This document shows, one piece after another, positions 1-64,000 of a DNA stretch of 64,000 nt. Positions within the stretch are counted from its first letter, which is position 1. Each line of letters begins with the position of its first letter. The DNA comes from Stigmatella ashevillena. Lineage in GTDB: Bacteria > Myxococcota > Myxococcia > Myxococcales > Myxococcaceae. The notes under the pieces are model-generated. The model worked only from the letters and a program-made list of their open reading frames with translations, had not been told where the DNA came from and did no database searches. Position numbers and translations under genes: made by a program. Location: the NCBI RefSeq assembly GCF_028368975.1, contig NZ_JAQNDM010000002.1, positions 9,046,425 to 9,110,424 of the forward strand, read 5' to 3'.

Positions 1-1734
1 GCGAATGGGGATGGCCTCCTGGGAAATGAGGAGGTCGCTGAGACGCGTTACGCGTGCCAGGAGCCCGGACAACAGTCCCGGCTCGTTCCCGAGCCTGCGG
101 GGACGCACTGTGCGCATGGCGGAACGGCGCTGCTGACCGGGCCGGACACCAATGGCAACGGCGTCCTGGACGCGGCCGAGGTCTCCGCCACCGAGTACCT
201 CTGCCACGATGCCGCGCCTGCCACGTTGCTGCGCATGGAAGTGGAGGCGCCAGGCACCCATTGCCCAGGAGGGGGACGGCGCATCCTCAGCGGGAGGGAT
301 CAGGATGGAGATGGCGTGCTCGGCGACGGGGAAGTCGAGCAGACCGAGTACGTGTGCGAAGCGCGAGAGCTCATGCGCGTGGATGCAGGGCAGGCAGGCA
401 CCCACTGTCCCGGCGAGGGGGTGGCGGTGCGCCGGGGGCCCGATACCAATGGCGATGGCGTCTTGCAGGACTCCGAGGTGACCGCGACGGAATACGTTTG
501 CGAGCGGGTCATCCTGGGCGATGTGGTCCTCGATACTCCGGACCAACTGCCGGCGCTGAAGGACGTGGCGGTCATCACGGGCGCTCTGCGGGTGGGTTAT
601 GCGCACGCGTTCACCCAGGTGGAACTGCCCGCATTGGAGTACGTCGGAGGTGACCTCTCACTGACCGTTCTGACAGGTGTCCGCACGATTTCGCTCCCGG
701 CGCTGCGGCATGTGGGGGGGAACCTCCGCATCACGGACAATCCCCAGTTGGAGCGGTTGGAGTTGGGGAGTCTGCAAGAGGTTCACCAGAGCCTTCACAT
801 CAGAGACAACGACACGCTGGCGCGTCTTCGTCTTCCGGTGCTCGTGAGGGTGGGCGGAGAGCTCCATGTGATGGATAACCCGCAGCTTGCGGTCCTTGAG
901 CTTCCCCAACTGATGTGGGCAGGGAACGTCTTTCTGCGCGGGGGGATGGCAGACAAGATCGAACTGCCTCAGTTGCTCGATGTGGAGGAACTTTACATCT
1001 TCGATGCCGCTGCCAAGACAGTGCGCTTCCCGGGCCTGGAGCGAGTGAGGAGGACTCTGGCCATTGCTGGGATGGGCTCGCTCGAGCAGTTGGAGCTTCC
1101 CAGGCTGCAGGCGGTGGGCGAAAACTTCGTTGTCCGGGGGACCGTGGCCTTGACGTCCTTTTCCCTGCCCACGCTCGCCAGCTTGCCGGGACAGTTCAGT
1201 CTTTGGGACAACGCAGGCCTGGTCACCTTCGATGCTCCCCTGCTGACCCAGATTGGCGAATGGGTGAACATCGCCGACAACACCGCGCTGACCACGCTCT
1301 CGGGGCTGAAGAACCTCACCTCCGTGGGCATGCTCGTGCTCAACGGGAATGCCCAGCTCACCAGCGCCACGGGGTTGGCCGCACTCTCCAGCGTGCCCTA
1401 CTACCTCGAGGTCTCCAACAGCGGTTTCACCCACTTCGAGCTGCCCGCGCTGCGCAAGGCCTGGGTCCTGCTCATCGGCCAAGCCGGTCCCAATATGCAC
1501 TTGGCGTCCATCCATCTGCCCAAGCTGGAGTCGGCCGTGGCGCTGACCCTCATCGAAAACCCTGTCCTCCAGGAACTCGAGCTTCGGCCGGGCAGTATCC
1601 TCTCGGACAGCCTGCTCATCTACGCCAGCCCCAGGCTGTTGCGCTGTGAGGTGGAGCGCCTCCTCGGCCAGCTTCGGCTTGCCCCGCTCACCGTGGAGAT
1701 GGTCGACGTGGATGAGCGGCCCCTCTGCGATTAG
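1..1734 (+). CDS. Surface/secreted protein with DUF7151-type Cys repeats and leucine-rich repeats (5' end missing)
   Basis: The reading frame is open from base 1, so the start and any signal peptide lie outside the window; 577 codons are visible. The first ~170 residues hold four short repeats of the form G-T-H-C...G-x-D-x-N-G-D-G-x-L...E-x-x-x-T-x-Y-x-C, which resemble DUF7151 calcium-loop-like modules of myxobacterial exported proteins. The remaining ~390 residues are irregular leucine-rich repeats with the rhythm LPxLxxVGGxLxIxxNxxL, like receptor-L-domain or BspA-like proteins. The role is probably adhesion or ligand binding at the cell surface. That is an inference from the family; no catalytic motif is visible. 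It ends 7 bp before the convergent cysteine-ladder gene. Confidence 0.8.
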   Translation, partial: ANGDGLLGNEEVAETRYACQEPGQQSRLVPEPAGTHCAHGGTALLTGPDTNGNGVLDAAEVSATEYLCHDAAPATLLRMEVEAPGTHCPGGGRRILSGRDQDGDGVLGDGEVEQTEYVCEARELMRVDAGQAGTHCPGEGVAVRRGPDTNGDGVLQDSEVTATEYVCERVILGDVVLDTPDQLPALKDVAVITGALRVGYAHAFTQVELPALEYVGGDLSLTVLTGVRTISLPALRHVGGNLRITDNPQLERLELGSLQEVHQSLHIRDNDTLARLRLPVLVRVGGELHVMDNPQLAVLELPQLMWAGNVFLRGGMADKIELPQLLDVEELYIFDAAAKTVRFPGLERVRRTLAIAGMGSLEQLELPRLQAVGENFVVRGTVALTSFSLPTLASLPGQFSLWDNAGLVTFDAPLLTQIGEWVNIADNTALTTLSGLKNLTSVGMLVLNGNAQLTSATGLAALSSVPYYLEVSNSGFTHFELPALRKAWVLLIGQAGPNMHLASIHLPKLESAVALTLIENPVLQELELRPGSILSDSLLIYASPRLLRCEVERLLGQLRLAPLTVEMVDVDERPLCD

Positions 1735-1741
1735 GCCGGGC

Positions 1742-2236
1742 TCAGGGAATGCCCAGCTCCTTGCGCAGCCGGTTCACCATCTTGAAGTACTCGGTGCGGG
1801 GGAAGGGCACGTTGAGGATGTGGAAGTCCTTCTTGGAGAGGCCCACGCAGCCGAAGCAGTAGTTGCAGTCCGAGAGGTTGCGGCACAGCACCAAGTAGGC
1901 GCTGCCGGTGCAGTTCTCGCACTGCACGCAGTAGGCGCACGCGTGGCAGCTCTTCGAGTCCACGCAGTGCGAGCAGTTGTTGCACAGCTCGCACCGCACG
2001 CAGTGGGTGCAGTGGTAGCAGCTGTCGCAGTTCTTGCAGAACATGCAGTTGGCGCAGCGCTGGCAACCCTCGCACGAGTAGGAGCCCGGGTTGCCCGGAT
2101 CCGCGGCGAACGTCTTCGCCAGCTTCTGGAACTGGTCCAGGAACTCCCGCTTGCCCACGGCCGCCAAGGCCTGCCTCGCCGCCTGCTCCTCCTGGAGCGT
2201 CTCCGGCGTGGGCGCCCGCGTTCCTTTGTCCTTCAC
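1742..2236 (-). CDS. Cysteine-ladder protein (period-3 CxxC repeat), function unknown
   Basis: A 164-residue protein with a charged N-terminal third, then a core in which 13 cysteines occur exactly every third residue (C-x-x thirteen times), a second run of five, and four more near the C-terminus: 22 cysteines in all. It has no signal peptide or membrane segment. Such spacing suggests metal or Fe-S cluster binding, or a disulphide/solenoid stack, but no named enzyme motif is present. Some database entries for similar myxobacterial proteins carry a caib/baif label; nothing here resembles a CoA-transferase. I chose GTG at 2236 because GGAG lies 8 nt upstream; an in-frame GTG at 2272 is less likely. 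It follows a lipoprotein gene on the same strand by 36 bp and is probably cotranscribed. Confidence 0.75.
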   Translation of the reverse strand: MKDKGTRAPTPETLQEEQAARQALAAVGKREFLDQFQKLAKTFAADPGNPGSYSCEGCQRCANCMFCKNCDSCYHCTHCVRCELCNNCSHCVDSKSCHACAYCVQCENCTGSAYLVLCRNLSDCNYCFGCVGLSKKDFHILNVPFPRTEYFKMVNRLRKELGIP

Positions 2237-2272
2237 TCGGGGAACTCCTTCCTTTTCGTTCTCTGGGAACAC

Positions 2273-2836
2273 TTAGCGCAGCCGGGCCAGCCCTTCGAGG
2301 TCGATGCCCCGCGCAATCCGGCGCACCTCCACGGTGCCTGGAAAGCCACGGCTCGTCACGGCCACCACATAGCGGTCCCCCACCAAGAGGTTGGCCTCCG
2401 CGGTCGCCTCTTCCGCGTCGTAGCGCACGAATCCGACCGCCGCATCCCAGAAAATGGGGGCCGATGGGTCGCTCGGAGGCCGGGCCTTGGCCCCTTCGGC
2501 GGCCTCGCGGATGGCCTTGGCGATCTTCCACCCCAGCGTGGTATCGACGATCCGGATCTTCACCTCGCGCTCCTCCCCCCGGGTGAAGGTGCGCTCGGCC
2601 TCGCTCACGGAGACCTCCCCGTACTTGCCGGTGGAGCCCTCGGTGACGGTGTGGGTGAAGCCCTCCAGGGAATCCGGAAGGAAGGGGGCCAGCTCCCGGA
2701 AGTACACGCAGGGTGCGGCAGGCGCCTCGGAGAGCGCGGAATCCGATTCGGAGGCCGAGCGGTCCTCCGGGCAGCCGAGGCCCAGGGTGAACACGAGCAT
2801 CGGCAGCAGGCGGACCAAGGAGTTGATTTCAGTCAC
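2273..2836 (-). CDS. Putative lipoprotein, function unknown
   Basis: A 187-residue product starting at GTG 2836. The N-terminus has a short polar stretch, a hydrophobic run and a cysteine at about residue 21 (LGLGC), a weak lipoprotein box, so export and lipidation are likely rather than certain. The mature part is acidic at first, then mixed alpha/beta with no motif I recognise. It lies head-to-head with the helicase gene; only 34 bp separate the two starts, so the two promoters must overlap. The cysteine-ladder gene follows downstream on the same strand. A longer reading frame upstream runs into the helicase gene and lacks a credible signal sequence at its start. Confidence 0.6.
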   Translation of the reverse strand: MTEINSLVRLLPMLVFTLGLGCPEDRSASESDSALSEAPAAPCVYFRELAPFLPDSLEGFTHTVTEGSTGKYGEVSVSEAERTFTRGEEREVKIRIVDTTLGWKIAKAIREAAEGAKARPPSDPSAPIFWDAAVGFVRYDAEEATAEANLLVGDRYVVAVTSRGFPGTVEVRRIARGIDLEGLARLR

Positions 2837-2870
2837 GGGGCGATCAAAAGGTATCCCCGCTCGCCGCGCA

Positions 2871-4937
2871 ATGGACCTCTCCAAGCTCAACCCTCCGCAG
2901 CGTGAGGCCGTCATCACGACGGAGGGCCCGCTCCTGGTGCTGGCGGGGGCAGGCAGTGGGAAGACCCGCGTCATCACCCACCGCATCGTTCACATCCTGA
3001 ACGAGCGGCCTGGGGGGGCGCTGGCCCGCAACATTCTGGCCGTCACCTTCACCAACAAGGCCGCCACCGAGATGAAGGAGCGGTTGGTGAAGATGGCGGG
3101 TCCCCGCGCACAAGGGGTCCTGGTGTGCACCTTCCACGCCTTTGGCGCGGAGATGCTCCGGGAAGACATCCACCGGCTGGGCTGGCCCCGGAAGTTCGCC
3201 ATCGCGGACATGGGAGACCAACTGGCGCTCATCCGCCGGGCCATGCGCGACCACAAGGTGGACGACCGGGCCTTCGACGCCCGCAAGGTGCTCACCCTCA
3301 TCTCCAAGGCGAAGAACTCGGGCCTCGAGCCGCAGCTGAGTCCCGAGGGCATGGGCGACGATTATGATCTCATCACCCACCTCGTCTACCCGAACTACCA
3401 GCTGGCCCTGAAGGCGCAGGGCTCGGTGGACTTCGATGACCTGCTGCTGTTGCCGGCCCGCCTGCTGCGCGAGCACGAGGACTTGAACGAGAAGTACACC
3501 CGGCGCTTCCGCTACCTGCTGGTGGACGAGTTCCAGGACACGAACATGGCGCAGATGAACCTGCTGCGGCTGCTGGCGGGCAAGGTGCGCAACGTGTGCG
3601 CGGTGGGGGACGACGACCAGGCCATTTACAGTTGGCGGGGCGCGGAGGTGCGCAACATCCTCGAGTTCGACAGCCACTTTCCGGGCAGCCGCGAGGTGCG
3701 GCTGGAGCAGAACTACCGCTCCATGCAGGTGGTGCTGGATGCGGCCAATGCCGTCATCGCCAAGAACCCCGAGCGCAAGGCCAAGCGCATGTGGACCGAC
3801 CGCCTGGGGGGTGAGCGCATCAAGGTCGTGACGTGCCCCAACGAGGAGGAGGAGGCGCGCTTCGTTGCGCACGAGATCCAAAAGCAGATGGCGCTGGGCA
3901 TCTCCGCGGACGACATCGCGGTGCTCTACCGCACCAACGGCCAGTCCCGTCCGGTGGAGGAGATGCTGCGCGAGAAGGGCATCGCCTACGAGGTGGTGGG
4001 CGGCAGCGAATTCTTCGACCGGCGCGAGGTGAAGGACGTCATCGCCTATTTCAAGGTGATCGCCAACCCGAGGGACGAGGTGAGCCTCCTGCGCATCGTG
4101 AACGTGCCGGCGCGCGGGATTGGCGACGTGACGATGGAGCGGCTGCACGCGCACGCCCGGGCGGACGGCGTCTCGCTGTGGGCGGCGATGGGACGCAGCC
4201 AGGGCTACGAGGATCTGCCCGCGGGGGCGGCCGAGAAGGTGGGGGAGTTCCTTCAGCTCATCGAGCGGTACCGGGGCCTGTTCGAAGAGGGGAAGCTGGC
4301 CCAGGTGACGCGCCAGTTGCTGGAGGAGATCGGCTTCCGCGAGGCCACGCGCGCCCTGGCCCCCTCGCTCACCGCGGCGGACAAGAAGCTGAAGTCCGTG
4401 GACCATGTGCTCAACTCGTTGGAATCCTTCGAGAAGCGGGAGGGGCCCAAGGCCAGCCTCCTCACCTACTTGAACCGGCTGAGCCTGGACACCCGGCAGG
4501 AGGAGGAAGAGGTTCCCGGCGGCCACCGGCGCGTCACCTTGATGACGGTGCATGCCTCCAAGGGGCTGGAGTACCGGCTCGTCTTCTTCATCGGCATGGA
4601 AGAAGAGCTGATGCCCCACAAGGGCATGCAGGGCGAGCCCCAGAACCTGGAGGAGGAACGCCGCCTCTGTTACGTGGGCATCACCCGGGCCAAGGAGCTG
4701 CTCTATCTGAGCCGGGCTGCGATCCGGGTGAAGCGCGGCAAGGAAGTTCCCTGCACCCCCTCCCGGTTCCTGGAAGACCTACCGCCGGAAGCCGTGGAAA
4801 AGGTGGATCTGGCGGCCCCCCGGACCGGGGCGCCCACCGACCAGGAACGCAATTTCTTTGCCAACCTGAAAGATCGCTTCAAACCCAAGGGCGCAGGCGG
4901 GGGAGCAGGGCCTACACCGGCTGATCGCAAGGTTTGA
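2871..4937 (+). CDS. ATP-dependent DNA helicase, UvrD/Rep/PcrA family
   Basis: A 688-residue superfamily 1A 3'-5' DNA helicase acting in repair or replication restart. The motifs are in canonical order: Walker A AGAGSGKT at residues 25-32, DEFQD (motif II), GDDDQAIYSWRGA (motif III), QNYRS (motif IV), VMTVHASKGLEY-like motif V (here LMTVHASKGLEY) and CYVGITRAK (motif VI). The length matches Rep/PcrA rather than the longer RecB or AddA. I chose ATG 2871 because the protein then starts with the typical LNPPQREAV; the upstream extension of the frame is antisense to the lipoprotein. The C-terminus ends in a short basic, Gly/Pro-rich tail, as in many PcrA proteins. Whether it is the uvrD or rep orthologue cannot be settled from sequence alone. 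Confidence 0.93.
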   Translation: MDLSKLNPPQREAVITTEGPLLVLAGAGSGKTRVITHRIVHILNERPGGALARNILAVTFTNKAATEMKERLVKMAGPRAQGVLVCTFHAFGAEMLREDIHRLGWPRKFAIADMGDQLALIRRAMRDHKVDDRAFDARKVLTLISKAKNSGLEPQLSPEGMGDDYDLITHLVYPNYQLALKAQGSVDFDDLLLLPARLLREHEDLNEKYTRRFRYLLVDEFQDTNMAQMNLLRLLAGKVRNVCAVGDDDQAIYSWRGAEVRNILEFDSHFPGSREVRLEQNYRSMQVVLDAANAVIAKNPERKAKRMWTDRLGGERIKVVTCPNEEEEARFVAHEIQKQMALGISADDIAVLYRTNGQSRPVEEMLREKGIAYEVVGGSEFFDRREVKDVIAYFKVIANPRDEVSLLRIVNVPARGIGDVTMERLHAHARADGVSLWAAMGRSQGYEDLPAGAAEKVGEFLQLIERYRGLFEEGKLAQVTRQLLEEIGFREATRALAPSLTAADKKLKSVDHVLNSLESFEKREGPKASLLTYLNRLSLDTRQEEEEVPGGHRRVTLMTVHASKGLEYRLVFFIGMEEELMPHKGMQGEPQNLEEERRLCYVGITRAKELLYLSRAAIRVKRGKEVPCTPSRFLEDLPPEAVEKVDLAAPRTGAPTDQERNFFANLKDRFKPKGAGGGAGPTPADRKV

Positions 4938-4958
4938 CACCCCGGATTCGGTGCGGCC

Positions 4959-4987
4959 TTGACTTACCTCTTGGCTCCTCCTAAGAG
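4959..4987 (+). promoter_or_regulatory. Candidate sigma-70 promoter for rplM-rpsI
   Basis: TTGACT at 4959-4964 is followed, after a 17-nt spacer, by TAAGAG at 4982-4987. It lies in the 167-bp gap between the helicase stop and rplM, leaving an untranslated leader of roughly 110 nt that holds no reading frame and could carry L13 autoregulation. A perfect TTGACA at 4934-4939 overlaps the helicase stop codon but has no partner -10 box. Confidence 0.35.
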
Positions 4988-5104
4988 GGTCGGCCTTTCC
5001 GGGCATCGTCCCAGCAGTGGAGTTTTGGGACAGGACCCGTGGTTGGTTCGACTATGTCAGGCGGCCAGTGCAGGAGGCCGCTGCCGAGTTTTGGAGTGCA
5101 TACA

Positions 5105-5551
5105 ATGTCGCAGAGGACCTACAGCGCGAAGGCGTCGGATATCAAGCGCCAGTGGCACGTGGTGGACGTCTCGGACAAGGTGCTGGGCCGTGCCGCCAGC
5201 CAGATCGCCACGCTGCTCAAGGGCAAGCACAAGGCCATCTACACCCCGTCCATCGATACGGGCGACCACGTCGTCGTCATCAACGCCGAAAAGGTGAAGG
5301 TGACGGGCACCAAGGAGCAGGCGAAGATGTACTACCGCCATCCTCGGGCCGGTTTCCCGGGCGCCCTGAAGATCACCAACCTGGCGAAGCTGCGTCAGCG
5401 GCATCCCGAGGATGTGATCATCAACGCCGTGCGCCGGATGCTGCCGCGCAACGCGTTGGGCCGCCAGATGATGACCAAGCTCAAGGTTTATGCGGGTGAC
5501 GCTCACCCCCACGCTGCGCAGAAGCCCACCGCGCGCGAGGTCGAGGCGTAA
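5105..5551 (+). CDS. rplM: 50S ribosomal protein L13
   Basis: A 148-residue L13, one of the early-assembling large-subunit proteins. The typical features are visible: the W-x-V-V-D-V/A start of the domain, LGR-A-A-S-x-I-A, the Y-x-R-H-P-x-x-P-G segment and the R-M-L-P-x-N-x-L-G-R block. I chose ATG 5105 because it gives the normal N-terminus (MSQRTYSAK). An upstream in-frame ATG would add 22 residues unlike any L13. The gene pairs with rpsI in the near-universal L13-S9 order and is probably cotranscribed with it. Confidence 0.97.
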   Translation: MSQRTYSAKASDIKRQWHVVDVSDKVLGRAASQIATLLKGKHKAIYTPSIDTGDHVVVINAEKVKVTGTKEQAKMYYRHPRAGFPGALKITNLAKLRQRHPEDVIINAVRRMLPRNALGRQMMTKLKVYAGDAHPHAAQKPTAREVEA

Positions 5552-5589
5552 CCTTCTCCCCCCTTTTGGAATGACGAGAGCAGAACCCC

Positions 5590-5991
5590 ATGCCTATCAA
5601 CCCTGAGAATGGTTTCTACGCCACGGGTCGCCGCAAGGAGGCCACCGCCCGCGTGTGGCTCAAGCCCGGCACCGGTATCGTGACGATCAACGGCCGCGAG
5701 CTGAACAATTACTTCGGCCGTGAGACCTCCAAGATGGTGATGTACCAGCCCTTGGAGATCATCGAGCAGAAGGGCAAGGTCGACCTCACCGTGAACGTGC
5801 GCGGTGGCGGCCTGTCCGGCCAGGCGGGCGCCATCCGCCACGGCATCGCCCGGGCGCTGTGCGCCTTCAACCCGGAGTTCCGTCCGGCGCTGAAGAAGGC
5901 CGGCTTCCTGACCCGCGATGCCCGCGCGGTCGAGCGCAAGAAGTACGGTCAGCCGGGCGCGCGTCGCCGGTTCCAGTTCTCCAAGCGCTAG
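5590..5991 (+). CDS. rpsI: 30S ribosomal protein S9
   Basis: A 133-residue S9. The signature GRRKEA-x-A-R-V near the start, the GGG[16 protein letters not shown] block and the basic C-terminal tail ending RRRFQFSKR are complete; this tail reaches the P-site tRNA in the ribosome. It lies 38 bp after rplM on the same transcript and is followed by a strong intrinsic terminator. Confidence 0.97.
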
Positions 5992-6020
5992 CCTGTTTGC
6001 TCCCCTCGGGAGCGGTCGCA

Positions 6021-6058
6021 CGGCGGGGGTCCTTTCGGGCCTCCGCCGTTGCGTTTTT
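6021..6058 (+). terminator. Intrinsic terminator of rplM-rpsI
   Basis: A 12-bp stem with two G-U wobbles (6021-6032 with 6037-6048) closes a TTTC loop and is followed by a tract containing five consecutive T. It is placed 29 bp after the rpsI stop, between that gene and the next start. Confidence 0.85.
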
Positions 6059-6113
6059 GCAGTGTGGGTCCTCTTCGCCCGACCGGAGGGCGGTGTTACC
6101 ATCCGCGCCGACC

Positions 6114-7475
6114 ATGGAACTCAACGAGATTCTGCAGATCGCACTTCGGGGCGGTGCCTCCGATATCCACCTGAAGGCCGGGCTCCCTCCCATGTTCCGG
6201 GTGGATGGTTCGCTCGTGCCCCTCAAGGACGGCAAGCGGCTGCCGCCAGAGGAAGTGGCGCGCATGGCCTTCGGCATCATGAACGAGTTCCAGAAGGAGA
6301 AGTTCAAGGCGAGCAACGAGGTGGACCTGGCCTACGGGGTTCCGGGCCTCGGTCGCTTCCGCGTGAACATCTTCCAGCAGCGCGGCACCATCGGCTCGGT
6401 GCTCCGCGTCATCCCCTTCAAGGTGATGACCATCAAGGACCTGCTGCTGCCGCCCATCCTCGAGAAGATCTGCGGCGAGGAGCGCGGTCTGGTGCTCGTC
6501 ACGGGCACCACCGGTTCGGGTAAGTCCACCACGCTCGCGGCGATGATCGATCACATCAACGCCAACGAGACCAACCACATCATGACGGTCGAGGACCCCA
6601 TCGAGTTCCTCATCCGTGACAAGCGCTCCATCATCAACCAGCGCGAGGTGGGCGTGGACACCATGTCCTTCTCGCAGGCCCTCAAGAGCGCGCTGCGGCA
6701 GGACCCGGACGTCATCCTCGTGGGCGAAATGCGTGACTACGAGACCATCGAGACGGCGCTCCACGCGGCGGAGACGGGCCACTTGGTGATGTCCACGCTG
6801 CACACGCTGGACGCCACGGAGACCATCAACCGCATCGTGTCCGCCTTCCCCCCGCACCAGCAGAAGCAGGTGCGCTTGCAGTTGGCCGCCGTGCTCAAGG
6901 CCGTCGTGAGCCAGCGCCTCGTTCCGCGCGCGGACGGCAAGGGCCGTGTGGCCGCCGTGGAGATCCTCCGGGTCACCACGCGCGTCCGCGAGCTCATCGA
7001 GGACAAGGACCGGACCAAGGAGATCCACGACGCCATCGCCCAGGGCTTTGACTCGTACGGAATGCAGACCTTCGATCAGTCGCTGATGGGGCTGGTGCGC
7101 AATGGCCTCGTCTCCTACGAAGAGGCCCACCGGCAGGCGACGAACCCGGACGACTTCGCGTTGCGCTTCTCTGGCATCAGCGGGACGGCCGACTCCAAGT
7201 GGGACAACTTCGATGGCAAGGCGGGAGAGGCCAAGCCCGTCCCGGGGTCCGCGCAGTTTGCCCAGAAGGGAGTCCCGGCAGGCGCAGCGCCTCCTCCGGC
7301 ACCTGGGGCCGCGCGGGCTGGGGCACCGCCCCCGCCGCCTGCCGCCGCCACCCGTCCCGCGGGAACACCGCCCCCGCCGCCGGGCGCCCGGCCTGCCGCC
7401 GGTGCTCCGGCGCGGCCTCCGCCTCCTCCGGCGGCAGCGGGGGGAGACGACGACTTCAGCATCGAGCGCTTCTGA
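6114..7475 (+). CDS. pilT: PilT-family type IV pilus retraction ATPase with Pro/Ala-rich tail
   Basis: A 453-residue secretion-type hexameric ATPase. Residues 1-350 are a standard PilT: Walker A GTTGSGKST at 131-139, Asp-box TVEDPIEF, Walker B ILVGEMRD at 201-208 and the His-box STLHTLDA. PilT pulls pili back into the cell and so powers S-motility in myxobacteria. The helix that normally reads AIRxLIREGK is degenerate here (EIHDAIAQG). Residues ~371-445 form a low-complexity Pro/Ala/Gly tail ending in an acidic DDDFSIERF, which the ~370-residue canonical PilT lacks, so this may be a paralogue rather than the main retraction motor. ATG 6114 is the first start giving a PilT N-terminus. Confidence 0.88.
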   Translation: MELNEILQIALRGGASDIHLKAGLPPMFRVDGSLVPLKDGKRLPPEEVARMAFGIMNEFQKEKFKASNEVDLAYGVPGLGRFRVNIFQQRGTIGSVLRVIPFKVMTIKDLLLPPILEKICGEERGLVLVTGTTGSGKSTTLAAMIDHINANETNHIMTVEDPIEFLIRDKRSIINQREVGVDTMSFSQALKSALRQDPDVILVGEMRDYETIETALHAAETGHLVMSTLHTLDATETINRIVSAFPPHQQKQVRLQLAAVLKAVVSQRLVPRADGKGRVAAVEILRVTTRVRELIEDKDRTKEIHDAIAQGFDSYGMQTFDQSLMGLVRNGLVSYEEAHRQATNPDDFALRFSGISGTADSKWDNFDGKAGEAKPVPGSAQFAQKGVPAGAAPPPAPGAARAGAPPPPPAAATRPAGTPPPPPGARPAAGAPARPPPPPAAAGGDDDFSIERF

Positions 7476-7498
7476 GCCGGTCCGGGCGGGTCGCTCAG
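7472..7498. terminator. Possible bidirectional hairpin between convergent genes
   Basis: CTGAGC (7472-7477) can pair with GCTCAG (7493-7498). The stem includes the stop codons of both the pilT-family gene and the convergent gene. There is no T tract, so termination activity is only suggested by position. Confidence 0.3.
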
Positions 7499-8232
7499 GC
7501 GTCGTCGTCGCCCAACTGGGCGCGCAACCGGGACAGGCGCATGGGGCCAATGAGCTTCTCCCGGGAGAGCACCTGCAGCAGCTCGACCGTGGCCCGCAGC
7601 CGCGCCTCCTGGTGTTCCTCGGGCTGCTCGGAGATCTCTGCTTCCAGCAGGGCCTCCAGGTGCTCGGGGTTGATGGGTGCGGGTCCTTCCGACCAGGCGA
7701 TGTCGAACAGGGCCTTGGCGATCCGCGTCCGGGCTTCGCGCTCCGCCTCCGAGGCGCCCGTCTGGGAGAACTTCAACAGCAGGGCATCCACGCCTTCCCG
7801 GGTGAGGGCCGCGAGCGCGGGCACCTCGCTCAGCGCCTCCGCCACCCAGTCAGCGTCAAAGTCGTCTACCTCGTCCTCATAGCCGAACGCTTCCTCCAGC
7901 AGGATGGAGGCAATGAAGGATTCGGTCTCCTCCTCGCTGGCGCCCTCGCTCAGGAGCGCTTGGCGGGCCTGGGCGGTGGCTCCCGAGAGCGCTGGCTCCT
8001 GGGCGATGGAGCGCGCGGCCGTGTGCGCGGCCAACAACACGAGCGTCGCCTGGACGTCCGAGGCCAACTTGCGGCCGGAAACGCCCAGGACCTCGGCGCG
8101 CTGGGGGGGATGGGCGGCCGCGGTGGCGGTGAAGAGCTGCTCCTCGGCGGAGAGAGGCGCTCCTGCCTTCTCTTTCTGGAGTGTCTCCCGGGCGGCTTCG
8201 AGGCTGAGGAAGCGGGCGATGAGCGGGTGCAT
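7495..8232 (-). CDS. Conserved myxobacterial-type hypothetical protein, acidic, helical
   Basis: A 245-residue cytoplasmic protein with no signal peptide, membrane helix or recognised motif. It is rich in Ala, Glu and Leu and reads as almost wholly alpha-helical, with clusters of acidic residues near the middle (EDEVDDFDAD). I chose ATG 8232 because it opposes recX closely (34 bp between starts), and further upstream the frame runs inside recX. I do not recognise a family. The divergent arrangement suggests a promoter region shared with recX, but no function can be inferred from that. Confidence 0.65.
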   Translation of the reverse strand: MHPLIARFLSLEAARETLQKEKAGAPLSAEEQLFTATAAAHPPQRAEVLGVSGRKLASDVQATLVLLAAHTAARSIAQEPALSGATAQARQALLSEGASEEETESFIASILLEEAFGYEDEVDDFDADWVAEALSEVPALAALTREGVDALLLKFSQTGASEAEREARTRIAKALFDIAWSEGPAPINPEHLEALLEAEISEQPEEHQEARLRATVELLQVLSREKLIGPMRLSRLRAQLGDDDA

Positions 8233-8266
8233 GTCTGGCCTGTTACCACATGCTAGAGAGCGCGCG

Positions 8267-8773
8267 ATGACCACCGAAGCAGACGGCCCCGAGGAAGTGC
8301 AGCGGGCGACGGACGCGTGCCTGCGGCTGCTGGCCATGCGGGCCCGGAGCCAGCAGGAGCTGCGGCTTGCCTTGCAGCGCAAGGGGTTTTCCGAGGCCAT
8401 TCAGGAGCAGGCCCTGGAGAAGCTGAAGGGCTACGGTTACCTCGACGACAAACGCTTCGCCCAGGACCGGGCGGCCTCCTTGTTGAGCCGGGGAAGGCTG
8501 GGGCCCCAGGCGGTGCTCCAGCGGCTCCAGGCCCACGGGCTGGAGGCAGAGGTGGCCCGCGAGGCGGTGTCCTCCGCGGCCGGAGCCGTGGCCTTCGATG
8601 CCCTGGCCGCTGCCCGCCATGTGCTCGAGCGCCGGGGGCTGCTCGGCCGTCCCCTGGAGCCCAAGGAGCAGGCCCGTGCTGGACGCCTCCTCCACAGCCG
8701 GGGCTTCTCCGCGGACGTCATCCGCCAACTCCTCGGTGATCCATCGCTGGACCCCTCGGGGCTGGACGACTAG
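8267..8773 (+). CDS. recX: Regulatory protein RecX
   Basis: A 168-residue RecX family protein, which binds the RecA filament and limits its activity. The typical tandem three-helix repeats are visible: A-x-R-S-x-x-E-L-x-x-x-L-x-x-K-G-F near residue 30, then L-x-x-x-G-Y-L-D-D-x-R-F-A near 60 and the closing RGFSADVIRQLL repeat. The length is usual for RecX. recA is not adjacent. ATG 8267 was chosen; the longer upstream frame is antisense to the divergent gene. Confidence 0.87.
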   Translation: MTTEADGPEEVQRATDACLRLLAMRARSQQELRLALQRKGFSEAIQEQALEKLKGYGYLDDKRFAQDRAASLLSRGRLGPQAVLQRLQAHGLEAEVAREAVSSAAGAVAFDALAAARHVLERRGLLGRPLEPKEQARAGRLLHSRGFSADVIRQLLGDPSLDPSGLDD

Positions 8774-8788
8774 CTTGCATGGGTGCTC

Positions 8789-9565
8789 ATGCGTCTCACC
8801 GTCTCCTGTCTGACCACTTTCCTGCTGTTGTCCACCGGCTGCGCCTCGCTCTCCGAGCGGCAGGTCGGCGACCCGGACTACGCCGCTCAGGCCGATGAGA
8901 ACCTCCGCCTGGGGACCGAAGCCCTGGAGGGAAGGGACTTCTTCAAGGCCGAGAAGTACTTCGAGTTCGTGAAGACGAAGTTCCCCTACCTGGAGGCCTC
9001 CAAGACGGCGGAGCTCCGGCTGGCCGACGTGGACTTCAATCAGGACCGCTTCCCCGAGGCGCGCGAGAAGTACAACGCCTTCATCAAGGCGTACCCCACC
9101 CATCCCCAGGTGGACTACGCGGCATACCGGGTGGCGCTCTCCCACGTGGAGGACATGCCCTCGGATTTCTTCCTGCTGCCTCCTTCCGAGGAGAAGGACC
9201 AGACGGAGGTGCAGTCCGCGCTGCGCGCGCTGAACGACTTCCTGCGCCAGTATCCGGACTCGCAGTACACCCCTCAGGCCCGGGTTCAGGCGGACGATGC
9301 GAAGCGCCGCCTGGCGGAGCACGAGCTGTACGTGGCCGCCTTCTACCGCAAGCGTGAGCGCTGGCGGGCGGTGGCCCAGCGCCTGGAAGGCATGCTCAGC
9401 CGCTATCCCGGGACGAAGTACGAGGAGTCCGCCCTCTTCTCGCTCCACGAGGCCTACGTGAAGCTCAAGGAGCCCACCCGCGCACAGGAGACGCTGCGCC
9501 AGGTCATCCAGCGGTTGCCGGGAACGCCCGCCGCGGAGAGGGCCCAGCGCATGCTCGGCTCGTGA
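8789..9565 (+). CDS. BamD/YfiO-like outer-membrane assembly lipoprotein
   Basis: A 258-residue lipoprotein: a short signal peptide ends in the lipobox LSTGC, and the mature part is built of TPR-like helices with the A-x-x-x-F-x-x-V-x-x-x-F-P-x-x-x-x-A pattern typical of BamD, which supports beta-barrel insertion by BamA. GTG 8783 lies two codons upstream and is an equal candidate start. The stop overlaps the next start as GTGA, so the two genes are translationally coupled. The assignment rests on fold pattern and lipobox. YbgF/CpoB-like tetratricopeptide proteins are the main alternative. Confidence 0.72.
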   Translation: MRLTVSCLTTFLLLSTGCASLSERQVGDPDYAAQADENLRLGTEALEGRDFFKAEKYFEFVKTKFPYLEASKTAELRLADVDFNQDRFPEAREKYNAFIKAYPTHPQVDYAAYRVALSHVEDMPSDFFLLPPSEEKDQTEVQSALRALNDFLRQYPDSQYTPQARVQADDAKRRLAEHELYVAAFYRKRERWRAVAQRLEGMLSRYPGTKYEESALFSLHEAYVKLKEPTRAQETLRQVIQRLPGTPAAERAQRMLGS

Positions 9566-10263
9566 GGTCCAGCGAGGAGTGGAGTCGGCTGGCAGGAGGC
9601 TTCATCGTGGCGCTCGCGCTCGCCACGGTGCTGGCGGTGCTGGCCCCCCGGGTGCTCGGGCTGGCGACGGGGCCCGAGGTGGAGATCATCACCGCCCTCA
9701 AGCGCACCGAGCAGGAGGGGCTGTCCGTGGTGCTGCCGGGCGCCGCCTCACCCCTCCAGGCGCGCACGCACCGCTTCGCCCGCATCATCGTTCGCCTGGA
9801 GCCCGGCGGCCAACGCGCGGAGGCCCTGGCCACCTTGGATTTCGATGGGAAGCTGGGAAAGACGGAGATCAGCTCCCTGGGGGTGGAACGGGTTCCCTTC
9901 GTTCTGAGGGATGGCACGTGGGAGCCCGAGGGTTCGGCGGCGCCGCGGCTGGCGGCGGTGGTGGCGGCGCTGGAGTTCCGGCGGCGGGCCCTGGAAGCCG
10001 GGGACACCTCGGCCTTGAACCGGCTGGTGGGGAAGGACGCGGGCGTGGAGGGCGCGCAACTGGACGCGGTGCTGGCCCTGGGGCGGCGCCGCTACCAGTC
10101 CCAGGCCTGGTACATCCGCATGGAACGGGACGAGGCGGTGGTGACGGAGCGCTGGCGCCTGGAGGGCGTTTTGCCCTCCCGCCCGGTGGATGAGCAGGGG
10201 GAGCGCAGCCTTTCTCTGCTTCGTGACGGAGACGAATTCTTCTTTTCGCCCACTCTCATGTAG
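9562..10263 (+). CDS. Single-pass membrane-anchored protein of unknown function
   Basis: A 233-residue protein starting at GTG within the GTGA overlap with the preceding bamD-like gene. Residues ~12-35 form one hydrophobic segment (ALALATVLAVLAPRVLGL), which is an uncleaved anchor or signal; the rest is probably periplasmic, ending in a compact alpha/beta part. I recognise no domain. Coupling to a BamD-like gene and the TPR gene that follows 38 bp later hints at an envelope-related unit, but only context supports that. Confidence 0.65.
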   Translation: MRSSEEWSRLAGGFIVALALATVLAVLAPRVLGLATGPEVEIITALKRTEQEGLSVVLPGAASPLQARTHRFARIIVRLEPGGQRAEALATLDFDGKLGKTEISSLGVERVPFVLRDGTWEPEGSAAPRLAAVVAALEFRRRALEAGDTSALNRLVGKDAGVEGAQLDAVLALGRRRYQSQAWYIRMERDEAVVTERWRLEGVLPSRPVDEQGERSLSLLRDGDEFFFSPTLM

Positions 10264-10301
10264 GCTAACGGCTCGATCGCCGGACCTGGCAAGGTTGGGA
10301 C

Positions 10302-11027
10302 ATGGACGAGCCGCTCAAGCAGTTGTTGACCCTCGGGCGGGGGTACTTCGACAAGAAGCAGTACGCGCAGGCCGAGCAGTACCTGGCGCAAGTCGTCGAG
10401 CAGAACCAGTCGTTCGCCGACGTCTACAACATGCTCGGCATCATCTACCACGACCAGGGCCAGTTCGCCCGGGCGCAGCGGGCGTTCGAAGCAGCGCTCC
10501 GCATCAACCCGTCCTACACCGAGGCGGCGCTCAACCTGGCGGTCATCTACAACGACATGGGCAAGTACGCCGAGGCGAAGGAGGTCTACCAAGGCGCCCT
10601 CGCCCAGCAGAAGAACGCCCCGGGCGAGATGGACCCCTACGTGAAGGGGAAGATCGCCAACATGTATGCCGACATCGGCAACGTGTTCTCCTCCAATGGC
10701 GCCTGGGCTCAAGCCATCGAGGAGTACCAGCGGGCCCTCGTGCTCTGCCCTCAATTCGTGGATATCCGCATCAAGCTGGGAGACTCCCTGCGCGATGCGG
10801 GACGTCATCCGGAGGCCCTGGCGCAGTTCGAGCAGGCCATCGCGCAGAACCCCACCTTCATGCCGGGTCGCATCCACTATGGAATCGCGCTTTACTCCGC
10901 GGGTCGGCGAGCGGAGGCTGTTCAGGTGTGGGAGGACGTCCTGTCGCGCAGTCCAGGCAACAAGAGCGCGCAGATGTACCTCAATCTGGTGAAGGAGCCG
11001 GCGGGGAAGGCTGAACAGGCGAGCTGA
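10302..11027 (+). CDS. Tetratricopeptide repeat protein
   Basis: A 241-residue soluble protein made of about six TPR units; the A-x-x-x-[YFL]-x-x-A-[LI]-x-x-[NDC]-P pattern recurs (for example YNMLGIIYHDQGQF, then AFEAALRINPSY, then ALVLCPQF). There is no signal peptide or partner domain, so it is a scaffold of unknown partner. It sits between the membrane-anchored protein and the FHA-DUF4388 gene on the same strand with short gaps, suggesting one transcript. Confidence 0.85.
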   Translation: MDEPLKQLLTLGRGYFDKKQYAQAEQYLAQVVEQNQSFADVYNMLGIIYHDQGQFARAQRAFEAALRINPSYTEAALNLAVIYNDMGKYAEAKEVYQGALAQQKNAPGEMDPYVKGKIANMYADIGNVFSSNGAWAQAIEEYQRALVLCPQFVDIRIKLGDSLRDAGRHPEALAQFEQAIAQNPTFMPGRIHYGIALYSAGRRAEAVQVWEDVLSRSPGNKSAQMYLNLVKEPAGKAEQAS

Positions 11028-11064
11028 TATTCATGGAAACCCTCTTTATCGAGGTTTCGGTACC

Positions 11065-12012
11065 GTGAGCGCTTCGAGCGGGTTGGCGAAGTCCTTCGCC
11101 CTCAAGTTCATTTCGGGGAAGTACCAGGGCGGTGAGTTCCCCTTGAAGGGGGACAAACAGATCGTCATTGGACGATCGAGCGAACTGGACATGGTGCTCG
11201 TGGAGGACATGGTCTCGCGCAAGCACGCGAAGATCATGATCGCCAGTGGCGCCATCACCATCGAGGATCTCGGCTCCACCAACGGCACCTTCGTCAACGG
11301 TGAGAAGGTGAAGCAGGCGCGCCTGAAAGAGGGCGACCGCATCCTCATTGGAACGTCCATCCTCAAGCTCATCGACCAGGGGGCGGACTCCCCGGAGCTG
11401 GACGCGAAGGCCGCGAAGGCGCGGCTGGAGGAGGCGGCGGCGGCTCAGGCGGCGCGCTCCACGAAGACGTCCTCGATGACGGGGAAGATCGAGGAGATTC
11501 CTCTCCCAGACCTGTTGCAGCTGTTCCACACGTCCAAGAAGAACGGCGTGCTGGTCATCAGCAGCCAGAACGAGGGGCGGATCTACCTGCGTCAGGGCCG
11601 CGTGTACTACGCGGTCATCGGCGAGAACCACAACCTGGGTCCCCAGAAGAGCTTCAACCGCATCATCACCTGGGAGCAGGGCGACTTCGAGCTGCGCCAG
11701 CCGGACAACCAGGAGTTCATGGTGGAGCTGGACTCCTCCACCGAGGCGCTGCTGATGGACGCGCTTCGCCAGCTCGACGAGTTCAAGCGCATCCAGCCTC
11801 AGCTTCCGGAGTTGGTGACGCCCATGCGGTTGGCGCAGCCCTTGACGGCCCAGCTCAAGGAGCTGACCCCGGAGCTGCTGGATGTGCTCCAACTCGTGCA
11901 CAACCACGGGACGCTCGGCGGCGTGCTGGACCACGCGGACCAGGACGACGTGATGACGGCCGAGTCGGTGCTCCAGTTGATCAAACGCGAGTACATTCAC
12001 CCGGAGGGCTGA
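11065..12012 (+). CDS. FHA domain plus DUF4388 (PATAN) signalling protein
   Basis: A 315-residue protein starting at GTG 11065. The N-terminal FHA domain (residues ~15-105) has the full phosphothreonine-binding signature: GRSSE, SRKHA and LGSTNGTFVNG. Residues ~135-245 form a DUF4388/PATAN domain (L-x-D-L-L-Q-L-F-x-x-S-x-K-x-G-V-L and G-x-I-x-L-x-x-G-x-V-Y-Y-A), common in gliding and developmental regulators of deltaproteobacteria. It most likely reads Ser/Thr kinase signals. It is followed after 2 nt by selD, so it lies in the same transcription unit. Confidence 0.88.
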   Translation: MSASSGLAKSFALKFISGKYQGGEFPLKGDKQIVIGRSSELDMVLVEDMVSRKHAKIMIASGAITIEDLGSTNGTFVNGEKVKQARLKEGDRILIGTSILKLIDQGADSPELDAKAAKARLEEAAAAQAARSTKTSSMTGKIEEIPLPDLLQLFHTSKKNGVLVISSQNEGRIYLRQGRVYYAVIGENHNLGPQKSFNRIITWEQGDFELRQPDNQEFMVELDSSTEALLMDALRQLDEFKRIQPQLPELVTPMRLAQPLTAQLKELTPELLDVLQLVHNHGTLGGVLDHADQDDVMTAESVLQLIKREYIHPEG

Positions 12013-12014
12013 CC

Positions 12015-13070
12015 ATGCCGGAGGTGCCGCGCAAGCCCTTGCGCCTGACGGAGCTGAGTCACCGCGCGGGCTGCGAGGCCAAGCTGAAGGGGGAGGACCT
12101 GGCCAAGGTGGTGCGCCGCCTGAAGGCCCCGGCCAGTTCCCAGATCCTGGCGGGCTTCTCCACCCTCGATGACGCGGCCGTGTACCGGCTGTCGCCCGGG
12201 CTGGCCGTGGTGGAGACGGTCGGCTTCTTCCCTCCGGTGGTGGACGACCCGTTTCAGTTCGGCGCCATCGCCGCCGCCAACGCCCTCTCGGACATCTATG
12301 CGATGGGCGCCCGGCCGCTGTTCGCGCTCAACCTGGTGGGCTTCCCGAGGGAACTGCCGCTCTCCGTACTGTCGAAGATCCTGGCCGGTGGCCAGTCGAA
12401 GGCGGACGAGGCCGGCATCCCCATCCTGGGAGGCCACAGCGCTCAGGACCCGGAGCCCAAGTACGGCATGGCCGTCACCGGCGTGGTGCACCCGAAGAAG
12501 GTGCTCACCAACGCGGGCGCGAAGCCGGGAGATGTGCTGCTGCTCACCAAGCCGCTGGGGATCGGCATTGCCACCACCGCCATCCAGCGGGGCGTGGCCT
12601 CCAAGGAACTGACGAAGCGGGTGGTGGGACTGATGTCCACGCTCAATCGCGCCGCGGGGGAGACCTTCGCCTCGGGGAAGTTCCGGGTGAACGCGCTCAC
12701 GGACGTGACGGGCTCCGGTCTGCTCGGGCACTTGCTGCAGATGATGACGGGGTCCAAGGCCCGTGCGGCGCTGGCGCTGGAGCGCATCCCCCTCATCCAG
12801 GATGTGCCCGCGCTGGCGGCCCAGGACGTCATCCCCGAGGGCACCAAGGCCAACCTCCAGCACGTGAAGAAGCGCGTGCGCTTTCCCAAGGGGCTCCCCG
12901 AGGACATTCAGTGCGTGCTGGCGGATGCGCAGACCAATGGGGGGCTGCTGGCAGCCGTGCCTGCCCGGGAGGCCCTCAAGGCGCTCAAGGCCCTGGAGAA
13001 GGCCGGGGTGGACGCGGCCCTCATCGGCGAAGTCACCCAGGGCCGTCCGGGAATCGACGTGGTGGGATGA
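12015..13070 (+). CDS. selD: Selenide, water dikinase
   Basis: A 351-residue enzyme that makes selenophosphate from selenide and ATP, the selenium donor for selenocysteine or 2-selenouridine in tRNA. The catalytic Cys20 and Lys23 (G-C-E-A-K) are in the expected N-terminal place; the residue is cysteine (TGC), not selenocysteine. D-D-A-A-V, the N-A-L-S-D-x-Y-A-M-G segment and the GGHS motif of the AIR-synthase fold follow. The start is 2 nt after the FHA gene stop. The gene implies selenium use somewhere in this genome; no selA, selB, tRNA-Sec or mnmH is in the window. Confidence 0.93.
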   Translation: MPEVPRKPLRLTELSHRAGCEAKLKGEDLAKVVRRLKAPASSQILAGFSTLDDAAVYRLSPGLAVVETVGFFPPVVDDPFQFGAIAAANALSDIYAMGARPLFALNLVGFPRELPLSVLSKILAGGQSKADEAGIPILGGHSAQDPEPKYGMAVTGVVHPKKVLTNAGAKPGDVLLLTKPLGIGIATTAIQRGVASKELTKRVVGLMSTLNRAAGETFASGKFRVNALTDVTGSGLLGHLLQMMTGSKARAALALERIPLIQDVPALAAQDVIPEGTKANLQHVKKRVRFPKGLPEDIQCVLADAQTNGGLLAAVPAREALKALKALEKAGVDAALIGEVTQGRPGIDVVG

Positions 13071-13076
13071 CCCGGC

Positions 13077-13892
13077 ATGATGCTGCGCGCCCTCGTCTTC
13101 CTCGTGCTGCTGGGACTGGCGCCGTCCGCCCGCGGCGCCGAGCGCGTTGCGCGCATTGTCATTGATCCGGGGCATGGCGGCTCCAAGACCGGGGCCCTGG
13201 GGACAGGAGAGCAGCTGGAAAAGGGGCTGGTGCTCCAGATTGCCCTTCGGCTGCGCGAGCGGCTCGAGGAGGAGACAGGGGCCCAGGTGTACCTCACCCG
13301 GGAGAAGGATGCGTTGGTCCACCTGCCGGACCGGGTGACGTTCGCCAACGGCAAGCGGCCGGACCTCTTCATGTCCATCCACGCCAACTCCATGCCCACG
13401 CGCAAGCTGCGCGAGCGGGTGGAGGGCATCGAGACGTACTTCCTGTCCGCCGCCGCGTCGGGAGCAGGGGCACGGGCCACCGCGGACCGCGAGAACGCGG
13501 ACGCGCCGCGCGCCCAGGCCGTCCAGAACGACTCCACGCTGAACTTCATCCTCAACGACCTGGTCCGCATGGATGCGCACGCGGGCTCATCCCGTTTGGC
13601 GTACGCCATCCACCAGCGCCTCATTGCCAGCACGGGGGCCTCCGACCGGGGAGTCCTCCAGGCACCCTTCTTCGTCCTCACGGGCGTGGAGGCCCCGGCG
13701 GTCCTCATCGAGGTGGGCTACATCTCCCATCCGCAAGAGGGGGCCCGGCTGGCCCGCGCGGAGTACCAGGAGAAGCTCGTGAGCGCCATTACCTCGGGGG
13801 TGAAGGACTTCCTGAAAGACCTGCGCAAGCGTGACGCCCCCTCGGCTGCGGACTCCGAGACACCCCAGGCGGCCGCGCCCACATCTCCTTGA
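13077..13892 (+). CDS. N-acetylmuramoyl-L-alanine amidase (Amidase_3)
   Basis: A 271-residue exported zinc amidase that cleaves the peptide from MurNAc in peptidoglycan. A signal peptide ([15 protein letters not shown]) is followed by the Amidase_3 domain with DPGHGG, the zinc glutamate in the E-x-L-E-K-G segment, SIHANS and the catalytic EVGYISH. There is no AMIN or LysM domain, so targeting must come from elsewhere. It begins 6 nt after selD and may share its transcript. Confidence 0.9.
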
Positions 13893-13950
13893 AAGGAGAC
13901 CGTTCGGCTCTGCTAGAGAGGGGGTCTCACTCTCGCCCGAGGAGCTGCCC

Positions 13951-14664
13951 GTGCGGTCCTTCCAACGTGGTGCGCTGGATCTTCGTCCCGTTACCCTCAC
14001 GCCGGGAGTCTCCCGTCATGCGGAGGGCTCGGCCCAGGTGGAGTTCGGCCATACCCGCGTCATCGTCACCTGCTCCGTGGAGGAGCGCGTTCCGCCTCAC
14101 CTGATGGGGAAGGGGACGGGCTGGGTCACGGCCGAGTACGGGATGCTCCCGCGCTCCACCCACACCCGCACGCACCGCGAGGCGGCCAAGGGCAAGCAGA
14201 GCGGCCGGACCATGGAAATCCAGCGCCTCATTGGCCGCTCCATGCGCGCGGCGGTGAACCTGTCCACGCTGGGGCCTCGCACCCTGACGCTCGACTGTGA
14301 CGTCATCCAGGCGGACGGGGGCACGCGCACCGCCTCCATCACCGGAGCCTACGTCGCCCTGGTCATGGCGCTGCGCAACCTGAACAGCCGGGGGACCCTG
14401 TCGAAGATGCCCAGCCTCACCCCGCTGGCCGCGGTGTCCGTGGGCGTGGTGAAGGGAGAGATCCGGGTGGATCTGGACTACGAGGAGGACTCCGCCGCGG
14501 ACGTGGATCTCAACCTCGTGTCCACCGGGGACGGTCGCATCGTGGAGGTGCAAGGCACGGCCGAGCACCAGCTCTTCGACCGCAAGGCGCTGGATGCGAT
14601 GCTCGATGGTGGGATGGCGGCCATCCAGCAACTCACCGCGGCGCAGGCCAAGGTGCTGGGATGA
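13951..14664 (+). CDS. rph: Ribonuclease PH
   Basis: A 237-residue phosphorolytic 3'-5' exonuclease that trims tRNA 3' ends; the length is normal. It begins R-x-x-x-R-x-x-L-R-P-V-T-L. Phosphate-binding and catalytic parts are visible: R-S-T-H-T-R, the QRLIGRS-x-R segment and [21 protein letters not shown] 13951 was chosen because GAGGAG lies 6 nt upstream and it gives the normal N-terminus. The stop overlaps rdgB as ATGA, a coupling often seen for this pair. Confidence 0.95.
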
Positions 14665-15269
14665 AACCGCGCCTGCTCTTCGCGACCACCAACCTGGGCA
14701 AGCTGAAGGAGCTGCGGGGGCTCGTGGGAGAGACGGTGGAGGTGGTGTCCCTGAAAGACTTGCCTCCCATTCCCGAGCCTGTGGAGGACGGGGCCTCCTT
14801 CGAGGAGATCGCGGCCAAGAAGGCCCGGGAATACGCCGCGGCCACGGGGCTTCCTTCCTTGGCGGATGACTCGGGGCTCTGCGTGGACGCGCTGGGAGGC
14901 CGCCCGGGGGTGCTGTCGGCGCGCTATGCGGAAGGCGACGACCGGGCCCGCTACGAGAAGCTTCTCCGGGAACTCGCAGGACTTCCCGAGGCACAGCGGA
15001 CCGCGTCCTTCCAGTGTGCCCTCTGCCTGGCGCAGCCGGGAGGGGAAGTCCACATCGAGGTGGGCCGCTGCGAGGGGCGCATCCTGACGGCGCCCCGGGG
15101 CAGCCATGGCTTTGGGTACGACCCGGTCTTCTTCCTGCCGGCGTTGGGCAAGACGATGGCGGAGCTCACCTCGGAGGAGAAGGCGGGCCTCTCTCACCGG
15201 GGCGAGGCCTTCCGGAAGATGCGCCCCTGGCTTGCGGCCGTTCAGGCGAACGGCCAACACCCCCGGTAA
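14661..15269 (+). CDS. rdgB: XTP/dITP diphosphatase (non-canonical purine NTP pyrophosphatase)
   Basis: A 202-residue house-cleaning enzyme of the Ham1/RdgB family that hydrolyses dITP and XTP. It carries A-T-x-N-x-G-K-x-x-E/K-L near the start, SFEENA-like [10 protein letters not shown], the [18 protein letters not shown]-type active site and G-F-G-Y-D-P-V-F. Translation is coupled to rph by ATGA overlap. The tRNA cluster begins 49 bp after its stop. Confidence 0.95.
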
Positions 15270-15318
15270 CTTCACCTTGCGCGGCCGCTCCTGATGGAAC
15301 AAGAATGGCCGCCTTCAT

Positions 15319-15394
<76 letters not shown>

Positions 15395-15415
15395 CAGCAG
15401 TACCGGACAACACAG

Positions 15416-15492
15416 GCTCCAGTAGCTCAGCTGGATAGAGCACCGGCCTTCTAAGCCGGGGGTCGCAGGTTCGAGTCCTGCCTGGGGCGCCA
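15416..15492 (+). tRNA. tRNA-Arg (anticodon TCT)
   Basis: A 77-nt gene including an encoded CCA. The acceptor GCTCCAG pairs with CTGGGGC with one G-U, the anticodon stem is CCGGC/GCCGG around CTTCTAA, and the T-loop is TTCGAGT. Confidence 0.95.
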
Positions 15493-15577
15493 CCGTCCCA
15501 AACGCACTTGGGACTTGAAACGTTCACGGTTTCCACGGTAGGGAAGCCGCCGCTTCAAACGCCGAGCATTTTCTGAC

Positions 15578-15652
15578 GGCGGCCATAGCTCAACTGGTTA
15601 GAGCGCTGGACTGTGACTCCAGAGGTTACCGGTTCGATCCCGGTTGGCCGCC
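15578..15652 (+). tRNA. tRNA-His (anticodon GTG)
   Basis: The anticodon stem CTGGA/TCCAG encloses CTGTGAC. An eighth acceptor pair, G(-1) at 15578 with C73 at 15652, is present as expected for tRNA-His. CCA is not encoded. Confidence 0.95.
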
Positions 15653-15672
15653 CACTTCTTCCCGTTCGTCAA

Positions 15673-15746
15673 GCGTCCATAGCTCAACTGGATAGAGCAT
15701 TGGCCTTCGAAGCCAAGGGTTGGGGGTTCAAGTCCCTCTGGGCGCA
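15673..15746 (+). tRNA. tRNA-Arg (anticodon TCG)
   Basis: A 74-nt cloverleaf: acceptor GCGTCCA/TGGGCGC, anticodon stem TTGGC/GCCAA enclosing CTTCGAA, T-loop TTCAAGT. It is the second arginine tRNA of this four-gene cluster. No CCA is encoded. Confidence 0.94.
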
Positions 15747-15753
15747 CTCCTGA

Positions 15754-15798
15754 AAGGGGCTGGATTGCCGGGCACGCTCCCGGTGGTTCCAGCCCCTT
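15754..15798 (+). terminator. Probable terminator of the Pro-Arg-His-Arg tRNA cluster
   Basis: An 11-bp perfect outer stem (15754-15764 with 15788-15798) encloses a second CCGGG/CCCGG stem. It begins 8 nt after the last tRNA. The downstream tract is only moderately T-rich. Confidence 0.6.
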
Positions 15799-15904
15799 CG
15801 CTTGTCGTCCGGTCTTGGACCCCGCCTGGGGCCCCTTCCCCGGAAGCGGGGGGATCACCTAAAACCTCACTTCTCGGCTCACTTGGGACTGGTGGCTTGA
15901 CGGC

Positions 15905-17545
15905 ATGACGGCGGAGGAGCTGTTCAGCGGTGACGGGGAGATGGCTGCCCGGATGCGCGCGAAGGACTGGGCGTCCACACCCCTCGGCCCCGTGGACAGC
16001 TGGCCCAGCTCGCTGAAGACCATCGTCCGGATCCTCCTTCACTCGCGCCACCCGATGTTTCTCTGGTGGGGGCCGCAGCTGATCCAGTTCTACAACGACG
16101 CCTATGTGCCCAGCTTCGGCAAAGGCAAGCACCCCGCGGCCCTCGGGGGGACGGGCCGTGAGACCTGGCCGGAGATCTGGCCCATCATCGGGCCACAGAT
16201 CGATGACGTGATGCGCCAGGGCAAGGCGAGTTGGAATGAAGATCAGCTCGTCCCCATCTTCCGGAACGGCCGCCTGGAGGACGTCTATTGGACCTACGGC
16301 TACTCTCCGGTGTTCGACGAGTCCGGGAAGATCAGCGGCACGCTGGTGGTCTGCACCGAGACCACCTCGCGCGTCCAAAGTGAGAAGGCCCTGCGGCAGA
16401 GCGAGGACCACCTCCGCCGGGTCGTGGAGGCCTCCGGCGCGGGCACCTGGGAGGTGGACGTCGTCTCCGGACAGATGCAGGCGGATGCGCGGATGACCGC
16501 GCTCTTCAGGCTCCCCGAACAGTCTGGGTTTGGCTTCCAACGGGCCCTCGGGCGCGTTCATCCGGACGATCGTGAACGGCTGAGCGGTGCCCTGGCCTCC
16601 GCGCTCGCCGGTGAGACGCAAGGCCGGTGCTTGGTGGAACTCCGGCTGGAGGGCTCTCCAGGAGCCGACTCTCGGTGGGTCGAGCTGCGCGGGCAGGTCT
16701 CCTTCGACGCGGCCGGGAAGGCCACCCGGTTCATCGGAACAGCCCTCGACATTAGTGAGCGGAAGAGGGCGGAGGAGCAGTTGGCGGAGAGCGAACGTCT
16801 GCGGGGCCGTGCCGAGCGGGAACGCGCCGAGGTGGAGAGGCTGGTGCTGATGGGTCAGATGGCCGCGGGGGTCGCGCACGAGGTGAACAACCCCTTGTCC
16901 TTCGTGAAAGCCAACCTGGGCTTCCTGGCCCGAGAGCTGGACAGCGAAGTCCCTTCACTGGACCGGACGGAACTCCAGAGCCTGCTGCGGGAGACGCAGC
17001 AGGGGGTCCTTCGCATTCAACAGATCGTCACGGACCTCAAGGCCTTCTCGCGCGCGGGGAACGTGGGCGATGAGGAGCGGGGCGTGTTGGAGGAGGCCCT
17101 GCGCGAGGCGAGCCGTCTGGTCTCGTTGCGCCTGGGCGCGGGCTGCCAGGTGGAGTTGGAACTCGACCCTGCGCTGCCCGTGGTGCGGCTGAGCCAGCGG
17201 CACATGGTCCAGGTGATGGTGAACCTGCTGCTCAACGCGGCGGACGCAGTGGAGCAGGCACAGCCCACCCGTCTCCCCCAGATCTCGGTGCGCGCGCGGA
17301 GGGTGGAAGAGGGCGTGCATCTGCTCGTGGAGGACAACGGGCCGGGCATCCCCCCGGAGGTGCTGCCCCGGCTCTTCCAGCCCTTCTTCACCACCAAGCC
17401 TCCCGGCAAGGGCACGGGGCTGGGGCTCGCCCTGTGCTGGCAATACATCGCGCGGGCCGGCGGCACCCTGCACGCAGAGAACCGCTCCGAGGGCGGTGCC
17501 CGCTTTGTACTCTGGTTGCCCTTGGCCGGGGCGTCCGGCGCATAG
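15905..17545 (+). CDS. PAS-domain sensor histidine kinase (cytoplasmic)
   Basis: A 546-residue kinase with no membrane helix. Two PAS-like sensor regions occupy roughly residues 20-155 and 165-285; the first begins with the WPSSLKT/FYND-x-Y pattern of kinases often preceded by a GAF-like module. A short coiled coil leads to the dimerisation domain with HEVNNPL (phospho-accepting His ~321), then the HATPase with NLLLNAADAVE, the G1 box DNGPGIPPE and the G2 box GKGTGLGLAL. The partner response regulator is not adjacent; both neighbours are unrelated, so it is an orphan kinase of unknown stimulus. Confidence 0.92.
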   Translation: MTAEELFSGDGEMAARMRAKDWASTPLGPVDSWPSSLKTIVRILLHSRHPMFLWWGPQLIQFYNDAYVPSFGKGKHPAALGGTGRETWPEIWPIIGPQIDDVMRQGKASWNEDQLVPIFRNGRLEDVYWTYGYSPVFDESGKISGTLVVCTETTSRVQSEKALRQSEDHLRRVVEASGAGTWEVDVVSGQMQADARMTALFRLPEQSGFGFQRALGRVHPDDRERLSGALASALAGETQGRCLVELRLEGSPGADSRWVELRGQVSFDAAGKATRFIGTALDISERKRAEEQLAESERLRGRAERERAEVERLVLMGQMAAGVAHEVNNPLSFVKANLGFLARELDSEVPSLDRTELQSLLRETQQGVLRIQQIVTDLKAFSRAGNVGDEERGVLEEALREASRLVSLRLGAGCQVELELDPALPVVRLSQRHMVQVMVNLLLNAADAVEQAQPTRLPQISVRARRVEEGVHLLVEDNGPGIPPEVLPRLFQPFFTTKPPGKGTGLGLALCWQYIARAGGTLHAENRSEGGARFVLWLPLAGASGA

Positions 17546-17564
17546 CCGGGCCGGGCGCTCCGCG

Positions 17565-19391
17565 CTACAAGCCACTCCCGGTGTGGGTGGTGTGGCAGCT
17601 GCCCGTGCACTGCTGGAAGGACTCGCGGCCACCGCCCACGTACATGTTCTGGATGGGCCCGAACTTCTTCACGTGGCTGTCGGGGTAGCTCTTGTGGCAC
17701 GAGAGGCAGGCGGCCTTGCTGGTGCGCTGGACGCTCTCCTTCGTCAGGTGGCACTTGCTGCACTGCGCCGGCGAGTTGTCGAAGCGGTCCGAGCGGCTGT
17801 GGATGAAGTGCACGCGGACGAAGACGGGCCCTTCGAGCTCGAAGCCCAGGGGCGCGTGGCACCCGGCGCACGTGGCGCGGTTGCCGTTGGCATGCAGCAC
17901 GGAGGTCAGCTCGCCGCCCTCGCTGTGGCAGCTGTTGCAGGGACCCGTGGTCAGCGTCGCCTCGGTGCGCTGCTTGGTGCCCACCTGGACTTCCACGGTG
18001 TTCGTGTAGGGGATGTCCTCGCCCAGGTACACGCGGCGGCCCTTGGTCGTCACCAGGTAGGTGCCGGGCTCGGCATTGGCGGGCAGCTGGAAGTTCCACG
18101 TGTCGCTCACCGGAGCGGCCCAGCCGGCATGGTTCGGATCGAACGCGCCGCCGAACAGCTTGTTGGCCGGCGGGAACGTCCGGAACTGGGAGTAGACGCC
18201 GTCCCGCTCGAGCGTTGCGACGGACTGCTCGTCATCCGGGCCAAGGAACGTCTCCAGGTCGACGATGGAGCGGATGGGCTGAATGCGCTGGGCCGGACCG
18301 ATGATCTGGGAGATCAGCATGCGCTCGCGGTGCTTGCGGCGGTAGTACGTCGCGGTCGGATCGAAGAACGCCCGGTAGTACTGGATGCCCGGCTCATTCG
18401 TGCCGAAGACGATCTCGTTGTAGGTCGGCAGCGAGCCCTGGGTGTGGAGGCGCTTGCCGGCGCCATCCTTCAGGCTCAGCCGGAAGGACAGCTTCGTGCC
18501 GGGCGCGTAGGTGCCATCCTTCCGAGGCGGCGTCAGCGGGGTGACGTCGATGCCGAAGCCGTAGCTGTACTTCGGCTGGGCCACCTGCTCCACGGGGATG
18601 GTGTAGGGCGAGAAGGGGCGCAGCGTCCAGCGCAGGCGCAGGGCCTTGGTCCTGGAGCTGAGGGTGAGGGTCTTGTTCTTGGCGGCCGTCCGGGCATTGC
18701 GCAGCTCCAGCAGCCCTTCCTCCATGAAGCTGTTGGCGCCATTGCAGTTGGTGGAAGTCTGGCAGCCGTACGTCCACTGGACGGCGCGGAAGCGGCGCAC
18801 GAAGAAGTCGTCACTGTCCTTGCGGTCGTTGGAGCCCGTGAACAGGAGGATGGGCAGGCCCGTCAGGTTGCCCTGGGCATCGACGGGCTCCACGGTGAAG
18901 GCGCTGGGCACATCCATCCACGCGGCGTTCCGGTAGAAGCGGCGGCGCTTGAAGCCATCCTCTCCCGCCAGGAGATCAAACGACTCGTCCGCCAGTTTCA
19001 CGCCGTTCCAGCCAAGACAGGCAAAGTCCCCCGTCCTGTTCAGCCCAGCAACTCCCTCGTCCTTCGAGGCCTCGATGCTGGAGCGGATGTCGATCTGGTT
19101 GATGTAGACGGTCTGTCCCGCGCGCACGCGCAGCGGCATGCCCTCGCCGTCCTCCACCTCCAGCGCGATGCCAATCTTCTGGCTGTTGGAGGGAGCGCTC
19201 CCAAGTCCGGCGAAGTCCTCCTGCATCTGCTGCTCGGAGGTCTCCAGGGCCGGGGCGTCCATGGACTCTTCAGCGCCACCGCAACCGCTTCCCACCGGAA
19301 AGAGGACAGTGAGCAAGAGGGCGAGACCCGAAGCACCGAGCCTCCAGGCAGTGCCAGTTGTCGCAGCCTTCGATTCGATTGTCGCGCTCAC
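17565..19391 (-). CDS. Multiheme c-type cytochrome lipoprotein
   Basis: A 608-residue exported lipoprotein: the signal peptide ends in PVGSGC. Residues ~25-480 are a beta-rich region without recognised motif. The last 124 residues hold the hemes: CxxCH at about 485, 508, 544 and 562 (CNSCH, CAGCH, CSKCH, CLSCH), then a CxxxCH variant (CTGSCH) at about 595. Additional histidines could serve as distal ligands. The layout (large extracellular part plus heme tail, lipid anchor) fits an OmcA/MtrC-like surface electron-transfer protein, but with fewer hemes than those decaheme proteins. GTG 19391 was chosen because GGAGG lies 6 nt upstream and it directly precedes the signal peptide. No porin or partner cytochrome is adjacent. 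Confidence 0.85.
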   Translation of the reverse strand: MSATIESKAATTGTAWRLGASGLALLLTVLFPVGSGCGGAEESMDAPALETSEQQMQEDFAGLGSAPSNSQKIGIALEVEDGEGMPLRVRAGQTVYINQIDIRSSIEASKDEGVAGLNRTGDFACLGWNGVKLADESFDLLAGEDGFKRRRFYRNAAWMDVPSAFTVEPVDAQGNLTGLPILLFTGSNDRKDSDDFFVRRFRAVQWTYGCQTSTNCNGANSFMEEGLLELRNARTAAKNKTLTLSSRTKALRLRWTLRPFSPYTIPVEQVAQPKYSYGFGIDVTPLTPPRKDGTYAPGTKLSFRLSLKDGAGKRLHTQGSLPTYNEIVFGTNEPGIQYYRAFFDPTATYYRRKHRERMLISQIIGPAQRIQPIRSIVDLETFLGPDDEQSVATLERDGVYSQFRTFPPANKLFGGAFDPNHAGWAAPVSDTWNFQLPANAEPGTYLVTTKGRRVYLGEDIPYTNTVEVQVGTKQRTEATLTTGPCNSCHSEGGELTSVLHANGNRATCAGCHAPLGFELEGPVFVRVHFIHSRSDRFDNSPAQCSKCHLTKESVQRTSKAACLSCHKSYPDSHVKKFGPIQNMYVGGGRESFQQCTGSCHTTHTGSGL

Positions 19392-19673
19392 GGTGCCCCT
19401 CCAGTCAGTGGCTCTGCCGTCGGGTCTCTTGCCTGGGTGGGCTCCCAGGGCAGACGGGTTGAAGCCATGTGGAGAATATCCGTTTTGAGTGGAACGGCAC
19501 GCGAAATCGAGAAATATTTCCAGCCTACTAAATCTCGTTAAATCAAGTAATGCCTGTTTATATGATTTCTCTCGTTTCATGCGTTCTTAAGAATGTAAGA
19601 AAGCGAGCAACGGTCGAGTTCGGAGCTTGGAAACGTTCGTGAAGAAGGGCAGGCGGGGCGCGGTGGGAGTGGC
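19392..19673. other. AT-rich intergenic region upstream of the cytochrome gene
   Basis: 282 bp between the cytochrome start and the ceramidase stop, both on the minus strand. Positions ~19480-19610 are strikingly AT-rich for this genome and probably hold the cytochrome promoter. I could not assign a -35/-10 pair with confidence and see no gene here. Confidence 0.5.
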
Positions 19674-20444
19674 TCACCGGACGAAGGGGAGCACCCGGGC
19701 GGCCCAACGCACCCGAGGCGTGTGTCCGAGCGTTTTCAGCCGGTCGTGAGCGATGACCATCAGCAGCGCGTAGAACCCGCTGGAGACCAGGACGTGCCAC
19801 CAGGCGTGGAACTGCGGGTTGGGGATTCCCCGCGCGGGGAGGGCCTCGTTGAGTGTGGGGCAGAGCTGGATGTCACTCAGCCACAGAACGATCGCGAGCG
19901 CATAGGCGCTGACGCCAAGCTGGAAGAGGCGCCTGGCCGCCACGTCCTGGCTGCGGCGATGGAGGAGGTAGACGCGCGCGAGCGCGAAGAACTCGAGCGA
20001 CGCGAAGCTGACCTGGAAGAGAAAGAATTGAAGGGGGCCTCGGGTGCCCGACGCGAGGTAGGTCGAGAGCACCGCGTAGGCCGCCAACGCGAGCGGGAAC
20101 CAGGCGCCCAACCGTCGCTGCGGGCGGTTCTCCACCAGGATGTAGACCATGATGAGGGCCAGGTAGAGCATGGGCAGCTCGTCCAGCATCTGGAGCTGGA
20201 ACAGGAGCGTCGCGTGGAACCCGATGCTGCCGATGCCGACCACCGCCAACATCGCGAAGGCTGCCATGAAGCGCCGCTCCAGCACGCGGTGGTGGAGCGC
20301 GATGGCCAGCACGCCCCCGAGCACCATGGCCAGGCTGGAGACGGAGTTGAACAGCTCGGCCACATGGTGGAGGTGCTCGTAGTTCGTCTCGCACCAGTCC
20401 ACCGTCGAAGTGGGGGGACCCCAGAAGCCCTCGGAAGGCGCCAT
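19674..20444 (-). CDS. Alkaline ceramidase (ACER-type, seven-pass membrane hydrolase)
   Basis: A 256-residue multi-pass membrane protein that should hydrolyse ceramide to sphingosine and fatty acid. Every metal ligand of human ACER3 is present with identical spacing. The calcium set D16, W17, E19, N21, E30 lies in GFWGPPTSTVDWCETNY and the following helix. The zinc set H77, H213, H217 is joined by S73 and D88 (G-S-I-G-F-H-A-T-L, M-L-D-E-L-P-M, H-A-W-W-H). About seven hydrophobic helices follow. The family is mainly eukaryotic; myxobacteria are among the few bacteria that make sphingolipids/ceramides, which gives a plausible substrate. It lies downstream of the Bet gene but is separated from it by a strong hairpin. 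Confidence 0.88.
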   Translation of the reverse strand: MAPSEGFWGPPTSTVDWCETNYEHLHHVAELFNSVSSLAMVLGGVLAIALHHRVLERRFMAAFAMLAVVGIGSIGFHATLLFQLQMLDELPMLYLALIMVYILVENRPQRRLGAWFPLALAAYAVLSTYLASGTRGPLQFFLFQVSFASLEFFALARVYLLHRRSQDVAARRLFQLGVSAYALAIVLWLSDIQLCPTLNEALPARGIPNPQFHAWWHVLVSSGFYALLMVIAHDRLKTLGHTPRVRWAARVLPFVR

Positions 20445-20499
20445 AGGGCGCGGACCCTAGCTGGCGCTTCCTCGCGCCGTCCAGGCGCGGGAGCAGACG

Positions 20500-20538
20500 C
20501 ACGAGCGCCGTGCCAGGGTTTCTGGCACAGCGCTCGTG
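20500..20538 (-). terminator. Strong hairpin terminator-like structure after the Bet gene
   Basis: CACGAGCGC (20500-20508) pairs with 20530-20538, and GTGCCAG (20510-20516) pairs with 20522-20528, separated by one mismatch, with a GGTTT loop. On the minus strand it follows the Bet stop by 26 bp. No T tract follows in that direction. Confidence 0.6.
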
Positions 20539-20563
20539 TTTCAGCGAAGGAGACGGAGGGAGG

Positions 20564-21604
20564 CTAGGCCTCGGCCGAGGCTTCCTTCTTGCCCGAGGCG
20601 GGCACACGGCAACGCAGCTCCGTCTCCGCATCCAACGCCACGAGGTTCTCACGCATCGCCTTGGCCCACTTCGCCTTGGGTTGCTCCATCAGCTTCTCGT
20701 GAGCCAGATCGATGGTCTCACTCAGCTCGTCATCGCTGAGCTCCGAGGCGGTCTTGCCCTTGTACGGGCCGAAGGCCACCACGGTGGCCGAACTGCGCGG
20801 TCGGGGCGCGGGCTCCGAGACAGGCGGTAGTTCGGCCACCGGAGCCGCCGCGGGGGGCTGGACCTCCATCGACAGCTGTGTGGCCGGCAGGGGAGGGAAG
20901 GAGGCCTTCACCGGTCCGGGCCGCGCGCCCAGCACCTCGTAGGTGCCCGTGCCCGTGGAGGGCGCGGGTTCCTCCGCCGCTGCGGCGTGCTCGTACTCCT
21001 CGGCAGGCATCTCCTCGCGCACGTACAGGCCCCCGAAGGCTTCGGGATACGCCTTGCGCAAGGCCGCGACGCGGGCGCACTTCTCGATCATCGTCGTGGG
21101 AATCTTGGCCCACAGTGGCGTCTGCTGGACGTAGCCCGAGAAGTCGAGCCACACCACGACGGGCAGCTTGCCCTCGCGCACCACGCGGGCCCAGGCGCCC
21201 ACCAGGGCCCCCTTGCGCTTGGCCGGGTTGAAGCGGTGCACCACCTCGCCCTTGCCCTGATCGACGATGATCTCGTCCTCGGCGTACACGGCACTGGCCT
21301 GGATGCCCTTGAAGTCCGGGAAGCGCTCGGCCCGCGCCAGCATCCCCGCTTCGGAGGGTTGGAACTCGTACCGTGTCACCCAGGTGGGCCGCTCCCGGCT
21401 GCCGGCATTCTGCCGCCGGCCCACGCAGAAGGCCTCCTTCAAGAGGGGATCCAACCCTGATCGCTTGCACTGCTCGATGAAGAGGGAGAACTCATCCTCT
21501 CCGATGCCCTTGGGGCAGATGGTTCGCTTGATGAGCTCAACGCGCTCACGGCCCCACGCCTGCTGGGCTGCCGCAGTTTCTACCTTGTTGTGTCCGTCCA
21601 TCAC
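20564..21604 (-). CDS. bet: Phage-type recombination protein Bet (RecT-family single-strand annealing protein)
   Basis: A 346-residue protein. Residues ~20-200 form the Bet/RecT core: IKRTICPKG, then E-F-x-x-F-x-x-x-C-x-x-x-G-L-D-P-L-x-K-x-x-F, the Y-E-F-x-P-S-E-A-G segment and T-x-x-x-K-C-A-x-x-x-A-L-R-x-A-Y-P. Such proteins anneal complementary single strands during phage or mobile-element recombination, normally beside an exonuclease and an SSB. Neither is here, so it is an orphan. The C-terminal ~140 residues are a Pro/Ala-rich linker plus a small conserved-looking module around FGPYKGKTASELSDDEL. GTG 21604 has AGGAG 7 nt upstream; ATG 21601 is the alternative. Confidence 0.85.
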   Translation of the reverse strand: MMDGHNKVETAAAQQAWGRERVELIKRTICPKGIGEDEFSLFIEQCKRSGLDPLLKEAFCVGRRQNAGSRERPTWVTRYEFQPSEAGMLARAERFPDFKGIQASAVYAEDEIIVDQGKGEVVHRFNPAKRKGALVGAWARVVREGKLPVVVWLDFSGYVQQTPLWAKIPTTMIEKCARVAALRKAYPEAFGGLYVREEMPAEEYEHAAAAEEPAPSTGTGTYEVLGARPGPVKASFPPLPATQLSMEVQPPAAAPVAELPPVSEPAPRPRSSATVVAFGPYKGKTASELSDDELSETIDLAHEKLMEQPKAKWAKAMRENLVALDAETELRCRVPASGKKEASAEA

Positions 21605-21937
21605 GGTGCTTCTCCTGAGGTTCTTCCCGAAAAGGCGGACGACCCCCGTCCGCCCACTGGCGTGCTTGCGGTACCGCCATGAATGAAGGTGCTTCCCACG
21701 AGCTCTCGGGGCATCACCCCGGGCGCATCGCGGCCGCAGCCTGGAGTAACAGCCCGGAGGGATCAGGGCTTCGCCACCTGGGCGGAACGCTCAGGCCCGG
21801 CCGTGCACCAGGCGATCAGCCTGGAAGGGGAGATTCAGGAGGGGGTGCAGAAACTTTTTGACAGCGCCGGAGAGCTTCTGTAGACACCGCCGCCACTTGG
21901 CCAACGCGTTCAGCGCGTGCCGCCAAGAGCCAAAGCT
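21605..21937. other. Intergenic region before tRNA-Lys
   Basis: 333 bp. The left part holds the ribosome-binding site of the Bet gene on the minus strand. Short reading frames on the plus strand (for example 21683-21883) lack a ribosome-binding site or recognisable sequence, and I do not call them. The right part holds the tRNA promoter. Confidence 0.5.
21858..21886 (+). promoter_or_regulatory. Promoter of tRNA-Lys
   Basis: A perfect TTGACA at 21858-21863, a 17-nt spacer and TAGACA at 21881-21886 lie about 50 bp upstream of the mature tRNA-Lys 5' end, a normal stable-RNA layout. Confidence 0.6.
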
Positions 21938-22010
21938 GGGAGCGTAGCTCAATTGGCAGAGCAATGGACTCTTAATCCATAGGTTGTGGGTTCGATTCCC
22001 TCCGCTCTCA
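21938..22010 (+). tRNA. tRNA-Lys (anticodon CTT)
   Basis: A 73-nt cloverleaf: acceptor GGGAGCG/CGCTCTC with one G-U, anticodon stem ATGGA/TCCAT enclosing CTCTTAA, T-loop TTCGATT. The T stem has one T-T mismatch. No CCA is encoded. Confidence 0.93.
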
Positions 22011-22015
22011 AAGTC

Positions 22016-22053
22016 GGGGCCCCCTCAGAAATGAGGGGGCCCCGGCGCCTTTT
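22016..22053 (+). terminator. Intrinsic terminator after tRNA-Lys
   Basis: A perfect 12-bp stem (22016-22027 with 22032-22043) closes a GAAA tetraloop. A short TTTT run follows at about 22050. It separates tRNA-Lys from tRNA-Leu. Confidence 0.75.
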
Positions 22054-22099
22054 GGGGGGTCCCCCGCGGTTTCGGAGTAGAAGGGCCTGCAGCGCTGCT

Positions 22100-22181
22100 G
22101 GGCGGGTGGCGGAACTGGTAGACGCGCCAGACTTAGGATCTGGTACCGCAAGGTGTGAGGGTTCGAGTCCCTCCTCGCCCA
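22100..22181 (+). tRNA. tRNA-Leu (anticodon TAG)
   Basis: An 82-nt class II tRNA: acceptor GGGCGGG/CTCGCCC with one G-U, anticodon stem CCAGA/TCTGG enclosing CTTAGGA, a long variable arm (TACCGCAAGGTGT), T-loop TTCGAGT. No CCA is encoded. Confidence 0.94.
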
Positions 22182-22282
22182 TTTCGCGTTGACCGGCCCG
22201 CGCGTATCCCCTAAAGGCGCACCCCCACTCATTCACATTCGACGCTGGCGCGGGGACTGCTCGCGCGGCGAGCGAGGCGTCC

Positions 22283-23563
22283 ATGAAGGTCCAGGTCGAG
22301 GAGCTTTCTCCCGTTGAGAAGAAGCTCTCCATCGAGGTCGACAGCACGCGCGTGTCGGACGAGCTGACGCGCGCCTACACGGCTCTGGGCCGGCAGGTGA
22401 AGCTGCCAGGCTTCCGGCAGGGCAAGGTGCCCCGGCGCATCCTCGAGCAGCGGTTTCGCCAGCAGGTCGAGGACGACGTCATCCAGCGCGTGGTGCAGAG
22501 CGCCTACGTGGAGGCCGTCCGCGAGCACAAGGTGGAGGTGGTCAGCCAGCCGCAGGTCACCAACTCCGGCCTGAAGGCGGGCGCGCCCTTCGCCTTCGAG
22601 GCCCGGGTGGAGGTGAAGCCCAAGCTGGAGCTGAAGGAGTACAAGGAACTGCCCCTGAAGAAGACCGAGGTGAGCGTGGACGACGCCCAGGTCTCCGAGC
22701 AGGTGGAGAAGATGCGCCAGTCGCTCGCCCGCCTGGAGCCCGTGACGGACCGGGACGTGGCCCAGTCCGGGGATGTCGTCACCGTGGACTACGAGGCCCT
22801 CATCGACGGGCAGCCCTTCGCCGGCAACAAGGCGGAGGACGTGGCGGTGAACGTCGCCCCCGGCGAGCTGGTGGAGTCCAACCTGGCCGCCCTGGAGGGC
22901 GTGAAGGTGGGCGACACGAAGGAGCTCGACTACGCCTTCCCCCCGGACTACCGGGTGGAAGAGGTGAAGGGCAAGACGGCGCACTTCAAGATGCAGGTGA
23001 AGGGGCTCAAGACGAAGATCGTCCCCGAGCTCAACGACGAGTTCGCCAAGGAGACCGGCGCGGGGGTGGAGACCTTCGAGGCGCTGCGCGCCAAGGTGAA
23101 GGCGGATCTGGAGCGCGCCCAGCGCGCCAAGACCGACGCGGAGGATCGCGACGCGGTCATCAAGGGCCTCATCGAGCGCAACCCCTTCGAGGTTCCCAAG
23201 GCCATGGTGGAGCGCGCCATTGACTCCATGCTGGAGGGCGCGGTGCGCCAGATGGCCCGCTCGGGCCTGGATGTGCGCAACCTCAACCTGGACTTCCTGC
23301 GCCTGCGCGACGAGATGCGCGAGCGGGCCGTCCAAGAGGTGAAGGGCACGCTCATTTTCGAGGCCATCGCCGAGAAGGAGGGCATCCAGGCCACCGAAGG
23401 CGACGTCGAGAAGAAGATCGAGGACCTGGCGGCCGAGGCGGGCCAGCCGGCGAGTGCCATCCGCAAGTACTTCAAGAGCGCGGAGGACCGCATGGGGTTG
23501 TCCCTCCGACTGCGGGAAGAAAAGACAATTGAATTCTTGAAGGCCCAGGCGAAGTATTCCTAG
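22283..23563 (+). CDS. tig: Trigger factor (ribosome-associated chaperone/PPIase)
   Basis: A 426-residue trigger factor of normal length. The N-terminal ribosome-binding domain ends in the signature GFRQGKVPR at residues ~44-52. The FKBP-type prolyl isomerase domain follows (residues ~155-245; V-T-V-D-Y-E, the P-G-E-L-V-E-S-N segment and the F-P-x-D-Y segment), then the alpha-helical arms that cradle nascent chains. It stands first in the classic order tig-clpP-clpX-lon. Confidence 0.96.
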
Positions 23564-23598
23564 GCGTTCGTTTCCATCGCCAAGGTCCCGAGGTCGAC

Positions 23599-24222
23599 AT
23601 GCCCTTCATGCCCATTCCCTACGTCATCGAGCAGACCCACCGGGGTGAGCGCTCGTACGACATCTACAGCAGGCTCTTGAAGGACCGCATCGTCATGCTG
23701 GGAACGGAGATCGACGATGACGTCTCCAACGCCATCGTCTCCCAGCTGCTCTTCCTGGAGTCCGAGGACCCGGACAAGGACATCAACCTCTACATCAACT
23801 CGCCTGGTGGGTCGGTCACGGCCGGCCTGGCCATCTATGACACGATGCAGTACGTGAAGTGTCCGGTCTCCACCATCTGCATCGGGCAGGCAGCCTCCAT
23901 GGGCGCTGTGCTCCTGCTGGCGGGGGCCAAGGGCAAGCGCTACAGCCTGCCGAGCTCCCGCATCATGATTCACCAGCCGCTGGGCGGGGTGCGGGGCCAG
24001 GCCACGGACATCGAGATCCAGGCCAAGGAAATCCTGCGGATGCGGGCCAAGCTCAACGATCTCATCGTCAAGCACACCGGGCAGCCGCTGGAGCGGGTGG
24101 AGAAAGACACCGACCGCGACTACTACATGGGAGCCACGGAATCCAAGGCGTACGGCATCATCGACGAGATTCAAAACCCCCGGAAGCCGGTGGCGGCCCC
24201 GAAGGACGAGAAGAAGCAGTAG
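23599..24222 (+). CDS. clpP: ATP-dependent Clp protease proteolytic subunit
   Basis: A 207-residue serine protease that forms the two-ring barrel fed by ClpX. The catalytic triad is visible: Ser100 in GQAASMGA, His125 in MIHQP and Asp170 in the E-K-D-T-D-R-D segment. It sits 35 bp after tig. The N-terminus ([11 protein letters not shown]) is that of housekeeping ClpP. Myxobacteria carry further clpP copies elsewhere; this one, next to clpX, is the likely main protease. Confidence 0.96.
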
Positions 24223-24251
24223 GCGCGTGCGCGCCCCGCAGTTCGGCAAGC

Positions 24252-24290
24252 AGCCGGAGCCGTGGGAATGTGCCCCCACGCCTCCGGCTT
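24252..24290 (+). terminator. Terminator-like hairpin between clpP and clpX
   Basis: AGCCGGAG (24252-24259) pairs with 24282-24289 and CGTGGG (24261-24266) with 24275-24280, a 14-bp stem with one mismatch followed by a weak T-rich tract. It suggests partial termination, so clpX (225 bp after clpP) probably has its own promoter. Confidence 0.6.
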
Positions 24291-24447
24291 TGTGCTTCCT
24301 GGGCCCGGTGGGAAGTTTGCTGTTAACTAACCTGCAGGTGAATGGACGCCCCGTGGCTGGGCTGACTAGATTGGTCGAGGGCAGGGCGCGGGACGGACTT
24401 TTGGAAGGCCTCTTCCAACTTCCAAACAGAGGGCTGAGAGGGCACTC

Positions 24448-25718
<1,271 letters not shown>

Positions 25719-25725
<7 letters not shown>

Positions 25726-25738
25726 CACGGGCGTTTTT
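25719..25738 (+). terminator. Weak intrinsic terminator at the end of clpX
   Basis: A 4-bp CGCC/GGCG stem overlapping the stop codon is followed by five T. The stem is short, so this is tentative. Confidence 0.35.
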
Positions 25739-25822
25739 CCTCGCCTGGACGTGGGCAACAGAGGGCTCCTTCCCGTTCTTTTTGTGGGACGGGCGGGAGC
25801 CTTCCTGTATCTCCTTCCGGGC

Positions 25823-28006
25823 ATGAACCGATTGCTGCTCCCCGTGGTGATGGTGCTCGCCGCGTGCTCCGGTGCGAAGGAGGCCGCGCGCCTGGCAGCG
25901 GCAGCGGCAGTCCCGCCTCCACGAGGAGCGCCGCAGATGGTCTATCCCCCCACGCGTTCGGAGCCGATCTCGGACACCCTGCACGGCGTGCAGGTGCCGG
26001 ACCCCTACCGGTGGCTGGAGGATGAGAAGTCCCAGGAAGTTCAGGCGTGGATGCGAGCCCAGGACTCCCTCACGCGGCAGGAGCTGTCGCGGATGGCGGG
26101 CCGGGAGTCCCTCGCCCGGCGCTTCCGCGAGCTGTTCTACACGGAGTCCATCTCCGCGCCCGTGCGTCGCGGCAACCGCTACTTCTACAGCCGGACCCAC
26201 AAGGACCGGGAGAAGGCCATCGTCTACTGGCGGGAGGGGCCGGAGGGCCCCGAGAAGGTGCTGCTGGACCCGAACGGCTGGAGCCAGGACGGGACGGTGT
26301 CCGTGGGCAGCTGGGTCCCCTCGTGGGATGGCCGGAAGCTGGCCTTCACCCAGAAGCCCAACGCCGCGGACGAGGCCGTGCTCCATGTGATGGAGGTGGA
26401 CTCGGGCCAGTGGTCCCAGGTGGATGTCATCGAGGGGGCCAAGTACGCCGACCCGAAGTGGACGCCCGACAACAAGGCCTTCTATTACGAATGGCTCCCG
26501 GTCGATCCCGCCATCCCCGTGGATCAACGGCCCGGCTACACGGAGATCCGCCTTCACACCCTGGGCAAGGATCCGAAGGAGGATCCGCTCGTCCATCCGC
26601 GCACGGGCGATGCGTCGACTTTCCTCTCCTCATCGCTCAGCCGGGACGGCAAGTACCTCTTCGCGTTCATTCTGCGGGGGTGGAACGAGAACGACGTCTA
26701 TTGGAAGCGCGTCGGCGAGAAGGACTTCCGCCTGTTGGTGAAGGGCCAGCGCGCCAACTACGGGGTGCTCGCCTGGAAGGATCAGTTCTACATCCTCACC
26801 AATGAGGGGGCTCCCCGGAAGCGGCTCTTCCGCGCCTCTGCCGCGGCGCCCGAGCGGGCGGCTTGGCGGGAGATCATTCCGGAGGACGCCGAGGCCGCTC
26901 TGGACAATGTGGCCATCGTCGGAGGGCACCTCGCGCTGGAGTATCAGCGCAATGCCGCCACCGAGCTGCGCTTGGCCACCCTGGAGGGGACGGCGCTTCG
27001 CACCGTGGCCCTGCCGGGCATCGGCGCGGCCACCACCCCCGAGGGGCTGGAGGACCAGGACGAGGCCTTCTTTCTCTTCAGCTCCTTCACCACGCCCCGC
27101 CAGGTCTACAAGCTGACCGTTTCCTCGGGCGCGGTGGACTTGTGGGCCAAGGTGGAGTTGCCCCTGAAGACGGACCTCTACACGGTCGAGCAGGCCTTCT
27201 ACCCATCGAAGGACGGCACGCGGGTCTCCCTGTTCCTGGTGCACCGCAAGGACCTGAAGCGGGATGGGGCGCGCCCCACGCTGCTCTATGGCTATGGCGG
27301 CTTCAACGTGAGCCTCCCGCCGTCCTTCCGCTCCAGCATCTTCCCCTGGTTGGACCAGGGCGGGGTGTACGCCGTGGCGAACCTGCGGGGCGGGGGAGAG
27401 TACGGCAAGGGCTGGCACGAGGCTGGCCGCCTGCATCAGAAGCAGAACGTCTTCGACGACTTCCATGCCGCGGCCGAGTTCCTGGTGCGGGAGGGGTACA
27501 CCCGTCCCGAGCGGCTGGCCATCTATGGCGGCAGCAACGGCGGCCTGTTGGTGGGGGCGGCGATGACCCAGCGGCCAGAACTCTACGGAGCGGTGGTGTG
27601 CGCGGTGCCGCTGCTCGACATGGTGCGTTATCACCAGTTCGGCAGCGGCCGGACGTGGATTCCCGAGTACGGCTCGGCGGATAACCCCGAGGATTTCAAG
27701 GTCTTGTACGCCTATTCGCCCTATCACGCGGTGCGGCCGGGGGTGCGCTACCCGCCCCTGTTGATGATGTCCGCGGACCACGACGATCGGGTGGACCCGA
27801 TGCACGCGCGCAAATTCGTGGCCGCCGTGCAGGGGGCTCCGGAGACGTCGGCCCCCGCCCTGCTGCGCATCGAGGCCAACGCGGGCCACTCGGGCGCCGA
27901 TCAGGTGGCGAAGGCCATCGAGTCCAACGCGGACATGTATGCTTTTCTCTTCCAGGTCTTTGGCATGGGAGGGCCTCCGGGTGGCGAGACGGCCGGTGCA
28001 CGCTGA
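25823..28006 (+). CDS. Prolyl oligopeptidase (S9A) lipoprotein
   Basis: A 727-residue exported serine peptidase cleaving after proline in short peptides. The signal peptide ends in the lipobox LAAC ([15 protein letters not shown]), so it is membrane-anchored in the envelope. An N-terminal DPYRWLED segment and beta-propeller precede the hydrolase domain with the nucleophile in GGSNGG (Ser ~572), Asp in the S-A-D-H-D-D-R-V segment and His in the N-A-G-H segment. ATG 25823 gives the lipobox. Position between clpX and lon places it among proteolytic genes, but it acts outside the cytoplasm. Confidence 0.93.
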
Positions 28007-28083
28007 ACCAGCAAGCGGCCGCTCGTCGTCATGCGGGTGTTCCCTTGATGGCAGGCCAAGCGCCCACCAGTCTTTACTTGGGA

Positions 28084-28111
28084 ACGGCGGCTGAAATCGC
28101 CGTGTTATAGA
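28084..28111 (+). promoter_or_regulatory. Inverted repeat and -10-like box upstream of lon
   Basis: ACGGCG (28084-28089) and CGCCGT (28098-28103) form an operator-like inverted repeat with an 8-nt spacer, directly upstream of TATAGA at 28106-28111. I found no matching -35 at normal spacing, so this may be a regulated or alternative-sigma promoter. Confidence 0.3.
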
Positions 28112-28206
28112 ACCGTGTTTCACCCCGCACGCGTGCCCAGCAGGCAGGCGGGTAACTCCTCAAGGGGCTTGCGGTTCCACCAGGCAAGCCATCAGGTGGC
28201 GAGCAA

Positions 28207-30666
<2,460 letters not shown>

Positions 30667-30686
30667 GCACTCGGCAAGTTCGCAGG

Positions 30687-30709
30687 CCCGAGGCCAGGCC
30701 GCGGGTTTT
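30687..30709 (+). terminator. Intrinsic terminator of lon
   Basis: CCCG and GGC stems with one A-G mismatch (30687-30694 with 30698-30705), loop CAG, then TTTT. It starts 20 bp after the lon stop. Confidence 0.6.
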
Positions 30710-30741
30710 CCCTTCTTCCCTCATGGGACGGAGGGGGACCG

Positions 30742-32475
30742 GTGCCTGGCCTCTGCTTTTTGGTGGCTGGCGCGGTACAACGCGCCCCGGTGGCTCTCCG
30801 TCCTCGATTCCCACTGGCGTTCTTTGGGCTGTGCCTGCTCGCCGCGTGGGGGCCGTGCGGCTTTCAGCCCGAGCCGGGCACCAAGGTCATCGTTCCCTCG
30901 ATGCCCACCACGCTGGACTGGAGCTACTCGGATCCGGCCAGCTGGGCGAATTACCCGGTGATGCTCGCCACCCAGAAGGGCCTCACCACGCTGGGGGAGG
31001 ACCACTCCGTGCGGCCTGGGCTCGCCGAGCGCTGGGAGCAGGAGCGTGATGCCCAGGGCCATGAGCGCTACACCTTCCACCTGCGCCAGGACGTGCGCTG
31101 GTCGGATGGCACCACCCCGCTCAGCGCTCAGGACTTCGTCGTGGGGTGGCGCCGCGCGATGCTTGGCCGCGAGCGCGGCGAGATGGCGGACATCGCAGGG
31201 GTGCGCCAGGTGCTGGAGCTGCTGGAGCGGGGGGCTCCCACCGCGCAGGTTCACGAAGCCCTGGCGCGCACGGGGGTCGAGGCTTTGGATGCGCACACCC
31301 TTCGGGTGACGCTGGAACGGCCGCGCAACTACTTCCTGTCCCGGTTGGCCAACGTCTATCTGTTCTTCCCCGCGCCCTCGGGGGATCTCACGGGCCTGAC
31401 GGATGAGGCGATCCGTGACTACTTTGACCGGCCGAGGGAAGGGCGGCCGCTGGCGCTGGGCCCCTACCGTGTGGAGCGCTGGGACCGTGCGGGCGAGCGT
31501 GTCCGGCTGGTCCACAACCCCGCCTCGGCCTTCCAACCCCCGCTCGAAGCAGGGGAGCGCCCTGCGCCTGTCGTCACGTTGATGAGATCCGAGATTGGCA
31601 CGGCCCTCTACGCCCGTGGCCGGGTCGACTTCGTCTTCATCGACAGCGCGTTGGCCTTGAGAGGCCCCCGCCCGGAGGATCTCCGGCATGAGCCATTGCT
31701 CTCCACGTACTTCCTGGTCTTCAACACCGAGCGGCCTCCGCTGGACCGGCCCGAGGTGCGGCGTGCCCTGGCGCGAGCGCTGGATCGGGAGGGGCTGCTG
31801 GCGGGGTTGCTGCCCGAAGTCCGGCCCACGAATGTGTTGCTGCCGCCGGAGTTGCCCGGTGCCGCGACGCCCGAGGAGGCCGCGCGTCTGCCGCGCTTTG
31901 ACCGGGAGCGGGCACGGGAGGAACTCAAGGGGCAGCCGGGGCTTCAGCGTCCGTTGCGCCTCGTCTACAAGTCCGGAGATTCCTTCGTTCCGGAGGTGGC
32001 CATCGCCGAGCGCATCGCGTCGCAGCTCGCCTCAGTGGGCGTGACGGTGCTGCTCGATGCGAGAGCCGACTTCTCGTCCGAGGTGGCCCGCAGGACACCC
32101 GAGGGGCCCCGGGCCTACGACATGTATCTCCGCCGGTTGGGGGCCGACTATGCCCACCCCAATACCTTCTTCACCCTCTTCGAGCGCGAGGGCAACCACC
32201 AGTCGGGTTGGGAGAACCAGGCAGGAGGGGAGCCGATGGCGCGCTTCGAGCGGCTGCTGGAAGAGGCGGACGCGGAAGCCAGCCTCGAACAGGCCCGGAC
32301 GCTGTATGCCCAGGCACAGGAGGTGCTCGTCGGCGAGCAGGCCGTCATCGCTGCGCTGTACCACCCGGACCGCTACTACCGGGCCCGGCCGACGCTGCGA
32401 GGCCTGGACGTGGACCCGTTCAACTTCCTGTCCCTTCGAGCTCTCCGGCTCGCGCCGATGCCAGGGGAGCGCTAG
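30742..32475 (+). CDS. Peptide ABC transporter substrate-binding protein (SBP_bac_5)
   Basis: A 577-residue periplasmic binding protein of the OppA/DppA family. A long N-terminal signal (basic part around residues 14-22, hydrophobic LAFFGLCLLAAWG) ends near a cysteine but without a clear lipobox. The family landmarks follow: the T-L-D-W start, L-A-E-R-W-E segment, V-R-W-S-D-G-T, S-A-x-D-F-V-x-G-W-R and, near the C-terminus, the D-Y-A-H-P-N-T-F-F segment. GTG 30742 was chosen because a purine-rich GGAGGGGG lies just upstream; GTG 30790 is the alternative. It heads a three-gene unit with two permeases. Confidence 0.9.
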   Translation: MPGLCFLVAGAVQRAPVALRPRFPLAFFGLCLLAAWGPCGFQPEPGTKVIVPSMPTTLDWSYSDPASWANYPVMLATQKGLTTLGEDHSVRPGLAERWEQERDAQGHERYTFHLRQDVRWSDGTTPLSAQDFVVGWRRAMLGRERGEMADIAGVRQVLELLERGAPTAQVHEALARTGVEALDAHTLRVTLERPRNYFLSRLANVYLFFPAPSGDLTGLTDEAIRDYFDRPREGRPLALGPYRVERWDRAGERVRLVHNPASAFQPPLEAGERPAPVVTLMRSEIGTALYARGRVDFVFIDSALALRGPRPEDLRHEPLLSTYFLVFNTERPPLDRPEVRRALARALDREGLLAGLLPEVRPTNVLLPPELPGAATPEEAARLPRFDRERAREELKGQPGLQRPLRLVYKSGDSFVPEVAIAERIASQLASVGVTVLLDARADFSSEVARRTPEGPRAYDMYLRRLGADYAHPNTFFTLFEREGNHQSGWENQAGGEPMARFERLLEEADAEASLEQARTLYAQAQEVLVGEQAVIAALYHPDRYYRARPTLRGLDVDPFNFLSLRALRLAPMPGER

Positions 32476-32478
32476 CGC

Positions 32479-33363
32479 ATGCAGCAGCTTCTTGTCCGGG
32501 TAGGCCGGCAGCTCGTGCTCGTTCCCATCGTGGCGCTGGCCTCGTACTTCCTCATGGCCAGCTTGCCGCTCACCACCGAGGACGACTCCAAGCGCCAGGT
32601 CTCTCCGGAACTGGCCGCCTCCTACCGGAGGGACCTGGGCATCGGCGAGCCGCTGGGCTTTCTGCGCCCCTGGCAGAAGCTCTTCCGGGGAGAACGCCTG
32701 GGCACCAGCGCCCAGGGAGTCACGGGCGATGAGCTGCTGCTCAAGCTCTCCGGCAGCGTGGGAGTGGGCATGGTGGCGCTGGGTCTTGCGCTCGTGTGGG
32801 CCCTGTCCTTCGCCCTCTTCAGGAGCCGCTGGAGGCGGGGGCGGCTGGCCGTTCTCGGAGATGCGCTGCCCGCGGTGGCCTTCGGAACGCCCGTCTTCAT
32901 CCCCGCACTGCTGTTGGCGCCCACCGTGGTGGAGCGGGGCTACCTGCTGCCCGAGTTGACCTCCGCGCTTGTGACCTCTGTGTGGCCGGGCATCTTCCTG
33001 GGCACCTTGCTCGCGGATGCGCTGGAGACGGAGTTGGCCCGGGACTACGTGCGCACCGCCGCCAGCAAGGGGTTGGCGCCAGGGGTGGTGCTGCGCCGCC
33101 ACGTGTTGCCCAACGTGCTGCCCGCGCTGCTGGATGCCATCGGCCCCATGGCCACCTCGCTGCTCGCGGGCTCCTTCGCCGCCGAGCGTGTTCTGGGGCT
33201 GCCGTACTTTGGCCAGCTCTACGTGCTCGCCGTCCTCCAGAAGCAGGTGGCCGTGGTGGTGGTGGCCACCACCGTCTTCGCCTCGGTGCTCGTCTTCGTC
33301 GGCCTGGTGGTGGAGGCCGTCCGCCTCCTGGTGGATCCGCGGGCCCGGGAGGCTCGCGCATGA
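32479..33363 (+). CDS. Peptide ABC transporter permease (DppB/OppB type)
   Basis: A 294-residue inner-membrane permease. It has an N-terminal helix, the typical short soluble insert after helix 1 (L-G-I-G-E-P-L), about five more helices and the EAA loop region D-Y-V-R-T-A-A-S-K-G-L that contacts the ATPase. It starts 3 nt after the binding-protein stop and overlaps the next permease by ATGA. Confidence 0.92.
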   Translation: MQQLLVRVGRQLVLVPIVALASYFLMASLPLTTEDDSKRQVSPELAASYRRDLGIGEPLGFLRPWQKLFRGERLGTSAQGVTGDELLLKLSGSVGVGMVALGLALVWALSFALFRSRWRRGRLAVLGDALPAVAFGTPVFIPALLLAPTVVERGYLLPELTSALVTSVWPGIFLGTLLADALETELARDYVRTAASKGLAPGVVLRRHVLPNVLPALLDAIGPMATSLLAGSFAAERVLGLPYFGQLYVLAVLQKQVAVVVVATTVFASVLVFVGLVVEAVRLLVDPRAREARA

Positions 33364-34169
33364 GCCGCATTCCCGCGCGGGCCTGGGTGGGGCTCCTCTT
33401 GCTCGGAGGACTGGGGGCACTGAGCCTCCTGATGGGCCGCCTCTTTCCAGAGGTGCTCGCCTCCTCGTGCCCGTTGGGGAGCGATCTCACGCGTCCCGAC
33501 CGCACCGTGTGCGAGCTGGCATTCGGAGGTTTGTGGATCTCCCTCGCCATCGGTCTGGCTGCGGGCGGGCTCTCGACGGGCCTGGGGTTGGGCGTGGCGG
33601 CCGTGGCCCGCCTGGCGGGAGGGGCGCTGGAGCGGTGGGTGATGCGACTGGCGGATTCCTTCTTCGCGCTGCCCGACGTGCTGGTGGTGATGGTGCTCCA
33701 ACTCGCGGGCCAATCCCTCGTGGACGCAGGCGGTGGGGCAGGGCTGGGCCCCTTCGGACTGATGGTGGTGTCACTGGCCCTGGTCGGCTGGGCAGGGCCC
33801 GCGCGCATGTTCCGCAACCGCCTGAGCACGCTGGAAGGGCAGGAGTTCGTGGCTGCCTCTCGGGCGCTGGGTGGAAGCCGTTTCCACGTGCTTCGGGTCC
33901 ACCTCTGGCCTGCCTTGCTCCCCTTCGTCCTGGCTGTCTTCCTGAGCCGACTGCCAGCCGCCATCCTCGCGGAGTCCACGGTGAGCTTCTTCGGCATCGC
34001 GCGGATGGAGCCCATGTCCCTGGGGCGCTACCTGGGGACCAGCTACGCGGCGCTCATCTACGAGGGGGGCCCGCGCATCGTTATTCCCGCCTGGACGTTG
34101 CTCGTGCTGCTGGTGCTTGGAGCCTCGCTCTCCTCCCAGGCACTGGGAACGGGCGTCCGGAAGGGCTGA
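33360..34169 (+). CDS. Peptide ABC transporter permease (DppC/OppC type)
   Basis: A 269-residue partner permease with about six helices and the EAA loop E-F-V-A-A-S-R-A-L-G-G-S. It starts at ATG 33360 in an ATGA overlap with the previous gene. The usual DppD/DppF ATPase genes do not follow; the next gene is a response regulator. The transporter must therefore use ATPases encoded elsewhere. Confidence 0.92.
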   Translation: MSRIPARAWVGLLLLGGLGALSLLMGRLFPEVLASSCPLGSDLTRPDRTVCELAFGGLWISLAIGLAAGGLSTGLGLGVAAVARLAGGALERWVMRLADSFFALPDVLVVMVLQLAGQSLVDAGGGAGLGPFGLMVVSLALVGWAGPARMFRNRLSTLEGQEFVAASRALGGSRFHVLRVHLWPALLPFVLAVFLSRLPAAILAESTVSFFGIARMEPMSLGRYLGTSYAALIYEGGPRIVIPAWTLLVLLVLGASLSSQALGTGVRKG

Positions 34170-34294
34170 TTCTCGCTCAACCCCTTGGTTCACCTGGAGT
34201 TTCTGGGAGGTGGGGCGGAATGCCGCGCGTCCTTCAGAGGGTTCTTCCAAAGCACACTTCCTGACACACACCTCGTTACTTCCAGGTCGAGCCC

Positions 34295-34750
34295 ATGTCC
34301 TTCCCTATCGATGATCTTCCCATTGCTACCGGTCATACGCCTGTGCGCGAGCAGCGCGACGACGACCTGAAGCTGGAACAGGTCCGGGGAGCGGTGCTGG
34401 TGGTCGAGGACGATCCGTCCAGCCGCGAACTGCTCGTCGAGATGCTCTCTCAGTGGGGGTACGAGCCTCTGCCCGTGGGCAGCGCAGAGGAGGCGGAGTT
34501 CGCCGTGCGCAACAAGCGCATGGACGCCGCCGTCGTGGACGTCTTCCTGCCGGGCCGCAGTGGCGCCCTGCTGATGTCCCGTCTGCGTGAGCGCTTCCCG
34601 CAGGCGGTCCTCATCGGGGTGAGCGCGATGAGTGACGCGTCCATGGCCCGCAAGTGCAAGGGGCTGGGGGCGGACCTCTTCATTGGCAAACCCGTGCTCC
34701 CGGAGAAGTTGGCCCAGGCGCTCCAATCGAAGCACCACAGCTGGCACTGA
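34295..34750 (+). CDS. Single-domain response regulator
   Basis: A 151-residue receiver domain with a ~30-residue N-terminal extension and no output domain. The acidic pair E38-D39-D40, phospho-acceptor Asp82 (A-V-V-D-V-F-L-P-G), Ser110 and Lys132 (F-I-G-K-P) are all present, so it should be phosphorylated normally. As a CheY-like protein it acts through protein contacts. No kinase is adjacent, so its partner is unknown. Confidence 0.9.
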   Translation: MSFPIDDLPIATGHTPVREQRDDDLKLEQVRGAVLVVEDDPSSRELLVEMLSQWGYEPLPVGSAEEAEFAVRNKRMDAAVVDVFLPGRSGALLMSRLRERFPQAVLIGVSAMSDASMARKCKGLGADLFIGKPVLPEKLAQALQSKHHSWH

Positions 34751-34847
34751 CGCCTACGGGTTTCCCCTCGTCGCGGATCGGCCAGGGGGTGGGGGAGCGG
34801 AGCGGTATGCGGTTGCGCGCCCTCCCCGAACGGCCGATGCTTCCCGT

Positions 34848-35393
34848 GTGAAGACGCTCGCTCCCGGCCTCCTGCTGGCGATGCCCCAGCTGGGGGATCC
34901 CAACTTCCATCGCTCGGTGGTGCTGATGCTCGAGCATGGGGAGAATGGTTCCATGGGGCTGGTCATCAACCGGGGCGCGCCGCTGACGCTCGGTGAACTG
35001 GCCCGAGGGCAGGCGATGAAAATCGCCGCCGACCGCACCCAGCAGCCTGTTTTCGTCGGAGGGCCGGTGGAGGCCCACCGGGGTTTCATTCTTCACGACG
35101 AGGAGACGGTCTCGGAGAAGCACGTCGTCCTGCCGGGACTGTTCCTGAGCGTCACCCTGGATGCGCTGGGGCTGCTCCTGGAGAACCCTGGACCGCGCGT
35201 GCGCTTCTGCCTGGGGTATGCTGGCTGGGGCCCCGGGCAACTGGAGCGGGAGATGGCGGCCGGCTCATGGCTGTTCGCCGAGGCGGTGGTCCACTCGGTG
35301 CTGGAAGGAGAGCCCTCCCGGCTCTGGGGCGAGACGCTGCGGGGCATGGGCGTAGACCCCGCCATGCTGATGGTGGGAAAGGGTTTGAACTGA
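34848..35393 (+). CDS. algH: YqgE/AlgH family protein (UPF0301)
   Basis: A 181-residue protein of the AlgH family, molecular function unsettled. The signatures are P-G-x-L-L-A-M-P-x-x-x-D-P-N-F-x-R-S-V-V, H-x-x-x-G-S-M-G-L-V-I-N-R, G-G-P-V and G-Y-A-G-W-G-P-G-Q-L-E-x-E. GTG 34848 gives the normal N-terminus. The stop shares a base with the bolA start, so translation is coupled. Confidence 0.9.
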   Translation: MKTLAPGLLLAMPQLGDPNFHRSVVLMLEHGENGSMGLVINRGAPLTLGELARGQAMKIAADRTQQPVFVGGPVEAHRGFILHDEETVSEKHVVLPGLFLSVTLDALGLLLENPGPRVRFCLGYAGWGPGQLEREMAAGSWLFAEAVVHSVLEGEPSRLWGETLRGMGVDPAMLMVGKGLN

Positions 35394-35650
35394 TGCTGAA
35401 CGAAGAGAGCCTCCGTCACCGCATCCTCGAGGCCCTGCCGGGCTCCGAGGTGGTGGTCCGTGACACCACGGGAACGGGTGACCATTTCGAGGCGCAGGTG
35501 GTGAGCCCGGCATTCACGGGAAAGACCATGGTGCAGCAGCACAAGCTCGTGTACGCGCCGCTTCAGCCCTTGCTGGCGACGGGCGAACTGCATGCGCTGG
35601 CGCTAAAGACTTATTCGCCCGAGCAATGGCAGAAGCTCGGCCCTCGCTGA
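35393..35650 (+). CDS. bolA: BolA family protein
   Basis: An 85-residue BolA: the L-x-x-A-x-x-x-x-x-V-x-D segment, D-H-F, and K-T-x-V-x-Q-H-K-L-V-Y with the conserved histidine used to share a [2Fe-2S] cluster, then H-A-L-x-L-x-T-Y. BolA proteins form heterodimers with CGFS glutaredoxins; grxD is the next gene, 14 bp on, which makes the partnership very likely here. Confidence 0.92.
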   Translation: MLNEESLRHRILEALPGSEVVVRDTTGTGDHFEAQVVSPAFTGKTMVQQHKLVYAPLQPLLATGELHALALKTYSPEQWQKLGPR

Positions 35651-35664
35651 AGAAGGACTCACCG

Positions 35665-35988
35665 ATGAATCCAGAACTCAAGGCCCAGCTCGAGGAGCAG
35701 ATCCGCTCCCACAAGATCGTCCTGTTCATGAAGGGCAATGCCCTGTTCCCCCAGTGCGGCTTCTCCGCCCGGGCGCTGCAACTGCTGCAGCCGCTCGGTC
35801 AGGTGCACACGGTGGATGTGCTGGCCGACCCCGCCATCCGTCAGGGCATCAAGGACTACTCGAACTGGCCCACCATTCCTCAGATCTACATCAACGGGGA
35901 GTTCATCGGCGGCTCGGACATCCTGATGGAGCTGGCCGAGCGAGGCGAGTTGGCGAGCCTCGTGGCGGGCACCCCGTCCGGGAGCTGA
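35665..35988 (+). CDS. grxD: Monothiol glutaredoxin, Grx4 type
   Basis: A 107-residue monothiol glutaredoxin. The active site C31-G-F-S is preceded by K23-G and F-P-Q, and followed by W-P-T-I-P-Q-I-Y-I-N-G-E-F-I-G-G-x-D for glutathione binding. It carries and delivers [2Fe-2S] clusters rather than reducing disulphides. It lies next to bolA, its usual partner, in an algH-bolA-grxD operon. Confidence 0.95.
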   Translation: MNPELKAQLEEQIRSHKIVLFMKGNALFPQCGFSARALQLLQPLGQVHTVDVLADPAIRQGIKDYSNWPTIPQIYINGEFIGGSDILMELAERGELASLVAGTPSGS

Positions 35989-36043
35989 GCGGTAAGTCTT
36001 ACCGTCCCCCCCGGGTAGCGGCGGCTGTTCATTCCTACATAGA

Positions 36044-37357
36044 ATGAGCAGCGCCTTGGCCACCGCGACACCGCCCCCTCCTGGTGAAACGACCGACGCT
36101 CTTGAGCCGTCGTCCGTTTCTGTTCCTTCCTCGTCTCCCAATGCGCTGAACGTCCCCCCGGCACAGGTGCCGCCTGGGCCGGACGTGCCCTTGGGGGATC
36201 CCGAGGACGCGGTCCCCACGGCGAAGACCCAGACGTTGCTGGAGCGGGTGCAGTCCTTCCGCGCCAGGAACGAGAAGTGGGAGATGGCGGCGTTCTTCTT
36301 CGTCGGGTTCGCCTACGACGTCCTCACGCTGGGCCGCATCGACGACACGCTCTCCATGGTGCAGCAGTTCGTGTACTTGGGGGTGCTGGCCTCGCTGTTG
36401 CTGCTGGAGCAGCGCTACCCGGAGGGGGTGGAGCCGCCGAAGGCGCTGGCGAAGGTGTGGCGCTGGCGCGAGGACGCCATCCACTTCTTCTACGGGAGCC
36501 TGCTCAGCTCCTTCACGCTCTTCTTCTTCAAGAGCGCCTCGGGGCTCGTGGCGCTGTTGTTCCTGGTGGTCATGTTCGGCCTGCTGGTGGCCAACGAGCT
36601 GCCGCGCTTCCGCCAGCTGGGGCCCGTGGTGCGCATGACGCTCTTCAGCCTGTGCGTCAGCATGTACCTGGCCTACGTGCTGCCGGTGCTCACGGGCCGG
36701 TTGAACGTGTGGATCTTCCTGCTCGCGCTGGTGCTCGCCGCAGGGGTCATCTACGGGATGATGCGGCTGTTGCGCCGCTGGGGCCTCATGGAGGGCACGG
36801 CGCTGATCCGTCAGGTGGCCCTGCCGGGGTTCGGCCTGCAGGCGGCGCTGCTGGTGCTCTATCTGCTCCGGGTGCTCCCGCCGGTGCCGCTGTCCGTGAC
36901 GTTCAGCGGCGTCTACCACGAGGTGAAGCGCGTCAACGGTCCGGAGGGCGTCGAGTACCACCTCTCGCACCAGCGGCCCTGGTGGAAGTTCTGGCAGAAG
37001 GGGGACCAGTCCTTCCGGGTGCGCACGGGCGACAAGGTGAACTACTTCGTCAGCGTCTTCGCGCCTGCGGGCTTCCACGACTACTCGGTCTACGTGCAGT
37101 GGTACTTCGACGATCCGCAGAAGGGCTGGCGGTCATTTTTCCGCAAGGCGCTCAATGCGCGGGGGACCGGAGCCGAGGCGGGGTTCCGCACCTACGCCAA
37201 CCTGACGAACCCCACGCCCGGGGATTGGCTCGCCGTGCTGGAGACGGAGGATGGGCACGAAATCAACCGCCTGTCCTTCAGCGTGGAGAAGGACGAGGGC
37301 ACCGAGCCCCGTGAGTTCGAGGTATTCGTGCACAAGCACGACAAGCGCACGAAGTAG
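36044..37357 (+). CDS. Multi-pass membrane protein with C-terminal DUF2914
   Basis: A 437-residue protein. The N-terminal ~70 residues are Pro/Ser-rich and cytoplasmic. About seven hydrophobic helices fill residues ~80-285. The C-terminal ~140 residues match DUF2914 in style: W-K-F-W-Q-K-G-D-Q-S-F-R-V, then a V-x-V-Q-W-Y-F-D segment and G-D-W-x-A-V-L-E-T-E-D-G-x-E. Its function is unknown; DUF2914 is a beta-rich, probably periplasmic domain. It ends 7 bp from the convergent patatin gene. Confidence 0.78.
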   Translation: MSSALATATPPPPGETTDALEPSSVSVPSSSPNALNVPPAQVPPGPDVPLGDPEDAVPTAKTQTLLERVQSFRARNEKWEMAAFFFVGFAYDVLTLGRIDDTLSMVQQFVYLGVLASLLLLEQRYPEGVEPPKALAKVWRWREDAIHFFYGSLLSSFTLFFFKSASGLVALLFLVVMFGLLVANELPRFRQLGPVVRMTLFSLCVSMYLAYVLPVLTGRLNVWIFLLALVLAAGVIYGMMRLLRRWGLMEGTALIRQVALPGFGLQAALLVLYLLRVLPPVPLSVTFSGVYHEVKRVNGPEGVEYHLSHQRPWWKFWQKGDQSFRVRTGDKVNYFVSVFAPAGFHDYSVYVQWYFDDPQKGWRSFFRKALNARGTGAEAGFRTYANLTNPTPGDWLAVLETEDGHEINRLSFSVEKDEGTEPREFEVFVHKHDKRTK

Positions 37358-37363
37358 ACGGCG

Positions 37364-38644
37364 TCAGGCCGCGCTCGCCTCTTCGGAGAGGGTGAGGGTC
37401 GCCTCCTCCGCAAGGCTCTGGGGCTTCTCGGACCAGAAGCGCTCCCACTGAGGGCGCAGGGCCCGGGCATCCTGCCGCCCCAGATCGATGAGGATGTCCG
37501 CGAAGCCGCCATCGAACAGCAGATACGAGGCGAGGTCCGCGTCGCGCGGCGCCTCCCGCTCCACCAGCTTCAGGATGGTGCGGTGGGCCAGTCCCTGGCT
37601 CCGCTTGCGGAAGCCCGGCGCTCGAACGTACTCGGCCGCCAGGGTGCCCAGATCCTTCGAGGGGCGGACCAGCAACTCGCGGATGGCGCGCACGGGCTGG
37701 CTGCGGTGGGGGTGGACGGCGGCGCTGAGGGTCTGCGCGAAGCCTGGCCCGTACTTGCTCGTGCCCGCCTCGAGGATGGCGTTGAGCCGCCGCAGGCGCC
37801 CCAGGTCCTGGTCGATGCGGTCCGTCATCAGCATGTTCAGCATCTGGCCGATGAGGAAGGGCGCGGTGACGGAGGCCTGCTCGCGCTCCTGAACGGTGGG
37901 CCCCTGGGGCTCCCCCTGCACCTCGGCCGGGTTGGAACGCAGCGAGATGATGAGGACACGCTGCGCGCCCAACCGGAGCGCGGGGCTGAGCGGGACATTG
38001 AGCCGCAGGCCTCCATCCATGTGGAGCCGTCCCCGGATGCGGACCACGGGAAAGACGATGGGAAGGGCAGCTGACGCCAGGGCGTGGTTGGGGCCAATGC
38101 GCGTGGCCACGGCCTGGGAGTTGGGATCGTCACTCCAGGTGGGGACCCCGCCGCCGTGGCGCTGAATGAAGACCGTGGCACCGCCCGTGCCGATGTGCGT
38201 GGCGCTCACCGCCAGGGCATCCAGGTGGCCTCCCCGCAGGTTCCGGCTGATGTTGCGCCAGGGAATGCCCCGGCCCACCAGGGCCCGGAGCCCCCGGGGA
38301 TCCACCAGTCCACCATGTTGGATGTCGTTGGGCGCGGCGGCCTTGCCGAGGGTCTCCCGCAGCAGCCGGACGATGTCTCCGTAGCCACAGCGAAGCACCT
38401 CCTCCACCTTCATCGCCGTCCAGTGCGCGATGAGCCCTTGGGCCTGCTGCAAGGGTTGGTGGTTCGTCGCGGCCAGGTAGCAGGCATGGATGGCGCCCAC
38501 GGACGTGCCCGCGAGGATGTCCAACTTCAGTGCCCGTCCAAAGGCGGGCTCGAACTCTTCGCGGAGGTAGGAAAGGACGCCTGCTTCGTAAGCGCCTCGG
38601 GCAGCGCCGCCACCCAGGACCAGACCCGTCTTCAGCCGACTCAT
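37364..38644 (-). CDS. Patatin-like phospholipase
   Basis: A 426-residue lipid acyl hydrolase. The catalytic dyad is visible: the oxyanion loop GGGAARGAYEAG near the start, nucleophile Ser in GTSVG (residues ~47-51), and Asp in the D-G-G motif about 170 residues later. A C-terminal region of ~180 residues with no motif follows the catalytic part. ATG 38644 is used; GTG 38647 is adjacent. It is probably cytoplasmic or secreted without a signal peptide. The substrate cannot be told from sequence. Confidence 0.9.
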   Translation of the reverse strand: MSRLKTGLVLGGGAARGAYEAGVLSYLREEFEPAFGRALKLDILAGTSVGAIHACYLAATNHQPLQQAQGLIAHWTAMKVEEVLRCGYGDIVRLLRETLGKAAAPNDIQHGGLVDPRGLRALVGRGIPWRNISRNLRGGHLDALAVSATHIGTGGATVFIQRHGGGVPTWSDDPNSQAVATRIGPNHALASAALPIVFPVVRIRGRLHMDGGLRLNVPLSPALRLGAQRVLIISLRSNPAEVQGEPQGPTVQEREQASVTAPFLIGQMLNMLMTDRIDQDLGRLRRLNAILEAGTSKYGPGFAQTLSAAVHPHRSQPVRAIRELLVRPSKDLGTLAAEYVRAPGFRKRSQGLAHRTILKLVEREAPRDADLASYLLFDGGFADILIDLGRQDARALRPQWERFWSEKPQSLAEEATLTLSEEASAA

Positions 38645-38782
38645 CACGAGGAGGGAGTCTAGGGCGGATGGGGAGGTGAGGGTTAGTCTGGCTCGCCTGC
38701 CTGCCCGCGCCCGGGAGGCACCCTCCGTGACGCACGGCGCCGTCTGTACGGCCGGTCGCCAGGTGCGCTAGACCGGGGCCCT

Positions 38783-39586
38783 ATGCCGACCGTGGCTGAA
38801 CTCTTCCTTTACCCGCTCAAGTCCGCCGCGGGGTTGCCCTTGACCGAGGCCCAGGTGGAGCCCCTGGGGGTAGCGCATGACCGCCGGTGGATGGTGGCTT
38901 CGCCCAAGGGTTCCTTTTTCACGGGGCGCAAGCACCCCGCCTTGTTGCGCATCAACGCCCTGCCCAGCGCCACGGGCCTGCGCCTGTCCGCCCCAGGCGT
39001 TGCCGGATTGGAGGTGCCGGTGCCTCCCCTGGATGCGCCGCGCCTGGACGTCACCATCTGGGACGATACCTGCTCGGCCGCGAGGGCGGGTGAGGCGGCG
39101 GACCGTTGGCTCTCCGCGTTCCTGGGGGAACCCGTGTGCCTGGTCTACGTGGATGACCGGATGGAGCGCCCGGTGGATTCCCAGTACTCGGTTCCCGGGG
39201 ACAAGGTGGGCTTCGCGGACGGCTTTCCGTTGCTGCTGCTGTCCCGGGCCTCGCTGGAGGCGCTCAACCAGCGCCTGGCCCGCCCTGTCACGATGCTCCA
39301 CTTCCGCCCCAACCTGGTGGTGGAGGGGTGTGAGCCCTTCGCCGAGGACACCTGGAAGCGGCTGCGCATCGGGAACGTCGAATTGGAGGTGGCCAGCCCC
39401 TGCGCGAGGTGCGTCATGGTCACCCTGGATCCCCAGACGGCGGAGCAGGCCGCGGATGGAGAGCCCCTGCGCACGCTCACCACCTTCCGTCGGCAGCTCA
39501 AGAACAAGGTGATGTTCGGCCAGAACGTGGTGGTGCGCCGCCCAGGGAGGTTCCAGGTGGGCGACGCGGTGGAGGTGCTCGAATAG
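38783..39586 (+). CDS. MOSC domain protein with MOSC_N beta-barrel
   Basis: A 267-residue protein of the YcbX/mARC-like group. The N-terminal MOSC_N part has L-Y-P-x-K-S-x-x-G and D-R-R-W-M-V; the C-terminal MOSC domain has F-R-P-N-L-V-V-E-G and P-C-A-R-C with the cysteine expected to bind molybdenum cofactor. Such enzymes reduce N-hydroxylated compounds. YcbX carries an extra ferredoxin domain that is missing here, so an external electron donor would be needed. Confidence 0.88.
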   Translation: MPTVAELFLYPLKSAAGLPLTEAQVEPLGVAHDRRWMVASPKGSFFTGRKHPALLRINALPSATGLRLSAPGVAGLEVPVPPLDAPRLDVTIWDDTCSAARAGEAADRWLSAFLGEPVCLVYVDDRMERPVDSQYSVPGDKVGFADGFPLLLLSRASLEALNQRLARPVTMLHFRPNLVVEGCEPFAEDTWKRLRIGNVELEVASPCARCVMVTLDPQTAEQAADGEPLRTLTTFRRQLKNKVMFGQNVVVRRPGRFQVGDAVEVLE

Positions 39587-39595
39587 GCGGGGCGG

Positions 39596-41101
39596 CTACT
39601 TCTTCTTCTTCGCCCAGATGCGTTTGATCCAGGCCTCGATGTCCTTCACCGTCCGGGGGATGCCGTCGGAGAGAACCTTGCAGCCCCGGGCCGTCACCAC
39701 CACGTCATCCTCGATGCGGACGCCGATGCCGCGGTAGCGCGATGGCACCGTGAGATCGTCCGTCTGGAAGTACAGGCCCGGCTCCACGGTGAGCACCATG
39801 CCCGGCTGGAGCTTGCCGTATTTGTAGACCTCCTGCCGCGCCTGCGCGCAGTCGTGCACGTCCAGGCCGAGCATGTGACTGACGTTGTGCAGGGAGTAGC
39901 GCTTGTAGAACTGGTGCTGGTCCTTCAGCGCCTCCTCCGCGTCCGGGAGGATGCCCAGGCGCTCGAGCCCCTGCGCGAGCACGCGCATGGCGGCGCGGTT
40001 GGGCTCCATGAAGTCGTTGCCCGGCTTCACCGCCTTGAAGGCCTGGAGCTGGGCGTCGAGCACCAGCTCGTAGATCTGCCGCTGCTCTTTGGAGAACTTG
40101 CCGGAGACGGGCAGCGTGCGGGTGATGTCCGCGGTGTAGAGGCTGTTGCCCTCCACGCCCGCGTCCAGGAGCAGCAGCTCTCCCTTCTTCACCGGGCCGT
40201 CATTGCGCGTCCAGTGCAGCACGCAGGCGTGCGAGCCGCTGGCGGCGATGGTGTTGTAGCCCACGTCGTTGCCCTCGACCCGGGCGCGGAGGTTGAAGAT
40301 GCCCTCCACCTCCCGCTCGCTGCGGGCGGACTTGAGGCCGCGGATGACGTCCTCGAAGCCCCGCTGCGTGGAGTCGATGGCGGCCTGGAGCTCGCGCAAC
40401 TCCTGCGCGTCCTTGAGAAGCCGCAGCTCCGAGAGCGCCTGGGCCAGCGCCTTGTCCCGCTCCGCCTGGGCGGGGAGCACGCCGTCCACCTTGTCCGAGA
40501 AGCCGCGCAGCACGCGGGTGGGGCGGGACACCTCGCCGTGGAGGTTGGAGAGAAAGCCCTTCAGCTCGGGCAGCCCGCGCGCTTCGTGGACGCCAAAACG
40601 GGCTTGGCTCTCCTTTACCCCCAGGCGCGGCCCCACCCAGAGTTCGCCCTTCACGCGGTCGGTGAAGAAGGTGGCGTCGCTGCGGCCGGGGTTGGGCTCC
40701 ACGAAGAGGATGTCCGTGTGGCCTCCTCCCTCCTTGGGCTGGAGGACGAGCACGCCGTCCGGCTCGGTGTTGCCGGTGAGGTAGTAGAAGTCGGTGCCTG
40801 GGCGGAACCGGTAGTGCGTGTCATTGGCGCGCACCTTCTCGTGGCCGGTGGGGATGATGAGCGTCTCGCCGGGGAAGAGCTTGGAGAGGGCCCGGCGCCG
40901 CGCCAGGAAGGCGTCCGCGTACTTGAGCTTGGGAGGAAGCTTCCGATTGCTGGGCTTCCAGCGCTTCATCATGAAGTCGAGCAGCGCGGGCGGCGGCACG
41001 GTGTCGTGACCGGCGGGCTTCGCCTGGGGCTCGGACGTGACGGGCTGGGAGGCAGTGGCTTCCGTGGCAGCGGCCTGGGCGGCTTCGGACTGGGTCGTCA
41101 T
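39596..41101 (-). CDS. Xaa-Pro aminopeptidase (M24B)
   Basis: A 501-residue metallopeptidase that removes the first residue before proline. An Ala/Pro-rich N-terminal leader (~35 residues) precedes the AMP_N domain (R-x-x-x-x-F-Y-Y-L-T-G). The pita-bread domain has the five metal ligands in order: L-L-D-A-G, Y-T-A-D-I-T-R-T, H-M-L-G-L-D-V-H-D, T-V-E-P-G-L-Y and R-I-E-D-D-V. ATG 41101 was chosen over TTG 41110. It is downstream of rsmE by 52 bp on the same strand and probably cotranscribed. Confidence 0.93.
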   Translation of the reverse strand: MTTQSEAAQAAATEATASQPVTSEPQAKPAGHDTVPPPALLDFMMKRWKPSNRKLPPKLKYADAFLARRRALSKLFPGETLIIPTGHEKVRANDTHYRFRPGTDFYYLTGNTEPDGVLVLQPKEGGGHTDILFVEPNPGRSDATFFTDRVKGELWVGPRLGVKESQARFGVHEARGLPELKGFLSNLHGEVSRPTRVLRGFSDKVDGVLPAQAERDKALAQALSELRLLKDAQELRELQAAIDSTQRGFEDVIRGLKSARSEREVEGIFNLRARVEGNDVGYNTIAASGSHACVLHWTRNDGPVKKGELLLLDAGVEGNSLYTADITRTLPVSGKFSKEQRQIYELVLDAQLQAFKAVKPGNDFMEPNRAAMRVLAQGLERLGILPDAEEALKDQHQFYKRYSLHNVSHMLGLDVHDCAQARQEVYKYGKLQPGMVLTVEPGLYFQTDDLTVPSRYRGIGVRIEDDVVVTARGCKVLSDGIPRTVKDIEAWIKRIWAKKKK

Positions 41102-41153
41102 GGGGGGCAACTCTTGAACAACCCATCGAGCGGCTTCAAGTCCGCAGAGGCCC

Positions 41154-41900
41154 TCAGGCGACGGTTGTGTTGTCTCTCAAAAGGGCCACCTGCCCCAGGA
41201 GGACGGGAACCGCCGTCTCCACCCGGAGGATTCGGGGGCCCAGGGTGAAGGGCTGGAAGCCATGGGCCTCCAGCAGCGCTGCTTCGAACGGGACCCACCC
41301 TCCGTCGGGGCCGATGGCCAGGACCACGCGAGGGGCCATCCCCACGGGCATGGCGGCGAGGGGTGAGCGTGCCGGAGGGTGGGGGAGCAGGCGCAGCGCC
41401 TGGGAGCCCAGGACGGCGTCCAGCTCGTCCTCGACAAAGGGCCGGAACCGCTCGCGCACGAGGATCTCCGGGAGGTGTGTGTCCCGGGCTTGCTCGAGTC
41501 CTTGGAGGAGCAACTCTTGGATGAACTCCGGGGCCAGCACCTTGGAGTCGAAGTAACTCTTCTCCACCCGGGCGGCGTTGACGAGCACCACCCGGTCCAC
41601 CCCCAGGGAGGCCACCGCGGGCAGCACCTTCTTGAGGGCCTTGGGGCGGGGGATGGCCAGCAGCAGGTCCACACCGGCCCGAGGGGGAGGCGGCTCGGTC
41701 AATTGAACGCTCAAGCGCAGCACGCCTTCGCTGTTTTCCAGCACCTCGCCCGTTCCCACGAGGCTGCCCAGCCGTCCCACCCGGAGGCGCTCACCCGGTT
41801 CGGCCCGGAGCACTTCCCGCGCGTGCTGAGCCCGGCGCCCCGTCAAGCGCGCGGTTCCATCCGGAAGGAAATCCTCATCAAGGAGCAGCAGCAGATTCAC
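41154..41900 (-). CDS. rsmE: 16S rRNA (uracil1498-N3)-methyltransferase
   Basis: A 248-residue RsmE. The N-terminal PUA-like part has the H-A-R-E-V-L-R segment. The SPOUT methyltransferase domain follows with A-I-G-P-D-G-G-W and the knot L-G-x-R-I-L-R-V-E-T-A. It modifies U1498 in helix 44 of the small ribosomal subunit. The start lies 39 bp from a divergent lipoprotein gene. Confidence 0.92.
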   Translation of the reverse strand: MNLLLLLDEDFLPDGTARLTGRRAQHAREVLRAEPGERLRVGRLGSLVGTGEVLENSEGVLRLSVQLTEPPPPRAGVDLLLAIPRPKALKKVLPAVASLGVDRVVLVNAARVEKSYFDSKVLAPEFIQELLLQGLEQARDTHLPEILVRERFRPFVEDELDAVLGSQALRLLPHPPARSPLAAMPVGMAPRVVLAIGPDGGWVPFEAALLEAHGFQPFTLGPRILRVETAVPVLLGQVALLRDNTTVA

Positions 41901-41939
41901 GGGAGGACTCCTTACCTGGGCTTGAGTAAAAGACAGCCC

Positions 41940-43187
41940 ATGACTCTATTTCGATCCTCGACATTGAGCGCTGCTCTTTCCTCTGCGGTAACCCTGCTCA
42001 TCGCATGCGGTGGCGGCAACGACGACGGCCATTCTCAGGAGGTCGTCGGAAGCACGGCCCTGACACTCGCAGCGGGTGGAAGGGCCGCCTCGATTCCCAT
42101 CGGAATCGAGAACGTCAACGACTCGCCACTGAAAGCCGCGAACTACCGGGCACTGCTGCGCTTCGTGCCAGTCAGCACCCTCACCATTGATCGGTTCTAC
42201 TTCGGCTTCAAGTTGCGCGGCGCGAGTTGCTGGGACGCCAACAACGCGGGTTATGGCGCTGGAGACGGCGGGCTTCTCCGCGGGAGCCTCGTGCAGATCA
42301 ACCCCACCACGGGGCTTCCGGCGAATGTGATTGCCACGGAAACCGTCAACGCCTGCACCCGTCACAATGAGGCCAAAGCGGAGTTCAATGACGCAACCCC
42401 CGTTCTTGCCTGGGTGAACACACCTGCGACGCTCCAAGGGGGGACGATGTACGCATTGATTGTGAGCAATGCGCACGCCAACCCGGCGGCCCACTTCTTC
42501 TCGTTCAACATGTCGCTTGCCGATACGGCACTGGCAGGCCCCCATGCGCGCAATGAGTTGAGCGCGACGGCGACTGGCGCCCTCCTGTCACTCGATCCGC
42601 GCGAACATGTGGCGTGGTCCGAAGACCATGGCAGCTCGTGGCGATATGGCTCCGCCAATGGCCAGTACCGTTCCTACATGAACGACAACGACACCGCGCA
42701 CCCGGCAACGCGCTTGCCGCAATACGGTTTCCGGTTGTCGAACGGGTCGACCTTGGGAGGTCAGCCGTACTACGCGTACTCGACGGATTGCGTCGGCTGT
42801 ACTGTCGCATACGCGAACGCGCGTTACGCTCGCACCTTCACCGAACTCGGCGGATTCATCGCATCGGGTAGTGGCGTGGGGATCTTGACGATCAGAAATA
42901 CGTCGACGGGCGCGCAGTCGAGCTGTACGCCGTCGCAAGGTTATGGCTTCCGGAAGTGCAGCTTGCCAACGGCCGTTTCGGTGGCTGTGGGGCAGAGCCA
43001 TACGGTGAACGCCACCGGAGCCGTCGAAATCATGAAGATGGATTACTCACAACGCCTGTTGTTTCCGCAGGTCGGCACGGCGAGCGGCGAGTTTCGCGCC
43101 TATCAACCGAACCCGGCACCTGGCACCAACGCGCGAGATGTACCCAGTCTGTGGGCAGGTCCGCTTTCGCCGTACTTTGACAACTGA
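41940..43187 (+). CDS. Putative lipoprotein, function unknown
   Basis: A 415-residue product with a signal peptide ending in the lipobox LLIAC followed by GGGNDD, so an outer- or inner-membrane lipoprotein. The mature part is beta-rich and Thr/Asn/Ser-rich with four to five cysteines; I recognise no domain. Base composition is visibly less GC-biased than in rsmE next door (more TT/AT codons), which may reflect acquisition. ATG 41940 is the only start that yields the signal peptide. The ribosome-binding site is weak. Confidence 0.72.
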   Translation: MTLFRSSTLSAALSSAVTLLIACGGGNDDGHSQEVVGSTALTLAAGGRAASIPIGIENVNDSPLKAANYRALLRFVPVSTLTIDRFYFGFKLRGASCWDANNAGYGAGDGGLLRGSLVQINPTTGLPANVIATETVNACTRHNEAKAEFNDATPVLAWVNTPATLQGGTMYALIVSNAHANPAAHFFSFNMSLADTALAGPHARNELSATATGALLSLDPREHVAWSEDHGSSWRYGSANGQYRSYMNDNDTAHPATRLPQYGFRLSNGSTLGGQPYYAYSTDCVGCTVAYANARYARTFTELGGFIASGSGVGILTIRNTSTGAQSSCTPSQGYGFRKCSLPTAVSVAVGQSHTVNATGAVEIMKMDYSQRLLFPQVGTASGEFRAYQPNPAPGTNARDVPSLWAGPLSPYFDN

Positions 43188-43220
43188 GCCCTGGACGCCA
43201 ACACGCTCTGTCCGGACGCT

Positions 43221-43244
43221 GGACGTCCGCGGACGTCCGCGGAC
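43221..43244. repeat. Tandem palindromic 10-mer repeat
   Basis: GGACGTCCGC occurs twice in tandem plus GGAC, which nests the palindromes GGACGTCC and GTCCGCGGAC. It lies about 35 bp after the lipoprotein stop and could be a protein-binding site or hairpin. Confidence 0.6.
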
Positions 43245-43371
43245 GGGGCCGGTGAAGGCTCGCTTGAGAGGGCTTCGTTCGGAGGTGGGTGGGGGCTGCC
43301 CGTGAAGTCCGCGGGCCAGACGTTGGCCCGAGGCTTGCTCAGGGTCCGTCGCACCTCGAAAGGAAGCCGCC

Positions 43372-43779
43372 ATGACCAACAAACTGACCATGTATTGGAT
43401 GAGCCAGAGCAGCCAGACCTTCTCCTACGCCGTTAACAAAGTGAAGCACGGTGACACGCCGACGTTCAGCCCTGCTCAACTGTCGGCCGCCAAGCCGGTG
43501 ACGGTCACCGCTGAGCAGAGCAGCAACGTGACCCCAGGTCCGGAGGGGACGTATACTTGGAACTCTGTGGATCTGTCGGTCAACGTTGCCTGTGATTATA
43601 CCTTCCCCGCAGGCAGCAGCGGCCAGTTGATCCAGGTCACGCTGAAGCCTTCGAAGGGTCTCCAGATCTCCTTTGACGGTACCAACTGGACCTCGAACAA
43701 TCTTGAGAACAGCTGGACTTCGACCAGCACGATGTTCAAGGTCAACTGCTTCGTTCGGGATCAGTCCGCGAAGGGGTAG
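43372..43779 (+). CDS. Small hypothetical protein, Ser/Thr-rich
   Basis: A 135-residue protein with no signal peptide or membrane segment. It is rich in Ser, Thr, Asn and aromatic residues and reads as all-beta, with two cysteines. AAGGAAG precedes the ATG at good spacing, which supports expression. I recognise no family. It lies immediately upstream of the hairpin-dense tRNA-like region and the intron. Confidence 0.6.
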   Translation: MTNKLTMYWMSQSSQTFSYAVNKVKHGDTPTFSPAQLSAAKPVTVTAEQSSNVTPGPEGTYTWNSVDLSVNVACDYTFPAGSSGQLIQVTLKPSKGLQISFDGTNWTSNNLENSWTSTSTMFKVNCFVRDQSAKG

Positions 43780-43790
43780 ACGTCGCGACG

Positions 43791-43926
43791 AGCGGCGCCA
43801 TCCGGAGCTCTCTCCAGCTTCCGGATACACACCCTGATCTCGGACCCTTCCGGAATCAGGGTGTACTGGTCTTTCAAGACGAGCTGCCGCAGGAGGAGGC
43901 AGCGGGTTCGATTCCCGCCGCCGCCA
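43791..43926 (+). ncRNA. Candidate structured RNA with tRNA-like 3' end (copy A of the T-arm sequence)
   Basis: About 136 nt packed with helices. GCGGCG (43792-43797) can pair with CGCCGC (43919-43924) as a closing acceptor-like stem. Inside lie a 7-bp hairpin (43800-43826, stem ATCCGGA/TCCGGAT), a 10-bp hairpin (43829-43864, stem ACACCCTGAT/ATCAGGGTGT), a 4-bp hairpin (43869-43880), a 6-bp hairpin (43883-43903, stem GCTGCC/GGCAGC) and a perfect T-arm (43902-43918, loop TTCGATT). A strong terminator follows 8 nt later. It does not fold as a normal tRNA or a full tmRNA. It may be a degraded tRNA/tmRNA used as an attachment site, or a distinct RNA. Confidence 0.4.
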
Positions 43927-43933
43927 TCCCGTG

Positions 43934-43968
43934 AAGCCCAGCAATCTTAAAGGGTTGCTGGGCTTTTT
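43934..43968 (+). terminator. Strong intrinsic terminator
   Basis: A perfect 11-bp stem AAGCCCAGCAA/TTGCTGGGCTT (43934-43944, 43955-43965) ends in five T. It terminates the tRNA-like region and the 135-residue gene upstream. Part of it is repeated at copy D. Confidence 0.88.
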
Positions 43969-44496
43969 ACTGCCTTCTGATTCTTCATGTGCCCCCAGTG
44001 TGCGTGCGCCGTGAAGGTGCACTTGACCAGCGGGTGGAAGTCCCGCCCGAGGAGGAAGTCGGCCCCCTCGGTAGCTATCTGGCGGGGACGTCGGGTGACT
44101 GACGGACTCGAAGCCCAGAGACAGAAGGCCTCGAAAGGAGGTCGAGCGAGTTTGCAGGCCGCAACGTGAGTGAAGCCCGAGCAGGCCCCGAAAGGGCAAT
44201 CGTGGGAGCCGACCTGACGCACATACAGGGAAGGCCAAGCACCCGGCGAGAAGGTCGACATCAGCATCGCCAGGTGGACCACCGGGGTAGTGGGGCGCGG
44301 CATGTGAGCACACGGTGAGGTGCGCAACACGGGAGACCTGGTCCAAGCGGGGTAGCCACCCGAACACGCTCTTGGGGCGTGGCGAAGGCCAGGAGTCGGA
44401 GGGGCCCGTACTACCGATGAAGCGGGTAACGACCGTGGAGGGAAGGGGCCCTGGTTCAGGGTGCTTCGCAAGGAGCAGACGCAGCGGGAGATTGGC

Positions 44497-45792
44497 GTGA
44501 GCCTAACAACCCCTACAAAGCTCGAAGAGATCCGAGCGAAGCTGTACGCGAAGGCCAAGGCGGAGCCGACGTTCCGGTTCTACGCGCTGTACGACAAGAT
44601 CTATCGATGGGATGTCCTGACGGAGGCGCTCAGGCAGTCGAAGCAGAAGAAGGGCGCCGCAGGAGTAGACGGACAAACCTTCGAGCAGATCTCTGCGCAC
44701 AGTGAGGAGCGCTGGCTCGAGGAGTTGCAGCGCGAGCTGCAACAGGAGACGTATCGGCCCCAGCCCGTGCGGAGGGTGCTGATACCCAAGCCAGGAGGAG
44801 GCGAGCGGCCACTGGGGATCCCCACGATAAAAGATCGTGTGGTCCAGACGGCGGCGAAGCTCATCCTGGAGCCGATCTTCGAGGCGGACTTGAGCGAGGC
44901 TGCATACGGGTACCGACCTGAACGCAGCGGAGTTCAAGCGGTCCAAGAGGTCCATCAGGAGCTGAAGCGAGGGCGAACGCAGGTGGTGGATGCAGATCTC
45001 TCGAAGTACTTCGACACGATTCCCCATGCGGAGCTGATGAAGAGCGTCGCGCGGAGGGTTGCTGACAAGGCGGTGCTGCATCAGGTGAAGATGTGGCTGA
45101 AGGTGCCTGTGGAAGAGAGGGACGAGCAAGGACGCCCGAGGTACAGCGGAGGCAAGCGCTCGAAGCAGGGGACACCGCAGGGTGGTGTCGTCTCACCGCT
45201 GCTGGCGAACATCTACATCAACCGGTTGTTGAAGGTGTTCGCCAAGAGTGCGCTGATGGAGAGGAGCGGAGCGAAGATCGTCAACTACGCCGATGACTTC
45301 GTGGTGGTAGCCCGCAAGGGAGCCGCGGAGGTGTTGGCGCAGGTGAAGCAATGGCTCGATGGGATGAAGCTGACGCTCAACGAGGCGAAGACGAGCATTC
45401 GCGATGCGCGGAAGGAGCATTTCCGCTTTCTGGGGTACGAGCTGGGGCCACTGGTCTACAAGAAGACCGGCCAGAAGTACCTGGGAGCCCGACCTTCGAA
45501 GAAGGCAATGGAGCATGCCCGAGGTGAAGTGAGCCGAATCCTCCGGCGCGGCAGGACCGAGCGCTGGGAGGAGATAGCGGGCGAGCTCAACCGGTTCCTG
45601 CGAGGGTGGGCGAGCTACTTTGCCTACGACTCGCCGATGCACGCGTTCAACGTGCTGGACTGGCACGTGACGGAACGGGTGAGGAACTTCCTGAGCAGGA
45701 GGCACAACGTGGCGCGAGCAACGTCACGCTTCAAGTACAACGAGGTGCACAAAAGCCTCGGAGTGCTGGAGGTACGTGCGCTCCTGCGCTGA
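44497..45792 (+). CDS. ltrA: Group II intron reverse transcriptase/maturase (LtrA-like)
   Basis: A 431-residue intron-encoded protein. Reverse-transcriptase blocks are in order: G-A-A-G-V-D-G near the start, Y-x-P-x-P-V-R-R-V-x-I-P-K, G-x-R-P-L-G-I-P-T, A-Y-G-Y-R-P-x-R-S, D-A-D-L-S-K-Y-F-D, Q-G-T-P-Q-G-G-V-V-S-P-L and the catalytic Y-A-D-D. The C-terminal maturase (GIIM) domain has W-A-S-Y-F. No HNH endonuclease follows, so it is of the En-minus kind. GTG 44497 has GGGAG 6 nt upstream; GTG 44461 is a less likely start. It lies in domain IV of the intron and helps splicing and retromobility. Confidence 0.93.
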   Translation: MSLTTPTKLEEIRAKLYAKAKAEPTFRFYALYDKIYRWDVLTEALRQSKQKKGAAGVDGQTFEQISAHSEERWLEELQRELQQETYRPQPVRRVLIPKPGGGERPLGIPTIKDRVVQTAAKLILEPIFEADLSEAAYGYRPERSGVQAVQEVHQELKRGRTQVVDADLSKYFDTIPHAELMKSVARRVADKAVLHQVKMWLKVPVEERDEQGRPRYSGGKRSKQGTPQGGVVSPLLANIYINRLLKVFAKSALMERSGAKIVNYADDFVVVARKGAAEVLAQVKQWLDGMKLTLNEAKTSIRDARKEHFRFLGYELGPLVYKKTGQKYLGARPSKKAMEHARGEVSRILRRGRTERWEEIAGELNRFLRGWASYFAYDSPMHAFNVLDWHVTERVRNFLSRRHNVARATSRFKYNEVHKSLGVLEVRALLR

Positions 45793-45817
45793 CACGCATC
45801 GCGTGAGACCTGTCCGA

Positions 45818-45850
45818 GAGCCGGATGCAGGAAATCTGCACGTCCGGTTC
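45818..45850 (+). ncRNA. Group II intron domain V
   Basis: A 33-nt hairpin beginning GAGCCGG and ending CCGGTTC, with the GGAAA-like cap loop and the AGC catalytic triad at 45819-45821. It is the most conserved ribozyme element and confirms the intron. Confidence 0.9.
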
Positions 45851-45969
45851 GATGAGCGGCGTGGAGGAAACGGACCGTGGGTGAGACTCGGCGAGAGGGC
45901 GAGCGAGAGCGGACCTTCGCAGCAGGCGCCGACGAGCCCGAGCGGCACCGCGCCTCCCGTCGACTCTAC

Positions 45970-46121
45970 CCCTCCAGCGGGGATGCGAACGGGACGAGAC
46001 GGGACGAGATGGGACGGAGCGGGGGAACGATCCGGTGTGAGATCAAGGCGTTAGCCGGTAACAGCGCGACCTGCTTGGGGTTTTGCTTCCGCCTTGCTGC
46101 GGGTTCGATTCCCGCCGCTTC
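45970..46121 (+). repeat. Repeat B, downstream part, ending in tRNA-like T-arm
   Basis: It matches repeat C (56463-56615) over ~150 bp at high identity. It begins CCCTCCAGCGGGG, contains a three-unit tandem of GGGACGAGAY/GGGACGGAGC, then a conserved CAAGGCG...CGCCTTG helix and a T-arm (46099-46115, loop TTCGATT) followed by CGCTTCC. The 5' part of the repeat lies at 43986-44003, split off by the intron. Confidence 0.85.
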
Positions 46122-46274
46122 CTATCGAGGTTGCCCGCCGCCTTGAGTCGAATTCACTCCTAACACTACTGCGTTACGGGTCAGAATGAGGGGAGAGCGA
46201 GCAGCCGAAGGCTGAGCGAGTTGGCCGGTATTGCGTTGTCCGTCCGGTGTCCTACCCATGAGGAAGAGAGTCGG

Positions 46275-46500
46275 CGAGGCTCTTTCGCCCTGTACGCGAT
46301 GGGACTGCTGGGAGACGGGAATCGAAAGAGTGTAGAGCCTATCGCCGCGCGCATGCCCGGACCTCAAGAGGGTGGACGCCATGCACCAGAGGTTGTTGCA
46401 CTTCACGGTGGACTCGAAATGGAGCGACCGGGACGTCCGACGGGTAGCGGCCCAGTACGCGTTGGAGGCAATGACGAAGAGAGAGCCGGTGGAAGCCAGC
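46275..46500 (+). pseudogene. IS701-family transposase remnant (frameshifted)
   Basis: Two consecutive pieces in different frames resemble IS701-type DDE transposases: 46275-46358 encodes S-F-A-L-Y-A-M-G-L-L-G-D-G-x-R-K-S-V-E-P-I-A-A-R, and 46372-46500 encodes Q-R-L-L-H-F-T-V-D-S-K-W-S-D-x-x-V-R-R...R-E-P-V-E-A. The catalytic C-terminal two thirds are absent. It is dead. Confidence 0.7.
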
Positions 46501-46524
46501 TCGTTCGTCTGGTCATGCATCAGG

Positions 46525-46564
46525 GGACCAAATCGGTCCTTGTCGGACCAAATTTGGACCAAAT
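46525..46564. repeat. Three copies of GGACCAAAT
   Basis: GGACCAAAT at 46525, 46545 and 46556; the last two form the palindrome CCAAATTTGG. It lies ~200 bp upstream of the marR-like gene. It could be an operator or an IS end. Confidence 0.55.
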
Positions 46565-46765
46565 CCTCCAGCGTCTAGGCGGAATGGGGGCCGTGTTGAG
46601 GGAGAGGGCTGGAGCCGAGGGGGAGAGGAGGGCTGTGGGCCGCTCGCCCCCTCCTCACCTTGCAAAGATTGGGAACACCGAAGTCGCCGACGAAAGTTCG
46701 CTGTTGACCCGAATCGTCCGCGTTTATATCGTGAATGACCTAATCAGGAGCGATTGGGTCAAGTG

Positions 46766-47239
46766 ATGGGTAAACCGAAGCGTACAACAGATGATCGGCA
46801 GCGAGTCGGGTGGCAGCTATCGTTCGCGCTCTACAGCGCGTCGAACCGCGTCATCCGGCTTCACCGGCCGTTCCTCGACCCGCTCGGACTGACCTACCCG
46901 CAGTTCCTCGTGATGCTCGCGCTCTACGAGTCCGCCCCGCGGACCGTCGGCGCGTTGGGCGACGAACTCGGCATGGAGAACGGGACGTTGACGCCGCTCC
47001 TGAAGCGCCTCGAAGGCGCGGGGCTGGTGACCCGCACCCGCGACCGCCAAGACGAGCGTCGCGTGCTGATCGACCTCACGGCGGCGGGCGAGGCGCTCCG
47101 CGAGACGGCGTGCTTGGTGCCGGAGCAGATCAAGACGGCCTGCCGCCTCACCGACCGCGACCTCGCCGAACTCCGCGACACCTTGAACGGGCTGGCCCTC
47201 CCCCGTTCGCCCCAATCAGCGGACCTTGCGGCCGACTGA
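46766..47239 (+). CDS. MarR/OhrR-like transcriptional regulator
   Basis: A 157-residue winged-helix repressor closely patterned on OhrR: L-x-F-A-L-Y-x-x-x-N/R...P-L-D-P-L-G-L-T-Y-P-Q-F-L-V-M-L-x-L-x-E, the recognition helix region N-G-T-L-T-P-L-L-K-R-L-E, and the wing R-x-x-x-D-E-R-R-V. The peroxide-sensing cysteine of OhrR (L-C-F) is serine here (L-S-F, Ser19), so it is unlikely to sense organic peroxide by the classical route. GTG 46763 is an alternative start. It precedes an oxidoreductase that is probably its target. Confidence 0.88.
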   Translation: MGKPKRTTDDRQRVGWQLSFALYSASNRVIRLHRPFLDPLGLTYPQFLVMLALYESAPRTVGALGDELGMENGTLTPLLKRLEGAGLVTRTRDRQDERRVLIDLTAAGEALRETACLVPEQIKTACRLTDRDLAELRDTLNGLALPRSPQSADLAAD

Positions 47240-47334
47240 CGCCGCCTCGTGCCGCTTCAGACCCTGAACGTCCCCGCACCGACCGGTCGGGCCGGGCCGT
47301 CATGTACACGCTTTTCTCGAAGGACAGGCTGACC

Positions 47335-48102
47335 ATGAACGACACGAACAAGTTGAAGATCGGGATCCTCGGCGCGGGAACCATCGGCAAGACGCTGGCG
47401 AGGAAGCTGGCGGCGGCCGGCCACGATGTGAAGGTCGCCAACTCGCGCGGCCCGGAGACGATCGACGCCGAGACCGTGGCGACCGGCGCGAAGGCCGTCA
47501 CCGCCGCCGAGGCGGTGCAGGGCGTGGACGTGGTGATCCTGTCGACGCCGCCTACGGCCTTGATCAAGATCGCCTCGCTGCTCGCCACCTTGCCCGCCGA
47601 GACGGTCGTCATGGACACGTCGAACTACCATCCGTTCCGGGACGGCAGGATCGCCGCGATCGACGCCGGTCAGGTCGAGAGCCTGTGGGTGGTCGAGCAG
47701 TTGGGCCGGCCGATCGTCAAGGCGTGGAACTCGCTCGTCACGGACTCCCTTGTGAACAAGGGCCGACCGGGGGGAAGCCCCGGCCGCATCGCGCTCCCCG
47801 TCGCGGCCGACCGTGAGCGGGATCGGAGGATCGGGATGCGACTCGTTGAGGACACCGGCTTCGATGCGGTCGATGCGGGCACGCTTGCCGAGTCGTGGCG
47901 GCAACAGCCCGGCGCGCCCAGCTACTGCACCGACCTGACCCGCGAGGAACTGCCCGCCGCTTTGGCGAGCGCCGAGCGAGACCGTCTGGCGAAGCGGCGC
48001 AATCTAGCCACCGAAGTCTTCCTCGAACGCTTCCCGAATCTGGGCGAGGAGATTCCGCCTGCTGACTTTGTCCTCCGCGTGCATCGCACATTGTTCATGT
48101 GA
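47335..48102 (+). CDS. NADPH-dependent F420 reductase-like oxidoreductase
   Basis: A 255-residue Rossmann-fold protein of the NADP oxidoreductase/F420-binding group: G-I-L-G-A-G-T-I-G-K-x-L-A-x-K-L near the start, A-N-S-R-G-P-E for NADP preference, and V-V-x-D-T-S-N-Y in the middle. Proteins of this type in F420-free bacteria are of uncertain substrate. ATG 47335 has AAGGACAGG upstream. It is 95 bp after the marR-like gene, same strand. Confidence 0.82.
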   Translation: MNDTNKLKIGILGAGTIGKTLARKLAAAGHDVKVANSRGPETIDAETVATGAKAVTAAEAVQGVDVVILSTPPTALIKIASLLATLPAETVVMDTSNYHPFRDGRIAAIDAGQVESLWVVEQLGRPIVKAWNSLVTDSLVNKGRPGGSPGRIALPVAADRERDRRIGMRLVEDTGFDAVDAGTLAESWRQQPGAPSYCTDLTREELPAALASAERDRLAKRRNLATEVFLERFPNLGEEIPPADFVLRVHRTLFM

Positions 48103-48228
48103 GCGGCCGCAGCGTCGCTTGCAACGTGTAACCGAAGTGCCGCCTTGGGTGATTTGCTGATGTTGACGCCGGTCCGGTTGCCGTCATCACTGCACGGCGA
48201 TCAAAAACGAAGACGGGAGGTAGAGACA

Positions 48229-49071
48229 ATGACGGGTCAGAAAGTGTGGTTCATTACGGGCGCGGGGCGTGGAATTGGCAGCGACCTCGTCACGGCCGCG
48301 CTGGAGGCGGGGCACAACGTCGTCGCCACGGCGCGTGACGACGTCGCGGTGACGGCCGAGGTGGGTGAGCACGAGAGGTTGCTCGCACTCGCCATGGACG
48401 TCACCGACCCCGCTGCTGTCGACGGTGCAGTTCGCAAGGCGCTAGACCGCTTCGGGTCTATTGACGTCCTGATCAACAACGCCGGCCGGTTCTACACTGG
48501 ATTTTTCGAGACGCTGTCGCCGGAGCAGGTGCGAGCGCAGATGGAGGTCAACTTCTTCGGGACCCTTAATGTCACCCGGGCGGTCCTGCCGGTTATGCGG
48601 GCTCAACGCCGAGGGCACGTGGTTACCGTCAGTGCTCTGGTTGGGATCGTGGGCGCTCCGTTCATCTCCATATTCGCGGCCTCGAAGTTTGCGCTGGAGG
48701 GTTGGATGGAGTCGATCACGCCCGAAGTAGCGCCATTCGGCATCACCACCACCATCGTCGAACCGGGGGCCTTCCGCACCAAGCCCCCGAAGGATCGCGG
48801 CCGAACCGTCTTCCCCGAGATCGCCATCGAGGACTACGCGGAAGCCACCAAAAAACACACCGAGAGCGTCAAGGGGTTCAACGGGAAAGAGCCGGGCCAC
48901 CGCAAAAAGCTGGCGTCCGCGTTTATCTCCATCGTGGACATGAAGCAACCGCCCAAGCGTTGGGTCGTCGGCGACGACGCGGTCGAGGGGATCGTCGCCA
49001 AGGGCCGTCAACTCATCGCCGACGCCACTGCATTTTCCGAGCTGTCTACCAGACTCGCGCATGATGACTGA
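48229..49071 (+). CDS. Short-chain dehydrogenase/reductase with Tyr-to-Phe active-site change
   Basis: A 280-residue classical SDR: T-G-A-G-R-G-I-G cofactor loop, N-N-A-G, and the catalytic Ser in V-S-A. The catalytic motif, normally Y-x-x-x-K, reads F-A-A-S-K here (codon TTC in place of TAC), so proton transfer should be crippled unless another residue substitutes. The rest of the sequence shows no decay. GGGAGG precedes ATG 48229. It is third in the MarR-oxidoreductase-SDR run. Confidence 0.88.
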   Translation: MTGQKVWFITGAGRGIGSDLVTAALEAGHNVVATARDDVAVTAEVGEHERLLALAMDVTDPAAVDGAVRKALDRFGSIDVLINNAGRFYTGFFETLSPEQVRAQMEVNFFGTLNVTRAVLPVMRAQRRGHVVTVSALVGIVGAPFISIFAASKFALEGWMESITPEVAPFGITTTIVEPGAFRTKPPKDRGRTVFPEIAIEDYAEATKKHTESVKGFNGKEPGHRKKLASAFISIVDMKQPPKRWVVGDDAVEGIVAKGRQLIADATAFSELSTRLAHDD

Positions 49072-49525
49072 CGCGCAGGACCTTCGCGGTGGACGAGTTC
49101 ACCTGCGTCAGGTGTGGCGCAGCAGCTTCGCCTGGTCCACTCGCGGCATCCGCTCCTTCCCGACCGCTGCCGCAGGTGTCACGCTCGCCCCCTCCTCTCC
49201 TGCTTGGGGGATCTGTGGCAACGCTGCTACTGAAGATGTTGGTGCGCCCACCGGCTCCATGGCCGATAGCGGGCTGCTGACCTGACACGGCAGACGTCAG
49301 CCACGTCCAGCGAAGTGCTCAGCTCGTCAATACCTGTTGACGTTCCCAGTCCTGCGACACGGTGTGGCACTCTGAAGACCTACCGTAGCCCAGAGTGCAA
49401 TGGCACTGTTTGCTTTGTCATGGTCACCTGCCGCTTGGGTCGTCCGACAAATCAGTTTTCAGAGCGGGATGCGAGCATCGCTTTCACTCTGGCCGCACCT
49501 CTTGAAATCAGCTTGGAAGGGAAAA
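49072..49525. other. Intergenic region without a supportable gene
   Basis: 454 bp between the SDR and the amidohydrolase. Short frames exist but lack ribosome-binding sites and recognisable sequence. The promoter of the amidohydrolase should lie in the right half, where the sequence becomes more AT-rich. Confidence 0.5.
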
Positions 49526-51331
49526 ATGATCAGGAAAGTACTCATTGCGTTTGTGACGATTTCGTCGATCTCCGCGGCTCAGGCACAAGCGACGCAGGAT
49601 GATCCCGGCGCTGATCTGATCGTCGTCAACGCAAAGATCTTCACTGGCAACCGTGCGCAGCCCGAAGCTTCGGGCTTGGCCGTCAAGAAGGGTCGCATCT
49701 ATTCCGTCGGCTCTGATGCGGAAATTCTCAGCCTGAAAAATTCCAAGACCCAGGTCATTGACGCGCACAACCGTCGGATCATCCCCGGCATCGTCGATGC
49801 ACATACGCACGTCCTCAACGACATGGCGTATAACTACAATGTGCGATGGGATGGCGTGCCGACGCTTCGTCGTGCGTTGACCATGTTGAGCGAACAGGCC
49901 GCACGTACTCCGGAAGGGCAATGGGTCAAAGTGATCGGAGGCTGGTCCCCCTTTCAATTCAAGGAGAACCGCTTTCCCACGCTGGATGAACTGCGCAAGG
50001 CGGTGCCCAACCGCCCCATGATCGTGCAATATGCCTATAACCGTGCCTTCTTGAACAAGCGGGCGATGGAAGCACTCGGCGTAGGCACCGATCGGTTCCA
50101 GAAGTTGCCGGACGTCGAAATCGAGAAGGACGGCCGCGGCAACCCCACGGGTGTGGTCCACGGCTACACCTGGTTGTTTCTCGCCCTCGAAACCATGGTG
50201 CCACAGCCCACGTTCGACGAACAAGTGAGTTCGATGATCTACAGTGTTCACGGCCTGAACCGGTTCGGCGTGACCTCAATCATCGATAATGGCGGCAGGT
50301 GGCCATACCCTGAGGCCCAGGCGAGGGTAGACGTGCTTGCACGAGACAACCGCCTCAACGTGCGCATGCCCTTCGTGGATTTGCAGCTCGGCAACGGCGG
50401 GCCCGTCAACATGGTGGATCTGGAAGTCGAGGCGATCACGAAAAAAGCGCCGATAAGCCCAGGACAAAACCTGCACCCCGCCTTGCCGCATGGCCATGAA
50501 TATCGAGGCGCCGGGGAGGTTTTGTCCGGAGAAGTGCACGATCATGAAAACTTCGATCGTCCGGCGGTGATCATCGATCCCGAAAAGATGCGGCGCTTCG
50601 TCGAGCAGGATGTGATGAAGCTGGTCCAGCGACGCATCCCGTTCCGCATGCACATCAGCTATAACGAGAACATCTCCCCATTTCTCGATGCACTGGAGAA
50701 GATGAGCGAGAGCATCCCGCTAGATGGCCTGCGATGGAGCCTGGAACACGCTGAAACGATCAGCCCGCAGAATATCGATCGAGTGAAAAAGCTGGGCGGC
50801 GGCATCGCTCTGGACGCTAAAATGGCGTTGCACGGCGATGCTTTCATCAAGACGTATAGTCGCGAAAAGGCTTTGGAGACACCGCGCCTGCGCACACTCG
50901 TGGATAGCGGTATTCCTTTGGCCATGACCACGGACGCATTCCGGGCAGCCACGTTTAACCCATGGGTCGGTATAAGCTGGATGGTTTCCGGCAAGTCTGT
51001 GTCCGGAACCGAGGTTCTCGCCAAGGACAACCGTCTTTCGCGTACCGAGGCGCTTAAATTGTTCACCAGAGGGGCAGCATGGTTCATGAATGCAGATTCC
51101 GAAATCGGCGTAATCGCCCCCGGAAACCTAGCGGACCTTGCTGTGCTCGACAGGGACTATTTCGACGTGCCTGAGGATCAGATCAAGTCCGTAACCTCCG
51201 TTCTGACCATCATGAACGGTAAGGTAGTGTTCGGTGCGCAGGACTATGGCGCTCTGTCGCCTCAACTGCCTGCGATCCTTCCGGCTTGGTCGCCCGTTAA
51301 ATTCTTTGGCAGCTATTTCGGAGAAAAGTGA
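49526..51331 (+). CDS. Exported amidohydrolase, YtcJ-like (Amidohydro_3)
   Basis: A 601-residue metal-dependent hydrolase. A cleavable signal peptide (MIRKVLIAFVTISSISAAQA) sends it to the periplasm. The metal-binding D-A-H-T-H-V is at about residue 87, H-I-S and S-L-E-H-A-E carry later histidine ligands, and the D-A-F segment the final aspartate region. The C-terminus closes with the G-x-x-A-D-L-A-V-L-D composite domain. Codon use is much less GC-biased than the flanking chromosome (many AAT, TAT, GAA), a sign of transfer. The substrate is unknown; the family acts on amides, imides and cyclic ureas. Confidence 0.9.
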   Translation: MIRKVLIAFVTISSISAAQAQATQDDPGADLIVVNAKIFTGNRAQPEASGLAVKKGRIYSVGSDAEILSLKNSKTQVIDAHNRRIIPGIVDAHTHVLNDMAYNYNVRWDGVPTLRRALTMLSEQAARTPEGQWVKVIGGWSPFQFKENRFPTLDELRKAVPNRPMIVQYAYNRAFLNKRAMEALGVGTDRFQKLPDVEIEKDGRGNPTGVVHGYTWLFLALETMVPQPTFDEQVSSMIYSVHGLNRFGVTSIIDNGGRWPYPEAQARVDVLARDNRLNVRMPFVDLQLGNGGPVNMVDLEVEAITKKAPISPGQNLHPALPHGHEYRGAGEVLSGEVHDHENFDRPAVIIDPEKMRRFVEQDVMKLVQRRIPFRMHISYNENISPFLDALEKMSESIPLDGLRWSLEHAETISPQNIDRVKKLGGGIALDAKMALHGDAFIKTYSREKALETPRLRTLVDSGIPLAMTTDAFRAATFNPWVGISWMVSGKSVSGTEVLAKDNRLSRTEALKLFTRGAAWFMNADSEIGVIAPGNLADLAVLDRDYFDVPEDQIKSVTSVLTIMNGKVVFGAQDYGALSPQLPAILPAWSPVKFFGSYFGEK

Positions 51332-51446
51332 AACCAGCACGCGAGGAGCGCCGATGCATGATTCGCTCGGCGCGCCTCGTGCGACGGTCATTTGCCTGCG
51401 TTGTCCCCGCGGGTCGCGTCCTCGCCAGCAGGCGGGTTTTCGAAGC

Positions 51447-51626
51447 ATTCAATGGCCGCAGTTGCGCGCCTGGAGCAAAGACGCCGTGGAACCTCGTGAG
51501 GTTTGCCCGAGGCGGAGGTACCAGGGACGCTACACGCCGTAACAGTTCCAGCCCGGTGAAGAGCAGGTGCGTGGTGCCGTCCGGCAGCGGGCGCTTCATG
51601 CGATAGGCGATGCGGCCATCCTCCAT
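51447..51626 (-). pseudogene. IS91-family (Y2) transposase remnant
   Basis: About 60 residues on the minus strand, D-G-R-I-A-Y-R-M-K-R-P-L-P-D-G-T-T...L-E-L-L-R-R-V-A-S-L-V-P-P-P-R...H-G-V-F-A-P, match the C-terminal part of IS91-type rolling-circle transposases. The frame is broken just upstream by a one-base shift, and the catalytic tyrosines are absent. Confidence 0.65.
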
Positions 51627-51684
51627 TCGCGCGGTCGGTCAGAGCGCCAGCGCCAGCTGCGGCTGCCCCGTCCGCGGCAGCAGT

Positions 51685-52039
51685 CTACTGGCAGGACCAG
51701 GACTCCACGCCGCCGGGATTGGTCGCGTCGCAGCACGTCGGATTGTCCAGTGCGTAGAGGTAACACCCCCCCCTGAATGCAGCTAGTCCGAAACTTGACG
51801 CCGACTCTTTGGCCTCGGACGTACACGCATTGGTAGTCGTGCCAGCCGGCTGGGCACGCACCACCATATTGCTTCCTCAGACAGGCCACCTCGTAATCCG
51901 TACTGGTGTTGCATACGGTGCCCCGCTCCTGCGAATTCAGAACCAGTTCGTAGCACTGCTGGGGCTCGCTCTCAGCACAATCACCGCCACCACACGCCGC
52001 CATGGCGAGCACCGCCGCCGTGATCGCAATCCACTTCAT
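51685..52039 (-). pseudogene. Cysteine-rich lipoprotein gene interrupted by a poly-G frameshift
   Basis: ATG 52039 with GGGAGCGGAA upstream starts a lipoprotein (M-K-W-I-A-I-T-A-A-V-L-A-M-A-A-C, lipobox MAAC). The frame runs well to I-Q-G-G, where eight G (51768-51775 as C on the plus strand) shift it. With seven G the product continues C-Y-L-Y-A-L-D-N-P-T-C-C-D-A and ends at 51685, about 118 residues with roughly ten cysteines after the lipid cysteine. This is a true frameshift, a variable homopolymer switch or a sequencing error; the sequence alone cannot tell. Confidence 0.65.
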
Positions 52040-52235
52040 TTCCGCTCCCAAGTTGGACGTGAAAGTTCGGCGAACCAATACACGCGGCCTCGACGGACAG
52101 CTCCAACTCGGCCCCGGTGGTGCGCACCAGGACGGCAGCCATCGTCGCCGCGTCCAGCTCAGCCCCGGTAGGGCGCGCGCGTCGGACAGGGGCAGCTCGG
52201 CCCGGGGGCGCGCGCGTTGGACAGCGCCACCTCCT

Positions 52236-52994
52236 TCAGCGTGGAGAGTCGCGCCCGCCGATCTTCGGGAAGCGCTCGTAGGCCCGCTTGAGCGCGTCCA
52301 GGTGGGCGGGGTTGTCATAATCGAGCGGCGCATCAGTGAGCTTCACAACCCATCCGCCCGACGGCGTGCGCCGCGCCCGGGTGAGCAGTTCGGCGTCGCG
52401 AGCAGGATCCGGGAACCCGATGGCCTGCGCGGCAGCAGCAGACCAATAGTTCAACCACCCGAGGAAACAGGGAATCTCAGGCGTAGGGAGGTTCTCTGGA
52501 AGATTGAGCATGGGAAGTCCTCGGGGTGAGCGCTCCGGTCCATGAGGCGAGCGGCGAAACTGCTCCGAGACTTCCGCGCCGTAACTATACCGTGACGCAT
52601 GCCCCCAGAACGAGCGCGCCCCCTCCGCCATGGCTTCGAGCATGGCCGCCGCTGCCGAGATAACAGCCTCGTCTAGTGGCAACTTTGCATGAACGTCGAG
52701 TTGCGGCTGAGCGCCTGGGCTAAAGAGTGCCGAGTTTTCCGACCCGTTCACCGTCACGGGGTAACTCGCGTCCCCGTTGCACAGAAGAGGAAATCCGCCG
52801 TCCTTAATCCTTTCTATGAGCCACGCGTCGCGATGCGGCAATGCGATGGGGCGCCCGCTTTCGGAGATCCTCCACGCTAGGCGCAAACCGGGAAGTGCCT
52901 TTTCCATCCCATGGATGACATCAAGCGCGCGGCCGTCTTTGCCCACGAGCGCAGGCGCGTAGACGATGAAGACGAGGACTCTAGGTATGATCAT
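52236..52994 (-). CDS. DUF5953-type protein, probable immunity partner
   Basis: A 252-residue soluble protein, mixed alpha/beta, with the look of the myxobacterial DUF5953 family (V-L-V-F-x-V-Y near the start, L-P-G-L-R-L segment, C-F-L-G-W-L-N-Y-W-S-x-x-A-A near the end). These sit next to DUF6310 genes and are thought to be immunity proteins. ATG 52994 overlaps the DUF6310 stop as ATGA, a strong sign of a coupled pair. ATG 53003 is the alternative. Family assignment is from memory. Confidence 0.65.
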   Translation of the reverse strand: MIIPRVLVFIVYAPALVGKDGRALDVIHGMEKALPGLRLAWRISESGRPIALPHRDAWLIERIKDGGFPLLCNGDASYPVTVNGSENSALFSPGAQPQLDVHAKLPLDEAVISAAAAMLEAMAEGARSFWGHASRYSYGAEVSEQFRRSPHGPERSPRGLPMLNLPENLPTPEIPCFLGWLNYWSAAAAQAIGFPDPARDAELLTRARRTPSGGWVVKLTDAPLDYDNPAHLDALKRAYERFPKIGGRDSPR

Positions 52995-53626
52995 CGTGTG
53001 CATCCCGTGACAACGACATGGAGGGTGGGAATCCGGGCGATCAGCGCGAGTCTGTGCGCTTGCGTGCTCACCCCAACGACGAAGTCGTATCCACAGGCCC
53101 GCGCAGCGGCGAGTTCCTTCCTCAATTGCGCCACCTCCTTCGCAATCTCCCGCTCCTGGATAAAGTCAGAGTAGGTGTCAAATCGGTGGGTCTTGATCTC
53201 CCACAGCACACGCACGCCAACTTGCAGCGCATCGAAGCGCTCACCGCCCACGAATACGTCCATGCCGGGATAACGGTTGGGCGGAAACTTATCAGCGCAC
53301 TCATTATGCGGGTCATCTTCGCCCGCGTGCCGCACCGGGATGGGCTCGCACGACGGACGGCGCGGCGTGGTTTCTGGCGGTGGGGGGAAGATGTCTCCGG
53401 TGCTCGACCCCTTTGGCTTGGGCGTTCGGTTCGCTAACGGTTCCTGAGCGGGCTGCGTTTGAGCCTTGGGCTTCGCGCGCTCGCGGGATGCGTTCCGTTG
53501 CTCCGAGGGCTGCGCAAGGCACGCGGGGAGTGGGCGCTCATCTGCCTGACCCACAACCTGCTGAAGCTCTACAGGGCCACGGCGTCCGCCACATAGGGGC
53601 GGGGCGCTCTCGCCCAGAGGGAGCAA
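52991..53626 (-). CDS. DUF6310-type toxin domain protein, probably N-terminally truncated
   Basis: A 211-residue frame. The C-terminal ~110 residues resemble the DUF6310 domain: C-A-D-K-F-P-P-N-R-Y-P-G-M-D-V, F-D-A-L-Q, L-W-E-I-K-T and A-C-G-Y-D-F-V-V-G-V. The Asp...E-x-K pattern suggests a PD-(D/E)xK nuclease fold. The N-terminal ~90 residues are a Pro/Gln/Arg-rich linker with no signal peptide, so the delivery part of the usual lipoprotein toxin is missing. I take it as a displaced toxin cassette, coupled by ATGA to its likely immunity gene. Confidence 0.6.
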   Translation of the reverse strand: MLPLGESAPPLCGGRRGPVELQQVVGQADERPLPACLAQPSEQRNASRERAKPKAQTQPAQEPLANRTPKPKGSSTGDIFPPPPETTPRRPSCEPIPVRHAGEDDPHNECADKFPPNRYPGMDVFVGGERFDALQVGVRVLWEIKTHRFDTYSDFIQEREIAKEVAQLRKELAAARACGYDFVVGVSTQAHRLALIARIPTLHVVVTGCTR

Positions 53627-53675
53627 GCGCCGAGGGAACCCTCCGGCGCCTCCGGCCCGTTACCTCAACACACTC

Positions 53676-53990
53676 CTAGCCCAGAGCGGCGCGTGGCTGA
53701 GAGATTGGCTGATCCAACTGCTGCACCGCGCGCTCCCGCGCCTCGGGCGACAGGTGCGCGTACCTCGTGGTCATCTCGATGGTCGCGTGGCCCCTCAACT
53801 CCTGGATGACCTTGAGAGCAACGCCCCGCATCGCGAGGTGGCTGCCGCAGGTGTGGTGGAGGTCGTGCCAGCCGATGGAACCCTCCGGGCGGCTGACTCC
53901 TGCCCTACGCAGTGCTCGCAGGAGCGGGTGCTTGGTCATCCCAGCGGTGAGCGGCCGACCGTCCGTCTGGCAGAACATGTAAGGGTTCAC
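53676..53990 (-). pseudogene. Tyrosine recombinase (phage integrase) remnant
   Basis: The frame encodes the C-terminal half of a tyrosine integrase: G-W-H-D-L-H-H-T-C-G-S-H-L-A-M, L-R-G-H-A-T-I-E-M-T-T-R-Y-A-H-L. The nucleophile Tyr is kept, but the catalytic Arg of H-x-L-R is His (CAC), and the N-terminal half with the first catalytic Arg is missing. It is inactive. It points to past site-specific integration nearby. Confidence 0.8.
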
Positions 53991-54194
53991 AGGTGGTGGT
54001 GTCCCTTGAGTGCGTCCACCGCCGAGGTTGGCGGGTCCACCCTGATTCAGTCTGACTTTAAACCCAGACACCGCTGAGTGATGCAGCCAAGGCGCCTTTC
54101 TCCCCCGTACCCCCTCCGGACCAACTCCACACGATTCGGGACTTGACCGCGTGCAGCCGAGCTTGACCCGTTGGTCCCATTTCATGGGGCCATC

Positions 54195-55079
54195 CTACTG
54201 AAGCAGAGCCTGGAATAGCGCCTTGCCGCTCCTGGCAAGCCACTCATCGAACGTCAGCAAGCCCGGGTGCAGCTTGCGGAGCGCGGCGATGTCGGCCTTG
54301 CCGCCGTCTTCACTCGCGAACACGGCGAGGCGCTCGAGGCTGGGGTTCTGACGAAGGAGCTCCCCCGGAATCTGGGCGTACGGAATGGACCGGTTCGTCG
54401 CGCGACTGATGGCCTCCGCGAGCCGCACTCCCGACAGCGAATCGCCCGCGAGCTCAATCGACTTGCCCACGTACGTCTCCGGATCGCTGAAGGCGAAGGC
54501 GACGAACCGACCAATGTCATCCACGGCAATGAGCTGGAGGCGGCTGTGCGGTGCGCTGAAGAAGGAGAGAACGCCCCGAGGGATTCCGAAGTCCGGCCAC
54601 GTGAGGATCTCCATGAACGCGTTAGGGCGGATGATCGTCGCGGGCACCCCGAGCGAGCGGATGTACTGCTCGATCTTCCACTTGCTCTCGAAGTGGCCGA
54701 TGCCCGTGTTCCGCTCCGCGCCGCCGACAGAGGTGTAGATGAGGTGCTTGACTCCCGCTGCCTTGGCTGCGTCCGCGACGTTCCTTCCAAGGCGAGCCTC
54801 GTCCTCCCACATGACGCCTGGGCCCGCCGGGCCTGCGCTTGGCTGAACGCTGAAGACGCCGTAGGCACCGCGCATCGCCGCCTCAAGCGACGCGCGATCA
54901 CCCATGTCCCCGGGAGCCAGCTCCACGCCCGCATCCGCGAGCACTCGGGCCTTCGCACTCTGGGGGCCGCGAACCAGTGCGCGCACGCGCCATCCGCTTG
55001 CCGCCAAGTGCTTCGCCGTCGCTCCGCCTTGCTGCCCTGTTGGTCCGATCACGACAATGACCTTGTCTGCGTTGCTCAT
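54195..55079 (-). CDS. NmrA-like NAD(P)-binding protein
   Basis: A 294-residue atypical SDR of the NmrA/HSCARG group: V-I-G-P-T-G-Q-Q-G-G cofactor loop, R-x-L-V-R-G-P segment, G-D-M-G-D, and H-F-E-S-K-W in place of the SDR catalytic site. Such proteins often act as redox sensors or quinone reductases (QorB-like). GAGGAG precedes ATG 55079. It is transcribed away from the tetR gene, whose operators overlap its promoter. Confidence 0.88.
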   Translation of the reverse strand: MSNADKVIVVIGPTGQQGGATAKHLAASGWRVRALVRGPQSAKARVLADAGVELAPGDMGDRASLEAAMRGAYGVFSVQPSAGPAGPGVMWEDEARLGRNVADAAKAAGVKHLIYTSVGGAERNTGIGHFESKWKIEQYIRSLGVPATIIRPNAFMEILTWPDFGIPRGVLSFFSAPHSRLQLIAVDDIGRFVAFAFSDPETYVGKSIELAGDSLSGVRLAEAISRATNRSIPYAQIPGELLRQNPSLERLAVFASEDGGKADIAALRKLHPGLLTFDEWLARSGKALFQALLQ

Positions 55080-55138
55080 GATGCTCCTCTCAAGTGGCCC
55101 CTTGCTCGCTCTGTAGGCGAGCCGCGCCACGAAGATCA

Positions 55139-55221
55139 AGACGACTGGTCATCTTTATTGAAAAGACCAGTTAGTACGGAGGGTTGAGTGGATCCGTTGA
55201 CAGGCTCAGACGACCGGTCAT
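55139..55221. promoter_or_regulatory. TetR operators and divergent promoter
   Basis: AGACGACYGGTCAT occurs at 55139-55152 and 55208-55221; a third half site GACCAGTT lies at 55165. The core GACCGGTC is a perfect palindrome. TTGACA at 55197-55202 with TATTCG at 55221-55226 gives a possible tetR promoter that starts almost at the tetR ATG, with one operator between the boxes. Autorepression and repression of the nmrA-like gene are likely. Confidence 0.6.
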
Positions 55222-55230
55222 ATTCGCGCC

Positions 55231-55809
55231 ATGGCACGAGCGAGCGTCCGTGAACAGATCGTCGTCGCAGGGATGAAGACCCTGCTCCAGCAGGGCTTCA
55301 ACGGGTGCGGCGTTCAAGACATCACCTCGGCCGCTGGGGTCCCGAAGGGCTCGTTCTACAACCACTTCGAGAGCAAAGAGGCTCTCGGTGTCGAAGTCGT
55401 CGAGCGCTACTGGCGGAGCTCTAACTCGCGGCTCTCCCTTCTGCGGGACTCATCGATCGTCCCCCTGGAGCGGCTGCGCCGCTGTTTCACCTCGCAGGTG
55501 GAGGCGCTCATCGAGTGGAACTACGAGCGTGGCTGTCTTCTAGGGAATCTTGCCGCGGAGATGTCGGATCACAGCCAGCTCATCCGCGAGCGCGTGGCAG
55601 TGGCTTTCGCCGAGTGGTCACGCGAGCTTGAGAAGGTGATTCAGCAGGCGCAGGCTGCGGGTGAGATCTCCGCGTCCATGGCTCCCGCCGCCCTGGCTGT
55701 CTTCCTCATCAACGCCTGGGAGGGCGCGGTGCTGCGCAGCAGGGTCGACAGGAGCCGGGCGGCCCTTGATGCCTTCATGAGCATCACCTTCGACAAGGTC
55801 CTGACCTGA
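55231..55809 (+). CDS. TetR family transcriptional regulator
   Basis: A 192-residue repressor. The N-terminal helix-turn-helix is standard (G-F-N-G-C-G-V-Q-D-I-T-S-A-A-G-V-P-K-G-S-F-Y-N-H-F-x-S-K-E-A-L), and the C-terminal ligand domain with R-G-C-L-L-G-N-L-A-A-E resembles the TetR_C group that controls reductases for aldehydes or quinones. It is divergent from the nmrA-like gene with a 151-bp operator region, the classic local-repressor layout. Confidence 0.92.
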   Translation: MARASVREQIVVAGMKTLLQQGFNGCGVQDITSAAGVPKGSFYNHFESKEALGVEVVERYWRSSNSRLSLLRDSSIVPLERLRRCFTSQVEALIEWNYERGCLLGNLAAEMSDHSQLIRERVAVAFAEWSRELEKVIQQAQAAGEISASMAPAALAVFLINAWEGAVLRSRVDRSRAALDAFMSITFDKVLT

Positions 55810-56444
55810 GCGCGGCCTAGCCCGGCCCTTGGTTGGCTGTTTGGCTTAACGAGCGGAGCGCCTCTGCCCATCTGTGCGGAAGATCTCGCGCCCTGACTCC
55901 ATGACGAAATCAAGGCGGCCGAGAGCGAGGCCATTCCTCCGCCGAGGATGGCGATCCTCTCACGATGAAGCGTGGCAGTGCGTGCGGTCGTCGAGGAAGA
56001 GTGCTCGTCAGCCGGTGCAGACGTCGCGCTTTCCGGCAGCGCTGTCGTGCGGAGGAAGCGAGAACGGCCTGGGAGTCCTGGGATGCCTGCTCATGAAGCT
56101 CCCGCAGGCGTTGAAGGCGCCCCTGTGCAAGTTGGTGGCGCGCTCACGGTCAGAGCGCTTTCAGACGGCCGGAGAAGTGGCGGATGCTCTGCGGGCTGGC
56201 TCGGGTCTTCGTTCGGAGCACGGGAAGCGGCGGACGAACTGGCGAAGGTTGCAGAGGAGGGGGCAGACAGGCTGGTGGAATTCGACGTGCCACGGCGCAA
56301 GACTGCACGGAGCGCGCAAGCTGTCCCGAGGGGGGGGCCGCGTGTCCGACGCAGGCGCGCTCTCCTGCCGCTTCCATGTGTCGGCGCGCCCTTCAGCGCG
56401 CATCGCGCCGTCGTGGACGCCGCCCGTTGGAGGGCTGGGGGCCG
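55810..56444. other. Degenerate mosaic region
   Basis: No intact gene. It contains a kinase-like fragment and otherwise unrecognised sequence up to repeat C. Long frames on both strands are compositionally odd and have no homologous look. Confidence 0.5.
56078..56200 (+). pseudogene. Ser/Thr protein kinase C-lobe fragment
   Basis: About 40 codons reading A-L-K-A-P-L-C-K-L-V-A-R-S-R-S-E-R-F-Q-T-A-G-E-V-A-D-A-L-R match the end of bacterial Hanks-type kinase domains (L-x-x-L-V-x-R-x-P-x-x-R-F-x-S-A-x-E-V). Nothing of the catalytic core is present. Confidence 0.5.
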
Positions 56445-56616
56445 CATGTGCCCTCAGTGTAACCCTCCAGCGGGGAATCGAACGGGACGAGGCGGGACGA
56501 GATGGGACGGAGCGGGGGACCGATCCGGTGTAAGCTCAAGGCGTTAGCCGGTAACAGCGCGACCTGCTTGGGATTTTGCTTCCGCCTTGTTGCGGGTTCG
56601 AAACCCGCCGCATCCA
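56445..56616 (+). repeat. Repeat C, intact (intron-free) copy ending in tRNA-like T-arm
   Basis: It is colinear with the two parts of repeat B: CATGTGCCCTCAGTGT (56445-56460) matches the intron 5' exon, and 56463-56615 matches 45970-46121. It keeps the GGGACGAG tandem, the CAAGGCG/CGCCTTG helix (conserved in both) and a T-arm (56592-56608, loop TTCGAAA), then CGCATCC. Identity stops right after the acceptor-like strand. It could be an attachment-site cassette or a small structured RNA. Confidence 0.8.
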
Positions 56617-56699
56617 CTCTTTGGGTCTGTAGTGACAGAGGGTTGGACGCTGGCTCTATTCGTGTGCTACCGGCATGGCAGGAGGAGCCTGTTACCCCT

Positions 56700-56857
56700 G
56701 AAGAGAGGGGAAGCATGTCGTCAGGGTGGAGGTCGAGACGTTGACCAGTAGCGCGCAGGAGCGCTTCATGCTCAATCTCTGGTGCAGAGGCGGCACGCGC
56801 ACCGTGACTCTTGACGGGGTGGGTTTCCCGCAGCTCCGGGTGTACTCAGCCCCATGA
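56700..56857 (+). pseudogene. DUF2381-like C-terminal fragment
   Basis: A frame ending at TGA 56857 reads V-E-V-E-T-L...Q-E-R-F-M-L-N-L-W-C-R-G-G-T-R-T-V-T-L-D-G-V-G-F-P, which resembles the C-terminus of the myxobacterial paralogous family TIGR02268/DUF2381. Only this end is present, upstream of the SitA-like gene. Such fragments are common beside toxin loci in myxobacteria. Confidence 0.45.
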
Positions 56858-56935
56858 TTGACGTGCGCGTCATGGCTCCTTTGTCGTCTCGGGTTGTGCT
56901 CCCAGCGCGGGGGAGCCATGGACAGGAGGCTCCAC

Positions 56936-58315
56936 ATGTCGCGCTCAGCAGTCCTGCAGCTGTTCGTGTTGCTCTCAGCGTGCAGCGCCTCAACGAGGGG
57001 CGTTGTCCGCTTGGACACAGGCCAGGGCGAGCCTATCGTTCACACTCCGCGCCACAACGTGGCGCCAGTGGCGGTGAGCGAAAAGCAATTCAAGAAGGCC
57101 GTCGCCCAGCATGCTCCCGCTGTGCCTCCCGTGGATCGTCCCCTGGAGCACGCCCGGCAACTGTTCGAAGTGCCCGAGCGAAGCGGCTGGTACCAATACG
57201 AGGGGAGGAGTCGACGGATCCTAACCTCGGAGCCGGGGAACACCCGGAACGTGCGCTTGTTGCCAGAGGACGGCGAGCTGAAACGCCGCTACCTGCTGTG
57301 GTGTGAGCACACGTGGGGAGGTGGAGATTGCCTGCGCCTGCTGGTTGACAAGCCCTTCCTGGATGGGGATGCCAAGTACGCACTGGCCATGGCGATTGCG
57401 CACAGCAAGGTACTGGGGGCCATGAAGGAGGAACTCGCCCGGATGGTGAACCCCCAGGCCGTGGTAGCGACAGTCGTGAGCGGCCTGACCCTGTACGCCA
57501 TCTTGCTCACCCTGCCCGAGCCGGTGAGCAAAGGCGTGGCTGCGTTGCTGACACTGGGGGCCATCGGGTACCTGGGCTGGGATACGGTGTGGCTCCTGAT
57601 TGATGGGTGGCTGGTACTGATGAATGAAGTGGATCAGGCCACCACCTTCGACGGCATCTCCGTGTCCGGAGAGAAGTTTGGGGCCACGATGGGGGAGAAG
57701 GCAGCTCGCGCCTTCGTCATGCTAGGCACGGTGGCCTTGGGGAACACGGCTTCGGGGATGGCGGCGACGCTGCCCAAGTTGCCAGGGGCTGGGCAGGCGG
57801 CAGTGGTAGCCCAGACGCAGCTGAAGATCCGCTTCACGGCTCCAGCCCTGGCTCAGGTGGAGTCGGTCGCAATCACTGCCGGAGGCGTCACCATCGCGCT
57901 GGCCCCCAGTGCAGTCGCCATGGCGGCTCGCGACAGCTCAAGCAGCAGCGCCGTAGGAAGATTCAGAGCAGGAACTTACGGTGAGCTCAAGAATGCTGGA
58001 ATCAAGGATGCTCACCATGTGATTCAAGATGCCGCCGTTCGAGATCTGCCCGGATATGACAGCCGTGCAGCTCCTGCTGTTGAACTCAAGGGCCCATCGA
58101 CGCGCGTTGGCACTGCACACTATGAGGCGACTCAGGTTCAGCGTCAGGCCGGGGGAGGGACCTATGCTGACGAGCGCAGGATCGCCTATGAGGCCCTGCG
58201 ACGCGCAGGGCTGTCTCATGAGGAGGCGCAAACGCTTATTGGCCGCGCCGACGACTACTTCAAATCGATTGGCGTCACGCCATCAACATCGACCAGAATC
58301 CCCGGCAATCGGTAG
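56936..58315 (+). CDS. SitA-like polymorphic lipoprotein toxin with HH-nuclease-like C-terminal domain
   Basis: A 459-residue protein. The signal peptide ends in the lipobox LLSAC, as in SitA toxins that pass between myxobacterial cells by TraAB outer-membrane exchange. Residues ~20-330 resemble the SitA delivery region, including two hydrophobic stretches (ATVVSGLTLYAILLTL and a following segment) and an Ala-rich region. The last 100 residues form a separate module beginning H360-H-V-I-Q-D-A-A-V-R-D with later G-T-x-H-Y, as in His-Me-finger (SHH/HHH-type) nuclease toxins. AGGAGG lies 6 nt before ATG 56936. An immunity gene follows 11 nt later. The toxin activity is inferred. Confidence 0.78.
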   Translation: MSRSAVLQLFVLLSACSASTRGVVRLDTGQGEPIVHTPRHNVAPVAVSEKQFKKAVAQHAPAVPPVDRPLEHARQLFEVPERSGWYQYEGRSRRILTSEPGNTRNVRLLPEDGELKRRYLLWCEHTWGGGDCLRLLVDKPFLDGDAKYALAMAIAHSKVLGAMKEELARMVNPQAVVATVVSGLTLYAILLTLPEPVSKGVAALLTLGAIGYLGWDTVWLLIDGWLVLMNEVDQATTFDGISVSGEKFGATMGEKAARAFVMLGTVALGNTASGMAATLPKLPGAGQAAVVAQTQLKIRFTAPALAQVESVAITAGGVTIALAPSAVAMAARDSSSSSAVGRFRAGTYGELKNAGIKDAHHVIQDAAVRDLPGYDSRAAPAVELKGPSTRVGTAHYEATQVQRQAGGGTYADERRIAYEALRRAGLSHEEAQTLIGRADDYFKSIGVTPSTSTRIPGNR

Positions 58316-58326
58316 GAGTCCGCACG

Positions 58327-58662
58327 ATGGATATGAAATTGATGGGTCAGGTCCGGCGCCTGATAGAGGATCTGGCGGCAGGACGGTATGCGGAGATCGC
58401 AGCGGATGGCCGAGCAGGGCGCCTGACCGAGGCGGAGTTGAGAGCTGCTGTCGAGCAGTATGGGCGGACCCTTGTTCCCTTGCCAGTTCACGGTGAGATG
58501 CTTGTAGATATCTACGAGCACACGTCTCAGCAGGATGCGGTCACACTCGATGTACCTCTGTGGACACGGGAGGAAGGCCGCAGCGACCTGACACTTTCTG
58601 TGACGGCAATCAAGCAGGGCGAAACCTATACAGTCGAAGTGGACGATCTGCACGTTCTTTAG
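58327..58662 (+). CDS. Probable immunity protein (DUF7668-type)
   Basis: A 111-residue acidic soluble protein. The pattern L-T-E-A-E-L-R-A-A-V-E-Q-Y-G-R-T-L-V-P-x-P, then V-D-V/I and L-W-T-R-E-E-G-R-S-D-L-T-L, and the closing V-E-V-D-D-L-H-V-L look like DUF7668, recurrent beside myxobacterial nuclease toxins. Its AGGAG overlaps the toxin stop codon (TAGGAG), so the two are coexpressed. Binding and blocking of the toxin module is the expected role. Family naming is from memory. Confidence 0.68.
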   Translation: MDMKLMGQVRRLIEDLAAGRYAEIAADGRAGRLTEAELRAAVEQYGRTLVPLPVHGEMLVDIYEHTSQQDAVTLDVPLWTREEGRSDLTLSVTAIKQGETYTVEVDDLHVL

Positions 58663-58746
58663 GGACTGGTGGCCCAAGGGAATGGATCCATCTGGGCGGT
58701 TACGACGTAGGGGCTCGATTCTGCTGAAGTTTCGCATCGCTCAGCT

Positions 58747-58800
58747 GTGAGTTCGAAATCCGCCGCCTCCACCCCGCGGAACCCAGCAATCTCAAAGGCT
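58747..58800 (+). repeat. Copy D of the tRNA/tmRNA-3'-like sequence (candidate att site)
   Basis: GTTCGAAATCCGCCGCCTCCACC followed by a CCCAGCAATCT stretch aligns with copy A and its flank (43906-43950). The 3' part C-G-C-C-T-C-C-A-C-C is the usual end of tmRNA and some tRNAs. The T stem is imperfect and the terminator stem is incomplete, so this is a remnant. Confidence 0.6.
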
Positions 58801-58864
58801 GGTGCAGAGGGGGCGAGGAGGGCCGCTGACAGGTGCCGCCGAGCTGTGCGCCAGGCCGGTGCAG

Positions 58865-58999
58865 AGGCCGTGCAGCGGTGACTGCACGAGCAACGGAGGC
58901 CCGCGCAACCTCATCCTCGACAACGTCAATGTCGAGAACATCAAGTCGGCCCTCGCGGGAGCGAACCAGAACGACGGCGACACCCTCGCGATCACCACG
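58865..58999 (+). pseudogene. Pectate-lyase-like C-terminal fragment
   Basis: About 45 codons reading G-G-P-R-N-L-I-L-D-N-V-N-V-E-N-I-K-S-A-L-A-G-A-N-Q-N-x-G-D-T resemble the last beta-helix coils of bacterial pectate lyases (V-A-G-V-N-x-N-Y-G-D-T). There is no start or upstream body. The island edge (copy D) lies just upstream, so insertion may have truncated it. Confidence 0.45.
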
Positions 59000-59005
59000 G
59001 GGCAG

Positions 59006-59461
59006 TCAGTTCACGCTCGTGCTCGTGCGGAACTGCTGCTCACATACCTTGCTCCCCGACACCTGGGCGCCGCTGCTGCCTCCCGACGAGGCGTTCAACG
59101 TGCCGTTGTACTTCAACTCGAAGCGCCCGTTGGACACCGAGCCCTCCATTCCAATCCCCACATCCATTTCGGGATAGAGGGTGACGGTCTCCGTCCAGGG
59201 CAAGACCGGATTTTCCACGACCACCGGAGTGGAGGTCCCGTCGCGATAGATGATTTTCGTGATCGTGCCCGCTCCGCTTCCGGTGACCTCGTACTTCACG
59301 GAGTAACCCGCGGGCGCCAGCACCAACGTGGGAATCTGGGAGACACCGGTATCCGTGGTGCAGTCCAGAGGAGAAACCTGCTCCGAGGCCGGATCTCCAC
59401 ATGAGGCCAGAGCAACCCCCACCACCGTCAGGAATGTACGAGCGAACGAACGTGAAACCAT
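59006..59461 (-). CDS. Small secreted lipoprotein, function unknown
   Basis: A 151-residue lipoprotein: the signal peptide V-V-G-V-A-L-A-S-C ends in the lipobox LASC. The mature part is a single beta-rich domain (Y-S-V-K-Y-E-V-T-G-S-G, T-K-I-I-Y-R-D-G-T) like an MmpS- or transthyretin-like sandwich; I do not claim a family. GAGGAG precedes ATG 59461. It is divergent from the GH31 gene. Confidence 0.72.
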   Translation of the reverse strand: MVSRSFARTFLTVVGVALASCGDPASEQVSPLDCTTDTGVSQIPTLVLAPAGYSVKYEVTGSGAGTITKIIYRDGTSTPVVVENPVLPWTETVTLYPEMDVGIGMEGSVSNGRFELKYNGTLNASSGGSSGAQVSGSKVCEQQFRTSTSVN

Positions 59462-59947
59462 GTGTCTCCTCAAGAGAGGCACGCGCGAGGATACGCGCGA
59501 TGCCAGGGAACCCCTCTATCACCGATTCCCGATCCGACGCGCCGGTACGCTACAGCGAGCAGCGGGCGACCCCTCATGGAACGAGGAGCGGTGCAAGAGT
59601 GGTGGAACGAAGTCATGGGTTCGACTCTCTTTGAGACCAATAGGCATCTCAAACTACTGACGTGTGGCTCGCCAAATCAGCCCCCACAAGCTTCGCCCTC
59701 AAGATCCTTCCCGTGCAAAGTCTTCGTGATTGGGCGGGTCGTCGGTGAGCACCACGCAGCCCTCGCCGTCTTTCGAATTGGCCTCCACGGCCACGATTCA
59801 GGCCGCGTGGGGAGGTCCAACCCTTTGACACGGGTAACGATTCGGTCGAAGGTGACCGACTGTGTCGAGCGGCGGCGCAAGCGTCAGTGGACGGCGGCCA
59901 TGACCGCCTACAGGGCCACATCGGATCGACAACAGAGAGGTCGTCGT
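59462..59947. other. Divergent intergenic region
   Basis: 486 bp between the small lipoprotein and the GH31 gene. Frames on both strands lack recognisable sequence. It must contain both promoters; I could not assign them. Confidence 0.45.
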
Positions 59948-62900
59948 ATGACAGTGTTTAGAAGAGGAGCGGGCTGCGCGCGTACGTTCGCGCTGCTCGC
60001 AGCGGTCGCGTCAGCCTCGGCGGCTTGCCACGACGACAACCGTGCCGAGGACGCCGCACAGCCCCCGGACACCCAGACGGCTGTCATCTCGGGCAATGCC
60101 CGCTTCGAGGTGCTCAGCCCCACGCTCATCCGCACGGAGTACGCGGGTGACGCCCGCTTCCTCGACGCCCCGACATTCAACGCCATCGGACGGGACGGCT
60201 TCGGCAAGACGAGCTTCACGACGCGTACCGAGGACGGCTGGCTCGTCATCGACACCGGCGCGCTGACGCTGCGCTACGAGGTGGGCTCCGGCCAGTTCAC
60301 CGACGAGAACCTCGTCGTCAGGCTGAAGGTCGGCGCGCAGGACGTCGAGGCGCGCCCCTGGGCGAGTCAGGTCATCCCGACTTGCGCGCTCGGCGTGCTC
60401 TGCGAGGCAGAGGGCCTGGCGCTCGAAGGCATCAGCGAGGCGCGCGACCACACCGGCTTCACCGGCACCGGCTTTGCCGCGGGCTTCGAAGGGACTGGGA
60501 CCCGCGTCACCTTCCAGGTCGCGCCCGAGGCGGGCGGCTCCTACGTCTTGGACCTGCGCTACGCGAACGGACTCGGCGACCCGCGCACGCTCACGCTCAC
60601 GGTCGACGGCGGGTCAGCGCGCCAGTTCACGCTGCCGCGCACCGGCAACTGGGACTCCTGGGGCCACATGTCACTGCCCCTCGACCTGACTGCCGGGCCG
60701 CACGTGGTTGCCCTGACGCGCACCAAGTCTGACACGGGCCAGCTCAACATCGACAGCCTCGCGCTGCTCAAGCCCGGCGCCGCGTACCCGCAGTCGCCGA
60801 AGACCTGCGGTTTCGGCGAACGCTGCGAGGCCGAGGACCTCGCGCTCAACGGCCGGATGCACCTGGCGACCGACCACCCCGACTACACCGGCAACGGGTT
60901 CGCCGCGGGCTTCGAGGGCGTGGGTGACTCGATTGGCTTCGACATCGACGCGCCCGCCGCCGGCGACTACGAGCTGACCGCCCGCTACGCCAACGGCTTC
61001 GCGTCGCAGGCCGGCGTGACGCTGACGGTCGAGGGCGGTTCGAGCACCCCCGTACCCCTGCCGTCCACGGGCAACTGGGACACCTGGAAGCCCGTTACCG
61101 TGCCGGTGCACCTCGCGGCAGGCACCCACCACGTCACGCTCGTGCGACAGGCGACCGATGCTGGCAATGTCAACATCGACAGCCTGGCCATCGGCCCGGT
61201 CGGCACGGGCCTTCCCGCGTCGGCCAGCACGGCGGGGGAGGACTGCGGCTTCGGCAGCATCTGTGAGGCGGAGTCCGCAGGCCTGTCCGGCGGCGCGACG
61301 ACCGCCAAGGACCACAACGGCTACAGCGGCAAGGGGTTCGCGGCTGGGCTCGACGTCGCTGGCTCGCAGATGACCGTGCGCGCGGTCGACGTTCCGGCAG
61401 CTGGCACGTACTCGCTGCAGCTGCGCTACGCCCGCGGGCTGAAGACGCCGGGCGCGGTGACCGTGCAGGCAGGGACGGGCGCGGCCTCCACGCTCACGCT
61501 GCCGCCCACGAGCGACTGGGACAGCTGGCGGACGGTGCGTACGGACGTCACCCTCCCCGGTGGCACCAGCGACGTGCGCCTGAGCTGTCCGCAAGCCGGC
61601 GGGTGCGTGGTCAACGTCGACACCGTGGCGCTGACGAAGACCGACGCGCCGCTGCTCGCGCCGCACGCCGCGCTCGGCGGCTACCGGCGTGGCCTCGACG
61701 CCTTCGACGGCAACAACGGCAGCCCGATCCTCAACCCGGGGCTTCTCTACCAGGACGGCTGGTCGCTGCTGGACGACACCGCCTCGGCGGCGTACGACCC
61801 GGCGTCGGGGAAGCCCACTCCCCGCGCCGCGCACCCTGGCGGCTACCAGGACGGCTATGTCTTCGGCTACGGCCAGGACTACCCACGGGCCCTCGGCGAC
61901 CTCGCGAAGCTCACGGGTCCGTCGAAGCTGCTGCCGCGATGGGCGTACGGCGTCTGGTTCTCCGAGTACCTCGACCGTACCGCAGCCGACTTCCAGGAGG
62001 CCCTGCTCCCGAGGTTCCGCAAGGAGGGCGTGCCCCTCGACGTTCTCGTCGTCGACACCGATTTCAAGGCCGGCAACTCCTGGAACGGCTGGGAGATCGA
62101 CACCCGCAAGTTCCCCGACCCCAAGGGGTTCTTCGACTGGGCGCGCTCGCAGGGCCTGCACACGACCCTGAACATGCATCCCAGCATCCTGCCGACCGAC
62201 CCGCAGTTCGCGGCCGCGCAGGCGACCGCGAAGGGCAAGCTCACCCAGCACACTGGCGGCTGCTCGGGCGGTGCCTCCGAGTGCTACACCTTCGATTTTG
62301 GCGATCCTGACCAGTTAAAGGCGTTCTTCGGCTTGCACGACACGATGAAGCAGCAGGGCACCGACTTCTGGTGGCTCGACTGGTGCTGCGACGCCAGCGA
62401 GGCCAACATCGACGGCGTCACCGGTGATGCGTGGATCAACCAGCAGTACACCGACTACACGAACTCCCGCATCGGCCGCGGCTTCGCGTTCTCCCGCGCG
62501 TTCGGCTCGCTGCAGGCGGGCGGTTACAGCAACCCGACCGCGGTGCCGACCGGGCCGTGGGCGGACAAACGCACGACGCTGCCCTTCACCGGTGACACCA
62601 CCTCGACGTGGGGGACCCTTGCGGCCGAGGTTGGCTTCACCTCCGGCGAGGGTGCTGCCACCGGCCTGTCGGCGATCAGCCACGACATCGGCGGGCACAA
62701 CGGCGGCTTGTGGGGCCTCCCCGGCTCGGACGTTGTCGACGGCCAGCGCACGGACAAGCTGCCCGACGACCTGTACGCCCGCTGGGTCCAGTTCGGCACC
62801 TTCCAGCCGATCGACCGCCTGCACAGCAACCACGGCGACCGGCTGCCCTGGCAGTACCCGGGCACCGCGGGCGAGTCGGCGAAGAAGTTCCTCAACCTGC

Positions 62901-63625
62901 GCGAGGCGCTCGTGCCGTACACCTATACGCTCGCGCGTGAGGCGGAGGCGACCGGCGTCCCGGTTGTGCGGCCGACGTACCTTGCGTACCCGACGGAGCA
63001 GGACGCGTATGCGACGGCCGGCAGCGAGTACCTGTACGGCTCGGACGTGCTCGTCGTGCCGGTGACCACACCCGGGAACACCGCCACAACCACGGTGTGG
63101 TTCCCGCCGGGCAGCTCGTGGACCGACTGGTTCACCGGCAAAACGTACGCGGGCGGCACGACCCAGAGCATCACCACCGGGCTGGACACCATGCCGGTGT
63201 TCGTCAAGTCCGGCGGGATCGTGCCCACGCGCAGCGAGGACGTCACCAACGACGTCCAGAACCCGCTGGACGCGGTCACGCTCACGGTGGCGGCGGGCGC
63301 GATGGGGCACGCCAGCCTCTTCGAGGACGACGGCACGACCTCCGACCGCAAGCAGAGCACCCGCACGGACATCCGCTACACCGAGGGCGGCCAACACGCG
63401 GCGCTCCGTGCCGACGGCCCTGACGGGTCATTCGCCGGGCAGGTGCAGAAGCGCGCGTGGACTGTGCGGTTCGTGGGCGCGCAAGAGCCGGAGTCGGTGA
63501 CCATCGACGGCAAGGCGGCGCCGACCGACAGCTGGACCTGGGACGCCGTGAGCAGCGTCCTGACGGTCAAGGTGGCCGAGCGTCCAACGAGCCAGGGTGT
63601 GGACGTGGCCTACCAGTACAGGTAG
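59948..63625 (+). CDS. GH31 glycoside hydrolase lipoprotein with three inserted carbohydrate-binding modules
   Basis: A 1225-residue exported enzyme. The signal peptide ends A-S-A-A-C, a lipobox-like site. Residues ~35-135 begin the GH31 N-terminal beta-domain (F-E-V-L-S-P-T-L-I-R-T-E-Y). Three ~120-residue CBM35-like modules follow, each starting G-F/L-G-x-x-C-E-A-E and containing a G-F-A-A-G motif and N-W-D-S/T-W. The barrel then resumes (W-A-Y-G-V-W-F-S-E-Y, D-V-L-V-V-D-T-D). The nucleophile Asp is in D-F-W-W-L-D-W and the acid/base Asp in H-D-I-G-G-H. It probably attacks alpha-linked glucans or related sugars. AGAGAGG precedes ATG 59948. Confidence 0.88.
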   Translation: MTVFRRGAGCARTFALLAAVASASAACHDDNRAEDAAQPPDTQTAVISGNARFEVLSPTLIRTEYAGDARFLDAPTFNAIGRDGFGKTSFTTRTEDGWLVIDTGALTLRYEVGSGQFTDENLVVRLKVGAQDVEARPWASQVIPTCALGVLCEAEGLALEGISEARDHTGFTGTGFAAGFEGTGTRVTFQVAPEAGGSYVLDLRYANGLGDPRTLTLTVDGGSARQFTLPRTGNWDSWGHMSLPLDLTAGPHVVALTRTKSDTGQLNIDSLALLKPGAAYPQSPKTCGFGERCEAEDLALNGRMHLATDHPDYTGNGFAAGFEGVGDSIGFDIDAPAAGDYELTARYANGFASQAGVTLTVEGGSSTPVPLPSTGNWDTWKPVTVPVHLAAGTHHVTLVRQATDAGNVNIDSLAIGPVGTGLPASASTAGEDCGFGSICEAESAGLSGGATTAKDHNGYSGKGFAAGLDVAGSQMTVRAVDVPAAGTYSLQLRYARGLKTPGAVTVQAGTGAASTLTLPPTSDWDSWRTVRTDVTLPGGTSDVRLSCPQAGGCVVNVDTVALTKTDAPLLAPHAALGGYRRGLDAFDGNNGSPILNPGLLYQDGWSLLDDTASAAYDPASGKPTPRAAHPGGYQDGYVFGYGQDYPRALGDLAKLTGPSKLLPRWAYGVWFSEYLDRTAADFQEALLPRFRKEGVPLDVLVVDTDFKAGNSWNGWEIDTRKFPDPKGFFDWARSQGLHTTLNMHPSILPTDPQFAAAQATAKGKLTQHTGGCSGGASECYTFDFGDPDQLKAFFGLHDTMKQQGTDFWWLDWCCDASEANIDGVTGDAWINQQYTDYTNSRIGRGFAFSRAFGSLQAGGYSNPTAVPTGPWADKRTTLPFTGDTTSTWGTLAAEVGFTSGEGAATGLSAISHDIGGHNGGLWGLPGSDVVDGQRTDKLPDDLYARWVQFGTFQPIDRLHSNHGDRLPWQYPGTAGESAKKFLNLREALVPYTYTLAREAEATGVPVVRPTYLAYPTEQDAYATAGSEYLYGSDVLVVPVTTPGNTATTTVWFPPGSSWTDWFTGKTYAGGTTQSITTGLDTMPVFVKSGGIVPTRSEDVTNDVQNPLDAVTLTVAAGAMGHASLFEDDGTTSDRKQSTRTDIRYTEGGQHAALRADGPDGSFAGQVQKRAWTVRFVGAQEPESVTIDGKAAPTDSWTWDAVSSVLTVKVAERPTSQGVDVAYQYR

Positions 63626-63820
63626 GACGCGCTCGCCCTTCGCCTTGCTACACAGCTCAGGAAAGCTGGAACAGAATGAAGTCAAGTTTAAAATTAAAAT
63701 CCAGTATTATTCGACCACTGGGAGTACCCTGTCGATTCCGATGACCCGAATCTAGCCGCAAGGGTCTCTGTGGGCGTGAGGACAACCTTCAACCTCCGCC
63801 CGTTAAACAAGGCAGGATCC
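63626..63820. other. AT-rich intergenic region
   Basis: 195 bp after the GH31 gene. Positions ~63670-63715 are very AT-rich for this genome and probably hold the promoter of the next lipoprotein. No gene is visible. Confidence 0.45.
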
Positions 63821-64000
63821 ATGCTCCATTTCAAACGTTCAAAGCTGTTCCTGGGTGCCGCGTGCTCGGCGCTGTTTCTCACGGGTGCGTGCACCCCGGT
63901 AAGCAGTTCGCCTGATGAGCAGGGCGACGTCACAGAGGCCGCCTCAAGTCCGTTGCTCATCTCCGGCGTGAGCTTCAAGACGGTGCTCGGCAGTCGATAC
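63821..64000 (+). CDS. Lipoprotein, 3' end outside the window
   Basis: ATG 63821 with GGCAGGA upstream begins a frame open to the last base (60 codons). The N-terminus M-L-H-F-K-R-S-K-L-F-L-G-A-A-C and L-F-L-T-G-A-C is a clear lipoprotein signal with lipobox LTGAC. The visible mature part ends V-S-F-K-T-V-L-G-S-R-Y, which could be the first strand of a beta-trefoil/fascin-like repeat. That is a guess from 11 residues. Confidence 0.7.
   Translation, partial: MLHFKRSKLFLGAACSALFLTGACTPVSSSPDEQGDVTEAASSPLLISGVSFKTVLGSRY

Follow-up and report, generated by a model that had tools for sequence, protein, structure and literature searches.

A member of the ACER alkaline ceramidase family with an intact predicted calcium site in the myxobacterium Stigmatella ashevillena

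Does a myxobacterium carry a true member of the eukaryote-like alkaline ceramidase family and, if so, on which lipid and at which face of the membrane would it act? The question is raised by one gene in a 64,000-nucleotide stretch of the Stigmatella ashevillena genome (NZ_JAQNDM010000002.1, positions 9,046,425 to 9,110,424; hereafter the window), the whole genome being 10.95 Mb. The gene occupies 19674..20444 on the minus strand, with an ATG start at 20444 and a stop codon at 19674-19676, and encodes 256 amino acids plus the stop. Its codon-position GC is 0.91 at the third position versus 0.43 at the second, and neighbouring genes are similar in this respect.

The product of this gene (hereafter the window protein) matched PF05875 (Ceramidase) as its single Pfam family at E ≤ 0.1, with 203.2 bits against a cut-off of 32.5 and coverage of profile positions 1-256 of 259, while an NCBIfam profile search gave no match. 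Human ACER3 was the sole distinct PDB sequence matched at E ≤ 10 (phmmer, E=1.7e-33), and the two proteins share 33% identity over 227 aligned columns and are identical at 12/12 functional positions, an agreement well above what chance would produce. The sequence-only reading had matched ten residues to ACER3 with offsets of 3 and then 4, and alignment to the sequence of 6g7o gave the same correspondence. The predicted calcium-site residues D16, W17, E19, N21 and E30 align with D19, W20, E22, N24 and E33 of ACER3. They are encoded on the minus strand in a predicted calcium loop, D16-W17-C18-E19-T20-N21 (codons 16-21, 20382..20399), aligned to D19WCExN24 of ACER3, and in the E30 codon (20355..20357), which corresponds to a leukodystrophy site in ACER3. 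The zinc-site residues S73, H77, D88, H213 and H217 align with S77, H81, D92, H217 and H221, and on the same strand they fall in an SxxxH motif (codons S73-H77, 20214..20228) containing the predicted zinc ligand H77, in the D88 codon (20181..20183), a predicted contact to the zinc-bound water, and in an HxxxH motif (codons H213-H217, 19794..19808) holding two further predicted zinc ligands. In addition, C18 in the calcium loop and C195 (19860..19862, minus strand) align with the C21-C196 disulfide pair of ACER3 and are predicted to form a disulfide as well.

All ten residues had been described as metal ligands. The alignment supports their assignment to the two metal sites, but the wording is too broad, because passages of the ACER3 structural report describe calcium contacts made by W20 and E22 with their backbone carbonyls, and hydrogen bonds from S77 and D92 to the zinc-bound water (PMC6303388). 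The same source places calcium at the N-terminal loop, where it connects the zinc histidines with W20 and E33, and attributes a human leukodystrophy to the loss of a calcium ligand. In a mutational study of ACER3, activity is given as undetectable for H81A, H217A, H221A and D92A and as about 0.17% of the original for S77A (PMC9436119).

An AlphaFold2 model based on a 15-sequence alignment (mean pLDDT 86.5, pTM 0.85) showed seven long helices and a short helix at residues 195-204. The first 30 residues, including the calcium loop, were modelled at low confidence (block pLDDT 56, 67 and 54; residues 23-26 below 50). Foldseek retrieved 6g7o at E=2.1e-11 and no other entry at E ≤ 0.001. With VIA-align 2, in a comparison restricted to Foldseek's own candidates, 6g7o was superimposed at Z 28.2 with an rmsd of 2.5 over 235 residues, followed by 8j6o ('transport T2') at Z 18.1, SIDT2, SIDT1 and SID-1 at 17.4 or lower, and AdipoR at 14.6 or lower. 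Among CREST folds the predicted model is nearest to ACER, and fold alone is no proof of function. The proposal of a eukaryote-like alkaline ceramidase in a bacterium thus finds agreement in profile, residues and fold, and in the tree described below. Assignment of the window protein to the ACER family is well supported by sequence comparison, and it is a bacterial member of a known family rather than a new kind of protein. Among the matches listed in the open-licence literature, none described a myxobacterial alkaline ceramidase.

PF05875 was matched at E ≤ 0.001 in 25/59 relatives of S. ashevillena, 14 of the 59 scoring at least 178 bits. In a larger set of 195 Myxococcota genomes, 62 had a match and 36 had one of at least 100 bits; these 36 are referred to as ACER-type genomes. 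Contamination or recent insertion from a eukaryote was rejected on the basis of these homologues together with the GC content of the gene, which is 0.669 against 0.658 for the window. The distribution is patchy, the ACER-type gene being present in 17/27 listed genomes of one genus (g23) and 0/16 of another (g43), and PF05875 was found in 0/14 control genomes. A scan of a contig collection matched 55 stretches, of which 16 were confirmed, giving 15 loci; because it depended on exact matches to two short peptide patterns, the scan would overlook divergent homologues from other phyla. Fourteen of the 15 loci come from Myxococcota, with species of Hyalangium, Pyxidicoccus and Myxococcus among them, or from contigs titled Deltaproteobacteria, and one from a contig titled as a Klebsiella pneumoniae metagenome-assembled genome (CAMAXZ010000059.1; ACER-type gene at L053:4522-5199). 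The GC content of the stretch examined on that contig is 73%, and one of the adjacent proteins carries a MYXO-CTERM-like tail at its end, so the Klebsiella label is probably wrong. No relative of the window protein was found in phages, plasmids or viral contigs (no match in the first two, no confirmed relative in the third), and a mobile or viral origin was rejected.

The lower-scoring PF05875 proteins offered a comparison within the family. After merging of duplicates, the residue alignment contained 58 distinct proteins, and once fragments (L026, L052/L083) had been set aside it comprised 37 full-length ACER-type proteins and 19 weak PF05875 proteins of Myxococcota (L015-L024, L027-L030, L084-L088). 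The latter are a sample of the weak PF05875 matches, and L025 (22.7 bits) lies outside it. All 12 functional residues are kept in 37/37 ACER-type proteins. The weak proteins, too, keep all five residues of the zinc site and the two cysteines (19/19), whereas a complete calcium site occurs in 0/19, the position of D19 being conserved in 3/19, N24 in 1/19 and E33 in 12/19 (ACER3 numbering). In a tree of 47 of the 57 rows, 10 near-copies having been omitted, the ACER-type proteins and human ACER3 were split from the 19 weak proteins at 100/100. Among the proteins compared, the ACER type is distinguished from the other PF05875 group by its predicted calcium site; the zinc site is common to both. 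Bacterial relatives of alkaline ceramidases are already on record as CREST hypothetical groups 1 and 2 in passages of PMC3146951, and the weak group may correspond to these.

It had also been proposed that such a gene bears on the origin of sphingolipid signalling. The trees gave this no support, since the AU tests rejected neither a single myxobacterial clade nor any other arrangement tried. With ACER3 as the sole eukaryotic sequence, on a long branch and with an odd composition, a single clade of all ACER-type Myxococcota had a p-AU of 0.412 and a grouping of ACER3 with the core, leaving three deep rows outside, a p-AU of 0.401; when the core was constrained to one clade, the tree was better by 3.89 than that of the free search (p 0.628). 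After the addition of four further eukaryotic sequences, entered in provisional form and not from a database record, one clade of myxobacteria had a p-AU of 0.317 and one clade of eukaryotes 0.243, and in the tree with these provisional sequences ACER3 and YPC1 grouped with the three deep rows of Myxococcota (98/93). The trees therefore express no preference as to which way transfer between eukaryotes and myxobacteria ran. A bearing on fruiting-body lipids, suggested in the same sequence-only reading, is speculative.

The side of the membrane at which the protein would act was approached through its charges. Lys and Arg residues were counted on each side of the membrane with helix limits taken from the predicted model. 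On average, ACER-type proteins carry 2.8 of them on the side of the N-terminus, calcium loop and zinc site versus 15.5 on the opposite side, with the same direction in 37/37, and the weak PF05875 group 3.9 versus 11.1, again with the same direction in 19/19. A hydropathy-based count gave 2 versus 17 for the window protein and the reverse, 12 versus 5, for the genome's own HlyIII protein, which is a single control. The aligned part of ACER3, excluding its C-terminal tail, has 8 versus 7 and no clear bias. By the positive-inside rule, the Lys/Arg-rich side of a membrane protein faces the cytoplasm. The asymmetry therefore predicts that the catalytic, calcium and disulfide side of ACER-type proteins is periplasmic, with the N-terminus out, and the conserved cysteine pair would then sit in an oxidising compartment. 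For human ACER3 the N-terminus was placed in the cytoplasm by TR-FRET, and its authors note that the cysteine pair then faces the reducing cytoplasm. For ACER2, passages of PMC3146951 place the C-terminus in the cytosol and the active site near the lumen. A broader scenario, in which Myxococcota hold ACER proper with an intact calcium site that was exchanged with eukaryotes early or repeatedly, the ancestral ceramidase faced the periplasm or lumen, and the cytosol-facing topology of ACER3 is derived or needs re-testing, is tentative and in our view rather doubtful.

The immediate neighbourhood gives little indication of the pathway in which the protein might work. Directly upstream lies a RecT-family gene (PF03837, 142.6 bits; 20564-21604, minus strand), and downstream a gene for a 671-residue protein (17565-19580, minus strand) whose C-terminal part has CXXCH matches of the cytochrome c3/c7 kind. 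Both are kept beside the ACER-type gene in three close relatives (L002, L003 and L008), at 89-96% and 69-87% identity, respectively, and tblastn found neither of them at the remaining loci, which for the most part extend 1.5 to 5 kb per side. Nothing next to the ACER-type gene was recognisable as a lipid gene. An operon or conserved neighbourhood was accordingly rejected, the flanks having been found in the three close relatives alone.

Elsewhere in the genome, a segment (L035:5137-8882) encodes a serine palmitoyltransferase (SPT)-like enzyme together with a protein that matches GNAT weakly and a third protein of the NAD-dependent epimerase/SDR type. The SPT-like protein scored 511 bits to NF047600, below the curated cut-off of 640, and its top PDB matches were bacterial serine palmitoyltransferases (about 7e-118). 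It is encoded at L035:7320-8882 on the minus strand and has about 120 extra residues, the SPT matches stopping near residue 397 of 520. Its NF047600 match is in line with the grouping of SPTs of Myxococcus and other delta-proteobacteria with those of Bacteroidetes, as described in part of PMC9386255. We predict that the three genes form a ceramide synthesis cluster and, from their position beside the SPT gene and from general descriptions of such enzymes, infer that the GNAT and SDR proteins are a bacterial ceramide synthase and a ceramide reductase, for which the names bCerS and CerR appear in PMC11334938. The premise that the host can make ceramides is thus backed by a predicted biosynthetic cluster in its genome, and a section of PMC9246714 gives ceramide phosphoinositol as present in M. 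xanthus.

A homologue of the GNAT protein (E ≤ 0.001) was present in 36/36 ACER-type genomes versus 108/159 others (Fisher p=5e-6 when related genomes are treated as independent; by genus, 11/11 versus 63/90 overall, p=0.015). SPT at E ≤ 1e-100 was present in 32/36 versus 57/159, the four ACER-type genomes that lack it at this threshold being G046, G071, G075 and G079. From these counts, the predicted capacity to make ceramide nearly always accompanies the ACER-type gene, and the gene is absent from many genomes that have the capacity. G012, G015, G016, G018, G026, G029 and G032 each carry two GNAT homologues on the same contig, separated by about 2 kb; the host genome has a single match. The host also carries a full-length PF04734 neutral ceramidase gene (580 bits; L031, G000:C2:3143781-3145202) and a second PF04734 gene (L032, C2:7793434-7793793) in which profile positions 21-146 alone were matched, at 33 bits. 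Neutral ceramidase identity was rejected for the window protein, as PF05875 was its only Pfam match at E ≤ 0.1 and the gene matching PF04734 is a different one, located elsewhere. Among the 59 relatives, a neutral ceramidase of at least 330 bits was found in 9/14 ACER-type genomes, so the two ceramidases are not always found together. Passages of PMC3131387 propose that ASAH2, the neutral ceramidase of eukaryotes, has a myxococcal ancestry.

Taking these observations together, we propose that the window protein is a seven-helix, zinc-dependent ceramidase of the ACER family with a calcium loop, located in the inner membrane and facing the periplasm, where it would serve accessory turnover of the cell's own ceramide or dihydroceramide. 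We give this reading a probability of about 0.72, and we infer the activity, substrate, calcium dependence, disulfide, location and orientation that it includes. Points that weigh against it are the full neutral ceramidase of the same genome, the lack of recognised lipid genes next to the gene, a neighbourhood shared with three close relatives only, the low confidence of the modelled calcium loop, the SPT-like score below its cut-off, the four ACER-type genomes without SPT at E ≤ 1e-100, and an orientation opposite to the one reported for ACER3, whose aligned part has no clear charge bias. The zinc held by H77, H213 and H217 would, with D88, hold a water molecule that attacks the amide carbonyl of ceramide or dihydroceramide, S73 would stabilise the oxyanion, and cleavage of the amide bond would release a free long-chain base and a fatty acid. 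The calcium loop formed by D16, W17, E19, N21 and E30, tied to the end of TM6 through C18-C195, would shape the floor of the pocket. Because the gene lies apart from the predicted ceramide cluster and is absent from many relatives that have the cluster, its role would be that of an accessory enzyme of ceramide turnover or remodelling.

An amidase or hydrolase of the ACER fold could alternatively act on another bacterial acyl lipid; phospholipids and N-acyl amino-acid lipids are examples. CREST proteins sharing this fold do use different lipids, Per1 for instance acting on GPI anchors according to passages of PMC3146951, and the 4/36 ACER-type genomes without SPT at E ≤ 1e-100, like the absence of operon linkage to sphingolipid genes, are compatible with a different substrate. 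We nonetheless consider this unlikely, as the nearest solved relative, ACER3, is a ceramidase, the entire ACER calcium site is kept, and the GNAT homologue of the predicted ceramide cluster occurs in every one of the 36 ACER-type genomes. Yeast YPC1, which belongs to the same family as the window protein, reportedly forms ceramide from a free fatty acid and a long-chain base independently of CoA, and the window protein might mainly run this reverse reaction. Such a role appears very improbable in a genome with a dedicated predicted cluster for ceramide synthesis. That the window protein is a PAQR or hemolysin III protein, as the common CREST fold and H3SD zinc module and the AdipoR scores might suggest, has a negligible likelihood, given that Pfam at E ≤ 0.1 returned no PF03006, no AdipoR sequence matched at E ≤ 10, the ACER3 fold was far closer in Z, and a separate HlyIII gene in the genome encodes a protein of opposite charge bias; placement within PAQR, a concern raised by the sequence-only reading, is contradicted by profile, sequence search, fold and tree.

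Three features make the window protein interesting: its calcium site is intact by sequence, its distribution among myxobacteria is patchy, and its active site is predicted to face outwards. As a compact bacterial protein that keeps all metal-site residues of ACER3, it would be usable for structural, calcium and topology work. It makes testable at which membrane face alkaline ceramidases act, a matter on which the ACER2 and ACER3 reports differ, and also whether ceramide-making bacteria break their ceramide down again to free long-chain base.

Compared with known systems, the window protein is most like human ACER3 (6g7o, 6yxh), with which it shares the ten site residues, the counterpart of the C21-C196 pair and the fold; it differs in being bacterial and, as an enzyme, putative. 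CREST hypothetical groups 1 and 2, if these are the weak PF05875 proteins, have in common with it the S-H-D-H-H zinc site, both cysteines and the charge-side bias (19/19), and differ in lacking a full calcium site and in forming a separate clade. PAQR, AdipoR and hemolysin III proteins share the CREST fold and zinc module, in contrast to the PF03006 match, which the window protein lacks, and to the charge bias, which is opposite in the one member examined from its own genome. The ASAH2-like neutral ceramidase in the same genome is a ceramidase by annotation, but its fold and family are unrelated. With respect to topology, human ACER3 is reported to have its N-terminus inside whereas the charges of the window protein predict it outside, and the orientation that passages on human ACER2 report, a protein whose sequence entered the comparison solely in provisional form, is the one predicted for the window protein.
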